This document shows positions 1 to 64,000 of a DNA stretch of 64,000 nt, in pieces. The stretch spans positions 62,001 through 126,000 of the forward strand of contig ONDE01000010.1 in the NCBI GenBank assembly GCA_900316515.1, read 5' to 3'. Both the position numbers and the translations under genes were made by a program. Within the stretch, counting starts at the first letter, position 1. Each line of letters starts with the position of its first letter. The stretch comes from an uncultured Bacteroidales bacterium (lineage in GTDB: Bacteria > Bacteroidota > Bacteroidia > Bacteroidales > P3). The notes beneath the pieces are model-generated. The model saw only the letters and a program-made list of their open reading frames with translations, was not told the DNA's origin and did no database searches.

Positions 1-1352
1 GCGGCCTCCTTGTCGAGCACGTTGACGGTGATAGTGCCGGTGATGTTGCCGTTCTGGTTGCTGCCGCCGAAGGCGTTGACCATGTCGCCGCCATAGAGGT
101 TGAGGGTGACGTTGCCGCCGATGTTGGCAGCGGCGCCTGCCACCACACCCTTCGAGCCGCCGAAGACGCTGTGGTATTTGCCGCCGTAGAGATTGAGGGT
201 GACGTTGCCGTTGTCGATGCTGGCCATGTTGGAGCCGCCATAGACCTCGTCGATTTCGCCGGCGCCGCAGGCGATGGTGAGTTCCACGTCGCCCTCGATG
301 TCGGCCATGTTGCCGCCGCCGAAGAGCGAGACGATGAACTCGTCGTTGCTGACGTTGGCGCAGGGACCGCTATAGTCGATGGTGACGCTCTTGGTGCCGG
401 TGATGGTACCGCTGGTGTTCGAGGCTCCGAAGACGGCGCTATAGTAGCCGCAGCGCACCCAGGCGCTGACGTTGCCGTTGATGTCGGCAGCCAAGTAGGT
501 GTTGCCCGCGTTCTTGGGCTGGCCGTCGGAGGTGGTGTGGCCGTCGCCGCCCGCGAAGAGGGTGTCGAGGCGGCCGCCGTCGACGGTGATGGAGGTGTTG
601 GCGTTGACGGAGTTGGTGCCCACGGCAGCGGCACGGCCGCCGCCATAGACCATCTTCACCGTGTTGTCGCAGTTATGGATATGCACACGTGCTCCCTTGC
701 CGCTGGCAGGCGTATAGTCGGCCTTGTTGCCGCCGCCATAGACGGACTGCAGGGCGAAGGAGGCGGGGGCGTGGGCCGCGGCGTCGTTCTTCACGAAGTC
801 GGTGAAGTCCTCCATGTCGGTGTAGGTGCCCACGCCGTTGTCCGGGGTGTGCGCCGTGTGGTAGATGTGCACACGCACGCTGTCCTTGGGCGTGCCGGCG
901 GCGTTGTTGCAGCCGAAGATGTTGCCCTTGACGACCACGTTGTTCGAGCTCTGTGTGCTTGTGCCGATGTTCACGGTGATGGCGCCGTTGACGTCGGGGC
1001 TGTGGGTGGCGTCGCCCAGGGCGCCGCCGAAGACGTTGCCCTTGCCGTCGGTGCCGTAGTCGGCATCGCCCACGGTGCCGCCCTCGATGGTGACGATGGT
1101 GGTGTTGTTGCCGTTCTCGGTGCCGGTGCTGGCGAAGGCGCCGCCGCCGTAGACGTCGGTCTTCACGGTGGCGCTGTCCTGCATCAACACTTCGGTGTTG
1201 CCGCTGACGGTGGCCTCGTTGCCGCCGCCGAAGACGCTGCCGTGCACCACGACGTGGGTCTGGGCATTGGCGCTGCCGATGGCCAGCAGGCCTACAAGCA
1301 CGGTGCAGGCGAAGAGTTTTGTCAGAGTTGTGTAATGACGCTTGTTATCCAT
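1..1352 (-). CDS. Giant VYGGGN-repeat surface protein, C-terminus outside the window
   Basis: Open from ATG at 1352-1350 to the window edge, at least 450 codons. Residues 1-30 form a signal peptide (basic start, hydrophobic core ending GSANA, cleavage before Q31). The rest is a chain of modules built on V(F/Y)GGGN, VFGASN and VYGGSN turns separated by short T/V-rich strands, the pattern of a right-handed beta-helix or beta-solenoid. Module order matches the C-terminal half of the gene just upstream (1411-6156), including a paired V-H-x-C-x-N segment between two YGGG turns, so the two are paralogues. It starts 58 nt after that gene's stop and is probably co-transcribed. An adhesin or other exported surface role is inferred; whether it ends in a T9SS sorting domain cannot be seen. 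The DNA is markedly more GC-rich than the flanking intergenic DNA. Confidence 0.85.
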   Translation of the reverse strand, partial: MDNKRHYTTLTKLFACTVLVGLLAIGSANAQTHVVVHGSVFGGGNEATVSGNTEVLMQDSATVKTDVYGGGAFASTGTENGNNTTIVTIEGGTVGDADYGTDGKGNVFGGALGDATHSPDVNGAITVNIGTSTQSSNNVVVKGNIFGCNNAAGTPKDSVRVHIYHTAHTPDNGVGTYTDMEDFTDFVKNDAAAHAPASFALQSVYGGGNKADYTPASGKGARVHIHNCDNTVKMVYGGGRAAAVGTNSVNANTSITVDGGRLDTLFAGGDGHTTSDGQPKNAGNTYLAADINGNVSAWVRCGYYSAVFGASNTSGTITGTKSVTIDYSGPCANVSNDEFIVSLFGGGNMADIEGDVELTIACGAGEIDEVYGGSNMASIDNGNVTLNLYGGKYHSVFGGSKGVVAGAAANIGGNVTLNLYGGDMVNAFGGSNQNGNITGTITVNVLDKEA

Positions 1353-1410
1353 AATATTGTATTTTCTTTTCAGCGTGTATATTCCTATTATAGTATATAT
1401 GTAGGTCGTC

Positions 1411-4400
1411 CTAGTCTTTCAGGGTCACTTTGGTGCTGCCGGTCACGGGGGCTGCATCGCCGCCGCCGTAGACGTTGCCGCCCACCTCGGCGGTGCCGCT
1501 GAGGGTCACCTGCGGGTTGCCGGTGACGGCGGCTGTGGTGCCGAGGCCGCCGCCGAAGACGTTATGGCTTACCTTGCCGTTCTTCACATTGACGACGGGG
1601 TAGTTGGGCTTGCCGTCGGGCGCGGTATAGGGGGCTCGGTTGCCGCCGCCGTACACATGGCCCACATACCAGCCGCAGGCGTCGCTCTGCTTGTCGATAT
1701 TAACGGTGATGGTGCCGCTGACGCTGGCGCTGGTGTTGTTGTTGCCAAACACGCGGTTCACCATGCCGCTTTCGATGTCGAGGGTGACGTCGCCGTTGAC
1801 GTCGGCAGCGTTGGCACCGGCATAGACGTCGCCGATGCCCTCGAGGGTCGTGCCGATGTTCTCGGGGTGTTCGCTGTGGTTGGCAGTGAGGGCGCCCGTG
1901 CAGCCGATGCTGAGGCTGCCCACGTTGCTGGCGGCCATGTTGCCGCCGCCGTAGAGCTCGCCTATCTTCATGTCGCATGCCGTGGATTGACCGGCGGGGT
2001 CGGTGTCGCCTTGCTTGTCGACGGTCACGCTTATGGTGCCGCCGATGGTGCCTTGGCTGTTCGAGCCGCCGAACACCTTGCCGATAGTGCCGCCGTAGAT
2101 CTTTGTCACGGCATTGCCTGTCACGTCGGCAGCCGTCACGGTGCCGTTGCCGCCGCCGAAGACGTTGCCAATCTTGTTGCCGCCGAATATGGTGACGTCG
2201 GTGGCTGCCACGGCAGCGGCGTTGCCGCCGCCATATACATATTCTATACTGTTGTTGCAGTTGTGGACCTTGACGGTGGGGTATCCGTTGCCGTAGGTGT
2301 AGTCGGCCGCGTTGCCGCCGCCGTAGACGGAGAAGAGTGCGTAGGCGTCGGCCGCCGGTGCCGGGTCGGTGCCGTAGATGTCGACGGTGACGGAGCGCTG
2401 CGGGGCGCCGTTGACGTTGTTGGCGCCGTAGACGCCGCCGGAGCCGTTGGCACCGTTGGCGTCGGTCTTCTTCACCGAGCCACCGAACACCTTCACCTGC
2501 ACAGGACCGTAGACGTTGGCGGCATTGCTGCCATCACCGAGGCCGCCACCGTAGAGCGAACCGTGGATGGTACCCTTGTTGAGGGTGACATAAGTATGAT
2601 AGGTGTCGGCAGCTGCTGTACCATTCACATAACCCAGTGCCGAGCCGCCATAGACATCGCCATAAACAGTGACACCTTCAGTGGCGGTGCAGCTCGAGCC
2701 AAGTGTGATTTCCACATTCTGGCTGACGCGGGTAGGCTGACCTAAGCCACCACCGTGAACATTGGCAGGATGTTCGACATCAACACCCACCTGACCACCG
2801 TCGATATGTATGTTCACATTTTCGCTGATGGTACCCGAGCTGTTTGAGCCGCCATAAATACCGCCTTTTACCAAACCACCTCTCATAGTGATGTTAGTAT
2901 TGGGGATGGCCAATGCATTACTGAAAGCACCTCCAAAAACGCTGCCCTCAATCGTACCGCCAAGAATATAAATATTTGTCTTATGCACAATGTAACCTAT
3001 ATTCCCTCCACCATATACGTTACCTGATGATTCACCTGCCTTACTCAGTATTTGAGCATTGTCGGCAATAACAACAAATGAACTATCCATACTTGCTGCT
3101 TGGTTTGTGTTGCCACGACCTGCTCCGAAAATCTGGCCACCATACGTGCCATTCCTTCTAAGTGCATCGGGGCCTCCAACAATGGCATTGCCGCCCACGT
3201 AAATGTAGGAGCCGCCTCTTGTTCGTGAATCTCCACTGGTGGTATTTGTACCATTGGCACCGCCGGCAATCCAACTGCGTATTTTTCCACCAGTAACAAC
3301 GATACGCTTGCTGCCCCAGGCACTGGTGTTGGCAGCGCCTCCGAAAACACAGCCATTGATGATGGCATCACTTTTGATTCTCAAGTCAAAACCTAAATTA
3401 TTGGCATCTGTTCCAGTAGTGGTGGCAGCCGGATTGTTATTATTGCCATCTACTCTTGTGCCTCTACCACCATTGATATTACCTAAAGCACCTCCCTCTA
3501 TGGTCACACAACGTAAGCCTGGATAGTGGGCGTTATTGCTACTGCTACCAAAGTTGGCACCGCAATACATGGAGTGGGTGTAAGTAAATCCAGTTTCGTC
3601 ACCAGTATTGGTCCAATAGCTCTTCTGGTACTCGCCGCTCTTAACCACAAGGTCAAATACTTTTTGGTCTTTATTGGAGGCGTTGGAAAAAGCGACGTCT
3701 CTCGTAAAGAACAAGTTGTTATTGTTCGATACCGACAATAATGAGTTGTTTTTTTTCGCCCTGTCGTAATCGCTGCCCATTATAGCCTTCACCTGGACCC
3801 TTCCTGAAACAGTGCAATTAATTTCAGCCACGTAAGCAAGCAGTGAAACAGTACCCGTTTCAATGCGCATGGTGTAATCCAAATCACCGTTGAAAGTTCC
3901 GCTGATACCTTGAAGAGAATTAATCGTACTTGTGTTGCATCCGCGGCCGATAATTAAATCGTAGTTGGCGAGGGTGAGGGTGTTCGAGGTCAAGTTAATG
4001 GGGATATTCTCGAATTTGGTGTCTCCGGTAAGGGACGTGGCAGTGTTTGATATAGAATTGTTTGTATTGTCGGGAGCCGAGCCGTCAGGATAGTAGCACG
4101 AAATGGTCACAGGAATGTGGTTGGCATTGGTGATACGCTTACCAGTACCGGTATAAAGCGTGTAGCCGGCGCCGGTTGTGGGGACGCAGAAGTTGCGTTC
4201 GTAGCCGACATTGTTTGTTCCAACAGGATTTTCATTTGCCTGGTTTGCTTTCTTCACATAGGCTCTGGCCCACACGGCCTCCAGTTCCACCTTCATGCCA
4301 TATTCGTTATCAGGGGCAAAATAGATTTTTGTTTCGGCATTGATGACAGCACCCACGGTAAGAGAGTCACCACCGCTGGCTGCACTATAGACTGCGCCTC

Positions 4401-6156
4401 CCGTGACGCTCTTCAGACGCCAGCACTGGAAACCGCGCCAGCCGGTGAAGTCATTGGCATCCACCGTTCGTGCACCATATCTGGGACGCACCTGGAAGGG
4501 GTTGGGAATGGTGGTATAGGGACAACGCGAGGCAGCAGAGGTCTGCGAGCCACTGCTGAAGGTCCAAGCCGTCTGCGTGGCATCACCGCGCTCCAAGGTC
4601 TTATAATATACAAAGGTGTTCTCGTCCTCGCCACCCACATTGACATGGGCGCCTACTTGATAATTGGCGTTACCCGGCAAAATGGTGTCGGTAGTCCCAG
4701 CAGTATAGTTGTTATTGTTCGTCATCATCACACCGTCGCCGTAGTAGGTAATCGTCACGTCGGCAGGCGAGAGGCTGCGGACGGGGCAGTCGGGGTCGCT
4801 GTAGTAGCTCCAGGAGTGGGGTTCGTAGTCGAACAGGGTGACGACGCCTCCGCCTACGCCCGAGGGGATAGTCACGATACCAGATGCCACGGGCGAGTTG
4901 TTCCAGCCGTCCTTGACGGCGATGGCCTTGACATTGGTCATATAAGCAAGACTGGTAAGAGTCCCGGTATACTGACTGCTCGAGGTGGTAGGTGTTGTGC
5001 CGTCGGTGGTGTAGTAGATGGTAGCGCCGGCAATGCTGCTGCTGATGGTGGCCGTTTTGGCTTCTCCGTTGATGGTGATGGTGGGCTCGGGGAGGGTGAG
5101 CGTGACGGTTTGCTCCGAGACCTCGGAGGCGTTGCCGCTGCGGACGGTGACGGCCTTGATGGTGACCGGCGAGGTAGTGCTGCCGGAGAGGTCGATGGCG
5201 CCGCTATACACGGTGCCCGTCGTTGCCGTCGGGTCGGTGCCGTCGAGGGTGTAGCGGATGGTGGTGGAGCCTGCGGCGGTAGTGGCCAGTGTCACGTTGG
5301 TGCCATTGACCGTGATGGTCGGTGCCGAGGGCTTGGTGCCTTGGATGGTGATTTCCTTGGAGGCAGTAAGGGTGGTGTTGGCAGGTGCTGCCGGGGTGCC
5401 GCCAGTGACAGATGCTGTTACGGTAAGTGTCAGCGTAATATCGCTCTCGGGAAGACTGCTAACATTGACAACACCAGAGTTGTTGACGGTGGCATAGGCG
5501 TTGTCCGTCAGATCCCAAGAGTAGGAGCCGATGGTGGCATTGGCAGGAGTTCCAGTAAAACTGTTGCCATTGGCATCGACATAATGGTTTGCGCTATTGA
5601 AATTATAATTGGTATAACCGATTCGGTATGCAGCACCCGATGCAGAATATGTGGTGTTTCCGGCTGCGGTGATAACATCAGCACCACTGATAGTAGGATT
5701 GGTGGAGATGGAGGCAACGTTACTGACCGTGACTGCGTAATAGGTATAGAGGTCGCCGTTGGCTTGATTGGAGTTTGTTGTAAATGATGTTGCACTTGAG
5801 GCTTTAAAATAATAGTTAGTGCGATTTGCTCTATATTGAAGATAGGTTCCATCACCCCTCCAAGAATCAGTCGAATTCCCTAATGCCCCATTTGCGTTTA
5901 GATACTTTGTTGCATCAGTATAAGAACGGATATTTCGGCTCGTAGTTCCCAAATTACCACTAGCTCTCCATGCTGACGACTGGTCATACTGCAAAGTTGT
6001 GCTTGACTTCAAAGTCCCGTTGTCGTTGTACAGGTAGCCGTAGGTTGTGTTGTAGAACACATAGTTGGTCTGTCCCATAGCCGGCAGTGCCGCCATCATT
6101 GCCGCCAATATGGCGCCAAGCATTGTCAGTCTTTTCAGTGCGTTAGTTTTGCTCAT
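1411..6156 (-). CDS. Large secreted protein: Ig-like, two CHB_HEX_C domains, VYGGGN beta-solenoid
   Basis: 1581 residues. I chose ATG 6156 because it gives a clean signal peptide (MSKTNALKRL start, cleavage near AMG-Q at 28); the frame is open 64 codons further upstream, but that part overlaps the HEPN gene and reads as shadow. Residues about 145-255 look like a Big_2-type Ig fold; about 278-355 and 358-430 are two chitobiase/hexosaminidase C-terminal-like domains (RYTLDGTDPT and YYTTDGTTPT motifs). A middle region of unknown fold follows, then from about 930 to the end some 20 (V/I/L)(F/Y)GGxN turns at 25-50 residue spacing. The protein stops directly after a repeat (VTLKD) with no visible sorting domain. 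Extracellular or outer-surface location is inferred from the signal peptide and architecture; no enzymatic motif was seen. Confidence 0.85.
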   Translation of the reverse strand: MSKTNALKRLTMLGAILAAMMAALPAMGQTNYVFYNTTYGYLYNDNGTLKSSTTLQYDQSSAWRASGNLGTTSRNIRSYTDATKYLNANGALGNSTDSWRGDGTYLQYRANRTNYYFKASSATSFTTNSNQANGDLYTYYAVTVSNVASISTNPTISGADVITAAGNTTYSASGAAYRIGYTNYNFNSANHYVDANGNSFTGTPANATIGSYSWDLTDNAYATVNNSGVVNVSSLPESDITLTLTVTASVTGGTPAAPANTTLTASKEITIQGTKPSAPTITVNGTNVTLATTAAGSTTIRYTLDGTDPTATTGTVYSGAIDLSGSTTSPVTIKAVTVRSGNASEVSEQTVTLTLPEPTITINGEAKTATISSSIAGATIYYTTDGTTPTTSSSQYTGTLTSLAYMTNVKAIAVKDGWNNSPVASGIVTIPSGVGGGVVTLFDYEPHSWSYYSDPDCPVRSLSPADVTITYYGDGVMMTNNNNYTAGTTDTILPGNANYQVGAHVNVGGEDENTFVYYKTLERGDATQTAWTFSSGSQTSAASRCPYTTIPNPFQVRPRYGARTVDANDFTGWRGFQCWRLKSVTGGAVYSAASGGDSLTVGAVINAETKIYFAPDNEYGMKVELEAVWARAYVKKANQANENPVGTNNVGYERNFCVPTTGAGYTLYTGTGKRITNANHIPVTISCYYPDGSAPDNTNNSISNTATSLTGDTKFENIPINLTSNTLTLANYDLIIGRGCNTSTINSLQGISGTFNGDLDYTMRIETGTVSLLAYVAEINCTVSGRVQVKAIMGSDYDRAKKNNSLLSVSNNNNLFFTRDVAFSNASNKDQKVFDLVVKSGEYQKSYWTNTGDETGFTYTHSMYCGANFGSSSNNAHYPGLRCVTIEGGALGNINGGRGTRVDGNNNNPAATTTGTDANNLGFDLRIKSDAIINGCVFGGAANTSAWGSKRIVVTGGKIRSWIAGGANGTNTTSGDSRTRGGSYIYVGGNAIVGGPDALRRNGTYGGQIFGAGRGNTNQAASMDSSFVVIADNAQILSKAGESSGNVYGGGNIGYIVHKTNIYILGGTIEGSVFGGAFSNALAIPNTNITMRGGLVKGGIYGGSNSSGTISENVNIHIDGGQVGVDVEHPANVHGGGLGQPTRVSQNVEITLGSSCTATEGVTVYGDVYGGSALGYVNGTAAADTYHTYVTLNKGTIHGSLYGGGLGDGSNAANVYGPVQVKVFGGSVKKTDANGANGSGGVYGANNVNGAPQRSVTVDIYGTDPAPAADAYALFSVYGGGNAADYTYGNGYPTVKVHNCNNSIEYVYGGGNAAAVAATDVTIFGGNKIGNVFGGGNGTVTAADVTGNAVTKIYGGTIGKVFGGSNSQGTIGGTISVTVDKQGDTDPAGQSTACDMKIGELYGGGNMAASNVGSLSIGCTGALTANHSEHPENIGTTLEGIGDVYAGANAADVNGDVTLDIESGMVNRVFGNNNTSASVSGTITVNIDKQSDACGWYVGHVYGGGNRAPYTAPDGKPNYPVVNVKNGKVSHNVFGGGLGTTAAVTGNPQVTLSGTAEVGGNVYGGGDAAPVTGSTKVTLKD

Positions 6157-6190
6157 ATCGTGTATTGTTTTTGTTCGTTTGAGTGGGGTG

Positions 6191-6622
6191 TTATTGTTTG
6201 TTGGGGTTGCTATCCTGCTCGTCGAGCCACAATTCTGCCATCTTGGAGACCACATCCACAATCTCTTTCGCCTTCGGGTAAAGTTCGTTGCAGGTGTTTT
6301 CGTCGTTGTCAAAAAGGTCATTGTAGTCACCCTTGGTTCGTTTGTCAAAAAGATGGCTGTAGGTCTTCCCTAACTCTGCCGACACCTTCCCTGTCTTGAC
6401 CAGATGCTGACTGAACATTTGCTTCACTCCATCGTGCGATTTGGTGGCGATTTGTTGCGCCACAAGTATTGCACTGACAGCATAGTAGCAGGCGTAATAC
6501 ATGCGGTTCACCGCCGTATTGTAGAAGCCGTTCTCGATGTGTGACCGAACTTCGTCCATCGTTCGGTGGGCGTTCTCAATCCGGTAGCGGACAATCTGTA
6601 TCCTGTCTTGAGCGTCGAGCAT
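6191..6622 (-). CDS. HEPN-domain protein, probable toxin of a MNT/HEPN pair
   Basis: 143 residues, all-helical HEPN profile. The core around residues 40-60 reads NRMYYACYYAVSAIL, typical of PF05168, followed by KSHDGVKQMF and a K-R-x-x-x-D-Y segment near 93-100 in the place where HEPN RNases carry their R/H-containing motif; the classical R-x4-6-H is not evident, so RNase activity is uncertain. It starts 2 nt after the stop of the nucleotidyltransferase gene, so the two are translated together. In known HepT/MntA systems the HEPN protein is an RNase silenced by AMPylation by its MNT partner; that role is inferred here. The stop codon lies 34 nt before the start of the giant surface protein. 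Confidence 0.85.
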   Translation of the reverse strand: MLDAQDRIQIVRYRIENAHRTMDEVRSHIENGFYNTAVNRMYYACYYAVSAILVAQQIATKSHDGVKQMFSQHLVKTGKVSAELGKTYSHLFDKRTKGDYNDLFDNDENTCNELYPKAKEIVDVVSKMAELWLDEQDSNPNKQ

Positions 6623-6624
6623 CT

Positions 6625-6945
6625 TTATAGTCTAATTCTGTCGGTTAACACGTTGTCGCGGAACGGGGTCATGCGCGACTCCCATTGGGCTTTAGATGTT
6701 ATGAATGAGTTTATGGAAACGCCGGTTTCAAGTTCAATGGGATAAGTCACATCGTAGATTTTGTCTTCGTCGGCATAGCGCACCTCCGGTTTGTTGAAGA
6801 GCACCAGCAGATCGATGTCCGAGTCGGGCCTTGCCTCGCCGCGGGCCTCGCTGCCGTAGAGCCACACCTCGATGTCGAGGGGCAGCGCAGCAAACCCTTC
6901 ACGTAGGCTGGCTACTATCTCTTTGCGGTTTCTGGTGTTGCTCAT
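6625..6945 (-). CDS. MNT-type minimal nucleotidyltransferase, probable antitoxin
   Basis: 106 residues from ATG 6945. The frame also allows a start 57 nt upstream, but MSNTRNRKEIV fits the family better. Residues about 28-45 hold the polymerase-beta nucleotidyltransferase signature YGSEARGEARPDSDIDLLV (G-S-x-A-R-G-x6-S-D-I-D), with the two aspartates that bind Mg-ATP. It is the first gene of a two-gene unit with the HEPN gene. In MntA/HepT pairs the MNT protein AMPylates and neutralises the HEPN toxin. A -7 box (TATCTTTG) lies at 7036-7029, giving a leader of about 75 nt. The 22 nt that include its start codon are identical to those at the start of the unrelated surface-protein gene at 6156. 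Confidence 0.88.
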   Translation of the reverse strand: MSNTRNRKEIVASLREGFAALPLDIEVWLYGSEARGEARPDSDIDLLVLFNKPEVRYADEDKIYDVTYPIELETGVSINSFITSKAQWESRMTPFRDNVLTDRIRL

Positions 6946-7028
6946 ATCGTGTATTGTTTTTTCTGCATTATTATTAATTGCTTGTATATTATGCATATAC
7001 ACGCATATTTATAATATAATCTAAAGGG

Positions 7029-7036
7029 CAAAGATA
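7029..7036 (-). promoter_or_regulatory. -7 promoter box of the MNT/HEPN operon
   Basis: TATCTTTG on the minus strand, the Bacteroidota housekeeping -7 element TAnnTTTG, preceded by an AT-rich stretch. Predicted start of transcription is near 7022. No convincing -33 TTTG was seen. Confidence 0.6.
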
Positions 7037-7213
7037 CGAAAAAAATCTTATATGTGTAAGAAAATGTGCGTTTTAATATTAAAAAAAGTTAACGAGCGAC
7101 TGGTACGCAGGCTGCCTGTGAACTGTGAGCAGTGAATAGAGAATTGAGAACGGCGAATTAGACGAATTTAACGAATTAGGGGCGGGAGCCGGTCAATTAC
7201 TAGCGAATTACTC

Positions 7214-7269
7214 GAATGGTGGAGCCCTGTAGGGGCGACATATCATAACCGTGGGTGCAAGCCCACGGT
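7214..7269. repeat. Dispersed double-hairpin element, copy 1
   Basis: A short stem GCCC/GGGC at 7214-7226 is followed by an 8-bp perfect stem ACCGTGGG/CCCACGGT at 7248-7255 and 7262-7269 with a 6-nt loop. The GGCGACA-ATCA spacer recurs at 42682-42710 together with GAGCCC and CCCAC ends, so this is a dispersed REP-like family rather than a terminator; there is no T-run. Confidence 0.6.
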
Positions 7270-7595
7270 CAAAAAGGTCTCAAAAACATACCATCACCAA
7301 ATGTTAAATTTAACATCTCCTACTCGAGTAATGGTTGACAAGGCGATGGTAAGGCGATGAGTAAGACTTGATAAGGAGTTGGTGCTGAGTTTTAGGCAGT
7401 TACGTGTTTGTTTGTGGGCTAGAAAACACTGACACAGAGTATTAAGTGCAAAAATATCGCTGTAACTACTTGATTTCCATTGCGAGGGTCGAGGGTCGTT
7501 TTTGATGGCGTTTTTAAGAATTTTTAAGTTAACGGAAAAGTGTCTGCAAGACATCGAGAGATCGAGTCATCAAGACATCGAGACATCGAGTTATC

Positions 7596-7735
7596 GAGAC
7601 ATCAGGAAAAGGGATCAACAAGTATTCTTTTTTAATCTTTTAAAATTTGCAGGAGATAACTAGAGACATCGAGACATCAGGAAACGGGATCAACAAGTTT
7701 TCTTTTCTAATCTTTTAAAATCTGCAGGAGATACC
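7596..7735. repeat. Imperfect direct repeat upstream of dapB
   Basis: Two copies of about 65 nt (7596-7660 and 7671-7735), both starting GAGACATCAGGAAA and ending CAGGAGATA, with only a handful of differences. The second copy ends 50 bp before the dapB -7 box. No coding potential in either copy. Confidence 0.8.
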
Positions 7736-7785
7736 CTTTCCGTGTGGAAAAATGACAAAAAATCCTCGATTTGTTTTTTATTTCG

Positions 7786-7793
7786 TAATTTTG
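7786..7793 (+). promoter_or_regulatory. -7 promoter box of dapB
   Basis: TAATTTTG, matching TAnnTTTG, 20 bp before the dapB start codon; this implies a very short leader. A TTTG at 7770-7773 is closer than the usual -33 spacing. Confidence 0.5.
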
Positions 7794-7813
7794 CATTTCG
7801 ATATTTCACGATT

Positions 7814-8539
7814 ATGAAGATAGCATTGATAGGATACGGCAAGATGGGCCACGCCGTGGAGGAGACGGCCCTGCAGCGCGGCCACACGGTGGTGTGCACC
7901 GTGGACAACGACGCCGAGTGGACGTCGAAGGAGGCCCTGCTGCGGCAGGCCGAGATGGCCGTGGAGTTCAGCACCCCGGCGACGGCGGTGGACAACCTGC
8001 GGCGCTGCTTCGCCCTGGGCCTGCCGGTGGTGAGCGGCACCACGGGCTGGGACGCCAGCCGCGACGAGGTGGAGAAGGAATGCCGCGCCGGCGGCCACAC
8101 CATGCTGACGGCGTCGAACTTCAGCATAGGCATGAACATCATGTTCGCACTGAACCGGCAGCTGGCCAGACTGATGCGGGTCGGCGACCGAAGTGGAGCC
8201 AACAAGTCGGAAAGACTCGTTGGCGAGGACTACAGCGCCAGCATCTGCGAGACGCACCATATCCACAAGCTCGACGCCCCCAGCGGCACGGCCATAACCT
8301 TGCAGAACCAGATTGTGGAGTGCGGCGGCCGCAAGGCTGAGAGCATACCCATAGAGTCGATACGCGAGGGCGAGGTGCCGGGCACGCACACGGTGACCTA
8401 CGACAGCGAGATAGACACCATCACGCTGACCCACGAGGCCCACAGCCGCAAGGGGCTGGCCCTCGGCGCCGTGCTGGCGGCCGAATGGCTGCTGGGCGCC
8501 GGCTCGGGGGTGTATACAATGAATGATTTGTTCGTATGA
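7814..8539 (+). CDS. dapB: 4-hydroxy-tetrahydrodipicolinate reductase
   Basis: 241 residues; reduces 4-hydroxy-tetrahydrodipicolinate with NAD(P)H in the diaminopimelate/lysine pathway, feeding peptidoglycan synthesis. Residues 1-12 form the Rossmann nucleotide-binding turn (GYGKMG), SGTTGW lies near 78, and HHIHKLDAPSGTA near 150 holds the catalytic His/Lys and substrate-binding residues. Start chosen at ATG 7814, immediately before the Rossmann strand; an in-frame start 72 nt upstream precedes the promoter box and is discarded. Length is the short form usual in Bacteroidota. Its TGA overlaps the ATG of the following permease by 4 nt, so the two are translationally coupled although functionally unrelated. 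Confidence 0.95.
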   Translation: MKIALIGYGKMGHAVEETALQRGHTVVCTVDNDAEWTSKEALLRQAEMAVEFSTPATAVDNLRRCFALGLPVVSGTTGWDASRDEVEKECRAGGHTMLTASNFSIGMNIMFALNRQLARLMRVGDRSGANKSERLVGEDYSASICETHHIHKLDAPSGTAITLQNQIVECGGRKAESIPIESIREGEVPGTHTVTYDSEIDTITLTHEAHSRKGLALGAVLAAEWLLGAGSGVYTMNDLFV

Positions 8540-9567
8540 ACGGGATGAACGGAGCTAATGGCGCTAATGGGCGTTTTGACGATGCCCCAAGTGCCCGTCA
8601 TGCCCATAAGACCCATGCCAATCCTTGGGTTGTCGCGGGCTTGTCGCTGCTGCTGGTGGCTGCCATGGGCGGCAGCTGTCTGCTGGGCGCCGCGGACCTG
8701 GAACTCGACGGCATACTGCAGTCGCCCATCTTCCTCAACCTGCGCATGCCGCGGGTGCTGATGAGCGTCATGGTGGGCGCCATCCTCAGCGTCTGCGGCG
8801 CGGCCTACCAGAGCGTGTTCCGCAACCCCCTGACGGACCCATACGTGCTGGGTGTGTCGAGTGGCGCCTCGCTGGGTGCCGCCGTGGCCATACTGCTGGG
8901 CATGGAGGCCCTGATGTGGGGCGTGGGCGGCATGGCGCTGGTGACGGCGCTGCTCACGGTGCTGCTGATATACCGCATAGCCTCGATAGGCAACCGCATG
9001 CACACCACCACGCTGCTGCTGACGGGCGTATGCCTGACGCTGCTCATCTCGGCCATGATCTCGTTCCTCATGGTGCTGAACCAGGAGAAGATGGACGCCA
9101 TCATCTTCTGGACCATGGGCTCCTTCGGCAGCTCGTCGTGGAGCGACGTGCTGATGCTGGCGCCGGTGACGGTGCTGGGCATCGCCGTGGTGCTGTGGCA
9201 CGGACGCGACCTCAACCTGCTGCTCGCCGGCAGCGAGGCGGCACGCAGCATGGGCGTGGAGGTGGAGCGCGTGAAGCGTGTGCTGCTGCTGGCCACGACG
9301 CTCATGGTGGCCTTTGCCGTGAGCACCTGCGGCGTGATAGGCTTCGTGGGCCTGATAGTGCCGCATGCCGTGAGACTCGTGGCGGGTCCAGACAACCGCA
9401 AGGTGGTCCCCTACTCCATGCTCTGCGGCGCACTGTTCGTGCTGGTGTGCGACACCCTGGCGCGCTATATGCTGCGCCCCAGCGAGCTGCCCGTAGGCTC
9501 GCTGACATCCCTCGTCGGCGCCCCGATGTTCATATACCTGCTGTATAAGAATAAGAAGAAATACTAA
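8536..9567 (+). CDS. FecCD/BtuC-family ABC importer permease
   Basis: 343 residues, about ten membrane spans, inner membrane. Family motifs are RMPRVLMSVMVGAILSVCGA near residue 72, FRNPLTDPYVLGVSSGASLG near 95, and a GFVGLIVPHAVR segment near 270 that contacts the ATPase. Homologues import siderophores, haem or cobalamin with a periplasmic binding protein and an ATPase. The N-terminus is a low-complexity MNG/ANG run. Neither a binding protein nor a TonB receptor is in this window; the likely ATPase is encoded 506 bp downstream, beyond two tandem-repeat arrays. The substrate cannot be assigned. Confidence 0.9.
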   Translation: MNGMNGANGANGRFDDAPSARHAHKTHANPWVVAGLSLLLVAAMGGSCLLGAADLELDGILQSPIFLNLRMPRVLMSVMVGAILSVCGAAYQSVFRNPLTDPYVLGVSSGASLGAAVAILLGMEALMWGVGGMALVTALLTVLLIYRIASIGNRMHTTTLLLTGVCLTLLISAMISFLMVLNQEKMDAIIFWTMGSFGSSSWSDVLMLAPVTVLGIAVVLWHGRDLNLLLAGSEAARSMGVEVERVKRVLLLATTLMVAFAVSTCGVIGFVGLIVPHAVRLVAGPDNRKVVPYSMLCGALFVLVCDTLARYMLRPSELPVGSLTSLVGAPMFIYLLYKNKKKY

Positions 9568-9569
9568 TT

Positions 9570-9790
<221 letters not shown>

Positions 9791-9868
9791 AGGTTGGTAC
9801 GCAGGATGCAGCCTGCGGAGGTGCGATGGTATGGCGGTGAAATTGCGACCACTAAAGGTATTGTCTTT

Positions 9869-10064
9869 AACTTCTTTAACTTCTCTAACCTCCTTAACTC
9901 CTTAACTCCTGCCTCCTTAACTCCTGCCTCCTGAACTCCTTAACTCCTGCCTCCTTAACTCCTTAACTCCTGTCTCCTTAACTCCTTAACTCCTGTCTCC
10001 TTAACTCCTTAACTCCTGTCTCCTTAACTCCTTAACTCCTGTCTCCTTAACTCCTTAACTCCTA
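9869..10064. repeat. TTAACTCC octamer / 23-mer tandem array
   Basis: Repeats of TTAACTCC, maturing into 23-nt units (TAACTCCTTAACTCCTGTCTCCT) towards the right. Ends about 10 nt before the ATPase start codon. Shorter stretches of the same octamer occur at 15300-15332 in the tnaA leader. Confidence 0.9.
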
Positions 10065-10073
10065 AATTTCAAA

Positions 10074-10817
10074 ATGATAACACTCGAACATATAGGACTC
10101 TGCTACGGCAGGCGCGAGATCCTGCGGGATGTCAGCGCCGAGGTTGCCGCAGGACGCGTCACGGCGGTGATGGGTCCCAACGGCTGTGGCAAGACGACGC
10201 TGCTGCGCATCATCGGCGGCCTGCTGGCACCCACGGCAGGCACGGCCTCGGTGGACGGCAGGGCGGTGCAGGACTACGGAGCCCGCGCCCTGGCACAGAA
10301 GGTGGCCTTCGTGCGGCAGCACGCACAGACGGACTTCGACTTCTCGGCCTTCGAGACGGTCCTCATGGGACGCAACCCATGGCAGCGCAGGCTGCAGAAC
10401 GAGAGCCAGGAGGACTGGGACATCGTGGAGCGCTGCATGCGCCAGACAGGCACCTGGGAGCTGCGCTTCGCACGTCCCGACGAGATGAGCGGCGGTGAGC
10501 TGCAGCGCGTGATGATAGCCCGCGCCCTGGCACAGCAGACCCCCGTGCTGCTGATGGACGAGCCGGTGAGCAACCTCGACATAGCACACCAGATAGAGGT
10601 GATGCGGCTGCTGAAACAGGCCACGGACAAGACCGTGGTCATCGTCATCCACGACCTGAACCTGGCATTGCAGTTCTGCGACGACGTGCTGCTGCTGCAC
10701 GACGGCGGACTGCTCTTCCACGGCCCGGTGAAGGAAGGCCTGACTCCCGACCGCATAAGCACCGTATACGGCGTGCAGACCCACATGGCCGACGGGCGGA
10801 TCGTCTTCGACTATTAG
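10074..10817 (+). CDS. ABC importer ATPase, FecE/BtuD family
   Basis: 247 residues with a complete ATPase cassette: Walker A GPNGCGKTT near residue 35, signature MSGGELQRV near 138, Walker B VLLMDEP near 158, and the switch His in VIHDLNLA near 190. It would power import of an iron chelate, haem or corrinoid from the cytoplasmic face of the permease encoded at 8536-9567, its probable partner. The TAG stop codon donates its G to the first unit of a GTGGGTA heptamer array (10817-10844). Confidence 0.92.
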   Translation: MITLEHIGLCYGRREILRDVSAEVAAGRVTAVMGPNGCGKTTLLRIIGGLLAPTAGTASVDGRAVQDYGARALAQKVAFVRQHAQTDFDFSAFETVLMGRNPWQRRLQNESQEDWDIVERCMRQTGTWELRFARPDEMSGGELQRVMIARALAQQTPVLLMDEPVSNLDIAHQIEVMRLLKQATDKTVVIVIHDLNLALQFCDDVLLLHDGGLLFHGPVKEGLTPDRISTVYGVQTHMADGRIVFDY

Positions 10818-10844
10818 TGGGTAGTGGGTAGTGATTAGTGGGTA
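10817..10844. repeat. GTGGGTA heptamer array beginning in a stop codon
   Basis: Four units (GTGGGTA, GTGGGTA, GTGATTA, GTGGGTA); the first G is the last base of the upstream TAG. TAG or TGA recurs in each junction, so frames are closed quickly. Confidence 0.85.
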
Positions 10845-10860
10845 GTAGTCATACTCCTCC

Positions 10861-10902
10861 ACCAGCCTGACGGCTGGTCCCCCTCCCCTATCTTAGGGGA
10901 GG
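10861..10902. repeat. Pair of adjacent perfect hairpins (REP-like)
   Basis: ACCAGCC/GGCTGGT with a 4-nt loop (10861-10878) and CCTCCCCT/AGGGGAGG with a 5-nt loop (10882-10902). Located between the ATPase and the promoter of the next gene; no T-run, so terminator function is doubtful. Confidence 0.6.
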
Positions 10903-10963
10903 AGTTAGGGGTGACAGTTAACGTTTTTTTGGTTTTCAAAAGGGGCTATTTGAAAATTTTTCG

Positions 10964-10971
10964 TATCTTTG
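10964..10971 (+). promoter_or_regulatory. -7 promoter box of the M23 peptidase gene
   Basis: TATCTTTG in the context TTTTTCGTATCTTTGCAAG, one of the clearest Bacteroidota promoters in the window. The predicted transcript starts near 10978, about 25 nt before the start codon. Confidence 0.7.
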
Positions 10972-11000
10972 CAAGTTAATACTAACCCCGATTGACGTTA

Positions 11001-12218
11001 ATGCAGATGAGATATATCGCTCGTATTTTATTGATTGGTGGATTGTTGCTGCTGCCGGCACTGGCTGCCGCACAGAACGACGACCCACGGAAAAACTCGG
11101 AAATAAAGGTCGGCAAACTGGATGTTATCTATGAGGAGGAGGAGTTCAAAGGTGTCGTCGTAGACCAAGACGACGAAGACACCACAGAGACCTATTACTA
11201 CCAGGTGCCGTTCCTGGTGAACCCCGACGAATACGACGAAGACGAGATGCCGCAACCCTTCAGCCTCGGCGACGAGGGTGTGGACAGCGAAGACGACATA
11301 CTGTGGGAGGGTTTCGACACCATGGCCATACACCTGCCCAAGCTGGACCCCTCGACCATCGAAGAGCCCATCATGCTTGAGCTGCCCCGCTTCTCGTGGC
11401 CTACGCCCACGACGGCCCGTCCGTCGTCGCATTTCGGTCCGCGCCGCCGCCGTTTCCACTACGGACTGGACCTGGCGCTGCCCACGGGCGAGCCCATCTA
11501 TGCCGCCTTCGACGGTGTGGTGCGTATATCGAAGCGCAACAAGAGCTACGGCAACCTGGTGATCATACACCATGCCAACGGCCTCGAGACCTACTACGCC
11601 CACATGTCGAAGCGCAATGTCGCTGCCGGCGACCATGTGAAGAGTGGCGACGTCATAGGCCTCTGCGGCAATACAGGCCGCAGCTTCGGCAGCCACCTGC
11701 ACTTCGAGATACGCTATATGGGCAACGCCATGAACCCCGAGGATGTGCTAGACTGCTCGACCCACGACCTGCTGAGCCGCACGCTGTCGCTCAGCTCGAA
11801 TTCATTCCGCAAGGTTGCCAAAGGCGGCAAGGGTGGCGGCACAGGCACAGCCTCGAGCGGCGGCTGGTACCGCGTGCGCCAGGGCGACACCCTGGAGAAG
11901 ATAGCACGAAGGAACGGCACCACGGTGAGACGCCTCTGCCAGCTCAACGGCATCAGCCAGAACAAGACGCTGCACCCCGGCGAAAGGCTGAAGGTCAGCG
12001 GCTCGGCGAGCAGCAGCAAGGCGAGTGCCTCGGCAAGCAAGAACAACAGCACCAGCGGCGCCGGCACATCGGGCGCCAGCACCTATACCGTCAAGAGCGG
12101 CGACACCCTCTACAGCATAGCCAAACGCAACGGCACCACGGTGAAGAAACTCTGCCAACTCAACGGCATCAAGGAGAACGGCAAGCTGCGCGTGGGACAG
12201 AAACTGAAGCTACGCTAG
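11001..12218 (+). CDS. Secreted M23 metallopeptidase with two LysM domains
   Basis: 405 residues from ATG 11001 (ATG 11007 is equally possible; a TTG at 10992 is less likely). The signal peptide ends near ALAAAQ. An acidic D/E-rich stretch (about 40-95) follows, then an M23/LytM domain (about 135-250) with Zn ligands in FHYGLD (H-x3-D) and SHLHFE (H-x-H), and two LysM repeats (about 288-333 and 361-405; [27 protein letters not shown]) separated by a Ser/Ala linker. Predicted peptidoglycan endopeptidase, or an activator of one, in the periplasm or outer membrane; complete Zn ligands favour a real enzyme. The TAG stop shares its G with a heptamer array. Confidence 0.93.
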
Positions 12219-12245
12219 TGGATAGTGGGTAGTGGATAGTGGGTA
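12218..12245. repeat. GTGGATA/GTGGGTA heptamer array beginning in a stop codon
   Basis: Four units alternating GTGGATA and GTGGGTA, starting with the G of the upstream TAG. Fills most of the 41-nt gap before trmD. Confidence 0.88.
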
Positions 12246-12259
12246 GTAAATTGAAGATT

Positions 12260-12934
12260 ATGCGTATAGATATTCTTACACTCTTCCCGAACATGATGAA
12301 CATGTTCTTCGAGGAGAGCATCCTGAAGCGGGCCCAGAAGAAGGGCTTGGTGGAGGTGGTGTTCCACGACCTGCACGACTATTCGCTGACCAAGTACGGC
12401 TCGGTGGACGACTACCCCTACGGCGGTGCCGCCGGCATGGTGATGGCCGTGGAGCCCATAGCCAACTGTATCGAAGGACTGCAGAAAGAGCGCGAATACG
12501 ACGACATCATATATACGGCCCCCGACGGCGAGATGCTCTGTCAGCCTATGGCCAACGAGCTGTCGCTGAAGCAGAACCTGATGGTGCTCTGTGGCCACTA
12601 CAAGGGTGTCGACGAGCGCATAAGGGAGCATTTCATCACCCGCGAGATATCGATAGGCGACTATGTGCTGACGGGTGGCGAGCTGGCCACGGCGGTGATC
12701 TGCGACACCGTGATACGGCTGGTGCCGGGGGTGATAGGCGACGAGCAGTCGGCCCTGGGCGACTCGTTCCAGGACGGCCTGGTGGCGCCGCCGGAGTATA
12801 CGCGGCCGCCGGAGTTCCGCGGCTGGAAGGTGCCCGAGGTGCTGCTCAGCGGCAACCACGCCAAGATAGAGCAGTGGCGCATGGAACAGGCCATACAGCG
12901 CACCAAGGAACGCCGTCCCGACCTACTGAAATAG
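12260..12934 (+). CDS. trmD: tRNA (guanine37-N1)-methyltransferase
   Basis: 224 residues; SPOUT-class enzyme that methylates G37 of tRNAs reading CNN codons and so prevents +1 frameshifting. [10 protein letters not shown] opens the protein and fixes the start. [11 protein letters not shown] near 47, [12 protein letters not shown] near 110 and [13 protein letters not shown] near 130 form the SAM-binding knot, and [14 protein letters not shown] near 158 is the typical flexible lid. Upstream in-frame codons derive from the heptamer array and are excluded. Eight palindromic units begin 8 nt after its stop codon. Confidence 0.96.
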
Positions 12935-12941
12935 TTTTTTT

Positions 12942-13731
12942 TCATTACAGAAGCATTACAGAAATAACAGAAATATACGGAAACCTTTTCTGTAATTATT
13001 CCGTCTTTTCTGTCCTTTTCTGTAATTATTCCGCCTTTTCTGTCCCTTTTCTGTAATTTATAATCATTACAGAAGCATTACAGAAATAACAGAAACAGAC
13101 AGAAATTTTCTGTAATTCTTCCGCTTTTTCTGTCCCTTTCTGTAATTTATAATCATTACAGAAGCATTACGGAAATAACAGAAATATACGGAAACCTTTT
13201 CTGTAATTATTCTGGCGTTTCTGTCCCTTTTCTGTAATTATTCTGGCGTTTCTGTCCCTTTCTGTAATTTATAATCATTACAGAAGCATTACAGAAATAA
13301 CAGAAATATACGGAAACCTTTTCTGTAATTATTCTGGCGTTTCTGTCCCTTTTCTGTAATTTATAATCATTACAGAAGCATTACGGAAATAACAGAAACA
13401 GACAGAAACCTTTTCTGTAATTATTCTGGCGTTTCTGTCCCTTTTCTGTAATTTATAATCATTACAGAAGCATTACGGAAATAACAGAAACAGACAGAAA
13501 ACTTTTCTGTAATTCTTCCGCCTTTTCTGCCCCTTTCTGTAATTTATAATCATTACAGAAGCATTACAGAAATAACAGAAATATACAGAAACCTTTTCTG
13601 TAATTCTTCCGCTTTTTCTGCCCTTTTCTGTAATTTATAATCATTACAGAAGCATTACAGAAATAACAGAAATATACGGAAACCTTTTCTGTAATTATTC
13701 TGGCGTTTCTGGGCTTTTCTGTAACATAATC
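12942..13731. repeat. Tandem array of eight roughly 91-bp palindromic units
   Basis: Units start with CATTACAGAAGCATTAC at 12942, 13065, 13154, 13276, 13368, 13460, 13551 and 13642. Steps are 123, 89, 122, 92, 92, 91 and 91 nt; the two long steps carry one extra block (CTGTAATTATTC-type) of about 31-33 nt. The left half of each unit holds about four ACAGAA/ACGGAA words, the right half about four TTCTGT/TTCCGT words, so every unit can fold into one long imperfect hairpin bounded by ATTACAGAA and TTCTGTAAT. No start codon-rich frame is present. One solitary unit lies at 42718-42801. Confidence 0.95.
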
Positions 13732-13751
13732 CAACCGTCCGTTTCTGTAAT

Positions 13752-13781
13752 AAAAAAAGGAGACCCCTGTAAGAGGTCTCC
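13752..13781 (-). terminator. Intrinsic terminator of tnaA
   Basis: On the minus strand a 7-bp perfect stem GGAGACC/GGTCTCC (13781-13775 with 13765-13759, 9-nt loop) is followed by seven T (13758-13752). It lies 32 nt after the tnaA stop codon. Confidence 0.88.
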
Positions 13782-13812
13782 ATAGTGTGTTTTTCTGTAA
13801 CTACGCTGCCGA

Positions 13813-15189
13813 TTAGCCGAGGCGTTTGAACTGGCAGGTGAAGTGGCGCATGAGCTCGGCCTCCCAGGTGATCTCGAGACCGCGTTTGATGCTGTCGCGA
13901 CGGTCGTAGACATTCTTGAGGGCGGCGGCGATGACGTCCATGTGGTTGTTGGTGTAGACGCGGCGCGGGATGCAGAGGCGCACGAAGTCGTTGCCACCGA
14001 AGCGGTTCTCGCGGGTCACGGGGTCACGGTCGGCGAGGACGTAGCCGATCTCGCAGGCGCGGATACCGGCCTCGAGGTAGAGCTCGCAGGTGAGGGTCTG
14101 GGCAGGGAACTCCTCCTTGGGGATGTTGGTGAGCACCTTGTCGGCGTCGACGAAGATGGCGTGGCCACCGGCGGGACGCTGGTAGGGGATGCCGTACTCG
14201 TCGAGCTTGGCGGCGAGGTAGTGGACCTGTTTGATGCGGGTCTCGACCATCTCGAACTCGATGTTCTCCTTGAGACCGACGGCGAGGGCGTCCATGTCGC
14301 GGCCGTTCATACCGCCGTAGGTGAGGAAGCCTTCGAAGGGGATGCAGAACATCTTGGCACCTTCGTACCACTCCTGCTTGTTGGTGGCGATGAAGCCGCC
14401 CATGTTCACGAGGCCGTCCTTCTTGGCGCTCATGGTCATGCAGTCGGCGTAGCTGAACATCTCCTTGCAGATCTCGCGCAGGGTCTTGTTCTCGTAGCCT
14501 TTCTCGCGGGTCTTGATGAAGTAGGCATTCTCGATGAAACGGGCGCTGTCGACGTTGACGGGGACACCGTATTTGTGGCAGAGTTCGCAGGTCTCGCGGA
14601 TGTTCTGCATGCTGACGGGCTGGCCGCCGACGGTGTTGTTGGTGACGGTGAGGACCATGAAGGGGACGTTGCCCTTGTTCTCTTTGAGGAGCTTCTCGAG
14701 TTTCTCGAGGTCGACATTACCTTTGAAGGGGACTTCGAGCTGGGTGTCGTAAGCCTCTTTCACAGTGACGTCGATGGCGAAGGCCTTGCGGCTCTCGATG
14801 TGGCCCTTGGTGGTGTCGAAATGGGCGTTGCCGGGGATGATGTTGCCGGGTTTCACGAGGTAGCTGAACAGCACGTTCTCGGCTGCACGGCCCTGGTGGG
14901 TGGGGATGACATAGTTGAAGCCGGTGAGCTCGGTGATGGTGTCCTTCATGTGGTAGAAGGAGCGTGCGCCGCCGTAGCTCTCGTCGCCCATCATCATAGC
15001 GGCCCACTGGCGGTCGCTCATGGCGCCGGTGCCGGAGTCGGTGAGGAGGTCGATGTAGACGTAGTCGCTCTTGAGCATGAACACGTTCTGGTGGGCTTCG
15101 TTGAGCCATTTCTCGCGCTGCTCGCGGGTGCTCTTCTTGATGGGTTCAACCATCTTGATTTTCCAAGCTTCTGCAAATGGTAATTCCAT
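13813..15189 (-). CDS. tnaA: Tryptophanase (tryptophan indole-lyase)
   Basis: 458 residues; PLP enzyme cleaving tryptophan to indole, pyruvate and ammonia. IDLLTDSGTGAMSD near 46, PTHQGRAAEN near 96 and MSAKKDG with the PLP lysine near 257 are the beta-eliminating lyase signatures. I prefer tryptophanase over tyrosine phenol-lyase because the residue in FDTTKGH (about 125) is Asp, as in TnaA, not Thr, and because GIRACEIG has Ile where tyrosine phenol-lyase has its substrate-carboxylate Arg. Start is MELPFAEAW; upstream in-frame codons belong to the leader. It has a leader of about 220 nt, with a small ORF and a strong hairpin, and its own terminator. Confidence 0.92.
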   Translation of the reverse strand: MELPFAEAWKIKMVEPIKKSTREQREKWLNEAHQNVFMLKSDYVYIDLLTDSGTGAMSDRQWAAMMMGDESYGGARSFYHMKDTITELTGFNYVIPTHQGRAAENVLFSYLVKPGNIIPGNAHFDTTKGHIESRKAFAIDVTVKEAYDTQLEVPFKGNVDLEKLEKLLKENKGNVPFMVLTVTNNTVGGQPVSMQNIRETCELCHKYGVPVNVDSARFIENAYFIKTREKGYENKTLREICKEMFSYADCMTMSAKKDGLVNMGGFIATNKQEWYEGAKMFCIPFEGFLTYGGMNGRDMDALAVGLKENIEFEMVETRIKQVHYLAAKLDEYGIPYQRPAGGHAIFVDADKVLTNIPKEEFPAQTLTCELYLEAGIRACEIGYVLADRDPVTRENRFGGNDFVRLCIPRRVYTNNHMDVIAAALKNVYDRRDSIKRGLEITWEAELMRHFTCQFKRLG

Positions 15190-15428
15190 AATTTTGATGT
15201 TTTTATTGTTATTATTGATTGATAAAATGCAACGGAAACGACCTTGGGGTCGGTGTCGAGGGTGGAGCTGTGGCCGGTAAGGAGGACATGTAGCCATTGT
15301 CTTAACTCCTTAACTTCTTAACTCCTTAACTACTAGAAATGACAAACGTCTCTCTTCTTGATGTTTAAGAAGAGATGATGGATAGACGTGTATGGATTAT
15401 AGGCTGTCATAAGACGGGTGCAAAAGTA
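15190..15428 (-). promoter_or_regulatory. tnaA promoter and 220-nt structured leader
   Basis: The -7 box TACTTTTG lies at 15428-15421 on the minus strand, so transcription should start near 15413. The leader contains a possible 25-codon ORF (ATG at about 15405, ending in TAG near 15329; peptide begins MTAYNPYTSIHH and contains no Trp), overlapped by a hairpin with a 9-bp perfect stem TCTCTTCTT/AAGAAGAGA (15351-15359 with 15367-15375), and then TTAACTCC-type repeats (15300-15332). Attenuation is inferred by analogy with TnaC; the sequence is not TnaC-like. Confidence 0.5.
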
Positions 15429-15481
15429 CAAAAAAAAACAATATGCGTATAACTTTTTTTCTTTGTAATAACTTTTTTTAG

Positions 15482-15489
15482 TATTTTTG
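15482..15489 (+). promoter_or_regulatory. -7 promoter box of kbl
   Basis: TATTTTTG with an upstream TTTG at 15462-15465. It faces away from the tnaA promoter, whose box lies 54 bp to the left; the two promoters share the A/T tracts between them. Confidence 0.55.
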
Positions 15490-15544
15490 TAGGTCGATTG
15501 AGACACCGAATCGAATAGTAAAAATAATATAAAACGTTGTAAGT

Positions 15545-16726
15545 ATGTATACTAAATTCCAACAGCATCTTCAGAAAGAGCTGGCCGACATCGAGGCCGC
15601 CGGCTTGTACAAGAACGAACGCATCATCGAGAGCCCCCAGGGCGCCGAGATCATGGTGAAGGGCAAGAAGTGCCTGAACTTCTGCGCCAACAACTATCTG
15701 GGTCTGGCCGACAATCCCGAGCTCATAGCCGCTGCCAAGAAGGGCATGGATGCCCGTGGTTTCGGCATGGCTTCGGTGCGTTTCATCTGTGGCTGCCAGG
15801 ACCTGCACAAGCAGCTTGAGAAGAAGATTGCCGAGTTCTTCGGCACCGAGGACACCATCCTCTACGCAGCCTGCTTCGACGCCAACGGCGGTGTTTTCGA
15901 GCCCCTGCTGACCGAAGAGGACGCCATCATCAGCGACGCCCTGAACCACGCCTCGATCATCGACGGTGTGCGCCTGTGCAAGGCCCAGCGCTACCGCTAC
16001 GCCAACGCCGACATGGCCGACCTGGAGGAGCAGCTGAAGGCTGCCCAGAAGAACCGCTTCCGCATCATCGTCACCGACGGTGTCTTCTCGATGGACGGCA
16101 ATGTCTGCCCGCTGGACAAGATATACGAGCTCGCCAACAAGTACGACGCCATGGTGATGGTGGACGAGAGCCACTCGGCCGGCGTTGTGGGCAAGACCGG
16201 TCGCGGCGTGACCGAGCGCTACAACCTGCGCGGCAAGATTGAGATCCTCACCGGCACCTTAGGAAAAGCCTTCGGCGGCGCCATGGGCGGTTTCACCACC
16301 GGCAAGAAAGAAATCATCGACATGCTGCGTCAGCGCAGCCGTCCCTACCTGTTCAGCAACTCGATGGCTCCCGGCCTCGTGGCCGCCGGCATCCGCATGT
16401 TCGAGCTCATGAGCGAGACCAACGCCCTGCAGGACAAGCTGCACGAGAACACCGACTACTTCCTGCGCCGCATGAAGGAGGAAGGTTTCGACTGCAAGCC
16501 CAGCGAGAGCGCCATCTGCGCCGTGATGATCTACGACGCCGCCAAGAGCCAGCAGTATGCCGCCAAGATGCAGGAAGAAGGCATCTTCGTCACCGGCTTC
16601 TACTATCCCGTGGTGCCGAAAGGCCAGGCCCGCATCCGTGTGCAGATCAGCGCTGCCCACGAGCACGAGCACCTCGACAAGTGCATCGAGGCCTTCAAGA
16701 AAGTACGCAAGGAAATCGAGGGCTAA
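15545..16726 (+). CDS. kbl: Glycine C-acetyltransferase (2-amino-3-ketobutyrate CoA ligase)
   Basis: 393 residues, alpha-oxoamine synthase family; converts 2-amino-3-oxobutyrate and CoA to glycine and acetyl-CoA in threonine breakdown. FCANNYLGLADNPE near 46, NHASIIDGVR near 134, DESHSAGVVG near 207 and the PLP lysine in GTLGKAFGG (K241) are all present, and the length is typical. Related serine palmitoyltransferase or BioF are less likely given the overall kbl-like N-terminus (MYTKFQQHLQKELADIEAAG). No threonine dehydrogenase gene is in the window. A strong hairpin terminator follows directly. Confidence 0.93.
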   Translation: MYTKFQQHLQKELADIEAAGLYKNERIIESPQGAEIMVKGKKCLNFCANNYLGLADNPELIAAAKKGMDARGFGMASVRFICGCQDLHKQLEKKIAEFFGTEDTILYAACFDANGGVFEPLLTEEDAIISDALNHASIIDGVRLCKAQRYRYANADMADLEEQLKAAQKNRFRIIVTDGVFSMDGNVCPLDKIYELANKYDAMVMVDESHSAGVVGKTGRGVTERYNLRGKIEILTGTLGKAFGGAMGGFTTGKKEIIDMLRQRSRPYLFSNSMAPGLVAAGIRMFELMSETNALQDKLHENTDYFLRRMKEEGFDCKPSESAICAVMIYDAAKSQQYAAKMQEEGIFVTGFYYPVVPKGQARIRVQISAAHEHEHLDKCIEAFKKVRKEIEG

Positions 16727-16741
16727 AAGAGATGTGGCAAT

Positions 16742-16783
16742 AAAAAAGAAGAGGCGTCCGATTGGGCGCCTCTCTTTTTTTTA
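16742..16783. terminator. Bidirectional terminator between kbl and gpmA
   Basis: GAGGCG-T-CC / GG-G-CGCCTC stem (16751-16772, loop GATT) with a T-run to the right (16774-16783) for kbl and an A-run to the left (16742-16747) that serves as the T-run for gpmA on the minus strand. Confidence 0.88.
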
Positions 16784-17527
16784 TTTGCGTTTTGCCTGAT
16801 TGGCCACGCTCTGCATCTTGGCGGCGATGACGTCAGGGTCGCCGAGGAACTTGTCGTCGACGAGGTTCATGCGGTCATCGAAGGTGAAGACATAGGGTAC
16901 GGCCGTAGGCAGGTTGAACTTGATTATCTCCTCGTTGCTCATGCCTTTGAGCTCTTTGACGATGCCGCGCAGCGAGTTGCCGTGGGCCACCACCATGAGG
17001 GTGTTGCGGTTGTCGAAGGCAGGCATGATGGTGCCGCGGTAGTAGGGCATCAGTCGTTCGATGGTGTCCTTGAGGGCCTCGGTGAGGGGGATGAGGTTGT
17101 CGGGGATTTCGTTGTAGCGCGGGTCCATGCGAGGGCTGCGCTCGTCGTACATGTCGAGTGCCGGGGGCTGCACATCGAACGAGCGGCGCCAGAGGAGCAC
17201 CTGGTCGTCGCCGTATTTCTCGGCGGTCTCGGCCTTGTTGAGGCCCTGGATGGCGCCGTAGCTCTTCTCGTTGAGGCGCCAGCTTTTCTGCACGGGCAGC
17301 CAGTCCATGTCCATGGCGTCGAGCATCTGGTTGAGGGTCTTGACGGCGCGTTTGAGGTAGCTGGTGAAGCAGAGCTCGGGGCGGTAGCCTTCGGCTTTGA
17401 GGAGCTTGCCAGCCTCCCAGGCCTCCTTCATGCCGGCCTCGGTGAGGTCGACATCGGTCCAGCCGGTGAAAAGATTGAGTTTATTCCATGCGCTCTCTCC
17501 GTGGCGCACCAAGATAAGTGTTTTCAT
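16781..17527 (-). CDS. gpmA: 2,3-bisphosphoglycerate-dependent phosphoglycerate mutase
   Basis: 248 residues; interconverts 3- and 2-phosphoglycerate in glycolysis. LVRHGESAWN at 6-15 carries the phosphorylated His9; LNEKSYGAIQGLNK near 85, WRRSFDVQPP near 113 and VVAHGNSLRG near 178 complete the catalytic set. The family usually has RHYGALQG where this protein has KSYGAIQG, a mild divergence. It starts 5 nt after lgt, so it is co-transcribed with lgt and probably rny. Confidence 0.95.
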   Translation of the reverse strand: MKTLILVRHGESAWNKLNLFTGWTDVDLTEAGMKEAWEAGKLLKAEGYRPELCFTSYLKRAVKTLNQMLDAMDMDWLPVQKSWRLNEKSYGAIQGLNKAETAEKYGDDQVLLWRRSFDVQPPALDMYDERSPRMDPRYNEIPDNLIPLTEALKDTIERLMPYYRGTIMPAFDNRNTLMVVAHGNSLRGIVKELKGMSNEEIIKFNLPTAVPYVFTFDDRMNLVDDKFLGDPDVIAAKMQSVANQAKRK

Positions 17528-17532
17528 AATTG

Positions 17533-18432
17533 TTACTTGCTTTTACTCTTTTTTTCGTTTTCTTCTTTCCACTTTGCCACAATGAGGGCGTTCTCGCCCT
17601 TGGGGAAGGGGCCCTGCGGCAGTTTTTCCTTGTGTGCGAGCCACGCTATGACGAGGCCGCCGATGATGAAGGGCAGGCTGAGCAGCTGGCCCATGTTGAG
17701 GAACATGCCGGCCTCGAAGTCGACCTGGTCGTTCTTGACGAACTCGATGAGCAGACGGGCTCCGAAGAGTGCCACGAGCCACCAGCCGAAGATGGTGCCG
17801 GTCTTGAACTGGCCTTTCTTGCGGATGTAGTAGCACAGCGAGACGCCGAAGATGATGAAGTAGCTGAGGCTCTCGTAGAGCTGGGTGGGGTGTTTGGGCA
17901 GCACCTCGCGGTTGCGTTCGAAGACGAAGCCCCAGGGCAAGTCGGTGACGGTACCGTAGATTTCGCTGTTGAAGAGGTTGCCCAAGCGCACGAAGGCGCC
18001 GCCGACGGCCACCACAATCACCAGACGGTCGAGGAACCACCAGGGGTTCATGTTGTATTTCTTCCAATAGAGCCAGAGGGCTATGAGGATGCCGATGGCG
18101 GCGCCGTGGCTTGCCAGTCCCTGGAAGCCCACGAACTGTCCCTTGTAGAAGGGCCAAAAGATCTCGAGCCAGTGTTCGGAGGTGAGGTAATATCCAGGCT
18201 CGTAGAAGAGGCAATGGCCGAGACGTGCGCCGACGAGGATGGCGAGGAAGATGTACACCAGCATGCTGCCGAGGTAGTTCTCGTTCACCTTCTCGTGCTT
18301 GAACATACGGTCGATGATGTAGTAGCCCAGCGCGAAGGCGACAAGGAACATCAGAGAATACCAGCGGAGACCGAAGGAGCCCAGCTGCAGGGCCACGGGG
18401 TCGACATTCCAGTGTATGGCGTTAATTAACAT
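17533..18432 (-). CDS. lgt: Prolipoprotein diacylglyceryl transferase
   Basis: 299 residues, polytopic inner-membrane enzyme that transfers diacylglycerol to the lipobox cysteine, the first step in maturing lipoproteins such as LptE, LptC and GldD in this window. Key parts: HGAAIG near 115, the Lgt signature GGAFVRLGNLFNSEIYG near 148 with its essential Arg, HPTQLYESL near 185, and a charged C-terminal tail. Start is MLINAIHWNVDP; the 16 codons upstream lie in a hairpin and are excluded. The start codon is only 17 nt from the base of a 16-bp perfect stem. Confidence 0.95.
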   Translation of the reverse strand: MLINAIHWNVDPVALQLGSFGLRWYSLMFLVAFALGYYIIDRMFKHEKVNENYLGSMLVYIFLAILVGARLGHCLFYEPGYYLTSEHWLEIFWPFYKGQFVGFQGLASHGAAIGILIALWLYWKKYNMNPWWFLDRLVIVVAVGGAFVRLGNLFNSEIYGTVTDLPWGFVFERNREVLPKHPTQLYESLSYFIIFGVSLCYYIRKKGQFKTGTIFGWWLVALFGARLLIEFVKNDQVDFEAGMFLNMGQLLSLPFIIGGLVIAWLAHKEKLPQGPFPKGENALIVAKWKEENEKKSKSK

Positions 18433-18448
18433 TGTCTGATTGTTTGAT

Positions 18449-18487
18449 TGCTTGATTGTTTGAGTGTGCAGCTCAAACAATCAAGCA
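18449..18487. repeat. 16-bp perfect inverted repeat ahead of lgt
   Basis: TGCTTGATTGTTTGAG (18449-18464) pairs with CTCAAACAATCAAGCA (18472-18487) across a 7-nt loop, in the 72-nt gap between rny and lgt. No T-run follows on the minus strand, so it is not a typical terminator. It could mask the lgt start region or stabilise the rny 3' end. Confidence 0.8.
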
Positions 18488-18504
18488 TTGACACATTCAA
18501 TCGA

Positions 18505-20058
<1,554 letters not shown>

Positions 20059-20089
20059 AATGTTTTGTTGTGTTTTTTTTGCGGGAAGT

Positions 20090-20226
20090 GCTTAGGGGAT
20101 TTGCGACGGGTGATGAGTGTGAAAAAACTGCATCCGGGGAGAACCCTCCTGGAGTATTGGTAAACTCTGGAACTGTAGGATTTGAGCGCCGGGCGTATCT
20201 GCCATACAGCTTACCCGCCCCTGAGC
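20090..20226 (-). ncRNA. Structured RNA candidate, possibly 6S RNA
   Basis: The 195-nt gap between zapA and rny has no ORF but a well-paired terminus. On the minus strand GCT-C-AGGGGCGGGT (20226-20213) pairs with ACCCG and CCCCT-A-AGC (20111-20090, with an 8-nt bulge), 13 bp in all. Inside, AGCTGTA pairs with TACAGTT, and GGAG-GGTT-CTCC forms a small hairpin. A closing stem around a large, loosely paired centre is 6S-like, and 6S RNA genes commonly follow zapA. I found no promoter box or terminator on either strand, so it could instead be a leader element of rny. Confidence 0.4.
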
Positions 20227-20253
20227 CGACTCGGTTTGTAAATGGTGTTGAGT

Positions 20254-20571
20254 TTACAAACTGTTTTGGGCCTCTTTTTTCGGATGCAGTATTCCGTCAA
20301 GCACGCTGTCTATCGACTGGAGGCGCTGCGCGAGGTCGGTGTCCTTGAAGCGCAGGGAGTCCTGTATCTTGGTCAGCTGAGTAATCTGGGTGAGCGCCAC
20401 CATTGCCAGCAAGTCCTGATGGTCGTTGTAGGCATACATGTTACCATACTGTTTGGCCTGATTGTCGATAGCTTCCGCCGCCTTGCGCAACGCCGCCTCG
20501 TCCTCTTTGGAGACGCGAAGCTTGTAGGTCCTTCCCAGTATGTTCACCGATGCCGATATCGTTTCCATCAT
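20254..20571 (-). CDS. zapA: Cell division protein ZapA
   Basis: 105 residues; cytoplasmic Z-ring protein that bundles FtsZ. ETISASVNILGRTYKLRV at 3-20 is the ZapA globular head, ALRKAAEAIDNQAKQYGN near 27 the linker, and the remainder a coiled coil (QDLLAMVALTQITQLT). The ATG overlaps the stop of the upstream coiled-coil gene by 4 nt. A 9-bp perfect inverted repeat GTTTGTAAA/TTTACAAAC (20233-20260) overlaps its stop codon. Confidence 0.9.
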   Translation of the reverse strand: MMETISASVNILGRTYKLRVSKEDEAALRKAAEAIDNQAKQYGNMYAYNDHQDLLAMVALTQITQLTKIQDSLRFKDTDLAQRLQSIDSVLDGILHPKKEAQNSL

Positions 20572-20861
20572 TCAGTTGCTTTCAGTATCTCGAGGCTTTT
20601 GTCAATGGTGCGTATCATCTGGTTTATCTTGAGTTTCAATTCTGCACTGTCGCCACCCTCAGTAAGCCTGTTCCCTAATTTGACTAATTTGTTCTCTTCT
20701 TTTAAATTATTTATTATTATTTCGTTGTTTTTTTGCGCTTTTTGCAGTTCGCAGAGCTCGTCCTCCTTTGCCGACACCAGTGCGCGCAGACGTTCCACCT
20801 CGTCTGCCAACTGCCTCACTTTGAACTCAATCCCACTGACCGATGTTTCAAAATCGAACAT
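20568..20861 (-). CDS. Small coiled-coil protein, ZapB-like
   Basis: 97 residues, almost entirely heptad-patterned helix (VRQLADEVERLRALVSAKED, then INNLKEENKLVKLGNRL), no membrane segment or signal peptide. Coupled to zapA by an ATGA overlap and first in the unit. Position and form suggest a Z-ring accessory like ZapB, but sequence similarity is too low for a firm assignment. A -7 box TACTTTTG lies 35 nt upstream of the start codon. Confidence 0.8.
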   Translation of the reverse strand: MFDFETSVSGIEFKVRQLADEVERLRALVSAKEDELCELQKAQKNNEIIINNLKEENKLVKLGNRLTEGGDSAELKLKINQMIRTIDKSLEILKATE

Positions 20862-20895
20862 TTTTACTTATTCTGTTACACTATAAAAAGCGATG

Positions 20896-20903
20896 CAAAA
20901 GTA
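20896..20903 (-). promoter_or_regulatory. -7 promoter box of the zapB-like/zapA unit
   Basis: TACTTTTG on the minus strand in the context TACTACTTTTGCATCG; predicted leader about 27 nt. Confidence 0.6.
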
Positions 20904-20988
20904 GTAATAATTTTGCATTCCGCCAAATTTTTTTGCGGAACCAGTCAAAATAACCGTTGTTTTATCTTCCTTTCGCTACCCGTGTCAC

Positions 20989-22279
20989 CTACTGTACCAG
21001 CAGCCGTCGGGTGGCGGTGCCGAGGGGGGTGCTTACGCGCACCATGTAGACGCCTGCGGCGAGGCCTTTGAGGTCGAGGGGGTATTTGTCCTGGTGCAGG
21101 CCGTCGTGGTGGAGGATTACGGTGCCGTCGACGGCCAGCAGCTCGACGCTCTGCATCCCAGTGGCCGAGACGGTGACGCGCTCGGTGGCGGGGTTGGGGG
21201 TGAGGGTGATGTCGGGGGTGTCGACGCCGTCGATGCCGTTGCCGCCGTTGAGGCTGAAGGCCAGGGGGGCGCTCCAGGGGCCGTATTCGTAGCGGGCGAA
21301 CTTGCAGCGTGCGCGGACGTAGGCCACATAGTGCGAGTCGGGGTCGAGGGTGACGAGGCTGCTGCTTGTGTTCGCGCAGTTGAGAATTGTGCCGTCCTCG
21401 GGTGCGGTGCCTGCGGTGCCGTAGCTGAGCTGCCAGTCGTGGTGGTTGGTGCCGCGCTGCCAGCGGAAGAAGGCCTTGTCGGCGCTGGACCTGACGTATT
21501 GCAGCCCCTGCGCCTGCGGGCAGGTGTCGCGAATCGTAAATGGTTGTACTATTGATTCCAGCCTCAGAAGTTCCGCACATTACAGGTATTATGTTGCCCC
21601 AATTATGAGTAGGAGGACTTGTGTATTTAAATTTCATTTCACATGAGATATAGAATGAATCGGTCAGGTCCACTTCGCTGTCAAAATAGACCTCCAGCAT
21701 AACATGCAGTCCCCACCAATTAAAACATCCAATAGTCGCAAAATGGGTCGCAGTCGGTTCTACGGGAGCCTCATAAATTGGCATATAAAATCTGGCGTTT
21801 GCGGTGTCAAATGAAGTGTCCATAACAACAGATTTAATAAGTGTCATGTGGTTGCCATCGGGTTGATATAGTTTGAACCAGATAGAGTCGTGGTATTCGT
21901 TAGTGTTGTTAAGTATTCTATATAGGTCGGCAAGGAGTATTCCTGTGTTAATATTTTCCTGATTTTCCCAATCATAATTATAATAAAAATCTGATGTTAG
22001 CGGAACTGCAATTCCAATAATATGCAACGTGGTGTCGGAGGTGAATCTAATAGCAATGTCATCTTCGTAGCCTTGTGTGAAAAAATTCCCAGATAGTGTA
22101 CGTCCACGCATTTCACCAAAACCCCAGCGGTGCTCTGCGAAAATGTCATAGGTCTCATCGTAAATGGAGTGCTCCATATAGAACTGAGGAATACCAACAT
22201 AGTATGGCAACGTGTCGTGCTGGGCGCGTGTGGTGGCGAGGCACAGCAGCATGGTGATAAGAATGGCAATCTTTTTCAT
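20989..22279 (-). pseudogene. T9SS-sorted secreted protein interrupted by a frameshift
   Basis: The first frame (ATG 22279) encodes a signal peptide (MKKIAILITMLLCLATTRAQ) and about 230 residues of a beta-rich secreted protein ending ...NIIPVMCG. Near 21573-21577 (minus strand TGTGCGGAACTTC) the homologous frame shifts by one base: the new frame reads ELLRLESIVQPFTIRDTCPQ, a fibronectin-like region, then PDITLTPNPATERVTVSATG and GLAAGVYMVRV, a classic type A T9SS sorting domain ending at TAG 20989. Staying in the first frame gives only Arg/Pro/His-rich nonsense. One extra base explains everything; it is either a real mutation or a sequencing error. Function unknown; with repair it would be a cargo of about 428 residues. 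Confidence 0.82.
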
Positions 22280-22746
22280 GGCATTGGAGTCCTTGTTTTA
22301 TCAATCAAAGCAGTCAATATTTATGGAATAATTGGAAAAGGGTGGGACCAGCCAATTCCACCTATTGTAAGGGAGAGGAAAATGATTGAAATAGATAATA
22401 GATTGATTGATAGTTTTTTCATACTTATTGATTTTGAGGTTTATATTTGCAAATATACAACATTTTTCTTGTTTCTGCAAATTTTTTTTGCGAGACAGCA
22501 ACCACTGGGGGCACCCATATGGAGCTGCCATCGGGGGGGGGGGAAGGGGGAGTGAGGAGGGAGTGAAGGAGGAGGGAGGGTAGGATGTGGGTAGTAAGTG
22601 AGTAGTAAGTGAGTAGTAAGTGAGTAGTATGTGAGCAGTAAGTGATGGGGTGGTGATTGGGAGTTGAGTCTACGGAACACAGTGAAATAACAATACAATA
22701 AAAAAGGAGCGTGCGCGTTATATAGGTACAGAAAACGACGAAGAGA
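22280..22746. other. Intergenic 467 bp with back-to-back promoter palindrome, G11 tract and 11-mer array
   Basis: TATATTTGCAAATATA (22442-22457) is a perfect palindrome that places a -7 box on each strand: minus for the T9SS cargo gene (leader about 160 nt), plus towards the ureohydrolase (leader about 290 nt). Eleven consecutive G lie at 22533-22543. Five 11-nt units (GTAGTAAGTGA and variants) fill 22591-22645. No ORF is supportable. Confidence 0.75.
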
Positions 22747-23925
22747 ATGGATATCAGTACATATTTCAGCCCGATAGACATGTCGGTGGTCGACTACAGC
22801 AGCGAGGAGTTCCGTCCGATGCTGGGCGACGCCGTAGATGCCTACAGCGAGGAGGGTGCTTTCCCGTCGCTCGACGGGGCGCGGATGGTGCTGTTGGGCA
22901 TCAAAGAGGACCGCGGCAGCGTGGAGAACCAGGGCTGCGGCGAGGGCCCCGACATGATACGCCACTACCTGTACCGACTGGCGAAGCCCCACGAGGATGT
23001 GCACCTGGTGGACCTGGGCAACATAATGCCCGGAGCTACGGCCAGAGACACCTACTTTGCCGTCATAGAGGCCATGCAGCAGTTGCTCGACCGCGGGCTG
23101 ACGGTGCTGGTGCTTGGCGGCAGCGACGACCTGGTGTTCCCCATATACAAGGCCTACGAGGTGCTGGGCAGGGTGATAAACATCTGCTCGGTGGACTCGC
23201 GCTTCAACCTCGAAGGAGGCGAGCGGGTGTCGTCGAACAACTACCTGCAACACATAATACTGCAGCAGCCCAACTACCTGTTCGACTATGTGGCGCTGGG
23301 GTACCAAACATACTTCGTGGGACAGGAGATGGTGAAGCTGATGGACGAGCTGAAGTTCAGCACGCGGCGTGTGGGTGAGCTGCAGACAAACATGGAGTTG
23401 GCCGAGCCGCTGGTGCGATACAGCGATGTGGTGGCTGTGGACATCAGCGCCGTGCGCCAGAGCGACGCCCCGGCCAACGCCGCGCCGTCGCCCCACGGCC
23501 TCTACGGCGAGCAGCTGTGCCAGATAGCGCGCTATGCGGGTATGAGCGACAAGACAACCTGTTTCGGCCTCTTCGAGATGAACCCCGCCTACGACCGCCA
23601 AGGACAGACGGCACACATGCTGGCACACGCGATGTGGTTCTTCATAGAGGGCTTCTACTACCGCCTCAACGACTTCCCGAGCCGCGACAACCAGCAGTAT
23701 AAGCGCTTCACAGCCATACTGCAGGAGCACGGGCTGGAGATAGTGTTCTACAAGAGCCTGCGGAGCGACCGCTGGTGGATAGAGGTGCCATGCGACGACC
23801 AAGAACGCCGCGAGCGCTACCAGCGCCACACGCTGATACCATGCAGCTATGCCGACTACCAGCGGGCTATGGAGAACGAGATACCAGAGCTGTGGTGGCA
23901 CTATTATAACAGGCTGAACGGATAG
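22747..23925 (+). CDS. Ureohydrolase-fold protein with degenerate metal site
   Basis: 392 residues of the arginase/agmatinase/formimidoylglutamase fold: RMVLLGIKEDRGSVENQGCG near 47, VLVLGGSDDLVF near 120, ICSVDSRFN near 147, VAVDISAVRQSDAP near 240. In active ureohydrolases these segments read GG(D/N)HS, DAHxD and SxDxDxxDP and bind two Mn ions; here GGSDD replaces the His, DSRFN replaces His and Asp, and DIS replaces DxD, so most ligands are gone. A standard arginase reaction is therefore unlikely. Related Bacteroidota proteins are often named formimidoylglutamase; I would not transfer that activity. A small gene and lptE follow. Confidence 0.8.
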   Translation: MDISTYFSPIDMSVVDYSSEEFRPMLGDAVDAYSEEGAFPSLDGARMVLLGIKEDRGSVENQGCGEGPDMIRHYLYRLAKPHEDVHLVDLGNIMPGATARDTYFAVIEAMQQLLDRGLTVLVLGGSDDLVFPIYKAYEVLGRVINICSVDSRFNLEGGERVSSNNYLQHIILQQPNYLFDYVALGYQTYFVGQEMVKLMDELKFSTRRVGELQTNMELAEPLVRYSDVVAVDISAVRQSDAPANAAPSPHGLYGEQLCQIARYAGMSDKTTCFGLFEMNPAYDRQGQTAHMLAHAMWFFIEGFYYRLNDFPSRDNQQYKRFTAILQEHGLEIVFYKSLRSDRWWIEVPCDDQERRERYQRHTLIPCSYADYQRAMENEIPELWWHYYNRLNG

Positions 23926-23965
23926 ATAATACGTTGTTACGTAATAACGATATAACGAAAAGACT

Positions 23966-24136
23966 ATGGAAGTAAAGTTCAAAGAAAAGATAGACGCTTT
24001 GATTAGCGAAGTGGCCGCTGTGCCGGACCTTATGACCAAGGTGGCCGTGCTGAACTACATACAGCAGGAGTCGGGATTCCTGCTTTGGCAACTGGAAGAC
24101 GAACAGCGCATCGATGAAGACTCGAGGGATTTTTAA
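23966..24136 (+). CDS. Small hypothetical protein, 56 residues
   Basis: ATG 23966 opens a 56-codon frame: MEVKFKEKIDALISEVAAVP, then DLMTKVAVLNYIQQESGFLL and an acidic tail ending DSRDF. It is soluble, helical, with no signal peptide. Codon use and composition look coding, and the preceding 40 nt are AT-rich as at other starts here. Its last 23 nt overlap the start of lptE in another frame (ATG 24114), so the two are probably coupled. Function unknown. Confidence 0.7.
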   Translation: MEVKFKEKIDALISEVAAVPDLMTKVAVLNYIQQESGFLLWQLEDEQRIDEDSRDF

Positions 24137-24653
24137 CAAGTGGGTAGTGGGTAGTGGACAGTGGGTAGTGGTTTGCTGCCTGTTGTTGCTGTTGGTGGGT
24201 TGTACCGGCGGGTATTCGTTCACTGGCGCGTCAATACCGCCCGGGGCGAAGACCATCTCGGTGGCGACGTTTCCGAACTATGCCTCGACGGTGAACCCCC
24301 AGCTGAGCCAGAAGCTCACCGACGAGTTGATGCAGATGTTCTCGAGCCAGACATCGCTGAGTGTCACCAATGCCGAAGGCGACCTGCAGGTGAGCGGCGA
24401 GATTGTAGGCTATGACACCCGCGCTTCGGCATTGTCGAGCAGCGACGAGGTGAGCATGAACCGCCTCACCATAACCGTCCGCGTGAAGTTCGTGAACAAC
24501 ATAGACCCCGAGGCCGACTTCGAGCAGTCGTTCTCGCGCTATCGCGACTACGCCGCCTCGCAGGATTTCTCGTCGGTGGAGAACACCCTGGTGGGCGAGA
24601 TAGTCACCGAACTATGCGAAGACATATTCAACAAGGCTGTGGTCAACTGGTAA
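24114..24653 (+). CDS. lptE: LPS-assembly lipoprotein LptE
   Basis: 179 residues; outer-membrane lipoprotein that plugs LptD and receives LPS from the periplasmic bridge. Lipobox LVGC with acylated Cys near 30; mature domain GYSFTGASIPPGAKTISVAT, PQLSQKLTDELMQMFSSQTS and a conserved C-terminal half match the Bacteroidota LptE family (PF04390). The signal peptide is unusual: residues 9-20 (KWVVGSGQWVVV) are encoded by 4.6 copies of a GTGGGTA heptamer (24140-24171). The third copy is GTGGACA, which gives CAG in frame where GTGGATA or GTGGGTA would give TAG. No lptD is nearby; lptC is at 33952-34524. Confidence 0.88.
   Translation: MKTRGIFNKWVVGSGQWVVVCCLLLLLVGCTGGYSFTGASIPPGAKTISVATFPNYASTVNPQLSQKLTDELMQMFSSQTSLSVTNAEGDLQVSGEIVGYDTRASALSSSDEVSMNRLTITVRVKFVNNIDPEADFEQSFSRYRDYAASQDFSSVENTLVGEIVTELCEDIFNKAVVNW
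24140..24171. repeat. Translated GTGGGTA heptamer array inside lptE
   Basis: Units GTGGGTA, GTGGGTA, GTGGACA, GTGGGTA, GTGG. Same family as the untranslated arrays at 10817, 12218 and (reverse) 46173. The C at 24159 keeps the lptE frame open. Confidence 0.9.
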
Positions 24654-24681
24654 ATTGAAAGTTGAAAGTTGAAAATTGAAA
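24654..24681. repeat. GTTGAAA heptamer array between lptE and the DUF2723 gene
   Basis: Units ATTGAAA, GTTGAAA, GTTGAAA, ATTGAAA, starting on the base after the lptE TAA. The possible TTG start of the next gene (24669) is inside it. The same array precedes gldD (48464-48491). Confidence 0.9.
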
Positions 24682-26390
24682 CGAGCAGGATAAAGGCATG
24701 GTGCAGACAGCATGGTTTTATGCTGCTTTCCGTGTTTGCTTCGTTTATCTACCTGCTCACCATGGACCGTTCGGCGTCGTGGTGGGATTGCGGCGAGTTT
24801 ATAGCCACCTCGTGGCAGCTGGGCGTCGGACACCCTCCGGGAGCACCGCTCTACCAGCTGGTGACACATGTGACGATGCTTCTCTCGTGCGGCAACGCGA
24901 TGCTTGTAGCGCCGCTGTGCAATGCCGTGTCGGCGATATGCGGCGGAATCACCGTGGGACTGCTGTACTTGACTGTTTTGGAGTTGGCTGGACAAGGTGC
25001 CAGGTACGGTGCCCTCACAGGGGCGCTGTGCTACTTGTTCTGCGACACGGTATGGTTCTCGGCAGTGGAGAGCGAAGTGTACGCCATGGCTATGCTCTTC
25101 TGCTCGCTCGACGTGTGGGTGGCTCTGCTGTGGCGTCGCACAGGCAACGGACGCCTGCTCCCGCTGCTGGCATTGCTGCTGGGACTTGGGATATGCGTAC
25201 ACCTGATGACGCTGCTGGCGCTGCCGGCATTGGCGTTGGTGGTGCTCGCTGGAAGCAAGCCATGGCCCCTGGCCAAACGGCTGCCAGTGCTGACGCTGTT
25301 TTTCCTGCTGGGCCTCACCCCATACCTGATAGTGCCGATACGTGCCGCCGCCAACCCACCCATCAACGAGGGCAACCCCCAGACAGTAGAGAGTTTCAGG
25401 AGCTATATATCGCGCGAGCAGTATGCCAAGGCGCCGCTCTATCCACGTATGTGGCGCGAACGTGACGCGGAGAACTGGGGCTACTGGTCTTACAACCACG
25501 ACGGGGTGCTGGGCAACGCCGTCTATTATGGCAGCTACCAGCTGGGGTATATGTACGGCCGCTACCTGATGTACAACTTCATAGGACGCGAGAACCTCAA
25601 GAGCGGCCGCATAGTGGTGTTCGTGCTGCCGGTGCTGCTGGCGCTATGGGGACTGCTGTGCCACCGAAGGAAGAACAGGCGTGGCTACTGGACAGTGATG
25701 CCGCTGTTCCTCATGGGAGGTGTGCTGCTCAACATATACCTGAACCATCCCTGCTACGAGCCGCGCGAAAGAGATTATGCCTATGTGCTGTCGTTCTACG
25801 CATTGGCGATATGGATAGGTGTAGGCGCCGCCGACCTGCATGAGCGGGCGCGCGGCAAAGCATGGCCACTGCTGCTGATGGTGGCTCCGCTAAGCATGGC
25901 TGTCGGCAACTGGAGCGACCACGACCGCAGCCGCTGCCATGCAGTACACGACATAGCCATGAACCACCTGCAGAGCTGCGACCCCGACGCCATACTGATC
26001 ACCCTCGGCGACAACGACACCTTCCCCCTGTGGTACCTGCAGCAGGTGGAAGGGCGTAGAAAAGATGTCAGCATCTACAACATAGGGCTCACAGGCTATG
26101 GCAACCTGATGCAGATACTCGACGCCAACGATTTCCAGCGGCCGGTGTATGTATCGCAATACTTCTACTACCGCTACGGCAGACTCTACCAAGGACGGCT
26201 GCGCTGCGAGGGTTTCTGCTGGCGACTGCTGCCAACGGCAGAGGGCGTCGACGACCGCGAGCCGTTGCTGCGGCATGTGAGCGACTCGATAGAGTGGCAC
26301 ATCACCCGAACGGAATACAGGGACAGGGTGACGCAGGGGTTCCTCAACGACTGGGAGGAATCCACCGGCCTGAAAGTACCGCTGAGATAA
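24669..26390 (+). CDS. DUF2723 polytopic membrane protein, putative glycosyltransferase
   Basis: 573 residues from TTG 24669; the next in-frame ATG is 24720, so the start is uncertain by 17 codons. The N-terminal TM segment leads into TMDRSASWWDCGEFIATSW and VGHPPGAPLYQL, the hallmark of PF11028, with about ten further TM spans and a soluble C-terminus (ILITLGDNDTFPLWYLQ). The Asp/Glu just after the first TM resembles the catalytic loop of GT-C transferases, and eukaryotic TMEM260 of this family is a protein O-mannosyltransferase. A role in glycosylating exported proteins is inferred. It is much shorter than the roughly 1000-residue forms common in the phylum. Its 3' end faces the sulfatase gene at 5 bp distance. 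Confidence 0.82.
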   Translation: MKIETSRIKAWCRQHGFMLLSVFASFIYLLTMDRSASWWDCGEFIATSWQLGVGHPPGAPLYQLVTHVTMLLSCGNAMLVAPLCNAVSAICGGITVGLLYLTVLELAGQGARYGALTGALCYLFCDTVWFSAVESEVYAMAMLFCSLDVWVALLWRRTGNGRLLPLLALLLGLGICVHLMTLLALPALALVVLAGSKPWPLAKRLPVLTLFFLLGLTPYLIVPIRAAANPPINEGNPQTVESFRSYISREQYAKAPLYPRMWRERDAENWGYWSYNHDGVLGNAVYYGSYQLGYMYGRYLMYNFIGRENLKSGRIVVFVLPVLLALWGLLCHRRKNRRGYWTVMPLFLMGGVLLNIYLNHPCYEPRERDYAYVLSFYALAIWIGVGAADLHERARGKAWPLLLMVAPLSMAVGNWSDHDRSRCHAVHDIAMNHLQSCDPDAILITLGDNDTFPLWYLQQVEGRRKDVSIYNIGLTGYGNLMQILDANDFQRPVYVSQYFYYRYGRLYQGRLRCEGFCWRLLPTAEGVDDREPLLRHVSDSIEWHITRTEYRDRVTQGFLNDWEESTGLKVPLR

Positions 26391-26394
26391 GGGA

Positions 26395-28362
26395 TTATCT
26401 TACTACAAGATTGTTGGAAGTCATACGTTGCATATAGCTTTGTATGACAGCCTTGACGTTTTGTGTCAGCTCCTTCTCAAGCTCGGGCATGGTGCCGATG
26501 AGGTTGGTATGCTGCAGGGGGTCGGAGGAGAGGTTGAAGAGCGCCGTGGCACGGTTTCCGTCGAAGAACAGCACATAGTCGCCAAGGAAGTACTGGTAAA
26601 TACCGTTGTTGTAGTTCACCGCCCAGTCGCGGGTGCCTGACTGACTGATTGAGTCGGCGAGGAGGTCTTTGCCAAAGGCTATATAGGGTTTCTCATAGCC
26701 CAGAAGGTGCAGCACGGTGGGCATGATATCGATCTGCTGCGCCACGCCGGCCTTGAGGCCGCGCTCGGTCTGCCCCGAGGGGTCGAAGATGAGTATAGGC
26801 ACCGAGAAGATGCCCGTGGAGGTGCGATACTCGTCGCGGGCCGACATATTGGTGTGGTCGGCGGTGAGGACGAAGATGGTGTTGTCGTACCACGGCTGCT
26901 GGCTGGCGGTGGCGAAGAAGCGGCGCAGGGCGTTGTCGGTGTAGCGGATGCACTTGTACATGGTCAGAGGATCCTCCTCGGGATACACCTCCTTGTAGGC
27001 GTCGGGGATGACATAGGGGTGGTGCGAACTGGCTGTGAAGACGGCAGTCATGAAGGGCTCGGGAAGGTCGTTCATGGTGGTGGCGTAGAACTGCAGGAAA
27101 GGCTCGTCCCAGATGGCCCAGGTGCCGTCGAAATCGGCCTCGCCGCCGAAGCGCGGGTCGGCGTCATACTCGGTGCGGCCGTAGTAGCGCTGGAAACCGC
27201 TGGTTCTTGCAAAGGCCTGGAAACCCATAGAGCTGTTCTCGGCACCGTGGAAGAAGGCCGTGGAATAGCCCTCACGGACAAGCAAATCGGCAAGGCCGTC
27301 GATGTCGTTGAGCGACGAGGTGGTGAGGAAGAAGGGCTCGACAAACATAGGTATGGAGGCCAATACCGAGGGCATGCCGTCGATGCTCTTGCGGCCGTTG
27401 GCATAGGTCCGCTCCCAAGTGAGCGAATGGGCCAGGAGCGAGTCGACAAAGGGAGTGAAGCCCCGATAGGTGCCGTCGTCGAGGTTGCGGTTGTAGAAGC
27501 CTGTATATTCGCGACCGAAGCTCTCGACAATGAGGACCACGACGTTCTTTTTGCCTGACTGTTTGGTAACTTGATTGCTTGAGTGTAGGGGGGAGTAGAG
27601 AGCATCCATCTGGTCGGCGGGCATATACTGCGGGTCGGCGAAGGGGGTCTTGCCGGCGGTGCGTATCATGGAGAAAGGAGTGTTGAGGACGATGGCAGCC
27701 TCGGCAGGGGTGTTGACATACTGGTTGGCGTTGCTGATGGTGATGGGGCGTATGGCCGTGGTGAAGCCGCCACGCATGGCGCCGATGGCCAGGAGCGTCA
27801 TCAAGGCCAATGACACCACCTGCATACAATAGTAGCGCCAGAGGGGACGCGAAGGTTTGCCGGCGGGACGTACATATAACAGGATCATAGCCACAAGCAA
27901 CGCCACGCCGAGCAGCAGGAGGTACCAGTGGCGCAGCAGCTCGACGAAAAAGATGTCGCCGAGGTTGCTCTCATTGGCGAACTCGCTGAAGAAAGACCAT
28001 GTGGTGCGACGGCCTGTGTACTGCGAATAGACGGCATCGGCCAGATTGGCGCTGATACCTATGGTGTTGATGGTGACAAAGAGGGTCTTGCAGAGGGTGT
28101 GCCACCAGCGACACTCCTTGGCATGGAGCGGCAGGAGCATAAGGATGATCCACAGCGCGTTGGTATAGAAGATGGCCGAGGAGTCGAAGCGCAGGCTGCC
28201 AGCCAGCAGCTCGCAGAAATCCAAGTCATGCCATGTTGGGGCGAAGAGGCTCCAGTTCTCCCACACATAAGCCACACGGGAGAGCATGTATACAAAATAG
28301 GCCAGCACAAGGTTGGCCAGCACGGCGATGATGTTACTGACAGGAGATTGACGTAGTTTCAT
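26395..28362 (-). CDS. LtaS-like membrane sulfatase / phosphotransferase
   Basis: 655 residues: about five N-terminal TM spans (to about 225) and an extracytoplasmic alkaline-phosphatase-fold domain (about 275-620). NVVVLIVESFGREY supplies the first metal Glu, NGRKSIDGMPSVL near 345 the nucleophile position (Ser, where LtaS has Thr), and DGTWAIWDE and VLTADHTNMS the remaining metal ligands. Homologues transfer glycerol phosphate or phosphoethanolamine from a phospholipid to an envelope glycan. Start is MKLRQSPVSN, 7 nt after the MBOAT stop. Last gene of the long minus-strand run. Target unknown; LPS or a capsule-like glycan is plausible because lpxD and lptC lie in the same run. Confidence 0.85.
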   Translation of the reverse strand: MKLRQSPVSNIIAVLANLVLAYFVYMLSRVAYVWENWSLFAPTWHDLDFCELLAGSLRFDSSAIFYTNALWIILMLLPLHAKECRWWHTLCKTLFVTINTIGISANLADAVYSQYTGRRTTWSFFSEFANESNLGDIFFVELLRHWYLLLLGVALLVAMILLYVRPAGKPSRPLWRYYCMQVVSLALMTLLAIGAMRGGFTTAIRPITISNANQYVNTPAEAAIVLNTPFSMIRTAGKTPFADPQYMPADQMDALYSPLHSSNQVTKQSGKKNVVVLIVESFGREYTGFYNRNLDDGTYRGFTPFVDSLLAHSLTWERTYANGRKSIDGMPSVLASIPMFVEPFFLTTSSLNDIDGLADLLVREGYSTAFFHGAENSSMGFQAFARTSGFQRYYGRTEYDADPRFGGEADFDGTWAIWDEPFLQFYATTMNDLPEPFMTAVFTASSHHPYVIPDAYKEVYPEEDPLTMYKCIRYTDNALRRFFATASQQPWYDNTIFVLTADHTNMSARDEYRTSTGIFSVPILIFDPSGQTERGLKAGVAQQIDIMPTVLHLLGYEKPYIAFGKDLLADSISQSGTRDWAVNYNNGIYQYFLGDYVLFFDGNRATALFNLSSDPLQHTNLIGTMPELEKELTQNVKAVIQSYMQRMTSNNLVVR

Positions 28363-28369
28363 GATGTTA

Positions 28370-30238
28370 TTAGAATTGGAAATAGATGAACGGCTGGAGG
28401 TCGGCCGTGACGAACTGGTAAAGGACAAACACCATCGCCAGCACAAAGATTACCATAGCCCAGAGGGGCATGGCGGCGAACCAGAGACGGTAGCGGCGCT
28501 TGAAACGTTCGGGGAGCCAATGGATTGTCATGCCAAGGGCGAAGAGCAGGAAGGGCATCCAGTAGGCGCCAATGATCTGCGGTATCTGTGCCAGGTTCCA
28601 ATGAGAGCCTATCTGCCCGACCATGAGCGAGGCAGTAAGCCATGCCACCTCGTTGGCCTCGGCAGGGTCAAGGTTAGAGCCGCTACGGAAGAAGAGTCGG
28701 GTGAAGCTGATGAAGACAAACGTGAGCAGGGTGAACCATGCCGTCCATGATTTTTTTGTGTAGCGGGAAGTCTGAGGCATGAAATTGAGAACGGTATAGA
28801 CAATCATGCATATCAAAGATATGGCGAACAGCATGTTGAGCAGCGGCGACGAGAAGATGTTCTTAAACACGAGGAGTACTATAGTGGTGATGGCAAGGGT
28901 TAAAATATGAGTTATCCACCCACGCTTCCTCCACCACTTGTAGACAAGGATTCCCAAGCCGTTGAGGCCGCCCCACGTGATGAAGTTGAACGAGGCGCCG
29001 TGCCATAGACCGCCAAGGAGCATGGTGTCCATGTTGTTGACGTTGGTGCCGAGATTGCGCCGCCGTGCAGGAAAGAAGACATAGAAGACAGCGATGACCA
29101 CGGCAACGATGATGACAGCAATGGTGAAAACGGTGCTGTGAAGTCGGAATGCCGCTATTGCCATAATGGCCGCGAGAAGAGTGTAGGAGAGCCAGCCCGA
29201 GGTGCGGTTGCCGCCAAGGGGTATGTAGAGATAGTCGCGTAGCCAGTTGGACAGCGAGATATGCCACCGGCGCCAGAACTCGGTAGGATTCTGAGCCTTG
29301 TAGGGCGACCGGAAGTTGAGGGGCAGATAGAAGCCCATAAGCATGGCTACGCCGATGGCGATGTCGGTATAGCCAGAGAAATCGGCATATACCTGCATAG
29401 AATACAACATCAGCGCCGAGAAGTTCTCGAAGGGTGTGCAGAGGGCAGGGTTGTCGAAGACGCGGTCGACGAAATTGACGGCCAGATAGTCGCTGAGCAC
29501 CAGCTTCTTGACAAGTCCGTTAAGTATCCAGAATATGGCTATGCCAAACTGTCGGCGGCTGAGGAAGAAAGGCTTGTAGAGCTGCGGCACAAACTGGTCG
29601 GCACGAATGATAGGGCCAGCCACAAGCTGAGGGAAGAACGATGTATAGAAGCCAAAGTCAAGGATATTGCTTACATGCGCGATTTTCCGTTTGTATACGT
29701 CGACTATGTAACTGATGTTCTGGAAGGTGAAGAAGGAGATGCCCACAGGAAGGATGATGACGGCGGCATCGAAGCGGTCGGTGTGGAACACAGCATTGCC
29801 CCAGCGGGCGAGGTGGTTGATGACATGCACATCAGAGCCGAAAGTGGCATTGTATATATCGGTAAAGAAGTAGGCATACTTGAAGTAGCATAACACCAAA
29901 AGATTAACAACGACGCCGATACTGGCCAGGAGTTTCCTGCGAGGTTCAGAGGTGCTGTGATCCATACGGATGCCCAAGAGCCATCCCAAAAGTGTGGAGA
30001 AGACGAGCAGGAGCACGAAAAGACCAGAGGTCTTATAGTAGAAGAACAGGCTTACAATAAAAAGATAGCCATTACGGCAAACACGCCGATGGTGGGTCAG
30101 CGTGCGGCCTGTCGCTATGAAAGCATAGAACAGGTAAACTATGAGGAAGAAAGCCCAGAAATGTATCTGGGTGAACAGTAGCGGGTGGGAACTGTTGAAA
30201 TTGAGGAGTTGTGATAGATATGTCAGCAAGTCCTTCAT
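28370..30238 (-). CDS. MBOAT-family O-acyltransferase
   Basis: 622 residues, about twelve TM spans. FFTFQNISYIVDVYKRKI near 175, FPQLVAGPIIRADQF near 205, FWRRWHISLSNWLRDYLYIP near 320 and GGLWHGASFNFITWG near 405 with the catalytic His match the AlgI/DltB/PatA branch of MBOAT proteins, which pass acyl groups across the membrane to a partner. The partner is probably one or both SGNH proteins encoded just upstream: the ATG directly abuts the stop of the first of them, with no spacer. O-acetylation of an exported glycan is inferred. Confidence 0.93.
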   Translation of the reverse strand: MKDLLTYLSQLLNFNSSHPLLFTQIHFWAFFLIVYLFYAFIATGRTLTHHRRVCRNGYLFIVSLFFYYKTSGLFVLLLVFSTLLGWLLGIRMDHSTSEPRRKLLASIGVVVNLLVLCYFKYAYFFTDIYNATFGSDVHVINHLARWGNAVFHTDRFDAAVIILPVGISFFTFQNISYIVDVYKRKIAHVSNILDFGFYTSFFPQLVAGPIIRADQFVPQLYKPFFLSRRQFGIAIFWILNGLVKKLVLSDYLAVNFVDRVFDNPALCTPFENFSALMLYSMQVYADFSGYTDIAIGVAMLMGFYLPLNFRSPYKAQNPTEFWRRWHISLSNWLRDYLYIPLGGNRTSGWLSYTLLAAIMAIAAFRLHSTVFTIAVIIVAVVIAVFYVFFPARRRNLGTNVNNMDTMLLGGLWHGASFNFITWGGLNGLGILVYKWWRKRGWITHILTLAITTIVLLVFKNIFSSPLLNMLFAISLICMIVYTVLNFMPQTSRYTKKSWTAWFTLLTFVFISFTRLFFRSGSNLDPAEANEVAWLTASLMVGQIGSHWNLAQIPQIIGAYWMPFLLFALGMTIHWLPERFKRRYRLWFAAMPLWAMVIFVLAMVFVLYQFVTADLQPFIYFQF

Positions 30239-31474
30239 CTACTGCTTCCCGATAAATTTGTTATATGCCTCGAAGAGGGCGTTGCTGAAAAGGTCTCCGA
30301 CAAGTTGGTAGCCTGCCGTAGTGAAGTGCACACGGTCGTTCTGTGCCAATCCTGCCTGACGCCACAAATCCATCGAACGCAACCCGCCCATGACCTCGAA
30401 CTGGTCCCACACAGCGCCATCGACATCCCTGGCGAGGCGGTAAAAGACCTCGCGTGCCAACTTGCCATTGGTGTTTACACTATAGCGGCGACGGGTCTCC
30501 TTCCTGAAGCTGTCGTTGTTGGTGATGAAGATGAAAGCACAGTCGGGATTGACAGCACGTACAGAGTCGACGAGCTGCAGGTAGTTCTGACGGAAGACGG
30601 CGGTATCGAAGTTCGCCGGAACAGCATCGTTGATGCCTATGCCGAAGATGACGACATCGGGGTGCATAAGACGCAGGTCGCGCACCAGGTTCTGGCAGCG
30701 CAGATAGTCGGGCACCGAGGCTCCATTGACACCGATGGAGTTGTAGATGAAGCCTGGACGGTTGTTGTCGAGGTAAACACCGCTGACGGTGAACTGCTGA
30801 CCTTCACGACAGGGTAGCACGACGGTGAAGGAATCGACAGCCGTGTTGAGATTAAAGAGATAGCGGTCGGTACGGTTGTCAATGTATGACGGGTAATATT
30901 CGCGACCGTCGACGCGTAGACGTGGCACCACACCCTGCTCGGAATGGCCTAGAAGGATGACACGGCTGGACGAGTAGCTCACACGGGGCTCGTTCATCTG
31001 TATCAAAATCTCGGAGAGGGTGTTGGCTGCCGTCACGGCAATACCGCATATTCCCAGTGGATAGGTATGTTCTTTGTGTACGTTGCGTGTGAGTATCATC
31101 TTCTGCGGACACCGCACACGGTAGTCGGATGGGTTGTTGCAGCGAGCCGCTGCCGAGTAGGGGAACAGCATGCCACGAGGGCCCACCAGGTCGGGATAGG
31201 TGGTGAGAATGTTGCAGCGCACGGTGTTTGTGAGCGAACCTGCCTGCACATGCGAACCGCCGATATGCACAATGCTGATATTGCCTTGGCCGCTTTCGAC
31301 CATTCGCTGCCATTTGCCGAAGAACCGACTCATGGACGGAGAACCGGCATCGTAATGCAACGTGTTGGCCTTGTAGTTGATGAACTTATATTTCGGCAGC
31401 ACGAAGGTGGGCACCTGCGCCATAACTGTGACGCAGAGCAACATGAGCATAACACAGGAGAGTCTTGTTTTCAC
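30239..31474 (-). CDS. Exported SGNH/GDSL-family protein (proximal to MBOAT)
   Basis: 411 residues with a signal peptide ([20 protein letters not shown]). SGNH blocks: SIVHIGGSHVQAGSL near 66 keeps the nucleophile Ser but has GGS instead of GDS; VIFGIGINDA near 280 is block III; NDRVHFTTAGYQL near 382 carries the Asp-His pair. All four catalytic residues are therefore plausible. Likely periplasmic acyltransferase or esterase paired with the MBOAT, as in AlgJ/AlgX or PatB systems. It overlaps the upstream SGNH gene by 4 nt (ATGA) and runs straight into the MBOAT start. Confidence 0.85.
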   Translation of the reverse strand: MKTRLSCVMLMLLCVTVMAQVPTFVLPKYKFINYKANTLHYDAGSPSMSRFFGKWQRMVESGQGNISIVHIGGSHVQAGSLTNTVRCNILTTYPDLVGPRGMLFPYSAAARCNNPSDYRVRCPQKMILTRNVHKEHTYPLGICGIAVTAANTLSEILIQMNEPRVSYSSSRVILLGHSEQGVVPRLRVDGREYYPSYIDNRTDRYLFNLNTAVDSFTVVLPCREGQQFTVSGVYLDNNRPGFIYNSIGVNGASVPDYLRCQNLVRDLRLMHPDVVIFGIGINDAVPANFDTAVFRQNYLQLVDSVRAVNPDCAFIFITNNDSFRKETRRRYSVNTNGKLAREVFYRLARDVDGAVWDQFEVMGGLRSMDLWRQAGLAQNDRVHFTTAGYQLVGDLFSNALFEAYNKFIGKQ

Positions 31475-32934
31475 CGGCGACCTCCCCTCTTCTTCCTTTT
31501 GGAGCGTTTTTCTTTCTTGGCCTTCTTATGCTCAGGTTTAGGTTTCTGCTGTTCCCAGCGCTGTTCCAACTGGTACAGGACGCGACTGTTCTCGAAAGCC
31601 TGCGCCAGATTGTCACCCATAAGGTCGGCACCTTTCTGCGAGAAATGGATATAGTCTTTGCCAGCAAGGCCTTGTCGCGCCCATTGCGGCATGGTGTTCC
31701 AACCTCCCATGGCATGATATATGCTCCAATAGGCTGCACCATGCGCGTTGGCTGTTGCTATCAGACTGTCGATAAGCTGCGGTATTATTTCATAGGTCTG
31801 CAGCTCGCCATGGACCTTGTGGCTCATGTCCGACGGACCGATAAACAGTATCTTGGCATCGGGGCAGCAGGCACGTATGTGGTCTATCTGCCTACCTATC
31901 GAAGTGCAGTAAGTGGATATCGACGAGGCAGTCTTCATATATGGCACCGAGTTACCGCCGAACTGCAGTATGATGAGGCCTATGTCCATCTGACGGTAGG
32001 CCGCTGCCAACAGACGTTCGTTGACCAGGGTGAATTGCTGTCCCGAGCATCCACGCATGGGGATATTGTCTACCGCAACACCGCAGTTGTCATCGACAAG
32101 CATGCAGTAAAGGTCGGCCGAACCGCTGACACGGATGCGCATGGCAGATGTCGACGTGTCGAGATTGAAATCGACCGACGAGATGCCGTCGTTGGCAGTA
32201 TGCCATTTCTGCTCGTCGTGCTTGTTTTTCAGATCATCGAAACTCACATTCAACCCATCGCGGTTATTGGCAATCAGCCTGACGCGCGAGAACTGCTTGA
32301 TGCGATTGTCAACACGGTTGCTGTTGGCACCTTTGATTGTCACCGTTGCCTCATTGTTGCTGAGACGGAAGCTTTGCATCATCGGGCCATAATCGCCACG
32401 ACTGCGCACCGCCAAGCTGTCGCCGAACGAAGCCAGGTGTATCAAATCGCCACTGGTACTCTGGCGCACACTGAAAGTAGGCGTAGTTGTCTGGAACGGC
32501 ACCATGCCGGGACCGCCACCACCGAAGGTCTTCTGCATATAGGCACGCAGACGCGAGGTCATGTGGTCCATCTCAATCTGGGAATCGCCATAGTGCAGTA
32601 TGCGCACCGTGCGGTTCTGCTTGGTGGCCTGCTCTACATTCTGCCAAAAACCATCCATGTAGTTTGGCTCCGGCAGCCAGAAACGCAAATTGCCACTGTC
32701 TACCAAACCACGATAGTAGTCGAGCGAATCCTTGAGTTGCATCTTCCGCACGGCAATGGTGTCGACGGCCTTGACCACCTCGTCCTGCCTACGACTCTCG
32801 ACAATCGAATGCAGTGACGGAAAACGCAAATAAAACTTGCCTACGTTTGCACCATCGGCAGGAAACAGTTCGCCCAACAACAGCAGCAGAACCATTATGA
32901 CCGCAAGGAATGCAAGAATAGCCCTCCTCTTCAT
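31471..32934 (-). CDS. Membrane-anchored SGNH/GDSL-family protein
   Basis: 487 residues from ATG 32934, just inside the end of lpxD (4-nt overlap). An N-terminal TM anchor ([20 protein letters not shown]) precedes a periplasmic domain: [16 protein letters not shown] near 110 with the nucleophile Ser, [14 protein letters not shown] near 325, and [15 protein letters not shown] near 435 with Asp and His. The tail is strongly basic ([16 protein letters not shown]). Related to but distinct from the downstream SGNH protein; two such proteins beside one MBOAT recall alginate O-acetylation. Acetyl transfer to an envelope polymer is inferred. Confidence 0.85.
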
Positions 32935-33944
32935 TTGCGCTCCAATTCGCCAATACGTTTGGCCAGGTTCTCGATATTCTTTACCAAAACTTCTATCTTG
33001 CGACGTTTCGAGGCCTCCATGGCGGGGCTGCCGAAAACAGTGGAGTCGCTTGGAATGGAATGTGTGACGCCGCTTTGGGCACCTATAGTCACATGGTCGC
33101 CTACGGTGATGTGACCCACAAGGCCTGCCTGGCCAGCAATGATACACTCCTCCCCTACCTTGCAACTGCCGGCGATACCTACTTGTGAGGCCATGGCGGT
33201 GTTCTTGCCCACCACCACATTATGTGCCAACTGGCAAAGGTTGTCGACTTTCACACCTTGGTGCAAACGGGTCGAGCCCATCGTGGCTCTGTCGACGCAT
33301 GTGTTGGCGCCAATCTCCACATTGTCCTCCAATACCACATTGCCTATCTGGTCTATCTTGTTCCATGTGCCGTCGCCGGCAGGGGCAAAACCGAACCCGT
33401 CGGCACCAATCACGCAGCCCGCATGCAATATGCAGTTGCGGCCAATCTCACAGCCTTCGTATATCTTCACTCCGGCGTATATCGTTGTGCCGTCACCAAT
33501 GGTGCAGTTGTCGCCAATACAGGCGTTAGGGTATATTCTCACATTGTCGCCTATACGGCAATGGCGGCCAATAACAGCATACTGGCCAATGTAGCATTTC
33601 TTGCCAACCTTCGAGCCTCGTCCAACACTGCTGCGCCACGAACGGCCCTTGGGCGGTTTCGTACGCTCGTTGAAGGCATGCAGCAGCACCGCAACAGCCA
33701 TATAGGGGTTGTCCACACGTATCAATGTGGAGCCAACGGGCTTCTCGGGCACAAAGTCCTTGCGGACAATGACTATGGACGACTGCTGCTCATAGATATA
33801 GTGTGTGTACTTAGGGTTTCCAAGGAAGGTGATGCCTCCCTCGCAGCCTTCTTCTATCTTGCACGGCTTCCACACTCGGATGTTCTCGTCGCCTTCTACG
33901 GTGCCCTTGACTATACGGGCAAGTTCTTTTGCTGTAAATTGCAT
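32931..33944 (-). CDS. lpxD: UDP-3-O-acylglucosamine N-acyltransferase
   Basis: 337 residues; adds the N-linked hydroxyacyl chain in lipid A synthesis. N-terminal uridine-binding domain ([15 protein letters not shown] near 38), a left-handed parallel beta-helix of hexapeptide repeats (about 105-300; [20 protein letters not shown]), [15 protein letters not shown] near 173, catalytic His in LAHNVVVG near 237, and a C-terminal helix. Length is typical. The usual partners fabZ, lpxA and lpxC are not adjacent; here it is followed by two SGNH genes and preceded by lptC with a 7-nt gap. Confidence 0.95.
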
Positions 33945-33951
33945 AGGCTGT

Positions 33952-34524
33952 CTATTCTTCTAGTTCTATTGTACCTCGCTGGTGGATAATCTGCATGTTC
34001 TCCATCTTCTGGTCGCTGACAAATCCGTCTCCCTGGGTTATTCGCTTGCCGTTTTTGGCATACACAGGATTTTCGGAATATATGCGGTCCTCGTTGGAGT
34101 TCCATATTAGGTCCTCCAGATAAATCGTATCGCCAGAGGAGAAATCTATCACCACCACGCTGTCGTGAGCTTCCATTATATTGAGGTCGTCAAACGACAC
34201 GGCGCTGCCGGCCTCGATGATTGTCTTTATCTCACGGCCTCCATTGTAGAGCCGCAACTGCACACGCTGTCCACGGCTGCTCTTGTACTCTGTCTTTACT
34301 CTCGGCTTGTCATATTTCTGTATCAAGGGAGCGTCGAGTTCCAGCTGTAGCTTGCCGAACTCACTCCGTCTCACCTGCGCATTGCGCACCTCCTGGATGG
34401 CCGAATCGCGTCTGTCCTCGGGCAGCATACCCCTGTCGCTGTTGCAGGCCGATAACATAAAAGCCGCCAAGAGCGGTAGCATTATGCCCGCTCTTGACAG
34501 CTTACGGTTTGCGGTGTATCTCAC
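33952..34524 (-). CDS. lptC: LPS export protein LptC, lipoprotein form
   Basis: 190 residues. The N-terminus ends in a lipobox (FMLSAC, Cys near 27) instead of the single TM of proteobacterial LptC, as usual in Bacteroidota. The periplasmic jellyroll ([20 protein letters not shown] near 50, [20 protein letters not shown] near 130, [15 protein letters not shown] near 165) matches the LptC family; it forms part of the LPS bridge between LptB2FG and LptA/LptD. It lies 4 nt after the TPR gene and 7 nt before lpxD. Confidence 0.88.
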
Positions 34525-34528
34525 TCGC

Positions 34529-35887
34529 CTATCGTGTTCTTACAGTGGTGGTCACTCCGATCCAGCCAGGGACGGTGTACGACTTGCCGTTCTCCAGACC
34601 TGCCATGAAGGCATCGCCTTGGTTGGGGAAGTGGGCGGCATAGCTGCTGATGAGCTTGTTGCAGGCTTCCACATTCTCCTCCGAGGGATCCACACTCTTC
34701 GAACGGTTCAGAGCGTCAACGGCTGCCCAATATACGCTGCGGCCACCAATGTTGTCTTCCTTGGCCGAACCACTGCTCGAACCATAGAGCATGGCAATCA
34801 TACGATAGGGTTCACCCTTGGTCACGTCGGCGGCAGCGGCGGCATTGTAGGCCGTGCGCGCGGCAACGTAACTCTTGCTGCCGTTATAGGCATGACCAAG
34901 ATAAAGGTAGGCCATGTATTTGTCTTTGTCGGCAACACCCTTCACGGCGTCGTTCAGGTATTCGGCAGCCTTGCCATACTGTCCCTTTGCCAAGCACATC
35001 TGACCCATGCGCATTGCGGTGGTGGGGCTGGGCTCCAGGCGATAGAGGTTCTCGGTGGCTTTGAAGAAGAGCTCTTGGTCGGTGCAACGCTTGCGCATCA
35101 TGATACCAGTGATTTTCTTCAGCAGGTCGACGTTCTCGGGGTCGGCCTCGAACTTCTTGCCGTAGATCTCCACCAGCTGGTCGCAACTGGCATAGGGGGC
35201 GAAAGCAGCCTCGACACCGGCTATGTAGCCGCGGATGGTGGCAGCCTTGGCGCTGTCGGCGGCATTCTCCTGCAACTCGCCTTCCAGCAGGTCGCTGGCC
35301 ACGTCGTAGTTGTCGACCACCAGCGTGGGCTCGGCTTTGCCGGCACGCACATACTTGATGGTGGCTTCCATATACTTCACCAGGTAGCCGGCCTCAAGGT
35401 CCTGACCGCCTATCCTGATGGCCTCGCTGTAAAGCTGGTAGTAACGCTCCAGGCCTTCGTCTTTCAGTATCTCTTCGAGCTCGGTAGCCTTCTTGGCGGT
35501 ATAGCGTGCAGCCTCGCCATAGAGCGATATGCGGGTGTCGTACATGGCCATAAACTCATCGATGAGGGCGTCACGCTCTTCCTTGCTGGCAGCTTTGGCA
35601 ATCTTGGCCTTCATGATGTTGGCTCCGTTGATGTAGAGGTTCTTGCTCTGACGCGGGCAGTTGGCCACGATGGTCTTCCATTGCGGATAGGCTTCCTCAA
35701 GGTAGCGTACATCTTTAGTGGCCTTGAACTGCTTGACATTCTCCTGGTAGAGCGACACCGTACCCATTATGGCTTGCGGGTCTTTGGCAGTTTCTTCGTT
35801 GCAGCCCCATTTCTCAATCTGTGCGGCGGCCGGAAGTGCGGCGGCCATCAGCAGGGCTCCCATAGTCAATGTTCTGATTGTTTTCAT
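34529..35887 (-). CDS. Exported tetratricopeptide-repeat protein
   Basis: 452 residues with a signal peptide (MKTIRTLTMGALLMAAALPA, cleavage near AAAQ). The mature part is all helical; TPR-like pairs are clearest at about 290-370 (AMRMGQMCLAKGQYGKAAEY, YMAYLYLGHAYNGSKSYVAA). Periplasmic scaffold by inference. It sits between the outer-membrane barrel gene and lptC, an order I recall from other Bacteroidota, which suggests an envelope-assembly role. No catalytic motif was seen. Confidence 0.8.
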   Translation of the reverse strand: MKTIRTLTMGALLMAAALPAAAQIEKWGCNEETAKDPQAIMGTVSLYQENVKQFKATKDVRYLEEAYPQWKTIVANCPRQSKNLYINGANIMKAKIAKAASKEERDALIDEFMAMYDTRISLYGEAARYTAKKATELEEILKDEGLERYYQLYSEAIRIGGQDLEAGYLVKYMEATIKYVRAGKAEPTLVVDNYDVASDLLEGELQENAADSAKAATIRGYIAGVEAAFAPYASCDQLVEIYGKKFEADPENVDLLKKITGIMMRKRCTDQELFFKATENLYRLEPSPTTAMRMGQMCLAKGQYGKAAEYLNDAVKGVADKDKYMAYLYLGHAYNGSKSYVAARTAYNAAAAADVTKGEPYRMIAMLYGSSSGSAKEDNIGGRSVYWAAVDALNRSKSVDPSEENVEACNKLISSYAAHFPNQGDAFMAGLENGKSYTVPGWIGVTTTVRTR

Positions 35888-35950
35888 CGTTATTGTTGTT
35901 TTTTGTTGTTCTCTTTCTGGTTTAGTATCTTTTGTTGTAGTTTTATTGCT

Positions 35951-37282
35951 TTAGTTGTATTTCCTCTTCACAAACCAACGCTCACAGCTGCTCACGGCGA
36001 TGCCGAAGGTCACACACTCGCGCATCAGCACGTCGCTGCTGCCATAGTTGTCATATCCCACGCTGAGAGTGAGCAACGAGCGCCCTTTGCGCATCGGCAG
36101 GCTCATGCCTGCTCCCACGCCCCAGGCGTCGAGTCTATGCTCGCCGTCGGCAAGCTCCAGATACATCGATCCCTGCTCCATGTGAGCCCCCAGACTCCAG
36201 CTTATGCGGCCCCAGTATGTCGAGGCGTCCATGTCACCCATGCGCTCGAAGCCTAAGGCTGCACGACTGTAGGAACCATAGTAAAGGGCCGACTGGCCGA
36301 AGATCTGATGACTCTCGTCTTCGGTATAGCGCAGACCGTTCCATGCCGCCAAAGTGGCGTCGAATGCCACCTGCCAGCGCTTGTTGCGCTCGAAACTCAG
36401 GCCCACGCCGAAGGTGTGGGGCTGCTCCATGCGGCTGTCGTAACTGACACTCTGGCCTTGGGTGGGGAAGATGGTGTCTATCAACTGCTCGGTACCGGAG
36501 TAGTAGGTGTATATCAAGGCATTGTCGGCAATCTTCATATCTTTGTAGGGCTTGTAGGTGAAGCCAAGGCCAAGGGTATAGTTCTCCCCTATGGCTTGGC
36601 GTAACTGCAGACCGAAGTCGAAGAGCACATTGCCCAACTTGGTCTCTTTCAGTCGGCGCGAGTTCACCCAGTAGCTGACGGTATTGTCGTTGAACTCATA
36701 CGAGATGGTACGCTGTATGCGGCCTGTCAGGTAGTTCACATTGAAACCAGCCTGCAACTTGGCGCCCTTCCATGCTGGGATGTTGAATGCCGAACCCACG
36801 AACACCTGGCTCACACCGCCTTGTCCTTGGTAGCGTGTGTTCATGGTGCCATATGTGCTGGTGTCTTTCTGTGTCGTCACCGAATTGTAGTTCACCGTGC
36901 TGTAGGGCATCAATCCGCCAGCCAGCTTCCACCACTTGGTCACAGGCATACCCACCGTAAGATAGCCGACATTGCCATTGGCGTCGTATATGCTGTTGTC
37001 GCCGGTGCGCTGCGTGTTGAGCTGCACATTGAAGCCCATGTCAAACACAAAACTCTCTTTCTCTATGCCACCATATGAGGCAGGGTTGAAAGGGTTGATG
37101 TAGTTGTTGCCCGATCGGGTGTAGATGGCACCGCCCATGCGTGTGGCCATGGGCAGGTTGTACGGCATGTCGCTGCTGCCTATGCCAAACTGCGAATAAG
37201 GCAGGTTGACGCCGTTCTGCGCCGTAGCCATTCCCATGCTGGCAACAAGGCTTGCCACTAGTGCTATGATTGTCTTTTTCAT
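35951..37282 (-). CDS. Outer-membrane beta-barrel protein
   Basis: 443 residues; signal peptide (MKKTIIALVASLVASMGMAT, cleavage near TAQ), then alternating amphipathic strands rich in Tyr/Gly (YTLGLGFTYKPYKDMKIADN, WGRISWSLGAHMEQGSMYLE), early GGAIYTRSGNNYINPFNPAS and a late strand LLTLSVGYDNYGSSD. Form and size recall FadL/TodX-like or PorV-like barrels, but no specific family is certain. Its ATG overlaps coaX by 4 nt. Role probably uptake or envelope biogenesis; substrate unknown. Confidence 0.82.
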   Translation of the reverse strand: MKKTIIALVASLVASMGMATAQNGVNLPYSQFGIGSSDMPYNLPMATRMGGAIYTRSGNNYINPFNPASYGGIEKESFVFDMGFNVQLNTQRTGDNSIYDANGNVGYLTVGMPVTKWWKLAGGLMPYSTVNYNSVTTQKDTSTYGTMNTRYQGQGGVSQVFVGSAFNIPAWKGAKLQAGFNVNYLTGRIQRTISYEFNDNTVSYWVNSRRLKETKLGNVLFDFGLQLRQAIGENYTLGLGFTYKPYKDMKIADNALIYTYYSGTEQLIDTIFPTQGQSVSYDSRMEQPHTFGVGLSFERNKRWQVAFDATLAAWNGLRYTEDESHQIFGQSALYYGSYSRAALGFERMGDMDASTYWGRISWSLGAHMEQGSMYLELADGEHRLDAWGVGAGMSLPMRKGRSLLTLSVGYDNYGSSDVLMRECVTFGIAVSSCERWFVKRKYN

Positions 37283-37950
37283 TTCTCGTAATTCATTATC
37301 TCGTTCAATCCCGTGAGGGTCAGGTGCGGTGCCAGCTCCCAGCCGGTGGCTCCGGCATCGACGAGGCGTTGCGCATCGCCGCCAGTGAGCAGCACATGCA
37401 GCCGCGGCGCCTTCTCGCGGTAGAGGGCCACATAGCCCGCCAACGCCAGCATCGTGGCGCCCAACGTACCGGCCAGTATGCTCTCCTCGGTCGAGCGACC
37501 CAGCACGGGGGCTCGCTTCACATTGTCAATGTCCACCAGCGGCAGCTTGGCGGTGAAGGTGTTCAACGCCTGCAGGTTCATCTTCAAACCTGGCATTATG
37601 GCGCCGCCGTGATACACACCGCTTCCGTCAATGAAGTCCACGGTTATGCAGGTGCCGGCGTCAATAATAAGGCTCGCCTCGCCCTTGTGCAGCGCCCAGG
37701 CACCACACGCATCGGCTATGCGGTCGGCACCCAACGTGGCGGGAGTCTTGTAATCGAGCTGTATGGGCAACGGGGTGGCGGCACTGAGCGTCGGCACCTC
37801 GCAGCGGGCATCGCCGCTGGCACAGGCAAGCACGCGCCTGGCCTCAGCCAGCAAGGCCTCGGGCATGCCGTAGCCAGTCTCCTTGAGGATATTGCCCTCA
37901 AAGGTGGCCCACTTCACAGCCGTATTCCCTATGTCTATTGCCAGATTCAT
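37279..37950 (-). CDS. coaX: Type III pantothenate kinase
   Basis: 223 residues; phosphorylates pantothenate in the first step of CoA synthesis. AIDIGNTAVKWATF at 4-17 is the phosphate-binding ASKHA loop, TLGADRIADACGAW near 72 and DAGTCITVDFIDGSGVYHGG near 96 the second and catalytic motifs. Slightly short for the family. Its start codon shares one base with the pth stop (TGATG), and its stop overlaps the barrel gene. Confidence 0.94.
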   Translation of the reverse strand: MNLAIDIGNTAVKWATFEGNILKETGYGMPEALLAEARRVLACASGDARCEVPTLSAATPLPIQLDYKTPATLGADRIADACGAWALHKGEASLIIDAGTCITVDFIDGSGVYHGGAIMPGLKMNLQALNTFTAKLPLVDIDNVKRAPVLGRSTEESILAGTLGATMLALAGYVALYREKAPRLHVLLTGGDAQRLVDAGATGWELAPHLTLTGLNEIMNYEK

Positions 37951-38630
37951 CAGCTTTCAACTTTCCGCTCTGCGCTTTCCGCTTGGTGCGCGTTGCCTTT
38001 CTTGTTGTATAGGTTCATGGTGCGGTCGATGCCCTGCGTCACAAAGCACCGCACGGCGTCGCAGGCTGTCTTCAGCGCCGGCTCGAGGGCTGCCGCCTGC
38101 TCGTCGCTGAAGCGTCCCAGGACGTAGTCCACCTGCTGTCCGCGGCCGAATTCCTGACCCACACCCACCCGCAGGCGGTTGTAGTTCTGTGTGCCCAGGC
38201 AGGCCTCTATGTCGGCCAGCCCATTGTGGCCACCGGCAGCACCCTGTTTCTTGATGCGTATCACGCCAGGGTCCAATGCCAGGTCGTCGACCACCACCAT
38301 CAGGTTCTCCAACTCCACCTTCTCGGCCTGCAGCCAATGGCGCACAGCCTTGCCACTGAGGTTCATATAGGTGGTGGGCTTTATCAGCACCAGCACCCTC
38401 CCCTTGTGGCGCACCTCGGTGCGGTAGGCGTGGCGCTCAAGGGTCCACTTAGCATCGGCCTCCTTGGCCAGCGCGTCGACCACCATGAAGCCCGCGTTGT
38501 GTCGCGTGCCCTCATATTCGGCGCCTACATTCCCCAGTCCCGCTATCAGGTATTTTGCCACAGGTTCTTCCTCCTCGGTCGTCGGCTTGTCTCGCTTGCA
38601 GAGATTGTTAAACCATTCTTTGAGTCCCAT
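37950..38630 (-). CDS. pth: Peptidyl-tRNA hydrolase
   Basis: 226 residues; releases peptides from prematurely dropped peptidyl-tRNA. LIAGLGNVGAEYEGTRHNAG near 28 contains the catalytic His, KPTTYMNLSG near 84, VVVDDLALDPG near 112, GGHNGLADI near 133. There is a 25-residue acidic N-terminal extension before the core; a shorter start is possible. The tail HQAESAERKVES is encoded by heptamer repeats (37954-37981) rather than by conserved sequence, suggesting that the original C-terminus was replaced or extended. Confidence 0.92.
   Translation of the reverse strand: MGLKEWFNNLCKRDKPTTEEEEPVAKYLIAGLGNVGAEYEGTRHNAGFMVVDALAKEADAKWTLERHAYRTEVRHKGRVLVLIKPTTYMNLSGKAVRHWLQAEKVELENLMVVVDDLALDPGVIRIKKQGAAGGHNGLADIEACLGTQNYNRLRVGVGQEFGRGQQVDYVLGRFSDEQAAALEPALKTACDAVRCFVTQGIDRTMNLYNKKGNAHQAESAERKVES
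37954..37981. repeat. Translated heptamer array at the 3' end of pth
   Basis: Plus-strand units CTTTCAA, CTTTCCG, CTCTGCG, CTTTCCG; read on the coding strand as CGGAAAG/GTTGAAA-type units. They end 2 nt before the shared pth stop and coaX start. Confidence 0.8.
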
Positions 38631-38639
38631 AGCCAGCGT

Positions 38640-40409
38640 TTATTCAACCCAGCCAATCACATCGCCTTTCTTAACCATCTTGCCTTGCGGCACGCAGGTG
38701 TCCACTATCTTGCCACCCTTCAAGGCAACCACGGGCACTATCGAGTAGCTCGCCTCGATGTTGCCCATCGTGGCACCTTCCTTCACCTCGGTGCCGGGAG
38801 CGGGAGCGGTGCTCTTGTCATCGAAGCGCACCTCCCACAGCATACGGCCCGTGGCGGTGGCCACTATAGGCGTGGCGTTGGGGTGCTTGGGGGTGATATA
38901 GTTGAGGGCTATGCTCTCGGCCGTGGCGGGAGCCTTGGGGGCGTCCTTCTCGGCACGCAGCTGCGCCACCTCTTTGTTGAAACGCTCTTTGGCAACACCG
39001 CTCTTGTAGTCGCGGTACTGGCGGTCGTGCATGGCCAGCTCGAACAGCTCTTCGTCGTCCTCGCCGCGCTCCCAGCCGTTCTGCTCCATCTCTTTGATGT
39101 ATTCGGGCAGGGCGTCGGGATAGGCATCCTGCGGCACGCCGGTATAGAACTCCATGCCCTGCTGCTTGGCCAACTCCACAATCTCGGGAGCCAGCTGTCC
39201 GGGCAGCTTGCCTGCGCGACCGAGAATCATGCTCCACGAGTCTTTGTCTATCTGGCTGAAGCGGGGTTTGCCCTGCGCCATGGCCAGCAGGTTCATCACG
39301 GCGATGTTCTTGGTATACTGGCTGAAGGGGGTCACCAACGGGGGATAACCCAGCATCGGCCATATATGCTCCACCTCCTGGAACAGCTGCACCGTCAGCT
39401 CCTCGAAGCTAACCTCGGGCTTGCCGTTCTTCTTCAAGGCCATGTTGATGGCGCCGTGCACACCGCGCAGGTCGGTCATCATCGAGCCCATCATGCCGCC
39501 GGGCAGACCGCAGCCCACCAGCAGCGACGAGCTGATACGGTTGGCAGGGTTGATATATAAACCCAGGAAGTCGTCGATGAACTCCTGCGTCAGCTTGCGG
39601 GCTTCCATATAGGCGTCCATGTTGATGTCCTTCACCTGGAAACCGGCGTCCTTAAGCATGGCCTGCACCGAGATGACGTCGGGGTGCACCATACCCCACG
39701 ACAGGGGCTCCATGGCGCAGTCGATAACGTCGGCTCCCGCCTCGGCAACCATCAGCGTCGATGCCATCGAAAGGCCGGGACCTGTGTGGCCGTGATACTG
39801 CACCACGATATGGGGGTATTTCTTCTTGATTTCGCTTACCAAGCGGCCCAGCGTGGCAGGACGGCCCACACCGGCCATGTCCTTCAGCGCTATCTCGTCG
39901 GCACCGAACTCCACCAGCTTGTCCACGATGCCCATGTAGTACTCCACAGTGTGCACCGGCGAGTGCGTGATGCTAAGGGCGGCCTGGCTTATCATACCGG
40001 CCTCTTTGGCATACTTCACGCTGAGCTCCAGGTTGCGCGGGTCGTTCAAACCGCAGAACGAACGCATGATGTCAACACCCTGCGCCTTCTTCACCTTACA
40101 CATCAGCTGGCGCACATCCTTCGGCACGCCGTACATGCGCAGGCCGTTCAAGGCACGCTCCAGCATGTGCGTCTGTATACCGGCCTTGTTGAACTCCTTC
40201 GTCCAGGCACGAACAGCCTTGTTGGGGTTCTCGCCGTACATCAGGTTCACCTGCTCGAATGCGCCGCCGTTGGTCTCTATGCGGTCAAAGCAACCCATGG
40301 CCACTATCACCGGTGCTATGCGCGTCAGCTGGTCGACTCGCGGCTGATATTTGCCGCTGCTCTGCCACATATCGCGGTACACCAAACTGAATTTTACCTC
40401 TTTTTTCAT
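38640..40409 (-). CDS. OadA/PycB-type carboxyltransferase subunit lacking the biotinyl lysine
   Basis: 589 residues. An HMGL-like TIM barrel (about 5-270) has metal and substrate residues RDMWQSS near 13, ALKDMAGVG near 180 with the carboxylated Lys, and YHGHTGPG near 209; a PYC_OADA domain follows (about 290-470), then a Lys/Ala linker and a biotinyl/lipoyl-like domain (about 510-589). In that last domain the usual EAMKM is NIEASYSIV: no lysine is present at the attachment site. It probably decarboxylates oxaloacetate or carboxylates pyruvate only with a separate biotin carrier, if at all. No sodium-pump beta/gamma subunits are nearby. First gene of the long minus-strand run. Confidence 0.85.
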   Translation of the reverse strand: MKKEVKFSLVYRDMWQSSGKYQPRVDQLTRIAPVIVAMGCFDRIETNGGAFEQVNLMYGENPNKAVRAWTKEFNKAGIQTHMLERALNGLRMYGVPKDVRQLMCKVKKAQGVDIMRSFCGLNDPRNLELSVKYAKEAGMISQAALSITHSPVHTVEYYMGIVDKLVEFGADEIALKDMAGVGRPATLGRLVSEIKKKYPHIVVQYHGHTGPGLSMASTLMVAEAGADVIDCAMEPLSWGMVHPDVISVQAMLKDAGFQVKDINMDAYMEARKLTQEFIDDFLGLYINPANRISSSLLVGCGLPGGMMGSMMTDLRGVHGAINMALKKNGKPEVSFEELTVQLFQEVEHIWPMLGYPPLVTPFSQYTKNIAVMNLLAMAQGKPRFSQIDKDSWSMILGRAGKLPGQLAPEIVELAKQQGMEFYTGVPQDAYPDALPEYIKEMEQNGWERGEDDEELFELAMHDRQYRDYKSGVAKERFNKEVAQLRAEKDAPKAPATAESIALNYITPKHPNATPIVATATGRMLWEVRFDDKSTAPAPGTEVKEGATMGNIEASYSIVPVVALKGGKIVDTCVPQGKMVKKGDVIGWVE

Positions 40410-40476
40410 ATATAATAATATCTATTTATTTGACACTAAAACCTTTAGCCCAATCAAAAAACAATTGGGCATTTTG

Positions 40477-40484
40477 CAAATATA
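40477..40484 (-). promoter_or_regulatory. -7 promoter box of the oadA-like operon
   Basis: TATATTTG on the minus strand, 68 nt upstream of the start codon; the leader would include the hairpin at 40448-40470. Confidence 0.6.
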
Positions 40485-40630
40485 CAAAATAAAATGCATT
40501 GCGCAGAATTAATTTCCCACAAACCATCTATCATCCCCATCACACCATCTTCACTCTCCCATCACTCCCCTCTCGCCTTCCTCTCACCTAACTCTCACCT
40601 AACTCTCACTCCTCATTCCCCTCTCCCCCT

Positions 40631-40679
40631 TCACATACTGCTCACATACTACTCACATACTACTCACCCCCTACTCACC
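40631..40679. repeat. 11-nt tandem repeat, reverse orientation
   Basis: TCACATACTAC-type units, about 4.4 copies. The reverse complement GTAGTATGTGA is identical to the fourth unit of the array at 22591-22645. Confidence 0.8.
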
Positions 40680-40754
40680 TCCCCTATCACTCCTTCAACA
40701 TTCCCCTCTATCAATTCACCAATCACTTCTCCCGTCTACAGCCCCAATTAGAGT

Positions 40755-41095
40755 AGTTTGCCTATAATCAAGGACAAAAAATTCGTTTAATTCGCAAAAT
40801 TCGCCGTTAACAATCAACCCTGAACCATTAACCCTGAACCATTAATACTTCGAGTAATTCGCTAGTAACAATAATTCGAGTTAATTCGTCTAATTCGCCG
40901 TTCACAAATAACCCTGAACCATTAATACTTCGAGTAATTCGCCTATAATCAAGGGCAAAAAATTCGAGTTAATTCGCAAAATTCGCCGTTAACAAATAAC
41001 CCTGAACCATTAATACTTCGAGTAATTCGCCTATAATCAAGGGCAAAAAATTCGTTTAATTCGCAAAATTCGCCGTTAACTTAATTCGCAAAATT
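40755..41095. repeat. Tandem repeat of 87-95 nt
   Basis: The landmark TTCGCCGTT occurs at 40800, 40895, 40982 and 41069 (steps 95, 87, 87). Units include CCCTGAACCATTAATAC, TTCGAGTAATTCGC and AAGGGCAAAAAATTCG. Related fragments in reverse complement occur at 7152-7215. Confidence 0.88.
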
Positions 41096-41215
41096 CACCG
41101 TTCACTTCACTTAAAGCTCACAGCCTAAAACCAAGAACGTTCCCCGCCAACTGCCACTAACCACTATTCATCTCTCACTCCACCCAAAAAAAACACACAT
41201 ATCGGAAAAAATGTG

Positions 41216-41223
41216 TATATTTG
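41216..41223 (+). promoter_or_regulatory. -7 promoter box of the small lipoprotein gene
   Basis: TATATTTG followed by CAGTG; leader about 50 nt. Confidence 0.6.
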
Positions 41224-41280
41224 CAGTGTGGGATAACATTCCACGATTTGATATTATCTTTGGTAATCAAACAAATAGCA

Positions 41281-41478
41281 ATGAAGAAGACGCTGAAAAA
41301 AGCCCTGCCGCTCCTGCTCGCCGCACTCGTCATGTCGGCAAGCATGATGGCCGTGGGTTGCAAAAGCAACGACACCATGTACGGTCGCAAGCAGACCAAC
41401 AAGGGTGCCACCGTGAAATCGAACATCAAAGTCAGGGGCAGCAACAAAGCCAACGGCCACACAACGCGCTCATTCTAA
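41281..41478 (+). CDS. Small lipoprotein, 65 residues
   Basis: MKKTLKKALPLLLAALVMSA opens a lipoprotein signal peptide with lipobox MAVGC (Cys near 27); the mature part, about 39 residues, is basic, polar and Asn/Lys/Gly-rich. It has its own promoter. The in-frame extension upstream overlaps the promoter and is excluded. Function unknown. Confidence 0.75.
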   Translation: MKKTLKKALPLLLAALVMSASMMAVGCKSNDTMYGRKQTNKGATVKSNIKVRGSNKANGHTTRSF

Positions 41479-41549
41479 AGCTACAAGCTGCGAGTTTTAT
41501 GCCGTTGGTTGCTGCCGCTACCGCCACAATGGTTACGGCCACCGCCCCA

Positions 41550-41584
41550 CTTAAAACTTACAGCTTAAAACTTAAAACTTAACA
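41550..41584. repeat. CTTAAAA heptamer array abutting the manA start codon
   Basis: Five units (CTTAAAA, CTTACAG, CTTAAAA, CTTAAAA, CTTAACA), the last ending on the base before ATG 41585. Confidence 0.85.
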
Positions 41585-42646
41585 ATGATTTACCCCCTCA
41601 AGTTCCTGCCCCTCTACAAGCAAGTCATCTGGGGCGGCAACCGATTGAAAGACTATGGCTTCAACTACGAGCCGCTGCCCAACTGCGGCGAGCTGTGGGC
41701 ACTCTCTTCTGTCGAGGGCCACGAGAGCGTCATAGCCAACGGCTTCCTCGCCGAGAACACCCTCAACGAAGCCATCGAGATATACATGGGCGACCTGGTG
41801 GGCGACCGCGTCTTCAACCGCTACGGCACCGAGTTCCCCCTGCTGGTGAAGCTCATCGACGCCGCACGCGACCTCTCCATACAGGTGCACCCCAACGACG
41901 AGCTGGCACAACGCCGCGGCATGCCGCGTGGCAAGACCGAAATGTGGTACGTGATGCAGGCCGACGCCGGCTCCAAGCTCATCAGCGGCTTCCGCCGAGA
42001 CACCACGCCCGACGAATACACCGCAGCCCTCAACAGTGGACACCTCACCGACCTGCTCCACGCCGAGGAGCCAGAGCCCGGCGACGTCTACTTCATCCCT
42101 GCCGGCCGTGTCCACGCCCTCGGCAAAGGCCTCATGGTCGCCGAAATACAGCAGACCTCCGACTGCACCTACCGCATCTACGACTACGACCGCCTCGACA
42201 AGGACGGCCGCAAGCGCCAGCTGCATACCGCCGAAGCCATGGACGCCATCGACTTCAGCGGCATATCATCCTCTGCGGGAGGACCCGCACACGCCAACAC
42301 CCGCTACCAGGCGCGCCTCAACGAGACAACCACCATAGCCTCCTGCCCCTACTTCACCACTCGCCTCATCCCCTTCGACACCCCGATGCGCAAAAACCTC
42401 GAGGACATCGACACCTTCGTCTTATACCTCTGCGTCGACGGCCTGGCGGCGGTGAAGAGCATGGAGACCATAGTGCCCCTGCATGTGGGCGAATGCTGCT
42501 TGGTGCCCGCCGTGGCCGACAGCGTGGAGCTCTTCTGCGAGGGCGAAGCAAAGTTACTCGAAGTCACCATCGACACCACCGACTGGAACGACGCCCCCTC
42601 GACCGACAACGACTGGCTCGCCCAGTTCGTCGCCGACGCCCGCTAA
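41585..42646 (+). CDS. manA: Mannose-6-phosphate isomerase, class I
   Basis: 353 residues; Zn enzyme interconverting fructose-6-P and mannose-6-P, feeding GDP-mannose for glycans. LSIQVHPNDELA near 98 and GKTEMWYVM near 117 hold the Zn ligands, and YFIPAGRVHALG near 173 the remaining His and the active site. Length is that of the short bacterial class. The leader is entirely a heptamer array. It stands alone as a transcription unit. Confidence 0.94.
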   Translation: MIYPLKFLPLYKQVIWGGNRLKDYGFNYEPLPNCGELWALSSVEGHESVIANGFLAENTLNEAIEIYMGDLVGDRVFNRYGTEFPLLVKLIDAARDLSIQVHPNDELAQRRGMPRGKTEMWYVMQADAGSKLISGFRRDTTPDEYTAALNSGHLTDLLHAEEPEPGDVYFIPAGRVHALGKGLMVAEIQQTSDCTYRIYDYDRLDKDGRKRQLHTAEAMDAIDFSGISSSAGGPAHANTRYQARLNETTTIASCPYFTTRLIPFDTPMRKNLEDIDTFVLYLCVDGLAAVKSMETIVPLHVGECCLVPAVADSVELFCEGEAKLLEVTIDTTDWNDAPSTDNDWLAQFVADAR

Positions 42647-42681
42647 CCCCTAGTCTTTTATACCAATTCCGAGCCCCAGCG

Positions 42682-42710
42682 AGGCGACACATCAACCATT
42701 CGTGGCCCAC
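42682..42710. repeat. Dispersed GAGCCC/GGCGACA element, copy 2
   Basis: GAGCCCCAGCGAGGCGACACATCA followed by ACC and GTGG...CCCAC, clearly related to 7212-7269 but shorter in the hairpin part. Confidence 0.5.
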
Positions 42711-42717
42711 TATGTTT

Positions 42718-42801
42718 TATTACAGAAAAGGGCAGAAAAGACGGAAGAATTACAGAAAAGGTTTCTGTCTGTTTCTGTTTTTTCCGTAATGCTTCTGTAA
42801 T
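42718..42801 (-). repeat. Solitary copy of the 91-bp palindromic unit
   Basis: On the minus strand it begins CATTACAGAAGCATTACGG and ends CCTTTTCTGTAAT with the same internal order of ACAGAA and TTCTGT words as the eight-copy array at 12942-13731. It lies 26 nt after the LRR gene stop, with the same orientation relative to that gene as the array has to trmD. Confidence 0.93.
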
Positions 42802-42821
42802 GAAAAGCCCCCACTGGGACT
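42802..42821 (-). terminator. Possible intrinsic terminator of the LRR gene
   Basis: Minus-strand AGTCCC/GGGGCT stem (42821-42816 with 42811-42806, one G-T pair, 4-nt loop) followed by TTTTC. Short but well placed, 7 nt after the stop codon. Confidence 0.5.
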
Positions 42822-42827
42822 CACCGC

Positions 42828-44690
42828 CTACCGTATCACCACCACCTTCTTGGCTGGCAGCGTGCCGACCTTGATCATATAGGTGCCGCTGACAGGCACG
42901 TCGAAACGCATAGGCATGTAATCGTCCTGACGGGTGGCAAGCATCCTGCCGTTCACGTCGTACATTGTCACAGCGTTGCCCTCGGCATCCTCGACGACTA
43001 TCTGCCCGTTGCTAGAGTATACCTTGGCGTTCAACGCGTCGACGCCATCGATGCCCTCCTGGGTGATGTATATGGTGTCGTGGACGACGACGGTATCATG
43101 CAACCACACAGTGTCATATTGCGTCAACCACAATGTGTCTGTCAACGTTATAGTATCATACTGCATCAATACAACTGTATCTATTAGAATAGTAGTATCA
43201 TGCACAGGCACATATTCTGTTAGTGTCACGGTGTCTATTATTATGGTTGTGTCATGTACTATCCTAGTAATATAGGTGGTATCGTATACTACATTGATTA
43301 AGGTGTCCGTTAGAATAATCGTGTCACGCTCAGAAAACATAGCCATGAAAACCGAGTCTGATGAAACGGAAACAATGCGTGGATTGTCTACAATGCCATC
43401 ACTCCACCCAGCAAAAGATACATTGTATTTCGAAATTGCAGTAAGAGTACACGTATCATCAGCTGTATAAACCCCACCTCCGATGATAATACCGAGCGAA
43501 TCATTATTCGATTCTGCTGTTATTTCAAAAAGACATACTTGTGTAGAACAAATAAAAGCAGATACTGAATCCCAATTTGCCGCTTCTCGATATAATTCAA
43601 CAGATTGACAAGGCACTTCAATGGTCATTGTATCGCGATGTGTTGGCCATTCGCCAGTATCTTTGTATCTTATTACGCCATCAAAGGTGTTTGGTAAAAT
43701 GTGTGGAGCTGTTCTACCCTTGAATCTAAAATGATGTGCATTTTCTGTACTTATGTTTCCAATATAGAACACACTTTCTCCCATAGCAGTTACGGATGCT
43801 GGTATCTCAATATATTGAGGAAGACAATTGTAAAATGCACCATTTGCAATATATCTCACTCCGTCCGGGATAATTAAAGTGGGGAGTCTGCATCCCTGAA
43901 ATGTATAATACCGTATAGTATCTATGCTTGAAGATAAAGTAACTCCTCCGTACAAAGCGTAATTAAATGCCAATTCCTCAATATATTCTACTGATGATGG
44001 TATTACAAGATGCTTTTCATAGTAGTCCCATTCAAACGCATATCGTCCAATGTAGCGAAGTGTATTGGGTAGAATAATAGTATCCAAATAACTCGTTCTA
44101 TTGTAGGGTGTCGGCTCGTTATACATGTGAATGAAAGAGTAGTTCTTAATTGAATCAACCCCCTCCGGGATAACCAGATTCGTCACTAACTCATTGTTTA
44201 TATAAAGGTGATTCCCATAGTAAAGAGGGTTTGCGTAAAGATTTTCAAAATCAACACAACACCATTCAGATAACGTTCCACCATAATAAACAGCATTCAA
44301 TGATTCTGTCCCGGTAAGATCAAATGCATATAATCCAATTGTTCTTATTGTGTTTGGGAGCGTTATCGATGTTATGTCGTTGCATCCTATAAAGGCATAA
44401 GCATCTATTCCCATGACAGTATACTGATAATTCCCATTGGTTACTGTTGGTGGAATTATGATTGATCCAGTAGGTTTCGGGTAATAATTCCATTGATAAT
44501 TTTGATAGTATTCCCAATAGTGATAACTATTGGACGACCCTGGGTATGTCACAATTACAGTACTGTCACTAATTATGCGATAGTAGATGGTTTTGCCATT
44601 ATTGGTTTTAGAAAAATCGTAAGCATTAACTTTATTGGGTAAGGCACAAACCATCATCATGATAGTGAAAAAAATCAACTTGTGTTTCAT
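42828..44690 (-). CDS. BspA-like leucine-rich-repeat protein with C-terminal sorting domain
   Basis: 620 residues. Signal peptide (MKHKLIFFTIMMMVCALPNK, cleavage near VNA-Y). LRR_5/BspA repeats run from about 80 to 340 (ITSITLPNTIRTIGLYAF, LVIPSSVEYIEELAFNYA, LIIPDGVRYIANGAFYNC), followed by a beta-rich segment with one InlB/FIVAR-like piece (KYNVSFAGWSDGIVDNPRIV), a low-complexity D-T repeat linker (about 450-540; DTVxLTxYDT) and a type A T9SS-like end (AKVYSSNGQIVVEDAEGNAV, GTYMIKVG). Surface-exposed and probably T9SS-secreted. The LRR part is far more AT-rich than neighbouring genes while the C-terminus is GC-rich, suggesting acquisition or domain shuffling. Confidence 0.88.
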   Translation of the reverse strand: MKHKLIFFTIMMMVCALPNKVNAYDFSKTNNGKTIYYRIISDSTVIVTYPGSSNSYHYWEYYQNYQWNYYPKPTGSIIIPPTVTNGNYQYTVMGIDAYAFIGCNDITSITLPNTIRTIGLYAFDLTGTESLNAVYYGGTLSEWCCVDFENLYANPLYYGNHLYINNELVTNLVIPEGVDSIKNYSFIHMYNEPTPYNRTSYLDTIILPNTLRYIGRYAFEWDYYEKHLVIPSSVEYIEELAFNYALYGGVTLSSSIDTIRYYTFQGCRLPTLIIPDGVRYIANGAFYNCLPQYIEIPASVTAMGESVFYIGNISTENAHHFRFKGRTAPHILPNTFDGVIRYKDTGEWPTHRDTMTIEVPCQSVELYREAANWDSVSAFICSTQVCLFEITAESNNDSLGIIIGGGVYTADDTCTLTAISKYNVSFAGWSDGIVDNPRIVSVSSDSVFMAMFSERDTIILTDTLINVVYDTTYITRIVHDTTIIIDTVTLTEYVPVHDTTILIDTVVLMQYDTITLTDTLWLTQYDTVWLHDTVVVHDTIYITQEGIDGVDALNAKVYSSNGQIVVEDAEGNAVTMYDVNGRMLATRQDDYMPMRFDVPVSGTYMIKVGTLPAKKVVVIR

Positions 44691-44730
44691 ATAAAAAAGG
44701 CGTTGAATTATTCTTTTTTGCTCCTTATCA

Positions 44731-44844
44731 GCAGTAAAGGCTCTGGACTGCCTGTGACTTAATAAGGTGCGAATAATTCACGCCCAAGCGTGAAAACCGC
44801 GGACCTTATTCTCAGTCACATAGAATTGTCCAGATTCTTACTGC
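44731..44844. repeat. 114-nt five-helix nested palindrome in the LRR gene leader
   Basis: Nested complementary arms: GCAGTAA/TTACTGC (44731-44737, 44838-44844), CTGGAC/GTCCAG (44743-44748, 44828-44833), TGTGACT/AGTCACA (44753-44759, 44814-44820), AATAAGGT/ACCTTATT (44761-44768, 44803-44810), TTCACGC/GCGTGAA (44777-44783, 44788-44794, loop CCAA). In total 35 perfect pairs with small internal loops. It lies between the promoter box at 44930 and the LRR start at 44690, so the transcript would carry it. Confidence 0.9.
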
Positions 44845-44922
44845 GAGAACAATGGGCGGTTAGCTCAATATCGTTTAACGATTCTTGTTTTCTACATATT
44901 ACAATCCGTTTATTCGACGGTG

Positions 44923-44930
44923 CAAAAGTA
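44923..44930 (-). promoter_or_regulatory. -7 promoter box of the LRR gene
   Basis: TACTTTTG on the minus strand followed by CACCG; predicted start near 44916 and a leader of about 225 nt that contains the five-helix palindrome. Confidence 0.6.
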
Positions 44931-45018
44931 CAAATAATTATCGAACTGGCAAAAAATAATTCGCCTCCGCATGGTTTTCATGCAGAGGCGATAAAGGGAA
45001 TGTCTAAACTATTTTGAC

Positions 45019-45333
45019 TCAACAATACAGCAGGCTATGGACAGCGTCTTTGACAATAATCATTTCTTGGCCGTCTTTGCCATAAAGCACTTCATAAGCA
45101 ATATGGAAGTCCTCACAGATAAATTCTTGCCAACCTTCACGTATCCATTCTTTTTTCAAATGGGCGGAGCCAAAAATAGAATGGTAGTCGGTCAATGAAC
45201 GTATTCCTGCATACAACCGTTGTTTCTTGTTTTCAACGGTTTCATAACTCAACGTGTGCCAATGACGAAGTATGGCAGCCTCGTAGAAGTTATCAATTGC
45301 ATGATGAACCTGTGGCTCGATGATTATTTTCAT
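45019..45333 (-). CDS. RelE/ParE-family toxin
   Basis: 104 residues with the compact beta-alpha fold of the family: MKIIIEPQVHHAIDNFYEAA at the start, WIREGWQEFICEDFHIAYEV near 63 and GQEMIIVKDAVHSLLY at the end. RelE members cleave mRNA on the ribosome, ParE members poison gyrase; which applies is not clear. Its ATG overlaps the antitoxin stop by 4 nt. Confidence 0.75.
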   Translation of the reverse strand: MKIIIEPQVHHAIDNFYEAAILRHWHTLSYETVENKKQRLYAGIRSLTDYHSIFGSAHLKKEWIREGWQEFICEDFHIAYEVLYGKDGQEMIIVKDAVHSLLYC

Positions 45334-45521
45334 GCCTCAGGATGATAGAAGCGATAAATCTTTTCGGTTATTAAGCGTTCCGACTCTTCCAATGTCATGC
45401 AACGGGCAATCTCCTCGTCCGTTATTACACGCATACGCCTCTTTGTTACCGTTCCAAATTCGGCCGCGGGCTCACTGACACTGGGAGTTTCGGGCTCTTC
45501 GTCTGTATATTCACGTACCAT
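45330..45521 (-). CDS. Antitoxin of the RelE/ParE-type pair
   Basis: 63 residues, acidic N-terminus (VREYTDEEPETPSVSEPAAE), then a basic turn (TKRRMRVITDEEIA) and a helix (LEESERLITEKIYRFYHPE) that would bind the toxin. No clear DNA-binding domain. Upstream gene of the pair and coupled to the toxin. Confidence 0.7.
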   Translation of the reverse strand: MVREYTDEEPETPSVSEPAAEFGTVTKRRMRVITDEEIARCMTLEESERLITEKIYRFYHPEA

Positions 45522-45544
45522 AGTGCTTGTATTGTTTCAAATTG

Positions 45545-45575
45545 CAAAAGTACAAAGTTTTTCCAAACTGGCAAA
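45545..45575 (-). promoter_or_regulatory. Promoter of the RelE-type TA pair
   Basis: TTTG at 45575-45572 and TACTTTTG at 45552-45545, 19 nt apart, the best -33/-7 combination in the window. The leader is about 16 nt. Confidence 0.7.
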
Positions 45576-45631
45576 ATAAATATTCTAAACGGCGGGCAAT
45601 ACCCACGGCATTATCACGTTATTAGTAGGCA

Positions 45632-46353
<722 letters not shown>

Positions 46354-46369
<16 letters not shown>

Positions 46370-47415
46370 AATACCAAGAGGGTCGCACCGAGATCAGCCA
46401 CATGGGCAAGGTGGCCCTGATTGAACGGCTGACGGCCGACATGGAAATGAAAAACGCCACCACCATGATGGGCATCGGCGACGACTGCGCCGTCATGAAA
46501 GGCGACGGCAACCGCCTGACGCTGGTGAATACACAGACGCTTGTGGAAGGCGTGAACTTCGATATGATGTACACCCCCCTGAAGCACCTCGGTTACAAGG
46601 CCGTGGCCGTAGCCATAAGCAATATCGCCGCCATGAACGGCACACCGAGCCAGGTGCTGGTGAGCGTGGCCGTGAGCAACCGCTACTCGGTGGAGGCTCT
46701 GGACGAACTATATGCTGGCCTGCGACTGTGCTGCGAACGCTACAGCGTCGACCTGGTGGGCGGCGAGACAGGAACATCGCGCGCCGGTATGGTGCTGACA
46801 GTAACCGCCGTCGGCGAAGTCCTGGCCGAAAGCATCACCTACCGCCGCGGAGCAAAGCTGCACGACCTCGTGTGCTGCAGCGGCGACCTGGGTAGCGCCT
46901 ATGCAGGTCTGCTGGTACTGGAACGCGAAAAAGTGACCTATCAGGCCGACCCAAACTTCCAACCCGACTTGGCTGGCTATGACTATGTGCTGGAACGTTT
47001 CCTGAAACCCGAACCACGGATCGACATAGTGAAGCTCCTGGCCGCACAAGGCGTCGTGCCCACAGCCATGACCGACATCAGCAAAGGCCTTGCCGACAGC
47101 GTGCTGCATATATGCCGCGCTTCGGGATGCGGCTGCGAGGTGTACGAAGAGCACCTGCCGATAGACTATCAGACTTCGCGCGTGTGCTCGGAGATGAGCA
47201 AGAACATGCTGCCTGTGAGCTGCGCCCTGAACGGCGGCGAGGACTACGAGCTACTCTTCACCATCAACCAGAAAGACTACGACAAGATCAAAAACCTCAA
47301 AGAGGTGCACATCATTGGCCACATCACGGAAGAGGGCATGCCCGCCGTGATGGTGACACCGCAAAACACTACCATAACCCTGCGCGCACAGGCCTTCCAA
47401 GGCATTGACGAATGA
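46354..47415 (+). CDS. thiL: Thiamine-monophosphate kinase
   Basis: 353 residues; phosphorylates thiamine monophosphate to the diphosphate cofactor. GIGDDCAVM near 41 (ATP/Mg), LVNTQTLVEGVNFD near 57, VDLVGGETGTSRAG near 133 and NGGEDYELLFT near 294 are family signatures. Start ATG 46354 is chosen because it overlaps the end of the previous gene by only 16 nt and begins the family-like MEEQLEYQEGRTEISHMGKV. It is followed by pcm with an ATGA overlap. Confidence 0.94.
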
Positions 47416-48074
47416 ACCGAATAGACACCTACAAGCATAAAGGACAACGCCAACAGATGGTCGACGACCTGCGACGTCGCGGCATAAACGACGAGCGGGT
47501 CCTGAAGGCCATGAACGAAGTGCCGCGACATTGGTTTATGGACAGCGCCCTTGACTCGTCGGCATACCTCGACAAGGCTTTCCCCATTGGTTGCGAGCAG
47601 ACAATATCACACCCCTCGACGGTGGCCATGCAGAGCCAGCTGCTGGATGTGGCACCCGACATGAAGGTGCTCGAAATAGGTACCGGCAGCGGCTACCAGA
47701 CCGCTGTGCTATGCCGTATGGGTGCCAAAGTGTTTACCATAGAACGGCAAAAAGGACTCTTCGACAAGACACGCAAGCTGTTGAAAGAACTACGCATTAC
47801 GGCACGCTGCTTCCTGGGCGATGGCTACCAAGGCTTGACAGAGGCCGACTACGGCCCCTTCGACCGCATCATAGTGACCTGCGGTGCACCCGAAATACCA
47901 TCAGCCCTGATGGCACAGCTGAAGGTGGGCGGCATAATGGTGATACCCCTCGGCGATGAACAGCACGAGATGCTGCGCATATCTAAAAACGGCAAGAAAG
48001 AGGAAGATTGGCAGGTAGAGAAGTTCGGCACATACAGCTTCGTGCCGATGCTCGACGGCCGACAGATGCACTAA
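47412..48074 (+). CDS. pcm: Protein-L-isoaspartate O-methyltransferase
   Basis: 220 residues; repairs isoaspartyl sites in proteins with SAM. RHWFMDSALDSSAYLDKAFP near 39, IGCEQTISHPSTVA near 60 with the PCMT active-site region, VLEIGTGSGYQTAVL near 85 (SAM motif I), and GGIMVIPLGDE near 173. Length is typical. It ends 6 bp from the convergent remnant gene. Confidence 0.94.
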   Translation: MNRIDTYKHKGQRQQMVDDLRRRGINDERVLKAMNEVPRHWFMDSALDSSAYLDKAFPIGCEQTISHPSTVAMQSQLLDVAPDMKVLEIGTGSGYQTAVLCRMGAKVFTIERQKGLFDKTRKLLKELRITARCFLGDGYQGLTEADYGPFDRIIVTCGAPEIPSALMAQLKVGGIMVIPLGDEQHEMLRISKNGKKEEDWQVEKFGTYSFVPMLDGRQMH

Positions 48075-48080
48075 TGTTAA

Positions 48081-48443
48081 TCAACGCAGCAGGAAGTGCT
48101 GCTTGCTGAGACGAGGACTGCGCACAGCTATACCGCAACGGTAGAGGTCGATGGTGACCTGCCAGTCAGGACTGCCGACAAGAGCTTGCCAATCGGCTTC
48201 TCGATGATGAGGATGATCAACAAGAAGAAAAAGTCCGTCGGGGGTTGATAGTTGATAGTTGATAGTTGATAGTTCGATGTGAGAGAGACGGTAGTAGCGC
48301 TCCAGACGCCAGACGATATCCTTAAATGAACGTCCATGGCCGCGGGCACGGGAAAAGAGGGCCTCGGTATAGAGACGGTAGACGAAAGGCGAGTGCAGGT
48401 TGTACTGCGTCTTTGCACGGAGGAAATGACCGATGCGGTTCAC
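48081..48443 (-). pseudogene. Remnant of a class I SAM methyltransferase with its core deleted
   Basis: A 120-codon frame from GTG 48443. Its first 45 residues (HFLRAKTQYNLHSPFVYRLY) match the N-terminus of a Bacteroidota methyltransferase family of about 240 residues, and its last 50 (LFLLVDHPHHREADWQALVG, VTIDLYRCGIAV, SKQHFLLR) match that family's C-terminus. The SAM-binding centre is absent; at the junction stand four GTTGATA heptamers (48244-48271), translated as LSTINYQLST. Family comparison is from memory and not aligned. A -7 box (TATCTTTG, 48455-48448) lies only 4 nt before the GTG, so transcripts would be leaderless or start inside the frame. Confidence 0.65.
48244..48271. repeat. 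GTTGATA heptamer array at a deletion junction
   Basis: Four exact units. On the minus strand it is translated as part of the remnant methyltransferase. Confidence 0.92.
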
Positions 48444-48463
48444 GGTGCAAAGATACGAAGAAA

Positions 48464-48491
48464 ATTGAAAGTTGAAAGTTGAAAGTTGAAA
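48464..48491. repeat. GTTGAAA heptamer array upstream of gldD
   Basis: One ATTGAAA and three GTTGAAA units, ending 5 nt before the gldD ATG. It is the same family as 24654-24681. Confidence 0.9.
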
Positions 48492-48496
48492 GTTAT

Positions 48497-49150
48497 ATGA
48501 ATATCAAAAACATACTATTGGGTATTGCTATCGCAGGATTGCTTTCGGCATGTGGTGACGGCGACTATTCGCCCAAACCGCAGGCCTATCTGCGCATCGA
48601 CTTGCCGGAACACGAGTACTTCCTGCTGGACACCATGCGCACGTACCCCGGCGACACATTGGTATTCGATGGTGACACCGCCATCGCCCTCTCAGGCTTC
48701 GCCACAACATTTCCCTTCACCTTCGAGGCCAACAAGTGCATCGAATGGACTGAGAAGGATGCCCCCAAGGGCGAGCGTTGGATTGACCTCAAGTATCCGC
48801 AGTGGGACGGCGTGGTGTTTCTCTCTTACCGCCGCATGCATTCGCCCGACGAACTAAAGGTTAATATAGACGATGCAATACGCTTTATGGAGCAGCACTA
48901 CAAGGTGGCTTCCGGCGTAGAAGAGCAGGGCTACGAAGACCGCGAGAACAGGGTCTATGGCACCGTCTACTACTTGAAAGGTAGCAAGGTGGCATCTACA
49001 TGCCAGTTCTGGCTGACCGACAGCACCACAAACTTCCTGCGGGGCTCGCTGTTTCTGAACCGCACACCTAACAACGACTCGCTGGCCCCCGTGCTGGAAT
49101 ATATACAGACCGACATAGAGCATCTCGTAGAAACCCTGCGCTGGAGATAG
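48497..49150 (+). CDS. gldD: Gliding motility lipoprotein GldD
   Basis: 217 residues. Signal peptide with lipobox LLSAC (Cys near 19). YSPKPQAYLRIDLPEHEY near 25, WIDLKYPQWDGVVFLSYRRM near 100 and FWLTDSTTNFLRGSLFLNRT near 170 are strongly GldD-like. GldD is needed for gliding and for function of the type IX secretion system in Flavobacterium; in non-gliding Bacteroidales it is kept with T9SS. Start ATG 48497 follows the heptamer array; earlier in-frame codons lie in the repeat. The gldE and ssb genes often found beside it are absent. Confidence 0.9.
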   Translation: MNIKNILLGIAIAGLLSACGDGDYSPKPQAYLRIDLPEHEYFLLDTMRTYPGDTLVFDGDTAIALSGFATTFPFTFEANKCIEWTEKDAPKGERWIDLKYPQWDGVVFLSYRRMHSPDELKVNIDDAIRFMEQHYKVASGVEEQGYEDRENRVYGTVYYLKGSKVASTCQFWLTDSTTNFLRGSLFLNRTPNNDSLAPVLEYIQTDIEHLVETLRWR

Positions 49151-49171
49151 AGCCATCGCAGAGACATAAAG

Positions 49172-49207
49172 AAGGCGTCCCGTGGAAACCCACAGGACGC
49201 CTTTTTT
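49172..49207 (+). terminator. Intrinsic terminator of gldD
   Basis: AAGGCGTCC/GGACGCCTT stem (49172-49180 with 49195-49203), extended by GTGG/CCAC, then six T (49202-49207). On the minus strand the same stem is followed by TTCTTT, so it may also end the ribosomal operon after rplQ. Confidence 0.85.
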
Positions 49208-49252
49208 ATGGCCGTAGAGGCGCCGAAACGCACTCTATGGGGAATGTGTCAC

Positions 49253-49732
49253 TTACTCAGCTTTGGGAGCCTCTTCGGCGACAGGAGCCTCGACGGGAGC
49301 GGCCTCGACCTTCTTGGCGCGCGAGCGGCGGGTGCTCTTGGCCTTCTTGGCGGTGGTCTCCTTCAGCATGTTCTCGTTATAGTCGACGAGCTCGATGATG
49401 CACATCTCAGAGTTGTCACCATGACGGATACCGGTCTTCAGAATGCGGGTGTAGCCACCAGGACGGTTGGCGACCTTCTGCGATACCTCGCGGAAGAGTT
49501 CGTTGACGGCCTCTTTGCTGTGGAGGTAGCTGAAGACGATACGGCGGTTGTGGGTGGAGTCTTCTTTCGAGCGGTTGATGATGGGCTCGACATATACTCT
49601 GAGTGCCTTGGCTTTGGCAACAGTGGTCTCGATGCGCTTATGCATGATAAGCGAGGTGGCCATGTTGGAGAGCATGGCAACGCGATGGGCGTGGGTGCGT
49701 GACAGATGATTTACTTTGCAACCGTGTCTCAT
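49253..49732 (-). CDS. rplQ: 50S ribosomal protein L17
   Basis: 159 residues; lies near the peptide exit tunnel. The core ([50 protein letters not shown]) covers about 1-115; a Lys- then Ala/Pro/Glu-rich tail of about 40 residues extends the C-terminus, as often in Bacteroidota. Last gene of the superoperon, 8 nt after rpoA. Confidence 0.97.
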
Positions 49733-49740
49733 ATTCTTTC

Positions 49741-50733
49741 TTATTCTTTATCAAGTTTATACTTTGCTACATTCATACCGAACTCCAGGTTCTTGGAAGC
49801 CACGAGGTTTTCGAGCTCGGTGAGCGATTTTTTACCGAAGTTGCGGAACTTCAGCAGGTCGGCCTTGTTGAACGACACGAGGTCGCCAAGGGTGTCGACT
49901 TCCGCTGCCTTGAGGCAGTTGAGGGCGCGCACCGAAAGGTCAAGGTCGATAAGCTTGGTCTTGAGCAACTGACGGATGTGTGAGGTGGTCTCGTCGAACT
50001 CTTCCTGCACAGGCTTAGGTTCAACGTCGAGCGTAATGCGCTCGTCGGAGAAGAGCATGAAGTGCTGGATGAGGATGGTAGCAGCCTCCTTGAGGGCCTC
50101 CTTCGGATGGATGGAACCATCAGTCTCAATGTCGAAGGTGAGCTTCTCATAGTCGGTGCGCTGCTCGACGCGGTAGTCATCAACAGCATACATGACCTTC
50201 TTGATGGGGGTATGGATGGAGTCGATAGCTATGACACCGATGGGGTCGGTGGGACGCTTGTTCTCATCAGCGGGAACATAGCCACGACCCTTGTCGATGG
50301 TGAGCGTGATACGCAACTCGGTCTTGGGCTCCATGTGGCAAATCTCGAGTTCGGGATTGAGCACCTGGAAACCGTTGAGGTTGCTGTTGAGGTCGCCGGC
50401 CTTGAAGACGGTCTGCTCCTTAACGGTGAAGGTGAGTTTCTCGTGCTCGGTGTCCTCAAGCTGACGACGGAAGCGAATCTGCTTCAGGCGCAGAATGATG
50501 TCGGTCATATCCTCGACAACACCGGGAATGGAAGAAAACTCATGATCGACGCCATCAATCTGAACAGAGGTGATGGCATAGCCTTCGAGCGAAGAGAGAA
50601 GGACGCGACGCAAAGCGTTGCCAATGGTAGTGCCGTAGCCAGGCTCCAGCGGACGGAATTCAAAAGAGCCGCGGAAGTCGTCAGCCTCGAGCATGACCAC
50701 CTTGTCGGGTTTCTGGAATGATAAAATTGCCAT
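49741..50733 (-). CDS. rpoA: RNA polymerase alpha subunit
   Basis: 330 residues. The N-terminal assembly domain ([37 protein letters not shown]) and C-terminal helix-hairpin-helix domain ([33 protein letters not shown]) are both intact, joined by a short acidic linker. The C-terminal domain can contact UP elements and activators. Standard length and location between rpsD and rplQ. The 73-nt leader contains two small hairpins. Confidence 0.98.
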
Positions 50734-50806
50734 TTGTTATCCTTTCTTTCTTTGTGTGGTTTATATCCTGACACCGTGCCAGGATTGTCACCTCGCTGTG
50801 AGGCTA

Positions 50807-51412
50807 TTACTTCGAATAGAGGTCAACGATAAGCTGCTCGTTGATGGTCTCGGGAATGTCGCTACGCTGAGGATAGCTGACGAACTTGCCGCTCATGCTG
50901 GCACCATCCCATTCGAGCCAAGGATAATTGTTGGCACGCGAAGCCAGAGCATCGGTGATGACCTCGAGCGAACGGCTGCGTTCACGCACGGAAATCACGT
51001 CGCCCTCGCGAAGAGAATAGGAGGGAACATTGACGACGTTGCCGTTGACGGCGATATGACGATGGGAAACCAACTGACGGGCCTGGGCGCGGCTGCGGGC
51101 AATACCAAGGCGATAGACGACGTTGTCGAGGCGAGCCTCGATAAGCTTCATTAACTCCTCACCAGTGATACCACCACGACGGGAGGCTTCGTGGTAGAGT
51201 TTGCGGAACTGACGCTCAAGAATGCCATAAGTATATTTGGCTTTCTGCTTCTCGTTGAGCTGGATGCCATACTCGGAAGTCTTGCCGCGACGACGGTTCT
51301 GACCGTGCATTCCAGGGGCATAGGGTTTCTTCTCGTAGCTCTTGTCCGGGCCGTAGATAGGCTCGTGGAACTTTCTTGCTATTTTGGTCTTCGGACCAGT
51401 GTATCTTGCCAT
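50807..51412 (-). CDS. rpsD: 30S ribosomal protein S4
   Basis: 201 residues. [20 protein letters not shown] starts the zinc-free N-terminal domain; the S4 RNA-binding motif is at about 92-155 ([37 protein letters not shown]). Primary 16S-binding protein, and in enterobacteria the translational repressor of the alpha operon. Followed by rpoA. Confidence 0.98.
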
Positions 51413-51440
51413 TGTTTACGTTTCTTTTAAAGATTAATAA

Positions 51441-51830
51441 TTACACACGACGACGTTTCGGGGGACGGCAACCATTGTGAGGCAGCGGGGTGATGTCGGT
51501 AATCTCGGTAACCTCGATGCCGCAGGTGTTGATTGCGCGGATTGCAGATTCACGTCCTTGACCAGGTCCTTTTACGAAGACCTTGACTTTTCTTAGGCCC
51601 AAATCATAAGCAACTTTGCCGCAATCTTCCGCAGCCATCTGAGCGGCGTACGGAGTGTTTTTCTTCGATCCGCGGAAGCCCATTTTTCCAGCAGACGACC
51701 AAGAAATCACTTGACCGGCGTTGTTCGTCAACGAGACGATGACGTTGTTGAAGGATGCAAAAATGCATGCTCTTCCCTGAGGTTCAACTTTTACGACTCT
51801 TTTTTTAGTCGGTTTGGAAGTTTTTGCCAT
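51441..51830 (-). CDS. rpsK: 30S ribosomal protein S11
   Basis: 129 residues from ATG 51830; the 18 upstream in-frame codons are not S11-like. [39 protein letters not shown] and [20 protein letters not shown] are the S11 signature blocks. It lines the mRNA channel at the 30S platform. Confidence 0.98.
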
Positions 51831-51919
51831 TTCTTTTTTGCTTGATTTTCTTTGTTTCTTACTTACCAACCGCTCCTGTGTCAACTCTAATCCGCGATTG
51901 GGGCGCTACTTGCCTTTAC

Positions 51920-52297
51920 TTACTTGGTAGCTTTCTTCTTGTTAGCGATTGTTTTCTTCTTACCCTTGCGAGTGCGAGCATTGTTCTTGGTGCTCTGGCC
52001 ACGGAGGGGCAGACCAAGACGGTGGCGGATGCCGCGGTAGCAACCAATATCCATCAGTCGCTTGATGTTCATCTGAACCTCGGAGCGGAGGGCGCCTTCG
52101 ACTTTGTACTCATCATTGATGATGGTACGGAGGGCGTTCTGCTCATCATCGGTCCAATCCTGCACCTTCTTGCCTTCATCGATGCCGGCCTTGGCCAGAA
52201 TCTCCTTGGCGGTGCTACGTCCGATACCGTAGATATAGGTCAAACCTATCTCTCCTCTTTTGTTCTTGGGTAAGTCAATACCTGCAATACGTGCCAT
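51920..52297 (-). CDS. rpsM: 30S ribosomal protein S13
   Basis: 125 residues. [40 protein letters not shown] and the [20 protein letters not shown] block identify S13, which contacts P-site tRNA and bridges the subunits at the 30S head. The Lys-rich tail is typical. Confidence 0.98.
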
Positions 52298-52327
52298 AGA
52301 TTCTTTTTATTCTGTTTTGGTTTTTAA

Positions 52328-52444
52328 TTATCCTTGTCTCTGTTTGAACTTAGGATTTTTCTTGTTGATAACATAGACCACCCCGTGGCGACGAACCACT
52401 TTGCACTCAGGCGATCTTTTCTTTACTGAAACTCTTACTTTCAT
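52328..52444 (-). CDS. rpmJ: 50S ribosomal protein L36
   Basis: 38 residues: [20 protein letters not shown] then a [18 protein letters not shown] end. It is the zinc-free form: of the usual CxxC...C...H ligands only one Cys remains. Sits between infA and rpsM as in many bacteria. Confidence 0.95.
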
Positions 52445-52501
52445 TTTGTGTAATTATTAATCTTTTTTGTTGTGTGTATTTCTTCTTTTTCAAGCGTGAG
52501 C

Positions 52502-52720
52502 CTACTTGTGACGGTAAGTGATGCGTCCCTTCGAGAGGTCGTAGGGCGACATCTCAATCTGTACCTTGTCTCCGGGCAGAATCTTGATGTAGTGCATGCG
52601 CATCTTGCCGGAGATATGGGCAATAATCTGGTGGCCGTTTTCCAATTCGACACGGAACATAGCATTGCCGAGCGACTCGGTGACGGTTCCGTCAAGTTGT
52701 ATGGATGCTTGTTTTGCCAT
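52502..52720 (-). CDS. infA: Translation initiation factor IF-1
   Basis: 72 residues, a single OB fold: [40 protein letters not shown] and [16 protein letters not shown]. Binds the 30S A site during initiation. 21 nt downstream of map. Confidence 0.97.
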
Positions 52721-52741
52721 TGTTTGGTTACTTACCGTTTT

Positions 52742-53512
52742 TTATTTGTTGTTCTCTATGAATTCAAAGCTCGTGAGAATATCAGGGCCTTCTGCTGTTA
52801 TAGCCACAGTGTGCTCAAAGTGGGCGGCAGGTTTGCCATCGCGGGTACGGCAAGTCCAACCATCTTCTCTGGAGAACTTGACGTTCTTGGAACCCATACA
52901 CACCATAGGCTCGACAGCTATTACCATACCTTCCTTCAGCAACGGACCGGTACCCTTGACACCATAATTGGGGACATTGGGCGACTCGTGCATCTGGAAA
53001 CCTACGCCATGACCGCAGAGTTCACGGACAACACTGTATCCGTTTTTCTCGCAGTGCATCTGAACAGCATGACTGATGTCACCCACACGGTTGCCAGCTT
53101 TACACTGGTCGAGACCAATAAAAAGGGCTTCTCGAGTGACCTTCATCAAACGCTGCATCTCCGGGCTCACCCCGCCGACAGCAAACGTGTATGCCGAATC
53201 GGCAACATATCCGTTGAGCTCAATGACACAATCGAGAGAGACATTGTCTCCCTCATTGATGAAAACATCGCCGGGAATACCGTGTACCACAACATCGTTT
53301 ACCGAGATGCAGAATGCCGCAGGAAATCCTTCAAAGCCTTTGCACAATGGCTTTGCACCATTGTCACGAATGTACTGCTCGCCAATCTGGTCAAGATAGG
53401 CCGTGGTAACACCTGGACGTATATGACGGCCCACCTCCGCGAGAGTTTTCCCGAGGAGGAGGCCGGCATCACGTATGAGCTCTATCTCTTCTTTTGTCTT
53501 GAGCAGAATCAT
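52742..53512 (-). CDS. map: Methionine aminopeptidase, type I
   Basis: 256 residues; removes N-terminal Met from new proteins. Metal ligands visible: Asp in DNVSLDCV and GYVADSAYTF near 95-107, His in ELCGHGVGFQMHE near 170, Glu in AVEPMVCMG near 203 and in AHFEHTVA near 237. Shorter form without an SH3-type extension. Between secY and infA, an order common in Gram-positives and Bacteroidota. Confidence 0.97.
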   Translation of the reverse strand: MILLKTKEEIELIRDAGLLLGKTLAEVGRHIRPGVTTAYLDQIGEQYIRDNGAKPLCKGFEGFPAAFCISVNDVVVHGIPGDVFINEGDNVSLDCVIELNGYVADSAYTFAVGGVSPEMQRLMKVTREALFIGLDQCKAGNRVGDISHAVQMHCEKNGYSVVRELCGHGVGFQMHESPNVPNYGVKGTGPLLKEGMVIAVEPMVCMGSKNVKFSREDGWTCRTRDGKPAAHFEHTVAITAEGPDILTSFEFIENNK

Positions 53513-53529
53513 TATTCCGTTTTCGTTGT

Positions 53530-54885
53530 TTACGCTTGGATGGACATAGAAGTACGACCCTTGATGCGACCGGTCTTGGTCAAACCGTCATAGTGGCGCA
53601 TCAAAAGGTGGCTCTCGATTTGTTGCAGCGTGTCAAGGATGACACCCACAAGGATGAGCAGCGAAGTGCCGCCATAGAATTGTGCGAACTGCGTGTTGAC
53701 ACCAAACAGGCGGATAATGGCAGGCAGCACGGCCACAATAGCCAGGAAGACAGAACCCGGGAGGGTGATCTTCGAAAGAATGCCCTCAAGGTATTCGGCA
53801 GTCTTCTTGCCAGGCTTGACACCAGGAATAAAACCACCGTTCTTCTTCATGTCATCAGCCATCTGGTTGGGGTTGATGGCGATGGCAGTGTAGAAATATG
53901 TGAAGATCACAACAAGGAGACCAAACACAATATTGTACCAAAGGCTATTGTAGTCGGCAAATGCCATCCAGAATTTTGAGCTACTGTCACCCGTAAAACC
54001 CATAAAGGTGATGGGCAGGAACATCAACGCCTGAGCGAAGATGATAGGCATGACACCAGCTGCATTGACCTTAATGGGGATATACTGGCGAACACCGCCG
54101 TACTGTTTGTTACCGACAATACGCTTGGCATACTGGACAGGTATTCTGCGGGTACCCTGCACAAGCAGAATGACAAGCAGAATGACTGCCAGAAGCACTA
54201 TGAGCTCGAAAAGGAACATCACCAATCCGCCACTCTCCGTCAGACGAGAAGTGAACTCGGAGAACAGAGCAAACGGCAGACGGGCAATAATACCAATCAT
54301 AATCAGCAAGGAAATACCGTTACCGACACCTTTTTCCGTAATACGCTCTCCAAGCCACATCACAAACAGAGTGCCGCTCACGAGGATGATGATGCTGGAT
54401 ACCCAGAAAGTCCACATGGGAGCACCTTCGGCGATGGGATGAATGGCAGACGACGTGGCACCAAGCTGGTACATCATGTTGGTGATGTATGCAGGAGCCT
54501 GCATAGCAGTGACAATAACAGTAAGCCAACGAGTGATTTGATTCATTTTTCTACGGCCACTTTCACCTTCACGCTGCATCTTCTGGAAATAAGGCACAAC
54601 CATCACCAACAACTGGATAACGATAGACGCAGTAATGTAGGGCATAATACCCAGTGCGAATATCGAGGCGTTGGAGAATGCACCACCAGAGAACATATTG
54701 AGAAGTCCCATCAAACCCTCACGACCCTGATTCTGCAGAGCCTCGAGTTTTGAAGGGTCAACACCCGGCAAAGCGACATAAGAACCAATGCGGTAAATCA
54801 ACACCAATCCAATGGTGTAGAGAATTCTCTTCCGCAGGTCTTCTATCGACCAGATGTTTTTAAGTGTCTGTATAAATCGCTTCAT
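53530..54885 (-). CDS. secY: Preprotein translocase subunit SecY
   Basis: 451 residues, ten TM spans; the central pore of the Sec channel used by every signal-peptide protein in this window. Plug helix region (LPGVDPSKLEALQNQGREGL near 38), GIMPYITASIVIQLL near 78, and the cytoplasmic loop with RRIPVQYAKRIVG near 245 are diagnostic. It is 15 nt downstream of rplO. Confidence 0.98.
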   Translation of the reverse strand: MKRFIQTLKNIWSIEDLRKRILYTIGLVLIYRIGSYVALPGVDPSKLEALQNQGREGLMGLLNMFSGGAFSNASIFALGIMPYITASIVIQLLVMVVPYFQKMQREGESGRRKMNQITRWLTVIVTAMQAPAYITNMMYQLGATSSAIHPIAEGAPMWTFWVSSIIILVSGTLFVMWLGERITEKGVGNGISLLIMIGIIARLPFALFSEFTSRLTESGGLVMFLFELIVLLAVILLVILLVQGTRRIPVQYAKRIVGNKQYGGVRQYIPIKVNAAGVMPIIFAQALMFLPITFMGFTGDSSSKFWMAFADYNSLWYNIVFGLLVVIFTYFYTAIAINPNQMADDMKKNGGFIPGVKPGKKTAEYLEGILSKITLPGSVFLAIVAVLPAIIRLFGVNTQFAQFYGGTSLLILVGVILDTLQQIESHLLMRHYDGLTKTGRIKGRTSMSIQA

Positions 54886-54900
54886 TGTTTAAAAATTGTA

Positions 54901-55350
54901 TTATTCGATAACGGTAGCAACACCACCTTTGTCCTCAATGGCTTTCTTGGCAGCAGCCGAGAAGGCATGAGCAGTGACGTTGACGGTCTTGGCGAGTTCT
55001 CCACGACCAAGAATCTTGATACGGTCATTGCTGGAGATGAGACCGTTCTGCTTGAGCACCTCGACATTGAAGTCGGTGATGTTCTTGGCCTCGGCCAAAG
55101 CACTGAGGGTGTCGAGATTGATGCCGACATACTCAATACGATTGAGATTCTTGAAGCCGAATTTGGGAACACGGCGATAGAGGGGCATCTGACCACCTTC
55201 GAAGCCCACCTTCTGGTGATAACCCGAACGTGCCTTTGCACCCTTGTTACCGCGTGTGGAGGTACCACCCTTGCCGGAACCGGCACCACGGCCAATGCGT
55301 TTCGAATGTTTGATAGAACCTTCAGCGGGTTTGAGATTACTTAAGTTCAT
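54901..55350 (-). CDS. rplO: 50S ribosomal protein L15
   Basis: 149 residues. MNLSNLKPAEGSIKHSKRIG and GRGAGSGKGGTSTRGNKGAK form the Gly-rich extension that penetrates 23S rRNA, and EGGQMPLYRRVPKFGFKNLN follows. The C-terminal globular half ends in VTAHAFSAAAKKAIEDKGG. Confidence 0.97.
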   Translation of the reverse strand: MNLSNLKPAEGSIKHSKRIGRGAGSGKGGTSTRGNKGAKARSGYHQKVGFEGGQMPLYRRVPKFGFKNLNRIEYVGINLDTLSALAEAKNITDFNVEVLKQNGLISSNDRIKILGRGELAKTVNVTAHAFSAAAKKAIEDKGGVATVIE

Positions 55351-55378
55351 TATCCGTTTCCTTTCTTACTTTACGTGA

Positions 55379-55564
55379 TTAAATTTCTTCAACGGTGAGA
55401 AGGTGCTTGACACTGTCGATCATGCCCAGTATCTGAGGAGTGGCAACAACCTCGCGAGTGTGGTTGATGCGACGCAGACCGAGAGCTTCCATGGTGCGTT
55501 TCTGACGGGCAGGACGACCGATGATGCTTCTAACCTGTTTGATTCTGAGTTTCTTTTCTGCCAT
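55379..55564 (-). CDS. rpmD: 50S ribosomal protein L30
   Basis: 61 residues: KLRIKQVRSIIGRPARQKRT, then LGLRRINHTREVVATPQILG and MIDSVKHLLTVEEI. Complete bacterial-length L30, between rpsE and rplO. Confidence 0.97.
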   Translation of the reverse strand: MAEKKLRIKQVRSIIGRPARQKRTMEALGLRRINHTREVVATPQILGMIDSVKHLLTVEEI

Positions 55565-55582
55565 GATTTTGACCTCCTATAA

Positions 55583-56101
55583 TTAACCGTTAAACACTTT
55601 ATCCAACGAGACACCGCGGAGCTGGGCAACCATATAAGGATCCTTCATCTGAAGAAGGGCATTGATGGTGGCCTTCACAACGCTGTGGGGATTCGAGGAA
55701 CCCTTGCACTTGGCAAGCACGTCCTTGACACCGACGCTCTCCAACACGGCACGCATAGCACCGCCGGCAATAACACCGGTACCGGGAGCTGCAGGTTTCA
55801 AGAAGACCTTGGCACCGCTGTATTTACCCATCTGCTCGTGGGGAATAGTGCCTTTAAGCACGGGAACACGGATAAGGTTCTTCTTGGCATCGTCGACGCC
55901 TTTCTGAACAGCGGCCTGGACCTCCTTGGCTTTGCCAAGACCATAGCCGACAACTCCGTTTTCATTTCCAATAACGACAATGGCAGCAAAGGTGAAGGTG
56001 CGACCACCTTTGGTAACCTTGGTTACACGGTTGATGGCGACAAGACGGTCTTTGAACTCAATGTCGCTCGACTTAACTCTGTTTACGTTTAATTCTGCCA
56101 T
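55583..56101 (-). CDS. rpsE: 30S ribosomal protein S5
   Basis: 172 residues. The double-stranded RNA-binding N-terminal domain ([40 protein letters not shown]) and the C-terminal domain ([39 protein letters not shown]) are complete. Contributes to decoding fidelity. Confidence 0.98.
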
Positions 56102-56108
56102 GACTTCA

Positions 56109-56462
56109 TTAGAATTTTAATCCACCTTCTCTGGCACCGTCGGCCAAGCTCTTCACACGGCCGTGATACAGGTAACCATTACGGTCAAAAACAACTGTAT
56201 TGATACCAGCGGCAATGGCGCGCTCGGCAACAGTCTTGCCAACCTTGGCGGCCACTTCGCTCTTCGTGCCACTCTTTTCGAAACCCTTCTCGAGAGAAGA
56301 GGCTGCGGTCAGTGTCACACCTTTTACATCGTCAATCACCTGGGCGTATATTTCCTTGTTGCTTCTGAACACCGACAGGCGGGGCATCTCAGCAGTACCG
56401 CTGACTTTATGACGAATGCGGAATTTAATCTTAGTTCTTCTTATGTCTTTTTTCGTTGCCAT
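56109..56462 (-). CDS. rplR: 50S ribosomal protein L18
   Basis: 117 residues; binds 5S r[43 protein letters not shown] and [20 protein letters not shown] are L18 blocks. 7 nt before rpsE. Confidence 0.97.
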
Positions 56463-56509
56463 AATTTTCTTTCTTTTGGCTATTTAAGGTTGTCCTTTTA
56501 CCTTATTGT

Positions 56510-57064
56510 TTATTTAGCAGCTGCTTTACCGGCTTTCTTACGGATCTCTTCGCCCTGGAAGCGGATACCCTTGCCCTTGTACGGCTCGGGCTTGCGCAGC
56601 GAACGAATCTTGGCGGCTGCCTGTCCGAGAACCTGCTTGTCGCAGCTGGTCATGGTGATGATGGGATTCTTACCCTTCTCTGTGACAGTCTCAACCTTGA
56701 TCTCAGGAGCAAGCTCTAAGAAAATCTTGTGCGAGTAGCCAAGATCCATTTCCACGACATTGCCGGTGGCCTGAACCTTGTAACCAACACCGATAACCTC
56801 CTGCACGGTCTTGAAACCTTCGCTGACACCTTTCACCATGTTGGCGGCAAGGGCACGATAAAGGCCATGCATGGCCTTGGTCTCACGCTCGTCATTCGGA
56901 CGGTTGAAGTGCAGGACGCCATCTTCAACTTTCATCTCAATCATCGGATTGACCTTCTGGTGAAGCTCACCCAGCGGACCCTTGACGGTCAGCTCGTTGT
57001 CATCAGAAATCTTCACTTCCACACCTTTGGGAAGGTGGATGGGCATTTTACCTATTCTTGACAT
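56510..57064 (-). CDS. rplF: 50S ribosomal protein L6
   Basis: 184 residues from ATG 57064 (MSRIGKMPIHLPKGVEVKIS); the 19 in-frame codons upstream are spacer. Two related alpha-beta domains are visible (ELTVKGPLGELHQKVNPMIE and the C-terminal GQAAAKIRSLRKPEPYKGKG). Located at the factor-binding side of the 50S. Confidence 0.97.
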   Translation of the reverse strand: MSRIGKMPIHLPKGVEVKISDDNELTVKGPLGELHQKVNPMIEMKVEDGVLHFNRPNDERETKAMHGLYRALAANMVKGVSEGFKTVQEVIGVGYKVQATGNVVEMDLGYSHKIFLELAPEIKVETVTEKGKNPIITMTSCDKQVLGQAAAKIRSLRKPEPYKGKGIRFQGEEIRKKAGKAAAK

Positions 57065-57086
57065 TTTCTTGTTCTCCTCTCTTTGA

Positions 57087-57488
57087 TTAGCTGATGTAAC
57101 ATAAAACTTCACCACCCACATTCAAAGTGCGGGCTTCCTTGTCGGTCATAAGGCCCTTCGAGGTAGATACGATGGCGATACCGAGACCGTTGAGAACACG
57201 GGGCATCTCGTCAACCGAAACATACTTACGGAGACCGGGGCTGGAGATACGCTTCAGCTCGGCAATGGCCGACTGCTTGGTGACGGGGTGATACTTGAGG
57301 GCGATCTTGATGGTCTGGTTGTGCGAACCTTCGTTCTCGAACTTGTAGTTCAGGATGTAACCCTTCTCAAAGAGAATCTTGGTCATCTCTTTTTTCAGCT
57401 TGGAGCCGGGAATCTCGACCACACGGTGTTTGGCGGCAATAGCATTGCGCATGCGGGTCAAGTAATCTGCAATAGGATCTGTTACCAT
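57087..57488 (-). CDS. rpsH: 30S ribosomal protein S8
   Basis: 133 residues. [20 protein letters not shown] at the start and [20 protein letters not shown] with [20 protein letters not shown] at the end. Primary 16S-binding protein and, in enterobacteria, the translational repressor of the spc operon. Confidence 0.98.
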
Positions 57489-57570
57489 TTTTAATTTTTG
57501 ATTTTAAGTTTTGTAGTATTGGTGTTATGCCAACTTGCAAAGCTACCAATAAATTATTTCTTTCTTCTTT

Positions 57571-57870
57571 TTACCAACTGGCTTTCTTTACACCGGGGAT
57601 CAGGCCGTTGACAGCCATCTCTCGGAAGTTGATACGCGAAATGCCAAACTGGCGCATGTAACCTTTCGGACGACCGGTGAGCTGGCAGCGGTTGTGCTGG
57701 CGGATGGGGCAAGCATTCTTCGGAAGTTTCTGAAGGGCGATGACGGCCTTCTCCACATCTTCAGGTTCACCGGTGCGGACGATTTCTTTCAGGGCAGCGC
57801 GCTTGGCAGCGTATTTGGCAACCATTTTAGCTCTTTTGCGCTCTCTTGCTTTGATTGATTCTTTAGCCAT
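57571..57870 (-). CDS. rpsN: 30S ribosomal protein S14, zinc-free form
   Basis: 99 residues: [40 protein letters not shown] and [20 protein letters not shown]. It is the long form without paired CxxC motifs, so no zinc is expected. 5 nt after rplE. Confidence 0.97.
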
Positions 57871-57875
57871 TATGC

Positions 57876-58436
57876 TTATTTTTGTTGATTCTTGAACGGG
57901 AGGCCGAACTCTTTGAGCAACGACATGGCCTCTTTGTCGGTCTGGGCCGAAGTGACAAAGGTGATATCCATACCCTGGATGCGATCAATCTTGTCGATAT
58001 CAATCTCAGGGAAGATGATCTGCTCGGCGATACCAAAGGTGTAGTTACCCTTGCCGTCGAAACCTTTATCGTTGATACCACGGAAGTCGCGGATACGGGG
58101 AATGGAAGCAGTGACAAGACGCTCCAAGAACTCGTACATGCGCTCGCCACGAAGGGTCACACGGACACCGATAGGCATGCCACGACGCAGTTTGAAGTTC
58201 GAAATATCCTTGCGCGACTTGGTAGCCACAGCCTTCTGGCCAGTGATGGCGGTCATCTCCTCGATGCCCTTGTCAATAACCTTCTTGTCGGCGATGGCAG
58301 CCTTGCCAAGACCCTGGTTCAGGGTGATCTTCTTCAGACGAGGAGCCTGCATGACGGTCTTATAACCATACTCTTTCATCAGAGCGGGCAGAATTTCCTC
58401 TTTATACTTGGTTTTCAATGTAGGAATGTATGCCAT
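57876..58436 (-). CDS. rplE: 50S ribosomal protein L5
   Basis: 186 residues; binds 5S rRNA and contacts the P-site tRNA elbow. [20 protein letters not shown] near 29, [20 protein letters not shown] near 71 and the LPFKNQQK end. Its start shares one base with the rplX stop (TAATG). Confidence 0.98.
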
Positions 58437-58750
58437 TACTTAATCTCCTCCCCTGTTTTTTTAGAATAACGGACTATTTTACCAGTCTTTTCATCAACAC
58501 GACGGCCAATCTTGGTGGGAGTCTTGCCTACCACAACCATAAGGTTGGAGATGTGAATGGGAGCTTCCTGCTCGACAATACCGCCCTGCGTGTTCTTGGC
58601 ATTGGGCTTGGTATGCTTCTTGTTCACGTTGACACCCTCTACGATGGCGCGATTCTTTTCGGGATAAACCTTCAGGACCTTGGCGATCTTGCCTTTGTCG
58701 TCGCCGGCGATCACCTGGACCATATCCCCTTTCTTAACGTGCAATTTCAT
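58436..58750 (-). CDS. rplX: 50S ribosomal protein L24
   Basis: 104 residues. The KOW motif is [20 protein letters not shown] near 5, then [20 protein letters not shown]. Early 50S assembly initiator at the tunnel exit. Translationally coupled to rplE. Confidence 0.98.
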
Positions 58751-58771
58751 TGTTCTCTTTTCTTTTTTTGT

Positions 58772-59140
58772 TTACAATACTTCGGGAGCGAGAGAGACAA
58801 TCTTCATAAACTGTTTCTCGCGCAGCTCGCGGCCCACGGGGCCAAAGATACGGGTGCCACGCAGCTCATCGGCAGCGGTGAGCAACACGCAGGCATTGTC
58901 GTCGAAGCGGATGTAAGAACCATCATTGCGACGAATCTCTTTCTTGGTACGTACCACGACTGCTTTCGATACGCTACCCTTCTTCACATTGCCGGAGGGA
59001 AGAGCATCCTTGATAGCAACCACGATGGTATCACCAATCGAAGCATAACGCTTCTTGGTGCCACCGAGGACGCGGATGCACAGAGCGCTTTTGGCGCCGC
59101 TGTTATCGGCAACTGTCATTCTGGTTTCCTGTTGTATCAT
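58772..59140 (-). CDS. rplN: 50S ribosomal protein L14
   Basis: 122 residues: [40 protein letters not shown] and the [20 protein letters not shown] end. Complete and highly conserved. Confidence 0.98.
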
Positions 59141-59167
59141 TTCTTCTTGTTTTTTCTAATTGGTGGT

Positions 59168-59422
59168 TTACTTAGCCTTCTCGACGATCTCAACCAGGCG
59201 CCAGCACTTGTTCTTGCTCAGCGGACGGGTCTCCATGATACGGACGGTGTCGCCCATACCAGCCTCGTTCTTCTCGTCGTGGGCCATGAATTTGGTGGAC
59301 TTCTTCACGAACTTGCCGTACTTGGGGTGTTTCACCTTACGCTCGACGAGAATCACAATGGATTTGTCCATCTTGTTGCTGACCACAACTCCGATTCTTT
59401 CTTTTCTTAAATTTCTTTCCAT
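59168..59422 (-). CDS. rpsQ: 30S ribosomal protein S17
   Basis: 84 residues, OB fold: [40 protein letters not shown] and [20 protein letters not shown]. Between rpmC and rplN as usual. Confidence 0.97.
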
Positions 59423-59452
59423 CTTAGAATTGGATTTACTTGCTTGCCATGC

Positions 59453-59656
59453 TTACTTGTTGCCGGCGATTTCGCGGGCACGGAGCTCCGTAAGGCAGCG
59501 GGCAATGTTTTTTCTACTTTCTTTAATTTTGTTGGGATTCTCGAGGGGCGAGACAGCGTGGCTCATGAGCATCTTCTGGTAGAGCGAACGCTCGGTGTCG
59601 AGTTTCTCCTTCAATTCGGCAGTCGAAAGCTCCTTTAAAACGATTTCATTCTTCAT
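59453..59656 (-). CDS. rpmC: 50S ribosomal protein L29
   Basis: 67 residues, two helices: LKELSTAELKEKLDTERSLY and NPNKIKESRKNIARCLTELR. Binds near the tunnel exit and contacts SRP and trigger factor. Confidence 0.96.
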   Translation of the reverse strand: MKNEIVLKELSTAELKEKLDTERSLYQKMLMSHAVSPLENPNKIKESRKNIARCLTELRAREIAGNK

Positions 59657-59676
59657 GACTGTAGGGTGCTTCTTAT

Positions 59677-60099
59677 TTATTCTTCGATATAGTCTCTTTT
59701 AACAACAAACTTGGTCGAGATGGGAAGCTTCTGGGCTGCCAGACGCAGTGCCTCTTTGGCAACATCCATCGGCACACCCTCGCACTCGAACAGCATGGTG
59801 CCGGGCATCACGCGAGCAACGAAGTACTCGGGAGCACCCTTACCTTTACCCATACGCACCTCATTGGGCTTCTTGGTGATGGGCTTGTCCGGGAAGATGC
59901 GGATCCATATCTGACCTTCACGTTTCATGTGACGCGTTACAGCTTGACGAGCAGCCTCTATCTGGCGACCGGTGATGAAGCAGGTCTCAAGCGACTTGAT
60001 ACCAAAAGTACCAAAAGCAAGTTCATGACCGCGGAAAGCATTACCTTTGATTTTGCCTTTTTGCTGCTTTCTATATCTTGTTTTCTTAGGTTGTAACAT
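59677..60099 (-). CDS. rplP: 50S ribosomal protein L16
   Basis: 140 residues. [40 protein letters not shown] and [20 protein letters not shown] mark L16, which positions A-site tRNA. The stop codon is 20 nt before rpmC. Confidence 0.98.
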
Positions 60100-60147
60100 C
60101 TCTTCTTATTGTTTAGTGTTTAGTACACTTGTATGCTAAACTCTCGT

Positions 60148-60903
60148 TTATTTACTGTTGTTATTTCTGTTACCGCCCTGGCGACGACGCGGTGCGCCCT
60201 CCGGACGACGACCGGCACCCATGGCTCCACGATGCTCCTTCTGCTGGCCACCAACGGTGGACGAGACGAGCTCGGGTCTGCCATAAATCATACCACGGCA
60301 AATCCACACCTTGATACCGATACGGCCATAGGTGGTGTGAGCCTCGGCATTGGCATAGTCAATGTCCGCACGGAGGGTGTGCAGCGGAGTACGTCCCTCT
60401 TTGAAGTGCTCACTGCGGGCAATTTCGGCACCGCCGATACGACCGGCGATGGAGACCTTGATGCCCTCGGCTCCGGTACGCATGGTGGAGGTGATGGCGT
60501 TCTTGATGGCGCGACGATACTGGATACGGCCCTCAATCTGCTTGGCAATGTTCTGGGCAACGAGGACAGCGTCCATCTCGGGGCGCTTCACCTCGCTGAT
60601 GTTGATCTGGACATCCTTGCTGGTGAGCTTTTTCAGCTCCTCACGGAGTTTGTCGACCTCCGAACCGGCACGTCCGATAATCAGACCCGGACGGGCGGCA
60701 TTGATGGTGACGGTGAGGAGTTTCAGGGTGCGCTCGATATAAATCTTCGAGATACCGGCTTTGGCCAAACGGGCGTTGAGGTATTTACGTATCTTGTCGT
60801 CCTCAACAAGCTTCTGCTCGAATCTTCTGCCACCAAACCAGTTGGAATCCCATCCACGGATGATGCCTAATCTGTTTCCAATAGGGTTAGTCTTTTGTCC
60901 CAT
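60148..60903 (-). CDS. rpsC: 30S ribosomal protein S3
   Basis: 251 residues: N-terminal [20 protein letters not shown], a KH domain ([20 protein letters not shown] near 75), and a C-terminal domain ([37 protein letters not shown]). The tail is a Gly/Arg/Asn-rich extension ([13 protein letters not shown]). Part of the mRNA entry helicase. Confidence 0.98.
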
Positions 60904-60929
60904 TGTCTATTTTCTTCTTGTTTGTTACT

Positions 60930-61367
60930 TTATTTTGTTTCTTCTTTTTCAGCCGTAGCGACGGGAGCATCCTCAAGGCGGCTGCCGAGAATCATGGTGA
61001 TGTGGTTGCTACGCTTGCGGATACGATAGCCGCGACCCTGGGGGGCGGTACGCATACGCTTCATGGTGCGACCCTCGTCAACCATAATCTGCTTAACATA
61101 CAACTGAGCGTCTTCCATGCGGACACCCTCGTTCTTGGCCTGCCAGTTGGCGATGGCCGAGAGGAGGAGCTTGCGCATCTTCGGAGCGGACTCTCTGGGA
61201 TTGTACTGGAGGATACCAAGGGCTTTCTCTACATCGACGCCACGAACCAAGTCGGCAACCAGACGAGTCTTCTGAGGCGAGGTCGGGTTGTTCATCAACT
61301 TGGCCATATAGATGGTCTTGTTGGCTTCTTTGCGTGCTTCGGCACTATTATGTTTTCTACGTCCCAT
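60930..61367 (-). CDS. rplV: 50S ribosomal protein L22
   Basis: 145 residues. MNNPTSPQKTRLVADLVRGV near 25, then the tunnel-lining hairpin MKRMRTAPQGRGYRIRKRSN near 102. A short Glu/Lys tail follows. Mutations in this hairpin give macrolide resistance in other species; nothing unusual is seen here. Confidence 0.97.
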   Translation of the reverse strand: MGRRKHNSAEARKEANKTIYMAKLMNNPTSPQKTRLVADLVRGVDVEKALGILQYNPRESAPKMRKLLLSAIANWQAKNEGVRMEDAQLYVKQIMVDEGRTMKRMRTAPQGRGYRIRKRSNHITMILGSRLEDAPVATAEKEETK

Positions 61368-61380
61368 TTTCTTTCAGTGT

Positions 61381-61659
61381 TTACTTTTTAGCTTTATCTT
61401 TAGATCCTGCATGACCGCGGAAAATGCGGGTGGGAGCGAACTCGCCAAGCTTGTGACCCACCATGTTCTCGGTGACGTACACGGGGATGAACTTGTTGCC
61501 ATTGTGAACGGCAATGGTCTGACCCACAAAGTCGGGCGATATCATCGAAGCTCTCGACCATGTCTTGATGGTAACCTTCTTGTTCGACTGCTGCGCCTCG
61601 ATAACGCGTTTTTCCAGTTTGTGGAAAATATACGGACCTTTCTTTAACGAACGACTCAT
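61381..61659 (-). CDS. rpsS: 30S ribosomal protein S19
   Basis: 92 residues: [40 protein letters not shown] (with the actual spelling IKTWSRA) and [20 protein letters not shown]. Located in the 30S head, 13 nt before rplV. Confidence 0.97.
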
Positions 61660-61679
61660 TGTTTCTTCTTTTTACTGAG

Positions 61680-62504
61680 TTACTTCTTTCTTCTTTCGAC
61701 GATGTACTTGCTCGACTGCTTCTTGGGAGCGCGAGTCTTGTAGCCCTTGGCCGGAATGCCCTTGCGCGAACGGGGATGTCCGCCGGTCTGACGGCCTTCA
61801 CCACCGCCCATCGGGTGGTCGACAGGGTTCATCACAACGCCGCGGTTGCGCGGACGGCGACCCAGGTGACGGTTGCGACCGGCTTTACCGCCGACCTCGA
61901 GGTTGTGCTCGGGGTTGCTGACGATACCGACGGTGGCGCGGCAGGCCTGGAGGATCATGCGCATCTCGCCGCTGGGCATCTTGATGATGGCGTACTTGTC
62001 GTCACGCGACATCAGCTGGGCATAGGCACCGGCCGAACGCACCATCTTCGCACCCTGGCCGGGACGAAGCTCGATGTTGTGGATAAGCGTACCGAAAGGA
62101 ATCTCGGCAAGCAGCAGGGTGTTGCCGACCTCGGGGGCCACGCCCTTGCCGGACATGACGGTCTGACCGACCTTCAGGCCCTGGGGGCACAGGATGTAGC
62201 TCTTCTCACCGTCTGCATAGCAGATGAGAGCAATACGCGAGCTGCGGTTGGGGTCGTACTCGATGGTCTTCACCACGGCGGGAATACCGTCCTTGGTGCG
62301 CTTGAAGTCGACAAAGCGGTAGAGCTGCTTGTGACCGCCGCCGATGTAACGCATGGTCATCTTACCCTGATTGTTACGGCCGCCACTTTTGCGGATACCG
62401 TACACAAGGCTCTTCTCCGGACGCGTTGCGGTGATGTCGTCGTTGGTGACAACCAGCTTGTGACGCTGACCGGGGGTTGTGGGTTTAATTTTCTTTAAAG
62501 CCAT
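61680..62504 (-). CDS. rplB: 50S ribosomal protein L2
   Basis: 274 residues. An OB-like domain ([20 protein letters not shown]), an SH3-like domain (GDKVMSG-type segment near 130, [20 protein letters not shown]) and the C-terminal loop [20 protein letters not shown] with the conserved His needed for peptidyl transfer. Confidence 0.98.
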
Positions 62505-62574
62505 TTTTTTGTTTTCTTATTGGTCTCTTATCAGTGGACCTTAACTATTATTACTTTGTTGTTTCTGTTTGCTT

Positions 62575-62928
62575 TTAGATGCTGGCGTAGAAGTCGATGC
62601 TGTCGCCCTCGGCGAGGGTCACGATAGCCTTCTTGAAAGCATTGGTGCGGCCGGTGAGGAAGCCGGCTTTGGTGTAGCGCGACTTCACCTTGCCAGAATA
62701 GTTCATCGTGTTCACATCAACAACCTTCACATTGTAGAACTCCTCGACGGCGTTCTTGATCTGAATCTTGTTGGCGCGTTTGTCAACGACAAAACCGTAG
62801 CGGTTCTGGGCAGGAGCGGCAGCGATGCCTTTATTACGCTGTATGCGGGTCTGGATAGGATTGGCGGCAGCCTCGCTCAGGCGCGTCATCTTTTCACTGA
62901 TCAGCGGTTTTACTATAATGTTCATCAT
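62575..62928 (-). CDS. rplW: 50S ribosomal protein L23
   Basis: 117 residues; the start could be the first or second of two adjacent ATGs. IIVKPLISEKMTRLSE at the start, YGFVVDKRANKIQIKNAVEE near 44 and VKSRYTKAGFLTGRTNAFKK near 80. The insert IQTRIQRNKGIAAAPAQ is longer than in E. coli. Docking site for trigger factor and SRP. Confidence 0.96.
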   Translation of the reverse strand: MMNIIVKPLISEKMTRLSEAAANPIQTRIQRNKGIAAAPAQNRYGFVVDKRANKIQIKNAVEEFYNVKVVDVNTMNYSGKVKSRYTKAGFLTGRTNAFKKAIVTLAEGDSIDFYASI

Positions 62929-62963
62929 TGTTAAACTTTCTTAAATCGTTATACTCTCTTCCC

Positions 62964-63596
62964 TTATTTTGTTGCCAAAACGCGGTTAATCTCGTTCAAT
63001 GAACCCTCGCAAACGACAATATTCGAGGCGTTAACAATGTCGTAAGTATTTAATTGCGACACGTTTACCACCTTTACGTTCTTAAGGTTTCTAGCGGACA
63101 AAGATACGAAATTATTTTGATTCTCAAGCACAAAAAGCGACTTTTTGTCGTTCAACTTCAAATTGTTGAGCACCTCGATCATCTTCTTGGTCTTGGGGCC
63201 TTCGAAAGCGAAGTTCTCCACCACGGTCATGGCGTTGTCCTTGCACTTGTAGGCGAGGGCGCTGCGACGGGCAAGACGTTTCACCTTCACATTCAGTTTG
63301 AAGCGGTAGTCGCGGGGCTTGGGTCCGAAAATGGTACCGCCACCGACAAACACGGGGCTCTTCAAATCGCCCGAACGGGCACCGCCGGTGCCTTTCTGAC
63401 GTTTCAGCTTGCGGGTGCTGTGGGCGTTCTCGCTGCGCTCTTTGGCTTTGCTGGTGCCCTGACGGTTGTCAGCCAAGTACTGCTTGACATCCAGATAAAT
63501 GGCGTGGTCGTTGGGCTCGATGGCGAAGATAGAATCCTCAAGGTTGATGGTTCTACCGGTCTCGCTTCCGTTGATGTTATAAACTTTAATCTCCAT
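62964..63596 (-). CDS. rplD: 50S ribosomal protein L4
   Basis: 210 residues. [20 protein letters not shown] and [20 protein letters not shown] form the extended tunnel loop, followed by the globular domain. A good TATCTTTG promoter-like box occurs inside the gene near 63105-63098. Confidence 0.98.
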
Positions 63597-63602
63597 GTCT
63601 AA

Positions 63603-64000
63603 TTAGCTCCATCTTTCAAGTTTGACAATAGATCCCTTGGGGCCGGGGACCGAACCCTTGACAAGCATCAGATTCTTCTCGGCGATGATCTTCACCACCT
63701 GGAGGTTCTGCACTTTCACACGATGGTTGCCGGTCTGGCCAGCCATACGCATGCCCTTGAAGATACGCGAAGGATAGGACGATGCACCGATCGAACCGGG
63801 AGCGCGCAGACGGTCGTGCTGACCGTGTGTCTTGTCACCGACACCGCCAAAACCATGACGGGTCACAACGCCCTGGAAACCCTTACCCTTCGAGGTGCCG
63901 ACCACGTCGACAAATTCGCCTTCCTGGAAGACTTCGACGGTAAGCACTTCGCCATATTTCTTCTTGTGGCCTTCCTCGAAACGGCTGAACTCAGCCAGAT
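63603..64000 (-). CDS. rplC: 50S ribosomal protein L3, 5' end outside the window
   Basis: At least 132 residues, open to the right edge: the visible part starts [19 protein letters not shown] and contains [19 protein letters not shown] and [20 protein letters not shown], the L3 signature with the Gln/Arg loop near the peptidyl-transferase centre. rpsJ should lie just outside the window. Confidence 0.96.

Follow-up and report, generated by a model that had tools for sequence, protein, structure and literature searches.

BrickBuilt elements of Porphyromonas gingivalis are MITEs with internal minisatellites. In REPINs and REPtrons, REP hairpins are associated with RAYT transposases, which are thought to promote the spread of REPINs (PMC3116915, PMC3733652). 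The intervening sequences (IVSs) of 23S rRNA, for example in Coxiella burnetii, represent small selfish elements, whose stem-forming terminal inverted repeats surround an S23 gene (PMC4990558). Intergenic heptamer repeats, such as TAACTGA, occur in Beggiatoaceae, Cyanobacteria and Bacteroidetes; these are direct repeats, translational regulation has been proposed for them, and S23 is unmentioned in the main text of that work (PMC4679880).

The array considered here was found in a 64,000-nt stretch of Bacteroidales DNA, analysed as a whole and called the window below. Like REPINs and REPtrons, it consists of gene-less intergenic hairpins, forms tandem clusters and has a gene-bearing relative with these repeats on both sides. 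Unlike them, it is partnered by a GxxExxY or S23 gene instead of a tyrosine transposase, carries no GTAG/CGTC tag and has arms made of iterated words that differ from one cassette to another, in a genome without Y1_Tnp. With IVSs it shares terminal inverted repeats that make a stem, and the S23 cassettes described below follow the IVS plan. In contrast to IVSs, the array is flanked by two protein genes, one of them trmD, and lies outside 23S rRNA; its ACRGAA word family pairs with GxxExxY, holds no S23 inside and forms gene-less tandem arrays, S23 being found in sister cassettes. Heptamer repeats resemble it as short intergenic words near stops and starts, and the S23 arms share their 7-nt period. 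By its description, BrickBuilt is similar in being non-autonomous, with inverted ends and tandem repeats, and in belonging to Bacteroidota. The element has the terminal inverted repeats, the lack of a gene and the dispersed copies of a MITE; no transposase with matching ends was found for it, and GxxExxY was the only gene found between copies. It also has the inverted 9-11 nt words of a GxxExxY-cassette arm, and elsewhere in this genome a GxxExxY gene is bordered by these very words. The earlier note knew of no described element of this form, and our searches likewise found none. Nor is the association of a GxxExxY or S23 gene with word arms described in the literature searched, which consisted mainly of open-access journal papers.

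We suggest that the array derives from small inserting cassettes and that its units are gene-less, hairpin-forming versions of them. Together with the mechanism proposed below, this is our best explanation of the whole, and we give it a probability of about 0.68.

Mapping of units and words confirmed the regular tandem array of eight palindromic units directly behind trmD (12944-13725, + strand; Table 1), between trmD and a convergent gene. Successive units start 122, 89, 122, 92, 92, 91 and 91 nt apart; the regular spacing of 89-92 nt reported earlier thus stands, and both longer steps measure 122 nt. A unit is 80-84 nt of iterated words with the ends ATTACAG...CTGTAAT. Its left side contains exactly four ACRGAA-type words in all eight cases, at spacings of 11, 9 and 10. 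The claim of four further, inverted words on the right holds for six units and fails for units 1 and 3, where seven arose by doubling of a three-word block. The blocks show TTCCG in unit 1 and TTCTGGCG in unit 3. Each extra block is closest to its own neighbour block and not to the other, which points to two local duplications, or to one followed by homogenisation, and contradicts the single internal block duplication by which the longer steps had been explained. A constant 8-nt spacer, TTATAATC, precedes each of units 2-8. Such identity suggests tandem amplification, not repeated insertion, and, with this spacer in place of unique ones, the view that the array is not CRISPR-like proved right. 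Chance does not account for the array: ACRGAA words reach a density of 73.5 per kb in the array versus 0.84 per kb in the rest of the window, and a 29-nt core has 9 matches in the window versus 0 in 100 dinucleotide shuffles. Rfam gave no match to the array, and the window contains no rRNA and neither an S23 nor a GxxExxY gene.

Table 1. Positions in the window of the array units, the solitary copy and neighbouring features.
Feature	Position	Strand	Remarks
Unit 1	12944..13057	+	4 left words, 7 right words; 30-nt block doubled
Unit 2	13066..13146	+	
Unit 3	13155..13268	+	4 left words, 7 right words; 31-nt block doubled
Unit 4	13277..13360	+	query unit; predicted RNA fold -30 kcal/mol, z = -8.2
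Unit 5	13369..13452	+	
Unit 6	13461..13543	+	
Unit 7	13552..13634	+	
Unit 8	13643..13725	+	outermost base pair lost; GTAAC end
Solitary copy of the array element	42719..42801	-	88% identity to unit 4
trmD, upstream neighbour of the array	12260..12934	+	trmD homologue in 110 of 119 genomes of the genus
ORF with the convergent neighbour gene	13813..15297	-	presumably tryptophanase-like
Intrinsic-terminator-like hairpin of the convergent gene	13759..13781	-	separate from the array

Further copies are scattered behind, before and between unrelated genes. The earlier note had proposed a genome-wide count and a covariance model. The same genome holds, on its contigs, C14:104719 (the solitary copy of Table 1), C10:45593 (just before era), C8:67117, C8:67605, C9:7924, C19:22271, C19:22393 and C18:9108. 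Half-elements, in which a single side has words, were found on C24 and in genome G113, and tandem growth is seen also on C19 and on G077 C7. Within the genus, copies were found in G077, G047, G063 and G023; by DNA search the ACRGAA family is present in only 6 of 99 genomes, and the majority of the 99-119 genomes searched lack it. The covariance model reached sister arrays made of other words, for example GCAGAAA (G071) and GCGAAA (G092). A pattern scan of genome contigs yielded three true copies, all in Bacteroidales genomes, one of them from sheep rumen; the other six matches look like chance, being mostly coding and devoid of a surrounding palindrome. No ACRGAA copies were found in plasmids, phages or viral contigs. 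As a separate observation, the tandem duplication on G077 C7 (L054, L056) extends into the neighbouring gene and includes its 3' end, and C9:7924 keeps a remnant of that duplication.

The gene-bearing form is represented by the two C8 copies (67117-67196 and 67605-67684), which flank a 129-aa GxxExxY gene (TIGR04256, PF13366 PDDEXK_3). The sister arrays of G071 flank another such gene, and GxxExxY genes are present in 82 of 119 genomes of the genus. For 86 of them, the 300-nt upstream flank was aligned with the reverse-complemented downstream flank of equal length. These were the best-scoring genes, from related and hence non-independent species (partly offset by the swapped control and the phylum-wide set), and their inverted score had a median of 40.5 and a mean of 42.0, as against 24.8 in the best of 5000 permutations. 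Medians were 19 in direct orientation, 18 with arms swapped between cassettes, 18 for trmD/era genes (n = 51) and 17 for window genes (n = 52); a score of at least 30 was reached by 0/51 and 0/52 of these control genes. The excess extends to other Bacteroidota families: a phylum-wide set of 27 GxxExxY loci, often with ACAGAG words, had a mean of 32.3 (permutation maximum 24.4), and S23 genes of the genus (n = 25) one of 51.4 (permutation maximum 32.0). The survey covered these two gene families, GxxExxY and S23.

Words vary from cassette to cassette, even in one genome, yet the left and right arms of one cassette match, so that the complementarity of the two arms is kept in cassettes of very different words. 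The word period goes with the gene, mostly 9-11 nt for GxxExxY and 7-8 nt for S23. In 77% of cassettes the layout is arm-gene-arm; a minority, which includes C8 and G071, has palindromes on a side. At C8 a whole palindrome stands on each side of the gene in direct orientation, and this departure from the common layout counts against our explanation. The word ACRGAA, the period of 9-11 nt and the flanking position at C8 place the trmD unit in the GxxExxY type. Membership of the array in this cassette class, as a tandemly amplified derivative without a gene, is well supported, and we regard it as highly probable. Short genes between mirror-image word runs are probably a widespread and undescribed kind of cassette, of which the array units would be gene-less copies. 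The earlier note had missed the dispersal of the unit, its place beside a GxxExxY gene of this genome and its relation to this far larger class.

The junction before era allows occupied and empty sites to be compared in 30 species, four loci being unclassifiable. In 14 of the 30 it is empty, with -1 to 4 nt between the upstream stop and the era ATG (e.g. TAATG). An ACRGAA unit lies there in one orientation in G000 and G077 and in the opposite one in G047 (L139 versus L137 and L138). S23-bearing cassettes, confirmed by profile search, occupy the junction in G068, G012 and G073. Gene-less elements of GGCGAATT words, shared with GxxExxY cassettes, are found in G010 and G049, and gene-less elements with still other words in G106, G009, G087 and G069. 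Gene-less elements at this junction thus comprise at least four word types, ACRGAA included. Gene-bearing and gene-less forms are therefore alternatives at one site, as would be expected of an inserting element that has both a gene-bearing and a non-autonomous version. From these occupied and empty sites we infer that the element has been mobile in the past, which is likely, if less firmly so than its class membership. The junction elements may instead have expanded in place from a pre-existing word. By eye, no target-site duplication is evident at the trmD, 42719 and era sites. The Era GTPase of this genome (L010 1598-1897) and of about nine other species of the genus contains, for its part, an in-frame insert of some 20 aa at residues 50-69, missing from most of the genus and possibly an RPE-like protein insert.

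The long hairpin ascribed to each unit by the earlier note is upheld as a prediction, the strong fold of unit 4 consisting of nested word-to-word helices with internal loops. The C10 copy before era, C8b and the G047 copy before era prefer, or can form, perfect or near-perfect offset-half hairpins of 16-18 bp, again by prediction. Compensatory changes among copies had been named beforehand as the test on which the note would fall, and here the result went against it: a double change was seen in 1 of 29 pairs, which shuffled copies equalled. For the 15 distinct copies, the nested structure and both offset ones all did no better than shuffles, in a within-family test that is weak because most word positions never vary. 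The variable third letter of the word (A/G) changes independently on the left and right sides.

The GxxExxY protein is predicted to be a Cas4-like PD-(D/E)XK nuclease. E31, D71, E81-x-K83 and Q95, residues expected of such a nuclease, are invariant in 40 sequences. The structure model (pLDDT 93.5) has its best PDB fold match in SSO0001, which we take to be a Cas4 protein (E 4.5e-5), and a weaker one in lambda exonuclease. A sequence search of PDB gave no relative, as opposed to the fold search.

We propose that an inserting cassette comprises one short gene, for a GxxExxY nuclease-like protein or an S23 four-helix bundle, within inverted arms of iterated words. The arms would fold as single strands, either as DNA or in the transcript. 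The predicted Cas4-like protein might then act on folded arms, both its own and those of gene-less copies, and promote their spread. If the transcribed stem were cut as in 23S rRNA intervening sequences, insertion between genes would be tolerated. The trmD array could subsequently have grown by unequal exchange or replication slippage. Of this scheme, the cassette-specific inverted arms, the alternation of gene-bearing and gene-less forms at one operon junction, the dispersed copies and the tandem array with its constant spacer of 8 nt are observed. Movement of folded arms by the cassette protein, combined with RNase III-like processing of stems in transcripts, is argued by analogy with REPINs and their RAYTs and with IVS elements and is a tentative suggestion, to which we would give clearly less than even odds. 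Against the explanation, one architecture is common to two unrelated gene families, and the protein could therefore be cargo instead of the mobiliser. The lack of compensatory changes in the ACRGAA family, its presence in only 6 of 99 genomes of the genus by DNA search, and the fact that neither transposition itself nor a clear target-site duplication was seen weigh on the same side.

Other origins of the array have to be weighed against this. Template switching and slippage at palindromes might make the words and keep them alike, the genes merely lying in prone regions with nothing being mobilised. The perfect offset hairpins of some copies (C10 before era), the local block duplications, tandem growth at trmD, C19 and G077 C7, and the missing compensatory signal within the family would all suit such a neutral repeat. 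We nevertheless consider it unlikely, as the element stands at several unlinked sites, as relatives of its carriers have an empty era junction, and as control genes lack the mirror words that accompany GxxExxY and S23 genes. Binding of a host protein to double-stranded DNA is less probable still. Words spaced by 11, 9 and 10, close to one helical turn (9-11 bp), could be its sites, and palindromy would reflect their orientation, not folding; conservation of ACRGAA on each side independently of its partner and the half-elements of C24 and G113 agree with this. A single host protein is nevertheless inadequate for words that differ per cassette in one genome and match from left to right, and the 7-8 nt period of S23 cassettes is off the helical turn.

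No support was found for a role of the array in the trmD 3' end. Protection or termination of the transcript by 3' UTR hairpins would fit the location directly behind trmD and the strong predicted fold, but the relatives examined have no such element behind trmD, and copies lie near unrelated genes. The hairpins are followed by no T-run, no terminator was scored in the array, and the only terminator-like hairpin in the vicinity is on the opposite strand. We judge this very improbable. Even more so is mobilisation by a REP-associated tyrosine transposase, as for a REP/REPIN element: dispersed, extragenic and palindromic copies, with a gene flanked by them, recall one, but the genome has no Y1_Tnp (PF01797), the GTAG/CGTC tag is absent and the units are 80-84 nt of iterated words.

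If the cassette explanation is right, the puzzling trmD array gains a testable identity, and several unexplained things become connected: GxxExxY proteins (little named in the literature searched), S23 proteins encoded elsewhere than in rRNA, and the word repeats so common between genes. If the gene and its arms are parts of a single element, the hairpin of these arms becomes the predicted substrate for a gene of no assigned function, and the role of the S23 gene in rRNA intervening sequences could be approached through its cousins at protein-gene junctions. We may even be dealing with a new class of mobile element: one small gene (GxxExxY Cas4-like nuclease or S23) within mirror-image word runs, whose word can vary provided that the two arms vary jointly, the period set by the gene and gene-less copies spreading as hairpin arrays. 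This broader proposal falls somewhat short of even odds; if true, many bacterial intergenic heptamer and 9-11-mer repeats would be cassette arms or relics.

Several other features were seen in passing. Runs of 7-8 nt words lie at window positions 9864-10065, 10815-10846, 12216-12247, 24139-24171 and 46172-46204. Their words (TTAACTCC, TAGTGGG/TAGTGGA and CCACTAC) are like those that make up S23 cassette arms, both here and in the genus (L328, L330), and the runs are probably gene-less or relic arms. At 40760-41107 there is an array of AATTCG words with an 88-nt period and a single orientation; the same words form the right arm of many GxxExxY cassettes (GAGTAATTCGCCGTTAA). The left-arm word often starts at or overlaps the upstream stop codon, as do TAATTTCTAATTTC, TGATTTGTGATTTC and TAGTGGG (L141, L152, L161, L328, window 12216), as if insertion or word growth began at stop codons. 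Finally, positions 7223-7268 (- strand) of the window match the Rfam Acido-Lenti-1 RNA with 40.2 bits, the gathering score being 37.
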